The notes under the pieces are model-generated. The model was not told the origin of the DNA and searched no databases. It worked only from the letters and a program-made list of their open reading frames with translations. From assembly GCA_036939975.1 (NCBI GenBank), contig JALLPB010002332.1, positions 1 through 13,255 on the forward strand: 13,255 bases of DNA, given 5' to 3'. Shown one piece after another: positions 1 through 13,255 of the stretch (its first letter is position 1; every line of letters starts with the position of its first letter). Source of the DNA: Cyclostephanos tholiformis. Taxonomy: Eukaryota > Bacillariophyta > Thalassiosirophyceae > Thalassiosirales > Thalassiosiraceae. Made by a program: the position numbers and the translations under genes.

Positions 1-399
1 CATCCAGAAGATAATGCTTCTGGAGGAGAGCAACCGCTTGCAGAGAGAGTATAATCTCTCCATCCGCCGAGCCGCTCAGGTTCTTGGTATACGCTTTCAA
101 CTTCTGGCACGGTGGCACAGGGAAATTCCCCAGATCCGAGCTACCATTGTGGCAGAGCTGCGCATTAAGGAGAAGAGAAGAAGGCTCTTCTTAATGGCCC
201 TGCTAGTCAGCTGGGTTCCATTGAGATGGAGCTCCTCCAGTTCTCGTTCGCAAAGCGCGAGCAGGGCATTAACATGAGGCACACGTCGGTTGCCTTCAAG
301 GCATTGGCCCTGCTCCACAATACATTTGGACCAAAGTCCTTTAACAGCTTAACAGCTATGGACGTAGATCTACGTCCAATTTTTTTTAGGGCTTCCTAA
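1..399 (+). pseudogene. Broken 5' fragment of an HTH-containing transposase-like gene
   Basis: The reading frame is open from the left edge (frame 2; first ATG at 14). It encodes a helix-turn-helix-like segment around residues 15-40 (LSIRRAAQVLGIRFQLLARW), the kind of psq/CENP-B-type DNA-binding region found at the N-terminus of eukaryotic DDE transposases. The protein-like signal then moves to frame 1, where KALLNGPASQLGSIEMELLQ continues. The switch lies between about 169 and 181 in an AG-rich run and fits loss of one base or gain of two. Frame 1 stays open to a TAA at 397-399, but family-like composition fades after about 350, where a 20-bp palindrome begins. The catalytic domain is absent. 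I infer a truncated, frameshifted transposase relic. It could instead be a host gene with an HTH domain cut by the window edge. Confidence 0.5.
359..378. repeat. 20-bp perfect palindrome
   Basis: TGGACGTAGATCTACGTCCA is its own reverse complement over all 20 bases. It sits where the transposase-like coding signal of the upstream fragment ends, followed by a run of eight or more T. It may mark an insertion or deletion junction. No function can be assigned. Confidence 0.7.
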
Positions 400-538
400 A
401 TTTGATATAACTTCTTTAAAGCCATCTGAAGACACCAAAATGTAGCTGAGGTCTTCAGGTACAATCGTGGCGTTTCACATTTGCACAGCGCTCGTCGCAT
501 CGATGATGTGAGTAGATTTCCCTTTCAGGTTACAAAAA

Positions 539-594
539 TCACAACTTTTACTAGTAAACAAGTATGATAAATGCTAGCTAAAAGTTAGTTGTGA
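539..594. repeat. Small imperfect inverted repeat
   Basis: TCACAACTTTTACTAG on the left pairs with CTAGCTAAAAGTTAGTTGTGA on the right, allowing short bulges, around a loop of roughly 20 bases. It lies in gene-free sequence just left of a larger foldback. No coding signal was seen from 400 to 600. Confidence 0.45.
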
Positions 595-611
595 AGTTGT
601 GTTTTCGTCAC

Positions 612-782
612 GATGACGACGACGATGACCATGGCATCCGCCGGGCCAATACGGCGCGAGCACTTGCCCGGTGGCGGCATTTAGGGGCTTCGCATGAAGC
701 CACCGATACGCTCCATCGGGCGATGTGCCTCGCGCCGTATTGCCCCGTCGGCATGGTCATTGCATTCGTCGTCGATTGCGTT
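612..782. repeat. ~170-bp foldback (MITE-like or hairpin-RNA-like)
   Basis: The left arm (about 612-680) and right arm (about 705-782) are imperfect reverse complements. The best core is CAATACGGCGCGAG at 647-660 against CTCGCGCCGTATTG at 729-742. Outer segments (GACCATG, CGACGACGA) and inner segments (CGCCCG, CCACCG/CGGTGG) also pair with bulges. At the centre a tight stem, GGCTTC/GAAGCC, closes on the 4-base loop GCAT. GC content is clearly above the AT-rich flanks. This could be a foldback MITE or a hairpin-forming transcript. Target duplications are not obvious. Confidence 0.5.
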
Positions 783-816
783 ACATTTTATTACATCGTA
801 AATAATAGAGTAGCTA

Positions 817-1060
817 TAAATTAATTTATTACTCTACCAGTTTATTGATTCAATTGAATCGCTTCGACCTACCCTTCCCCCAACCCCTCGTCCGCGTCGG
901 GTTTGTGCCGGATCGGGTCTAACTGTAAAATCCGTGCCGCTGGAGGCGGCGGAAGCTCACCATGGTGGTGTTGTCTGTGGGTTGTGGTTGTGCTGCCGAA
1001 ACGAGAAAAAAACGTACTATTCCTACGTAGAAAACCTACGGAGGGATAGTTTTTTGTTCA
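817..1060 (+). repeat. Left copy of a diverged direct repeat pair
   Basis: This stretch shares ordered landmarks with 1832-2040: TTAATTTATTACTC..CCAGTTTA (about 821-843), CACCATGGTGGTG (958-970) and ATTCCTACGTAG (1019-1030). The first two landmarks keep nearly the same spacing in both copies (offsets 1015 and 1011); the third is offset 988. The right end also forms an imperfect hairpin, with ACTATTCCTACGTAG at 1016-1030 opposite CTACGGAGGGATAGT at 1036-1050. No gene was seen in it. Confidence 0.4.
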
Positions 1061-1196
1061 AGCCAGAAGGCAAATAGTGGTTAAGCTGTTTATGGCTTAC
1101 GTCAAAGCCTGGTCATCCCCAAAAGAGTGACAAGGGTACTGATGCTTACGAAAAAGATGGAGTTGACATCCATTTGCAAGAAACGCAAGAATCAAG

Positions 1197-1242
1197 TGGG
1201 GGGGAGGGGAGGAATGCATGAGGAGGGATGCGGTGGGGGGGG
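1197..1242 (+). repeat. G-rich tract with quadruplex potential
   Basis: On the plus strand there are runs of 7 G, 4 G, 3 G and 8 G within 46 bases, separated by short spacers. This meets the simple G-tract pattern for a G-quadruplex if one loop is allowed to be long. Further homopolymer runs lie at 1643-1651 (9 C) and 1741-1749 (9 G). These runs bracket the minisatellite. Confidence 0.45.
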
Positions 1243-1254
1243 CAACTTTGTGAC

Positions 1255-1625
1255 TCCCAGAAATGCAACGATGACAATGGCTTCCCCTCCCTCCCTTGGC
1301 GAACAACTTTGGGCCAAAGTGATGATGATGAAGGCAGGCCCCCATCAATCAGTGAACGACAAGGGGCCAAAGTGACAACTACGATGAAGGCAGCCCCTCC
1401 CTCCCTCAACAAAGAGCAAGGAGCCAAAGCAATGACTTTGATGAAGACCACTCCTCCCTCCCTTGATGAAGAGCAAGGAGCCAAAGTGTCAACAATGAAG
1501 GTGGCCCACACCTCCATCGACAAATGACAACAAGCCAAAGCAACAATGACAATGGTGGCCATTCCTCCCTCCCTCCATGAATGACAATGACGGCCAACCC
1601 CCCTCCCTTGATGAAGGAGGGGATG
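1255..1625 (+). repeat. Minisatellite, about 6-7 units of 53-59 bp
   Basis: The anchor GCCAA recurs at 1313, 1366, 1423, 1480, 1534 and 1593, a spacing of 53, 57, 57, 54 and 59 bases. Each unit has the order (G)AGCCAAAG, an ACAATGA-like segment, GATGAAGG and a CTCCCTCCCT pyrimidine block. The plus strand is open from 1228 to 1527 and would give a QGAK/PPSL peptide repeat, because the best-matched units are 57 bp (19 codons). Unit lengths of 53 and 59 break the frame elsewhere, so I treat it as non-coding satellite, not a gene. Confidence 0.7.
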
Positions 1626-1831
1626 CCACCCTGATGACGATGCCCCCCCCCTTAACAGCCACCAAACAGAAAAAATACACCCTAAAATCAACAAAAACCA
1701 TGTGGGCAAGAAGGATGGGGGGTGTTGCAGGATGAGCAATGGGGGGGGGCACAGGAGGATTGCAATTTAATAAACTTTGAGGCGATTGAGTTGGAAATAT
1801 GGTATAAAATTAAATTAAATCAATGAGCTTG

Positions 1832-2040
1832 TTAATTATTTTTTTACTCCGCCGGTTTACATAATTAAAAAATCCTTCAATGGCGTCATTGAACACCTCA
1901 TCACAAAGATTGTGACATGAGGGGCTCGCTTTTGCAATAGCAGTGCCACTAGGCACAGCAAATGGCTCCACCATGGTGGTGCTCTTTTTTAGTTGGGCAA
2001 AGTTGAATTCCTACATAGAATGTACAGAATTCCTACCAAT
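1832..2040 (+). repeat. Right copy of the diverged direct repeat pair
   Basis: It matches the copy at 817-1060 in order and spacing: TTAATTATTTTTTTACTCCGCC then GGTTTA (1832-1858), CACCATGGTGGTG (1969-1981) and ATTCCTACATAG (2007-2018). Divergence is high, so homology rests on several short landmarks in conserved order. The pair brackets the minisatellite. The layout resembles old LTRs or two copies of one dispersed element, but no coding remnant lies between them. Confidence 0.4.
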
Positions 2041-2061
2041 AAAATTTGTTCCCGCCATTTT

Positions 2062-2450
2062 TAGGTTCACCACCCTGACCATTTCTCCTCCGCAGCCCTA
2101 ACGGCCAACATAGAGATGGCATTATGCCCCAAAACTTAACTAGCTTCTATCTCATATACAGGAAAACAGCGCCCATGCATTTCATGTCCCACATGCACTT
2201 AATTTGGAAATTACAAGCCATAGTAGATGCCTGTAAAAACACTAGATAAATGGGTAATTTTGTTAGCAGGTCCCCACCATCACTTTGTAGCCCTAACGAA
2301 CCATGTAGCATTGAAATGACACTTCAAAACTTAACATGTATCTTTCACACATGCAAATAAACATTTTGCATACTTCAAAAGTCCATATGCATCTTCTCTG
2401 GCTTGTACAGATACGGCTCAAAGTAGCATGTAAAATGGGCCAATTTATAA
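2062..2450 (+). repeat. Diverged tandem duplication, 195-bp period
   Basis: Two adjacent copies align with a constant 195-base offset: AGCCCTAAC at 2094 and 2289, AAAACTTAAC at 2131 and 2326, and GTCC-A-ATGCA at 2186 and 2381. The offset shrinks to 185 at the TGGG(T/C)(A/C)ATTT block near the end. No coding potential was recognised on either strand. Confidence 0.6.
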
Positions 2451-2565
2451 GCATGAAACAGTTCAATGTTAGGTACACCCAAGGGTGTGTTCTGGTAAAT
2501 CTTTTCTTATGAAACTTTCAGGATATCATATTGGAACATAGTAGAGCAGCTTTAAATACTCAGAA

Positions 2566-2769
2566 GTGGTTTGGGGGCTATTTGAAAATATCACATTTTT
2601 TCCACCTGACCCCTTACATCAAGTAATGCTATTTTGCAAGATCTGTGAGAAATTTACTCACACCACAGCAGACTGCTTCAAAAATCCAATCAATAGAAAA
2701 TTGGATGATACATTGGAAAACATTGTGGTGGCAAGTGAGGACGAAGGTGGAGATGAGGGTCATGTATAA
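2566..2769 (+). CDS. Short peptide with one CCHC zinc knuckle (possible exon or gag relic)
   Basis: The frame is open from 2545 and ends at TAA 2767-2769; 2566 is a GTG codon and the first ATG is at 2626. From residue 24 the peptide contains CKICEKFTHTTADC, an exact CX2CX4HX4C zinc knuckle of the type that binds single-stranded nucleic acid in retroelement Gag and some RNA-binding proteins. A basic-to-acidic tail follows (SEDEGGDEGH). If the ATG is used, the product is only 47 residues. The knuckle spacing differs from that of the Copia Gag on the minus strand (CX2CX3HX7C), so it is not a fragment of that element. It may be an exon, a relic, or chance. Confidence 0.3.
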   Translation: MVWGLFENITFFPPDPLHQVMLFCKICEKFTHTTADCFKNPINRKLDDTLENIVVASEDEGGDEGHV

Positions 2770-2940
2770 CATACTAGGTATGTATGTAATGAAAGTTGAT
2801 TTGTAACAAGCAAGTCAGTTAGAAAAAATGTTTAGGTGTGATGTTTTTGATATTATGTGAAGAAGGTAAGGTTTTTTAGATATGATGTGAAGTAATTGGC
2901 TAGATAACGGACTAACAAAAATTTAGAAAGTGGTACCACT

Positions 2941-3090
2941 AGGTGAGATATTTTAATAGTCCCAAAAGCTCCAGTGAAATATTTTGAATATGGTTTTTCA
3001 TCAAGTGAGATATTTTAGAAGTGGGTAATTACAAGTGAAGTAGTTTAAAAGTCACTCATGACAGATGAGTATAGTGCAAAAGTCAATCTG
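2941..3090 (+). repeat. Degenerate tandem repeat, 30-31 bp period
   Basis: A unit close to AAGTGAGATATTTTAAAAGT recurs with its GTGAG/GTGAA anchor at 2943, 2974, 3005 and 3035, with a weaker ATGAG at 3065. Spacing is 31, 31, 30 and 30 bases. Weaker GATGTGAAG-like echoes lie upstream at 2834-2895. The region is AT-rich and non-coding. Confidence 0.6.
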
Positions 3091-3276
3091 TATAATTTAG
3101 CAATTCCAGTGGTATTTCAAAAGTACAAATACTCAACTGAGTTGTTGGTTCTAAACAGGTGAGTTAGAAAAAAAGTGGCAAAATTTGGTGCAATAGAAAC
3201 AAAGTGAAATCGAATGGTATGATAATATGAATGGCCTGATCTCCAGATGAGTACATTTTAGCTATTTTCCCTTTTT

Positions 3277-3294
3277 TGGATATTCAAAAGGGCG
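3277..3294 (+). repeat. Left inverted repeat of the piggyBac-like element
   Basis: TGGATATTCAAAAGGGCG, identical over 18 bases to the reverse complement of 5968-5985. It is followed inward by two CTAAATAGTA boxes at 3298-3307 and 3317-3326, which look like subterminal repeats. Confidence 0.75.
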
Positions 3295-3944
3295 GTACTA
3301 AATAGTATTGTTGTCCCTAAATAGTAACTAAGACGATGAGCCGCGGCAGCATGGGAAATGGTCGAGGCAGCATGCCCCAGTGAGAGATTTTCTAGACCAG
3401 AGCATGATCAATATGATGCAAACAGGGGTCAGGTAGGTCTTTATTTGCCGCGATGATATCATTGTCGATGCACAGCCCATCAGCTTCATTGTAGCACGTA
3501 AAAAAAATAAAAAATGGGGTTGTGAGGTTGTGGTCACATATCTACGTAGGAATACGTAATTTTTATACCAGCGTTTTGGCGATGAGCTCATAAATTTGAT
3601 TCAACGATGGTGACGACAAAGAGGCTCGGTGGAATTGGAGCTATTGGCTCGGCCAGCTCCCGGTTCTTTCAGGTGACCGAGTTTGAGAGCATTACCCACG
3701 GATGCATGTGACGGGAGCAGTCGTCACTGGTGAGGACAGAGGAGAGTTCGACATGAGATGAAGTTGTGTTACCACGTCTCGATCCCCGATGTGATGGGGA
3801 ATGTCACATCGTCAAAAAGAACTTCCGTGTCGATGTTTCCCCTGAGGTGCCATTCTAGAGTGAGAGCGCACCTGTTGTCCATGTCCCTCGTCCGGATGTG
3901 GAGGGGGTTGACCATCCCGCACTCCAAATCATTGTGCCCAATGT

Positions 3945-4199
3945 ATGAGAAGGGTCGGGACTCGACAAAACCATCGCCAAGATGACAATAACAAGCCCCT
4001 TGATGAGGGCGCCACTGTTCCCCCAGCCCCTCCAGATAAAAAACACACCTTCTCCATCCCAACACACCGCCCTCATCGAACTCTAAACCTCACGGACAAT
4101 TGTGGGAAGTGGGCTCATCATCGATGGGATGAGATTGTGGAGTACATGGTACATGGAGATGAAACTCTTTTGGATGGCATTCCCGGAAGAGTGGATTGA
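3945..4199 (+). pseudogene. Out-of-frame N-terminal segment of the piggyBac-like transposase
   Basis: Frame 3 is open here and encodes a Pro-rich stretch (DEGATVPPAPPDKKHTF) followed by RWDEIVEYMVHGDET. The latter resembles the W-plus-acidic segment just before the FP.-W..-V...TN block in piggyBac proteins. That next block (MAFPEEWIETVLISATNG) is in frame 1 from about 4174. A shift of +1 near the short T run at 4160-4175 would connect the two, so the gene is broken here, unless a splice or sequencing error explains it. From about 3826, frame 1 also carries a protein-like stretch (PDVEGVDHPALQIIVPNV) ending at a TGA at 3946, another sign of decay upstream. Confidence 0.45.
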
Positions 4200-5517
4200 G
4201 ACCGTTTTGATCTCCGCAACGAATGGGCATCTGACAAATAGGATGACGCTGGGGGAGTTTTATAAGTGGCTTGGATGCAACTTTTTTATGGCGTGTTTTC
4301 AAGGGATTTTGGACCGAGAAAGCTGGTGGTCGACAAGGCCGGTGTCAATGTATGACGGCGTACCTTTTTGCCTGGGAAGTGTGATGTCCCTCTTCCGTTA
4401 CAAAGAAATCACCATGGCAATACGGTTTACGGATGTGGCAGCATCAACTCTCGAAAGAGACGGCTATGTGGATAGGTTCCATGAGGTACGTAATATGCTT
4501 GACATGTTCAATGAATATTATGCCTCAAACTATCACCCGTCTTGGTTGAATGTTCTCGACGAGTCGATGAGCTCTTGGCTGAGCAAATTCTGCCCGGGGT
4601 TCATGTGTGTCCCCCGGAAACCTCACCCGTTTGGCAACGAGTACCACTCGATTGCCGATGGGGATGACGGGAAGCCGATAATGTGGCGAGTGAAATTGGT
4701 CGAAGGGAAGGATCGGCCGAAGAAGGTCAGTGGGGAGTGGGTGTTTCCAACGGAGTTCCCTGGGTTTGGTAAGACGACCACGACAATGTTGGAAATGACC
4801 AAGCCAATTCATGGGAAGGGCAAGGTCGTGGTGGGGGACAGTGGCTTTTGTGTCAGGGAGGGGGTGATCGAATGCCACAAGCGTGGCGTATGGTTCCAGG
4901 CTTACATGAAGAAGAGGAGAAATTGGCCACGTGGGGTGCCGGGAGATGCGATCGATAGCTACTTCGAAGACCTTCCTCTCGGCCACTGCGAGACCCTTGT
5001 CACAGAACACAACAATGTCGAGTTTCGCGTCCACTGTTGTCGGGATTCGAAATATGTTTCAAAGATAATGTCGACCCATGGCATGCTTGAGATGTGGGAG
5101 GACCATCTGACGTATCGGAAAGTTGATGGGAGCTGGAAGAGCATCAAATATATGGAGCCCTTTAGCCGCTACTCACATGCGAAGCATTGGGTTGATGGTG
5201 TGAACAATTGTCATCATGATCCGATTGGTTTGGAAGAGGTTTGGGGGACAAAGTGGTGGGCAATGCGGCAGTTCACTTTCTTATGTTCGGTCGCTGAGGT
5301 GAATATGGTCCAGTCTTGGGCACGGGGGAGGAATGAAGTGACAACGCCCCAGCTCAATTTTCATCGGAAATTGGCACAACAAATGATGGAGAATACTATT
5401 GATGAGCCACTGGTCCCACAGTTGCCTCCCATGTGCACTAGGAGGCCTAGAATCACCGAACATAAGTGTCCAAAGCAAAAGAGAGGGGAGGGAATGTGGG
5501 ATTTTTCTTATCGCTGA
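4102..5517 (+). CDS. piggyBac-like transposase, catalytic core (DDE_Tnp_1_7 type)
   Basis: This frame encodes the core of a piggyBac-family transposase, a nuclear RNase H-fold enzyme that cuts and pastes its element at TTAA sites. Numbered from codon 4102 (a GTG; the first ATG is at 4129), the acidic catalytic positions are most likely D153 in NVLDESMSSW, D246 in VVGDSGFCV and D365 in KHWVDGVNNCHHDP. The segments GNEYHSIADG, MWRVKLVEGKDRP and LEEVWGTKWWAMRQFTF are of the type I associate with diatom piggyBac-like proteins. The core ends in TGA at 5515-5517, just before the Cys-rich C-terminal domain, which continues downstream after that stop. With the N-terminal frameshift as well, it probably gives no active enzyme, although its core is unbroken for over 450 codons. 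It lies inside the 18-bp inverted repeats. Confidence 0.75.
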   Translation: MGSGLIIDGMRLWSTWYMEMKLFWMAFPEEWIETVLISATNGHLTNRMTLGEFYKWLGCNFFMACFQGILDRESWWSTRPVSMYDGVPFCLGSVMSLFRYKEITMAIRFTDVAASTLERDGYVDRFHEVRNMLDMFNEYYASNYHPSWLNVLDESMSSWLSKFCPGFMCVPRKPHPFGNEYHSIADGDDGKPIMWRVKLVEGKDRPKKVSGEWVFPTEFPGFGKTTTTMLEMTKPIHGKGKVVVGDSGFCVREGVIECHKRGVWFQAYMKKRRNWPRGVPGDAIDSYFEDLPLGHCETLVTEHNNVEFRVHCCRDSKYVSKIMSTHGMLEMWEDHLTYRKVDGSWKSIKYMEPFSRYSHAKHWVDGVNNCHHDPIGLEEVWGTKWWAMRQFTFLCSVAEVNMVQSWARGRNEVTTPQLNFHRKLAQQMMENTIDEPLVPQLPPMCTRRPRITEHKCPKQKRGEGMWDFSYR

Positions 5518-5749
5518 TTCAAACATGTGGCATCGGAGTATGTGTGCCTACGGTGCCATGGATGCCAAAAAAAAGATCAGAACCTACTGCTCATGTGACC
5601 CAACAACACCCCTGTGCACTGGGTGCCANAGTATGTGTGCCTACGGTGCCATGGATGCCAAAAAAAAGATCAGAACCTACTGCTCATGTGACCCAACAAC
5701 ACCCCTGTGCACTGGGTGCCATGCATTGCATGTCAATGAGGTTGAATAA
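5518..5749 (+). pseudogene. C-terminal Cys-rich (cross-brace-like) domain remnant of the piggyBac transposase
   Basis: piggyBac transposases end in a Cys/His zinc-binding domain that helps bind the element's ends. After the TGA at 5515, frame 1 continues with FKHVASEYVCLRCHGCQKK. The second half, KIRTYCSCDPTTPLCTGCHA, is in frame 2. The change falls in a run of eight A (about 5567-5574), so one extra A would explain it. The reading is further confused by an exact 92-bp duplication with an N between the copies. Counting one copy only, the domain has the expected CX2CX2C, then YCXC, then CX2C order and stops at TAA 5747-5749. Stop and A-run errors could be real decay or assembly errors near the N. 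Confidence 0.6.
5537..5721. repeat. Exact 92-bp direct duplication around a single N (probable assembly scar)
   Basis: 5537-5628 and 5630-5721 are identical over 92 bases and separated only by the N at 5629. Two contig ends that overlap by 92 bases but were joined without merging would give exactly this. Copy plus N is 93 bases, so frame is kept. It duplicates part of the zinc-binding tail of the transposase. Confidence 0.85.
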
Positions 5750-5967
5750 TTGATTTTAGGAAGTTATCATTTGGTAACTTGATTTTATACCAAAATTTTG
5801 CCTTTAGTATGGTAGCTTAGGCTTGCGCGCTAGTGAGACGACCGGGATTTTTGATTGGTAACTCAGTAGGACTATGTCTTAGGGTGCTAACGCTTGTTTT
5901 TCGGCCCCTTAGAGTAGGTTTATGGCCTCAAAACCATATGGTATTGTCAGCTACCATTTGGTAATTT

Positions 5968-5985
5968 CGCCCTTTTGAATATCCA
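5968..5985 (-). repeat. Right inverted repeat of the piggyBac-like element
   Basis: The reverse complement is TGGATATTCAAAAGGGCG, matching 3277-3294 perfectly. Toward the gene lie several (A/T)TGGTA(A/G) boxes, at 5771-5778, 5809-5816, 5854-5863, 5936-5943 and 5958-5964, which are candidate subterminal transposase-binding sites. The rest of 5750-5967 shows no gene. Confidence 0.75.
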
Positions 5986-6031
5986 TTTTTTGCAGGGTAT
6001 CCTACATGACTGAAAAAACTTACTGCTCTGT

Positions 6032-6036
6032 CCCAT
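6032..6036 (+). repeat. Copia target-site duplication (left copy)
   Basis: CCCAT, repeated at 11590-11594 immediately beyond the other LTR. Five bases is the usual length for Copia integrases. Confidence 0.85.
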
Positions 6037-6212
6037 TATTATTCATTGACACTAGAAAGTTGTTGTAATTTGGTGATTACTGAATTAATGAGCAACTACT
6101 TTATAATCGTCCAAAAAAACCCAGTCGGATTTAAATATTCGGTTTGAATATTTATCTCCAGTTTTCATCAGTTTTCTGGTTTGCCTTAAACGATATTATT
6201 GACCGTTTAACA
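6037..6212 (-). repeat. 3' LTR of the Copia element
   Basis: 176 bp, matching 11414-11589 base for base apart from 7 substitutions and no indels. In element orientation it starts TGTTAAACGG directly after the short purine stretch CAAGGGTG (weak polypurine tract, 6213-6220). It supplies the stop codon of pol (TAA, 6196-6198). Confidence 0.95.
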
Positions 6213-9200
6213 CACCCTTGCAGTAAACTGCAGAAACACTCCGCTCCTTAAGTACCCTCTGACGTAATTTTAATAATTCCGCTACACGGGTCAAATACTC
6301 CCCCCGTATATTCCGATGATGCGCAGGCGAATGATACTTCGTAAAATAATCGGCAAGGTTAGTCTTACCGGGTTTCCAGTAAATTTTAAATTGCCCTTGC
6401 TGCTCGCGATCTAACAACCATTCAAAACGCATATCCATCGCTTTCGTACGCTTCGGACGCACACGCGAGTTTATCACTCCCTCTGTGGTAGAATTATCTG
6501 TTTGGATTGGTGTTCGGGGTTGCGGATAGCCCATGTCCACCAACATCCGTCGTAAATATACCGCTTCTTTGGCATTGACGAATAAAGCTCCCAGCTCGGC
6601 CTCTGCTGCGGATGACATCACCGCGTCCATGATTTGCGCAATTGTGAGTACTGGCCCATTATTTTGTGGATTCTGAATATCGCTGGATAAGAAGAAATGC
6701 CCCCCCACCCGGCTTCGTGACTTGCTTTCATTAAGGTAACCCGCGTCGCTGTGCACTGCAAGGACCATGTCACTTGCATGATAAGTTATAATTGCTTCCT
6801 CTTGACTTGCCGCGTAATCGAGCAGCTGTCTTACCCTTTCCATTGTCTTTTGCGTCGGGGCTGCTTGCTGCGTCGCAATTGCATTCAACGCCACAAGCAT
6901 AGTAGGATCTACCGCGCGAGCATAATATAACAAAGTGCCGACGACTACTTGCACAAATTTATGCCCTTCTTTACTCAGTGGCGCAGATGGCACCTCAACC
7001 TCAACATATTGCGCTTTGGCTCCATAGCTCGGCGCCACGTGCGGATACGGTGAGTTTTGCACCTTTTTTGGCTGATCATGCCCAAACCTCTTCAGCGCTT
7101 TGTCTATGTAACCCGGCATTGAGAGATGGACCCTTCTATTGTCGTAATCCCAATCGAAATTTATTCCAATATACTTACTCCCCGTCCAATCTTCCGAGAT
7201 GTCATAATGCTCCTTCAAGATATTTATGAGATGCATTGCGTGTTCTTTGCCCACGTATTTAACTCCGAAATCGTCAACGACAAGAGTGAAACTGATTGGT
7301 CGAGTTTTATGAGTCCACAGCCCTGGCACAGCTTTACTTTGTGAGTAGCCATCCTTGTTTAGCCGTTCTTCTAATAATTGCTGTGCTAATATTCCTGCTT
7401 GCGGAAGTCCATACATTCCTTTTCGGATCTCGACGTAGACATATCCATCAACAACCTTTTCCTTGAGATTATATTCGTCAATAATTTCCTGTGGCACTTG
7501 GTCAATGCTGATGCGCACATATTCGAATCTTGTCATGGGTGTGTTCAGATAGAAATTTTTGACGTCCAATGTCATGTACCGGGCTCCTCGGGTAGAAACA
7601 ACGCTGTTGAGATGTATTTTCACCAAGGTAAGATCTGCCGTTGGCGTGCCGACATCTCCTGGATAGTTTACTTTGTCGCTGCCGACTACTAATCGCGTTC
7701 TATGCACCTCCGCTTTGTTAGGCTTTAATTCACACACGAACTTTGCGTAGGTGACGTCCTTCCACCGATCCGATGGAATCTGATTTTTGTGGATGAAAAA
7801 AATTGTATCGGTTCCCTTTATTCGCCCTCCGACACCTTGAGCTAACCTTCCAAACTCGTTTGCTGATGAGTGCAGCCACGTTTCTTGATACTTCGGGTGA
7901 GTAATCAATTTCTGATATTTGAGGAACCTGCCTGTTTCTTCGTCAAAAATTTCATTAACACTTTCAATTATAGCTGGTCCGTCGTCGACAATCGCTTGTG
8001 CCAATTCAGTCATGTCAGTAAGTTTTGTTCTACCCCCCACTGCTCGTGAGTGAATGTTTGTGAGCCGCGCCGTGCCCATTCGTACTGCAGATTTTGATCG
8101 AGTTGTTGGACCCGTCACACTAACTTTGTTATCAACATTTTGTTGCAATGCATTACGTGCTCTTGGATGTTTCTCTTTTTCGATCACCCTTGGAGGTGTC
8201 ACTCTCTTTCCCACCCTTGGAGCTTGCACTGTCTTGGTGCCAGCTTCGTCTTCCAAAGGTGCGTTCATTCGTGACTGTATCGTCAACTTTGCCTGTAAAT
8301 CGTCAGCAAATCTCACTTTTTTCTCCTGTGCTTTTGTTTCACCATTCTCTTTTCCCAAACCGCTCAAAATCTCGTTCATTTTTCGTAGAACTCCCATCTC
8401 TTCATTCCCTTTGGTGTTCACCCGTCGACGAAGCGCAGATGAGAGATCTTCAATCGCTTTGATCAACTGATCTTCCGCCGTTACTGTGGGCTGCGTGATA
8501 TATCGGTGCTGGAAAGTGACCGTGTCGGAAATCCTCTCTGTTCGTGTCTTCTTGCAAAAAATTTTGTGACATCGATAATGCTCCAGTGATGTTCCAACAT
8601 ACCAACCGGTAAGTGATCGTGGATCCCACGTTCTTCGTCTATTTGTACTCTTGTGCATCTCCACTGTGCAACCTAACGGTCCTAGAGGTGTCTTGTTGTA
8701 GTCGAAGTTCCCGTGCACATGCTGATATGCGGATATGGATGGATTCTTTTTCGACTGCCGTAACAGATTCAACGTCAGCTCCGCCTGCGGTAGTAGTCTG
8801 TCCCACAGATTCATTGGAAAAGAATGGTCGACGCCCGCCAGGATTGCAATGAAGTGACTCTTAAAAGTTTGGATTGCTCGCTCAGCCAAATTTCTGCGGT
8901 GAGTATCCGGAGGCACCAATTGTAAGTCACAGTTCTCTTTGATAGCCGACTTGAATGCCTCCGATGCTTCATTGTCCAGTATGTGCAGCTTTGGTTTGTT
9001 TTCCCTTCCTCGACTTACTCGCGACCACAATTTCTGATATGCAGGGATCATCTGATTGTCATTGTGGCTCCGGATTGGTTCAACAGCGATGTAGTTCGCA
9101 TTGACATCGAAAAAGCACATAATCGACGTGTTTCCTCTGCTGGACTGTACTGGTAATCTTCCCGTTTGATCCGAGTAAACTGTTTCGCCCGCATTAAAAA

Positions 9201-10176
9201 TCTTCACCATGATGTTCTGCTTTGCCAACGTTCGCGTGAGTTCTGTTTCTTCTGTTACTGTCTCTGTCGGTAGTTTTATTTTTGTGGATCTAACATTTTG
9301 ACGCTGTTTCTTCATGTGTCCTTTTTGCGTCTCCACCGACTCCGGAAAATGCTTGTTGACGTTCTCGAAGGTAATTCCTGGCCAACTCTGATAGTGTCCG
9401 TTGTGTATTGCTTTCAACCACGAGTCCTTTGTTGGGAAACCCGCTGCTGCATGAAGATATCGAATTGTTTGAGGTATGGATGGTAAGCTGTACACGTTTG
9501 CTGCCGTGTCTTCCTTGATCCGAGCAATTTCAACTTGTCGTGGTTGCTGTGTTGATAATCTCCACAGCCCATTTGGATCACGCCACCCTTTGAGGACTGG
9601 CTTACTGTAAGTCTTGATGCGGAAAGTGTTTTTTGCATGAATCGTTATGCCATCTCCTTTAGGATGAAAAATGGTCGTGTAATTTGCATCGGCCAATTTA
9701 CCGACGCTGACCAACGAGTTTGGTCGCAAACTCGGAAGTACGTCAGCCTTTCGTGCTTCGGTCGAAAGTGAATCGAATGGCAGCATAGTTGTGTGAGTTG
9801 CTTGTATGGTAGATCCATCAGGTAATCTTACTATTTTGCTTGATGTCCCTGTGATAGGTAGCCCCTCCTCTGGCCGCACAAAGTTTGATGTTGCTCCCGA
9901 GTCCAAGACCATGGAGCTAACGTTTGGTTGCGGTGCTCCGGGTTTACTGTTGAGACTGATGTGCTTGCTTACCCAATCTTGGATAATTGTTTTCAGATTT
10001 CGCATTACCTTTGAGTCAGTGATATTGTTTACGTTTGCGTTTTGTTCATTTGACGGAGTGGAGATTCCGTCGGCTTCGGTTTCCTCATCGTCGTCTATGA
10101 GCGGGGCCCAGTAGTTTGCAGACAGCGCGTAAGTCAAATGTGTTTCTATTTTACTTACTGATGCATATTTTTGCAA
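6196..10176 (-). CDS. pol: Pol polyprotein: protease, integrase, reverse transcriptase, RNase H
   Basis: A 1326-residue Copia-type Pol. Landmarks, numbered from codon 10174-10176 (a TTG): aspartic protease LDSGATSNF (D92); integrase with D336 (VYSDQTGRLP), D401 (HILDNEAS) and E432 (RNLAERAIQTF); reverse transcriptase with D871 (TLDVKNFYLNTPM) and VVDDFG (D968, D969); RNase H with D1144 (VHSDAGY), E1192/E1194 (SSAAEAEL) and D1227 (QTDNS), then ADYFTKYH near 1275. The integrase N-terminal zinc region has H242 and H258 but no CX2C; the expected place reads ETQKGHMKK. There is no ATG until residue 58 (10003-10005). The frame is open upstream to the gag stop and is the same frame as gag, so Pol is probably made as a Gag-Pol readthrough product. 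Its last codons lie in the 3' LTR. No stops or shifts were seen. Confidence 0.95.
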   Translation of the reverse strand: MQKYASVSKIETHLTYALSANYWAPLIDDDEETEADGISTPSNEQNANVNNITDSKVMRNLKTIIQDWVSKHISLNSKPGAPQPNVSSMVLDSGATSNFVRPEEGLPITGTSSKIVRLPDGSTIQATHTTMLPFDSLSTEARKADVLPSLRPNSLVSVGKLADANYTTIFHPKGDGITIHAKNTFRIKTYSKPVLKGWRDPNGLWRLSTQQPRQVEIARIKEDTAANVYSLPSIPQTIRYLHAAAGFPTKDSWLKAIHNGHYQSWPGITFENVNKHFPESVETQKGHMKKQRQNVRSTKIKLPTETVTEETELTRTLAKQNIMVKIFNAGETVYSDQTGRLPVQSSRGNTSIMCFFDVNANYIAVEPIRSHNDNQMIPAYQKLWSRVSRGRENKPKLHILDNEASEAFKSAIKENCDLQLVPPDTHRRNLAERAIQTFKSHFIAILAGVDHSFPMNLWDRLLPQAELTLNLLRQSKKNPSISAYQHVHGNFDYNKTPLGPLGCTVEMHKSTNRRRTWDPRSLTGWYVGTSLEHYRCHKIFCKKTRTERISDTVTFQHRYITQPTVTAEDQLIKAIEDLSSALRRRVNTKGNEEMGVLRKMNEILSGLGKENGETKAQEKKVRFADDLQAKLTIQSRMNAPLEDEAGTKTVQAPRVGKRVTPPRVIEKEKHPRARNALQQNVDNKVSVTGPTTRSKSAVRMGTARLTNIHSRAVGGRTKLTDMTELAQAIVDDGPAIIESVNEIFDEETGRFLKYQKLITHPKYQETWLHSSANEFGRLAQGVGGRIKGTDTIFFIHKNQIPSDRWKDVTYAKFVCELKPNKAEVHRTRLVVGSDKVNYPGDVGTPTADLTLVKIHLNSVVSTRGARYMTLDVKNFYLNTPMTRFEYVRISIDQVPQEIIDEYNLKEKVVDGYVYVEIRKGMYGLPQAGILAQQLLEERLNKDGYSQSKAVPGLWTHKTRPISFTLVVDDFGVKYVGKEHAMHLINILKEHYDISEDWTGSKYIGINFDWDYDNRRVHLSMPGYIDKALKRFGHDQPKKVQNSPYPHVAPSYGAKAQYVEVEVPSAPLSKEGHKFVQVVVGTLLYYARAVDPTMLVALNAIATQQAAPTQKTMERVRQLLDYAASQEEAIITYHASDMVLAVHSDAGYLNESKSRSRVGGHFFLSSDIQNPQNNGPVLTIAQIMDAVMSSAAEAELGALFVNAKEAVYLRRMLVDMGYPQPRTPIQTDNSTTEGVINSRVRPKRTKAMDMRFEWLLDREQQGQFKIYWKPGKTNLADYFTKYHSPAHHRNIRGEYLTRVAELLKLRQRVLKERSVSAVYCKGVLNGQ

Positions 10177-10209
10177 CTCTGTTTCTAACTGGGGCCCCTC
10201 GCACCGTCA
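10177..10209 (-). promoter_or_regulatory. Candidate UGA readthrough site between gag and pol
   Basis: In element orientation gag ends ACC TGA, followed by CGG TGC GAG GGG CCC CAG, and the frame stays open directly into pol. UGA followed by CGG is one of the established leaky contexts (seen in several plant RNA viruses, usually with a 3' stem). The self-complementary GGGGCCCC lies 9 bases after the stop and could nucleate structure. Readthrough would give a Gag-Pol of about 1717 residues. Confidence 0.55.
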
Positions 10210-11349
10210 GGTACTCTTCACCGACTTCCACCCGTCCGGCCTTTTGTCTGCATTTGTAGGCAACTCCCAGCATTGATCAGCTGTTCGATTTGGATGCTTT
10301 CGATTGCAGTGCGGGCAAGTCGGAGCATTCTTTTTCTTTTCTTCCCAGGCTTTCTTCCTTTCTTCCCTTTTATTGGTTCCGGATGCTGAGTTGTTGGTCG
10401 ATGACGCAGGTTTGTTGGCTAAGAGAGCAGCGGTAAGTTTCTCCATCGCTTCATTATTTGACTTGATGAGAATTTCGATTTGCTTCGACTGCTTTTCCGT
10501 GAGTTCGGCAACGAGCTCCTCTGTCGCTTGCGCCAACTCTTCGACTAAGTTTGCTGACGCATGTCCCGTTGCTCTTGCCGTTGTCTCCTGCCTGTTGAGC
10601 TTTGCATACTCAGCGCACATCACCACTTTCAGGTTTGCATAGGTCTGCGCGAGCTGTGGCCGTGCTTCCCATTCGCGAATTGCCGGGTCAAAATCTCCAG
10701 CTTCTTTAAAACACTTGAGTGCCTTCGCCATCATCGCACGTTCGTCGACTTGGACATTTGCACGTGCTAACTGCCTCCGCGCTTTGTCGACTCGGTTGAA
10801 GTATTTGGTTGGCACCTCGCCTGCGTTCCAGGGTGAATCGCATTCTGCCAGAAGCGCCGTAATATCAATGTAATCCATTGAACCCCAGCGATCCCGAAGG
10901 TGAGTAAGCATTTGCAGTGGTGTCACGTTCAAGTACGCAATTCCTTCGTCGCGAATCTCTAACAAGAAATCCTCTTCTACCGCTTGCAAGATCAAGTCCT
11001 TGAGACCCTTACTGACTCCCACACACGTTTGAAATTGAACAATTAATGCCTTGTGCTCGGCTTCTCGTTGCGCTCGTTGTACCGCGGGAATTGGGCCTTG
11101 TGGATAGTGACCAGGATTTACCGGAATGATGAATGGAGTTCCCGGCGCGAACAATTCGTAGTCGGCGACACTCTTTACCAACCCTGCATGACCGTGAGCC
11201 CCTCCCCCCAATTCGGATAGGAAAGATGATGCAATCGCAGTTAACTCCTCGTCTAACTTGTCGAGGTCCTTGTTGGTCGGCTGACCGAAAATCTTGGTCA
11301 CTGTGCATTCCGCTACTGCCTTGCGTGTCTCTTGTTCCGTAATCGTCAT
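10207..11349 (-). CDS. gag: Gag (capsid-nucleocapsid) polyprotein
   Basis: 380 residues from ATG at 11347-11349 (G at -3) to TGA at 10207-10209. It forms the virus-like particle that packages the element RNA. The body is mostly helical-looking and rich in Glu, Lys and Ala, as in Copia Gag (UBN2/Retrotran_gag type). A Lys-rich linker (KREERKKAWEEKKKNAPT) leads to a zinc knuckle at C345, C348, H352 and C360, spaced CX2CX3HX7C and followed by WELP. This differs from the standard CX2CX4HX4C but matches the form I associate with diatom Copia elements. The 64-base leader between 5' LTR and ATG holds the presumed primer-binding site. The stop context is TGA CGG, with pol following in frame after only 10 codons. 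Confidence 0.9.
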   Translation of the reverse strand: MTITEQETRKAVAECTVTKIFGQPTNKDLDKLDEELTAIASSFLSELGGGAHGHAGLVKSVADYELFAPGTPFIIPVNPGHYPQGPIPAVQRAQREAEHKALIVQFQTCVGVSKGLKDLILQAVEEDFLLEIRDEGIAYLNVTPLQMLTHLRDRWGSMDYIDITALLAECDSPWNAGEVPTKYFNRVDKARRQLARANVQVDERAMMAKALKCFKEAGDFDPAIREWEARPQLAQTYANLKVVMCAEYAKLNRQETTARATGHASANLVEELAQATEELVAELTEKQSKQIEILIKSNNEAMEKLTAALLANKPASSTNNSASGTNKREERKKAWEEKKKNAPTCPHCNRKHPNRTADQCWELPTNADKRPDGWKSVKST

Positions 11350-11399
11350 TACGTTAAAATAATTTGAATGAATGTGATTTCGATTTACCGTTCGTAAGG

Positions 11400-11463
11400 A
11401 ATTCAGTAATCACTATTATTCATTGACACTAGAAAGTTGTTGTAATACGGTGATTACTGAATT
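11400..11463 (-). promoter_or_regulatory. Primer-binding-site region with 14-bp stem to the LTR (possible self-priming)
   Basis: In element orientation the first 14 bases after the 5' LTR (11413 down to 11400) are GTGATTACTGAATT. Inside the LTR, at 11463-11450, is AATTCAGTAATCAC, its perfect complement; 36 bases separate the arms. The downstream arm begins exactly at the LTR boundary, where a reverse-transcription primer must anneal. No TGG start, expected for pairing to a tRNA 3' CCA end, is present. Both LTRs keep the inner arm unchanged (low copy at 6073-6086). Confidence 0.6.
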
Positions 11464-11589
11464 AATGAGCAACTACTTTCTAATCGTCCAAAAAAACCCA
11501 GTCGGATTTAAATATTCGGTTTGAATATTTAACTCCAGTTTTCGTCAGTTTTCTGGTTCGCCTTAAACGATATTATTGACCATTTAACA
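11414..11589 (-). repeat. 5' LTR of the Copia element
   Basis: 176 bp; carries the promoter and, if the LTR works as in relatives, the RNA start. In element orientation an AT-rich TATTTAAAT (11514-11506) is a TATA-like candidate, and CTCATTA (11469-11463) resembles an initiator; the distance between them (about 45-50) is longer than usual, so the start is not fixed. The LTR is followed inward by the presumed primer-binding site. Confidence 0.95.
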
Positions 11590-11594
11590 CCCAT
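11590..11594 (+). repeat. Copia target-site duplication (right copy)
   Basis: CCCAT, identical to 6032-6036. It is followed by AATTATTCG, which restores the mariner-like end motif once Copia is removed. Confidence 0.85.
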
Positions 11595-12170
11595 AATTAT
11601 TCGCACTTGTTGATGTACAGACTGTCCCATAATTATTCGTATTTATTAATACAAACTCCTAATGGATTCCTATGTCATGAATCAACTACGCCAAAATTTT
11701 TTTCTTCTTTTTTTTTTGTAAGAAAAGAACCTTCTCTCAACTCTCCACACCTCTCACACATCTTCATCAAAACAAGATGAAAAAGTACCATACAATAAGT
11801 TTTGGGATTCTTAAGATACGAAAAGGGTAGAACATGTCATTTGTTTTGTTGGAACACCGATTTTTTTCCATCTGGGCTACGGTACCTATGGTACTCTATC
11901 CTACAAACTCTGTCCCAAAATTATTCGTACATTATGCCGTACAGACGGGTCCCACATTTTTTGTACATTTTCTAGTACTTGTTTTAATGAATTCCTAAGT
12001 TAAAATGCAATTTTGGCGAAAGTTGCTTTGTGTATTCTTAGTGCAGACCTGTTCATACATAGGAATAGATACATAGGATAAGAAAGATGAAAATCATCAT
12101 TTTTTTGAGGTGCACAATATTTTTTGACAACTTGGCCTATGGTAGCTACGCTAATCTATCCTATGAGGGA
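11595..12170 (+). repeat. Two diverged ~325-bp direct units bounded by CTGTCCCAWAATTATTCG
   Basis: With Copia removed, a doublet of the end motif (virtual start 11586, then 11622, 36 apart) is echoed by a doublet at 11910 and about 11946 (38 apart). Matching landmarks follow each, offset about 325: TACAAACTCCTAATGGATTCCT against TACTTGTTTTAATGAATTCCT; and GGGCTACGGTACCTATGGTA before 11909 against GGCCTATGGTAGCTACGCTA before 12170. The second unit is shorter. No reading frame of note. Confidence 0.5.
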
Positions 12171-12184
12171 AAAAAGCTGATAGG

Positions 12185-12518
12185 GGTAATAAAATTGCGG
12201 CGCGATGTTGTAGTTTTCATAATTCGCCGATGCGACTATTGGATTGAGCGCAAATTTTAGGGTTTTTTATGTACTTGAGTCATCCTTTGAATGTTAACAC
12301 AGCCCTTAATCCAAGCAAATAACCGCAAATGTACAAATAATTGTGGGACAGAGTAGTACAGGAAAAACATTGTTTTAGAAGGAATTAAAATGCGGCATGA
12401 TTTTGCCGTTTTCAGATTTTGGCATTATCACCGTTCAGCATTTTTTATAAACTTGGACCATCAGCTGAAAATTAACACAGCTCTTAATCCTGACAAATAA
12501 TTATGGGACAGAGTAGTA
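12185..12518 (-). repeat. Two diverged 140-175-bp units ending in the inverted CTACTCTGTCCC motif
   Basis: ATTGTGGGACAGAGTAGTA (ending 12358) and ATTATGGGACAGAGTAGTA (ending 12518) are 160 apart. The sequence before each also matches: ACACAGCYCTTAATCC, AAAATTGCGGCGCGATG against AAAATGCGGCATGATT, and a TTTTTTAT block. Orientation is opposite to the units at 11595-12170, so the cluster as a whole has inverted ends. Confidence 0.55.
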
Positions 12519-13198
12519 TTATGTGACTGCTACGGTCTGGCCATAGACCATATGATATGTACCCACAATGTTGTATCCACTTGTATTTGATCAAAATATT
12601 TTGCCTAAAGCCCATGTTATCCGTATTTAGCAACCAGAATCACCTTCAAGAAACAAGATCATCATCGCTTCTCTGGCGACTAACATAGCTCCACATGCGC
12701 TCATCGCAGCGCCATTCGCGAATAAATTTTGGAAGCGCGTGGCGATTTAAAGTGGAATGGATCGCTCAAATGTCGTCCAACTCCAGCCACGGCGCAAAAT
12801 AAGGCCAATAGAGTGGAGCTCATGGAGAGCCGTATTGTATTTAATAGAGAGAGAGTAATTTTTTTTACTCTTACTCAGGCTGTGATTTCTTTGAGCGTGT
12901 AGGCAAAAAACGTTTAGACATAAAAAATTGGGTTATGTGTATCGCTCTGCTAAGCTTGTAATTGTTCGTGTTTTTGTTGTGTGTGTGTGCATATAATGAC
13001 TCAAAATCTCCGTAATTTTTTTGTTTCTGCGTTTTATGTTTTATGGGCACGTAAAATGGCCCCAATCGTAGAAATTTTATGCACACATATAACATAAAAC
13101 GCATAAATAAACATATACGTGGAACCTGCAGTTACTTAGCTAAACCGGCCACAAAACACAAAAACACACGCACATCACATGCAACAACCAACAACAAG
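12519..13198. other. AT-rich spacer without a recognisable gene
   Basis: No protein family was recognised on either strand. Contents are a short hairpin (GGTCT/AGACC, 12534-12549), an alternating GT run at about 12978-12989, a T-rich tract near 12860 flanked by GAGTAA/TTACTC, and an A/C-rich stretch from 13150 to 13198 that resembles a 5' untranslated leader. Confidence 0.5.
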
Positions 13199-13255
13199 AT
13201 GAGCTGTGCCCACCCTACCCTCCAGCGGCTTTGCCCTCCTCTCTTCATGGGTAGA
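13199..13255 (+). CDS. Possible start of a gene running off the right edge
   Basis: ATG at 13199-13201 has A at -3 and follows an A/C-rich leader (ACATCACATGCAACAACC and similar, 13172-13198), a composition common just before algal start codons. The 19 codons to the edge are open (MSCAHPTLQRLCPPLFMGR). This is too short for a family call. The jump to higher GC at the ATG supports a coding start, but chance is quite possible. Confidence 0.25.
   Translation, partial: MSCAHPTLQRLCPPLFMGR

Follow-up and report, generated by a model that had tools for sequence, protein, structure and literature searches.

A covarying helix between the LTR and the primer-binding site suggests self-primed reverse transcription in copia-type retrotransposons of a diatom

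How does a copia-type LTR retrotransposon of Cyclostephanos tholiformis prime its minus-strand DNA, when the 14 bases next to its 5' LTR are complementary to a stretch within that same LTR? The original prediction was that the RNA of the element folds back and supplies its own primer, as is established for Tf1, in which nt 1-11 of the RNA anneal to the primer-binding site (PBS) and RNase H cuts between nt 11 and 12 (PMC7175516, available text). The whole stretch of DNA analyzed, 13,255 nt long, is referred to here as the window; it is contig C1479 of an assembly of 24.95 Mb and 1,566 contigs, which was the source of both the window copy and its relatives. The element and its parts are located in the window as follows.

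6037..11589, minus strand: whole copia-type LTR retrotransposon, 5,553 bp (LTR repeat, SH3-like and RVT_2 domains; ends placed by eye)
11414..11589, minus strand: 5' LTR, 176 bp, first bases TGTTAAATGG, last bases GAATAATA (repeat and TSD, by eye)
6037..6212, minus strand: 3' LTR, 176 bp (LTR repeat; ends by eye)
11590..11594, minus strand: TSD ATGGG, 5' side (by eye)
6032..6036, minus strand: TSD ATGGG, 3' side (by eye)
11450..11463, minus strand: candidate primer arm P, AATTCAGTAATCAC, inside the 5' LTR
11400..11413, minus strand: candidate primer-binding site P', GTGATTACTGAATT, from the first base after the LTR onward (pairing with P)
6073..6086, minus strand: copy of P in the 3' LTR (14-mer search)
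11463..11467, minus strand: CATTA, the form taken here by the CAT[A/T]A motif adjoining P (49 of 51 helices); proposed initiator, putative start at about 11466
6213..6221, minus strand: putative polypurine tract (PPT), GCAAGGGTG, adjoining the 3' LTR
10207..11349, minus strand: gag ORF, 380 aa, UGA at its end, with the zinc-knuckle-like CPHCNRKHPNRTADQC
6196..10206, minus strand: pol, continuing the frame of gag past the UGA (ORF and domain matches)
11464-11478 with 11424-11438, minus strand: hairpin A, ATTAGAAAGTAGTTG / CAACAACTTTCTAGT, enclosing P (inverted repeat)

The LTR repeat (11411-11590 and 6034-6213) is 96% identical in a self-comparison of the window. RVT_2 was matched at residues 824-1032 of pol (41.2 bits; cut-off, 31.6), identifying a copia-type reverse transcriptase, and an SH3_retrovirus-like domain at residues 500-557 scored 25.6 bits, just under the cut-off of 27. 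The SH3-like domain, which belongs to the integrase side, precedes the reverse transcriptase, as is the order in copia elements; no integrase-core family was reported in the domain search of the window pol. PPT-like sequences (AAGGGTG or AGGGGTG) also precede the 3' LTRs of L091, L024, L093, L095, and L101. Beside the element, a 471-aa ORF (4102-5517, plus strand) with a DDE_Tnp_1_7 match of 119.7 bits resembles a piggyBac transposase, and several diverged copies of a TCTGTCCCATAATTATTCGTA-like motif occupy 11590-12540, the element sitting in one of them. Two identical 92-nt copies with one N between them (5537-5721) look like an assembly joint and not a biological repeat; similar N-joined repeats occur in L029 and L111.

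The UGA that closes gag (10209-10207, minus strand) is in frame with pol. At the gag-pol junction, 14 of 21 loci carry a UGA followed by at least 50 in-frame codons, the next codon being CGG in 6, AGG in 5, CAA in 2, and TGG in 1. Type C retroviruses and Tj1 express gag-pol by stop-codon readthrough, and gag-pol expression in this group looks like readthrough as well.

In the window copy, all 14 pairs between P (11463-11450) and P' (11413-11400) are Watson-Crick, and the loop between them (11449-11414, minus strand) measures 36 nt, which confirms both the position and the letters of the perfect complement that had originally been noticed. As judged from the LTR ends and TSD positions, read by eye, P' follows the LTR with no base in between; the claim that pairing begins exactly at the inner edge of the LTR is thereby borne out. 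The chance of 1 in 4^14 attached to the match holds for a single placement, but shuffled PBSs are a fairer measure: the window helix has a score of 14, while the best of 12,000 shuffled PBSs from 60 elements scored 11. When the RNA was folded from the putative start at 11466, the minimum-free-energy structure contained all 14 pairs (-19.9 kcal/mol; z = -3.78), and none of 200 shuffles was as good. Folding from a point 24 nt further upstream kept the helix, with a z of -2.05 and 10 of 200 shuffles equally good. Six folds were made; the stretches used for L100, L094 (z = 0.60), and L089 began inside P, and neither L094 nor the others serve as evidence.

Relatives were abundant in the same assembly, which gave at least 17 matches to the LTR and at least 111 to gag. 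Forty further stretches (37 upstream of gag matches and 3 at places matching the 14-mer) were taken, of which 36 entered a set of 60 scored elements, defined as related copies with the LTR end and PBS both in view. Omitted from this set were LTR-only, interrupted, and partial loci (L002, L003, L009, L010, L012, L016, L032, L033, L039, L045, L047, L096, L097, and L118), L090, and second loci of elements already counted. L089 and L090, about 2.6 kb apart on contig C21, are inverted copies of the same LTR-PBS region (P, AATTAAGTAATCAC; PBS, GTGATTACTTAATT).

The arms of the window copy recur unchanged in the close relatives L004 and L005 and are the same over 13 bases in L006. Both sides are altered to match each other in L008 and L011 (AATTCAGTAACAAC/GTTGTTACTGAATT) and likewise in L017 (ATTCAGTTAGAAC/GTTCTAACTGAAT). 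The L017 gag is 89% identical to that of the window copy over residues 1-169, and a 23-copy gag tree places L017 with the window copy and L007 (support, 95/92; window copy plus L007, 97/89). Elsewhere in the clade, within which gag identity falls to about 25%, the arms are strongly different yet complementary (CTTTAGCAATGTC/GACATTGCTAAAG, ATGATAAATAAC/GTTATTTATCAT, and AAATCTAAGAGGTA/TACCTCTTAGATTT). The most divergent group consists of L103, L110, and L112, in which the PBS start TTGGTAAGCA pairs with TGCTTACCAA across a longer loop (48-51). Their PBSs, starting TTGG, also have a 5-nt match to a tRNA 3' end, and the group could be intermediate between tRNA priming and self-priming.

With anchors at the LTR end that had for most of the 60 elements been placed by eye, the pairing already seen, the helix formed with an element's own PBS had a median score of 12, reaching at least 9 in 51 elements and at least 12 in 34. 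Swapped, shuffled, and slid PBSs served as controls. A PBS swapped in from a dissimilar element gave a median of 4 and a maximum of 11, with 20 of 2,832 combinations scoring at least 9. Among 12,000 shuffled PBSs, 20 scored at least 9 (maximum, 11), a contrast that is flattered by kinship among the sequences and for which the number of different pair types is a safer measure. Forty elements are perfect over 10 pairs, and they display 19 different 10-mers, nine of which are mutually at least 4 bases apart. When 35 copies were aligned, pairs formed in 90.1% of 453 cells and changes on both sides occurred at 9 of 13 pairs, although the outermost pair was unpaired in 21 of the 35; the covariation score was 0.456, compared with a mean of 0.110 for shuffled and at most 0.091 for slid arms. 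A second alignment of 12 divergent copies showed both-side changes at 10 of 12 pairs of the P/P' helix, and RNAalifold predicted this helix unaided in both alignments. Over the first 12 positions of the 51 helices (612 cells), 586 pairs are Watson-Crick, 5 are G.U, and 21 are other combinations.

The nine elements with scores below 9 (L007, L013, L015, L081, L082, L099, L102, L107, and L108) have a partial match in the same place. Stop codons are present in the gag matches of six of them (L013, L015, L081, L082, L102, and L107), as well as in those of several high scorers, and decay after insertion is a plausible background to the low scores. Imperfect pairing over the first 10 positions was found in 20 of the 60 copies, some with changes in one arm, a type of change that had been named at the outset as refuting self-priming; it may plausibly reflect decay after insertion or single-base bulges. 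As bulges occur in L099, L102, L106, and L078, P' is not always an exact copy of P. Comparison of sister copies, proposed originally as a check on the pairing, therefore came out in its favor between families, whose arms covary, but not in each individual copy. Overall, it is confirmed that the helix is real, covaries strongly, and extends beyond this one copy.

Among genome contigs, the window pol had one relative outside the assembly, L078. This locus, on a contig filed under a gammaproteobacterial MAG, combines a copia pol with an LTR and another gag-like match, and is apparently eukaryotic DNA that was binned with bacteria. By eye, AATACGTAGCAC following CATT and GTGCTACGCTATT following CTTCATCA form 12 pairs with one bulged base, a helix that the scripted search for at least 9 unbroken pairs did not list. 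Among viral contigs, neither a single pol query nor a pol alignment yielded relatives, and the LTR-PBS pattern had no match. Four viral contigs that matched a PPT-LTR pattern, without a gag or pol match, were rejected as relatives.

The helix is bounded on both sides. Ten 3' regions were available, four of which gave a full LTR pair, two the LTR start only (contig end), one an internal match only, and three no match. The LTR pairs of L093, L094, L095, and L101 place the LTR end at the start of the PBS, within one base of chance extension, so that LTR edge and PBS start coincide in all four families with a usable LTR pair and, by eye, in the window copy. At the other end, 49 of 51 helices have CAT[A/T]A next to P, the first base of which follows the C of the motif by 1-8 bases (by 4 or 5 in 33), and the distance from this motif to the LTR end is 53-55 nt in 31, 44-48 nt in 15, and 66-69 nt in 3. 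We read CAT[A/T]A as a putative initiator that would mark the start of transcription. The oomycete INR (YCAYTYY) was mapped just upstream of the start, and Thalassiosira pseudonana appeared to be without INR+FPR (PMC3599244, available text); given this apparent absence, CAT[A/T]A is a start site that we infer. Since P lies 4-5 nt beyond the C of CAT in most copies, the first 3-4 nt of the presumed RNA would be left unpaired there.

Two further readings of the sequence around the motif were dropped. Most of the nearest relatives have an AT-rich box 44-46 nt upstream of CAT, but no such box was found in 23 of 49 elements and its distance varied, which does not fit a fixed TATA-to-start rule. The resemblance of CTCATAA to the anticodon loop of tRNA-Met was set aside too: both tRNA-Met genes contain this sequence, but it takes no part in PBS pairing, and only the core CAT[A/T]A is kept.

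In our judgment, the window element and its relatives very likely prime minus-strand DNA with their own RNA, in the manner of Tf1. Transcription would start inside CAT[A/T]A, so that the RNA begins with or just before the 9- to 14-nt arm P, and P would fold back onto P', the intervening loop measuring 28-51 nt (in one copy, 14). A cut of the RNA directly behind P, like the one in Tf1, would then release a 3' end that is extended into U5. Plus-strand synthesis would copy P into a new PBS, each round resetting P' to the complement of P. Such resetting would allow the sequence of P to diverge from family to family without loss of its Watson-Crick pairing with P'. It would also lead to sharp ends of complementarity, a preference for Watson-Crick over G.U pairs, and a drifting P, and the pattern seen matches these expectations. 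An LTR-complementary PBS at the LTR edge and changes in both arms, two of the marks of a self-primed element, were both found. Because a covarying helix at the LTR edge stands beside an invariant motif, and because the Tf1 model is established, self-priming is the simplest reading. It is also the best supported, the helix covarying and no long match appearing in an incomplete set of 25 tRNA genes, although one-arm changes in some copies tell against it.

The exact course of self-priming could differ from this model. Hairpin A, whose two arms show matching changes in some relatives (CTAGATTGTAG/CTACAATCTAG in L006, for example), scored at least 8 in 28 of 59 elements (L115 was unscored), compared with 17% of swapped (n = 1,456) and 14% of shuffled (n = 1,180) combinations. 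As its 5' arm lies upstream of CAT, an RNA starting at CAT would contain hairpin A only at its 3' end; a hairpin A at the 5' end would imply a start further upstream and a primer that is longer or cut twice. A start at least 20 nt upstream of CAT would place P in the loop of hairpin A and turn P/P' into a pseudoknot, the primer being cut on both sides or longer than P. The excess of hairpin A over both controls and the AT-rich box of the nearest relatives are consistent with such a start. However, the box is inconstant, about half of the elements have a weak hairpin A or none, and complementarity ends near CAT[A/T]A, whereas a primer longer than P, once copied into the PBS, would be expected to lengthen the pairing; we regard an upstream start as unlikely. 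P' could also pair with the P of another RNA or of the 3' LTR (6073-6086), where the same arm is present, with the RNA circularized or primed in trans. Pairing in cis is favored by the short distance from P to P' and by the way in which the leader folds, and pairing between molecules or ends appears improbable.

A different primer altogether would be a host tRNA or tRNA fragment, with P/P' as a structural U5-PBS stem. Stems near the PBS are known in retroelements, and the tRNA set was incomplete, comprising 30 places in the assembly matched by RF00005 and 25 distinct genes found by ARAGORN over the collected loci. Against these 25 genes, tRNA-Met included, the longest complement of the window PBS was 6 nt (about 6.2 for shuffles), and no match to the anticodon region of tRNA-iMet, the mark of priming by a tRNA half, was found. 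The 60 PBSs reached at most 8 nt in this incomplete set, with a mean best match slightly above that of shuffled PBSs (6.4 versus 6.1), and L103, L110, and L112 have their 5-nt match to a tRNA 3' end. The 14-mer occurs with at most one mismatch at 39 genomic places (control, 3), none of which is inside the 30 tRNA matches. A long tRNA match had been named as grounds for abandoning self-priming, and none appeared, within the limits of 25 genes. Furthermore, at least 19 PBS forms exist within one genome, and a stem under selection alone should show more G.U pairs than 5 in 612; a tRNA primer is thus very doubtful. AT-rich sequence does raise the number of random matches, but the swap, shuffle, and slide controls contradict an origin of the helix by chance, which we consider next to impossible.

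Beyond self-priming as such, we lean toward the view that a large and old stramenopile copia clade, its gags diverged to about 25% identity, left tRNA priming for self-priming. The transcription start at CAT[A/T]A would have become fused to the primer, and the primer, copied into the PBS, would drift without losing its partner. If this is true, it would point to repeated origins of self-priming in copia or to an early one, and we know of no larger self-primed copia lineage. The model predicts transcripts that begin at CAT[A/T]A, strong-stop cDNA with approximately 10-18 nt of LTR-derived RNA, and PBSs that track the LTR. PBS finders that rely on a tRNA match would miss or misplace such sites, and a scarcity of G.U pairs could serve to distinguish, from sequence, a PBS copied from its primer and one merely kept paired by selection.

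Experimental knowledge of how LTR elements escape from host tRNAs comes mainly from Tf1 and its gypsy kin. Some copia elements are primed by a half molecule of tRNA-iMet and have the PBS at the LTR edge; the window element shares with them the superfamily and the position of the PBS but has no tRNA-Met match in it. With the Tf1/sushi group of Ty3/gypsy elements (Tf1, Tf2, and Tj1), in which self-priming is established or implicated, it shares, according to the available descriptions, a PBS complementary to the element's own sequence and, with Tj1, a gag UGA in frame with pol. Those elements have a gypsy-type pol, whereas the pol found here is copia-type, with the SH3-like domain before RVT_2. 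The RNA 5' end and the RNase H cut are known for Tf1, whereas here they are putative.

Among copia elements, the fungal GalEa lineage is without a recognizable tRNA PBS and has in its place a conserved inverted repeat, the Conserved Hairpin Site (PMC5445492). That site is palindromic in itself, and no complementary U5 stretch was found there (PMC5445492); in contrast, GTGATTACTGAATT is not its own reverse complement, and its partner lies in the LTR. Among the 120 listed of 2,070 pol matches, a few are named diatom proteins, from Thalassiosira oceanica, T. exigua, and Skeletonema marinoi among others; these point to a diatom and to a possible link with the CoDi copia elements of diatoms. The available main text of the CoDi paper does not contain "primer binding" or "tRNA" and uses "PBS" only for the buffer (PMC2806351). 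A literature search in which subscription journals were thinly covered found no report of self-priming in copia elements of diatoms or other stramenopiles. The element is best explained as a probable case of a known mechanism, proven so far in another kind of element, in a lineage without an earlier report found.

The original statement that copia has no established case holds for experiments, but self-priming has been proposed for Houba and Osr-1, both of them Ty1/copia elements, and the plant TAR lineage is predicted to use it (PMC6317226, available text). By description, TAR elements resemble the window element in belonging to the copia superfamily and in having an LTR segment complementary to the PBS; they differ in residing in plants and in that self-priming was predicted there from a match of at least 10 bp and here from covariation (PMC6317226). 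What is new here is the lineage and the covariation, self-priming in copia itself having already been proposed.
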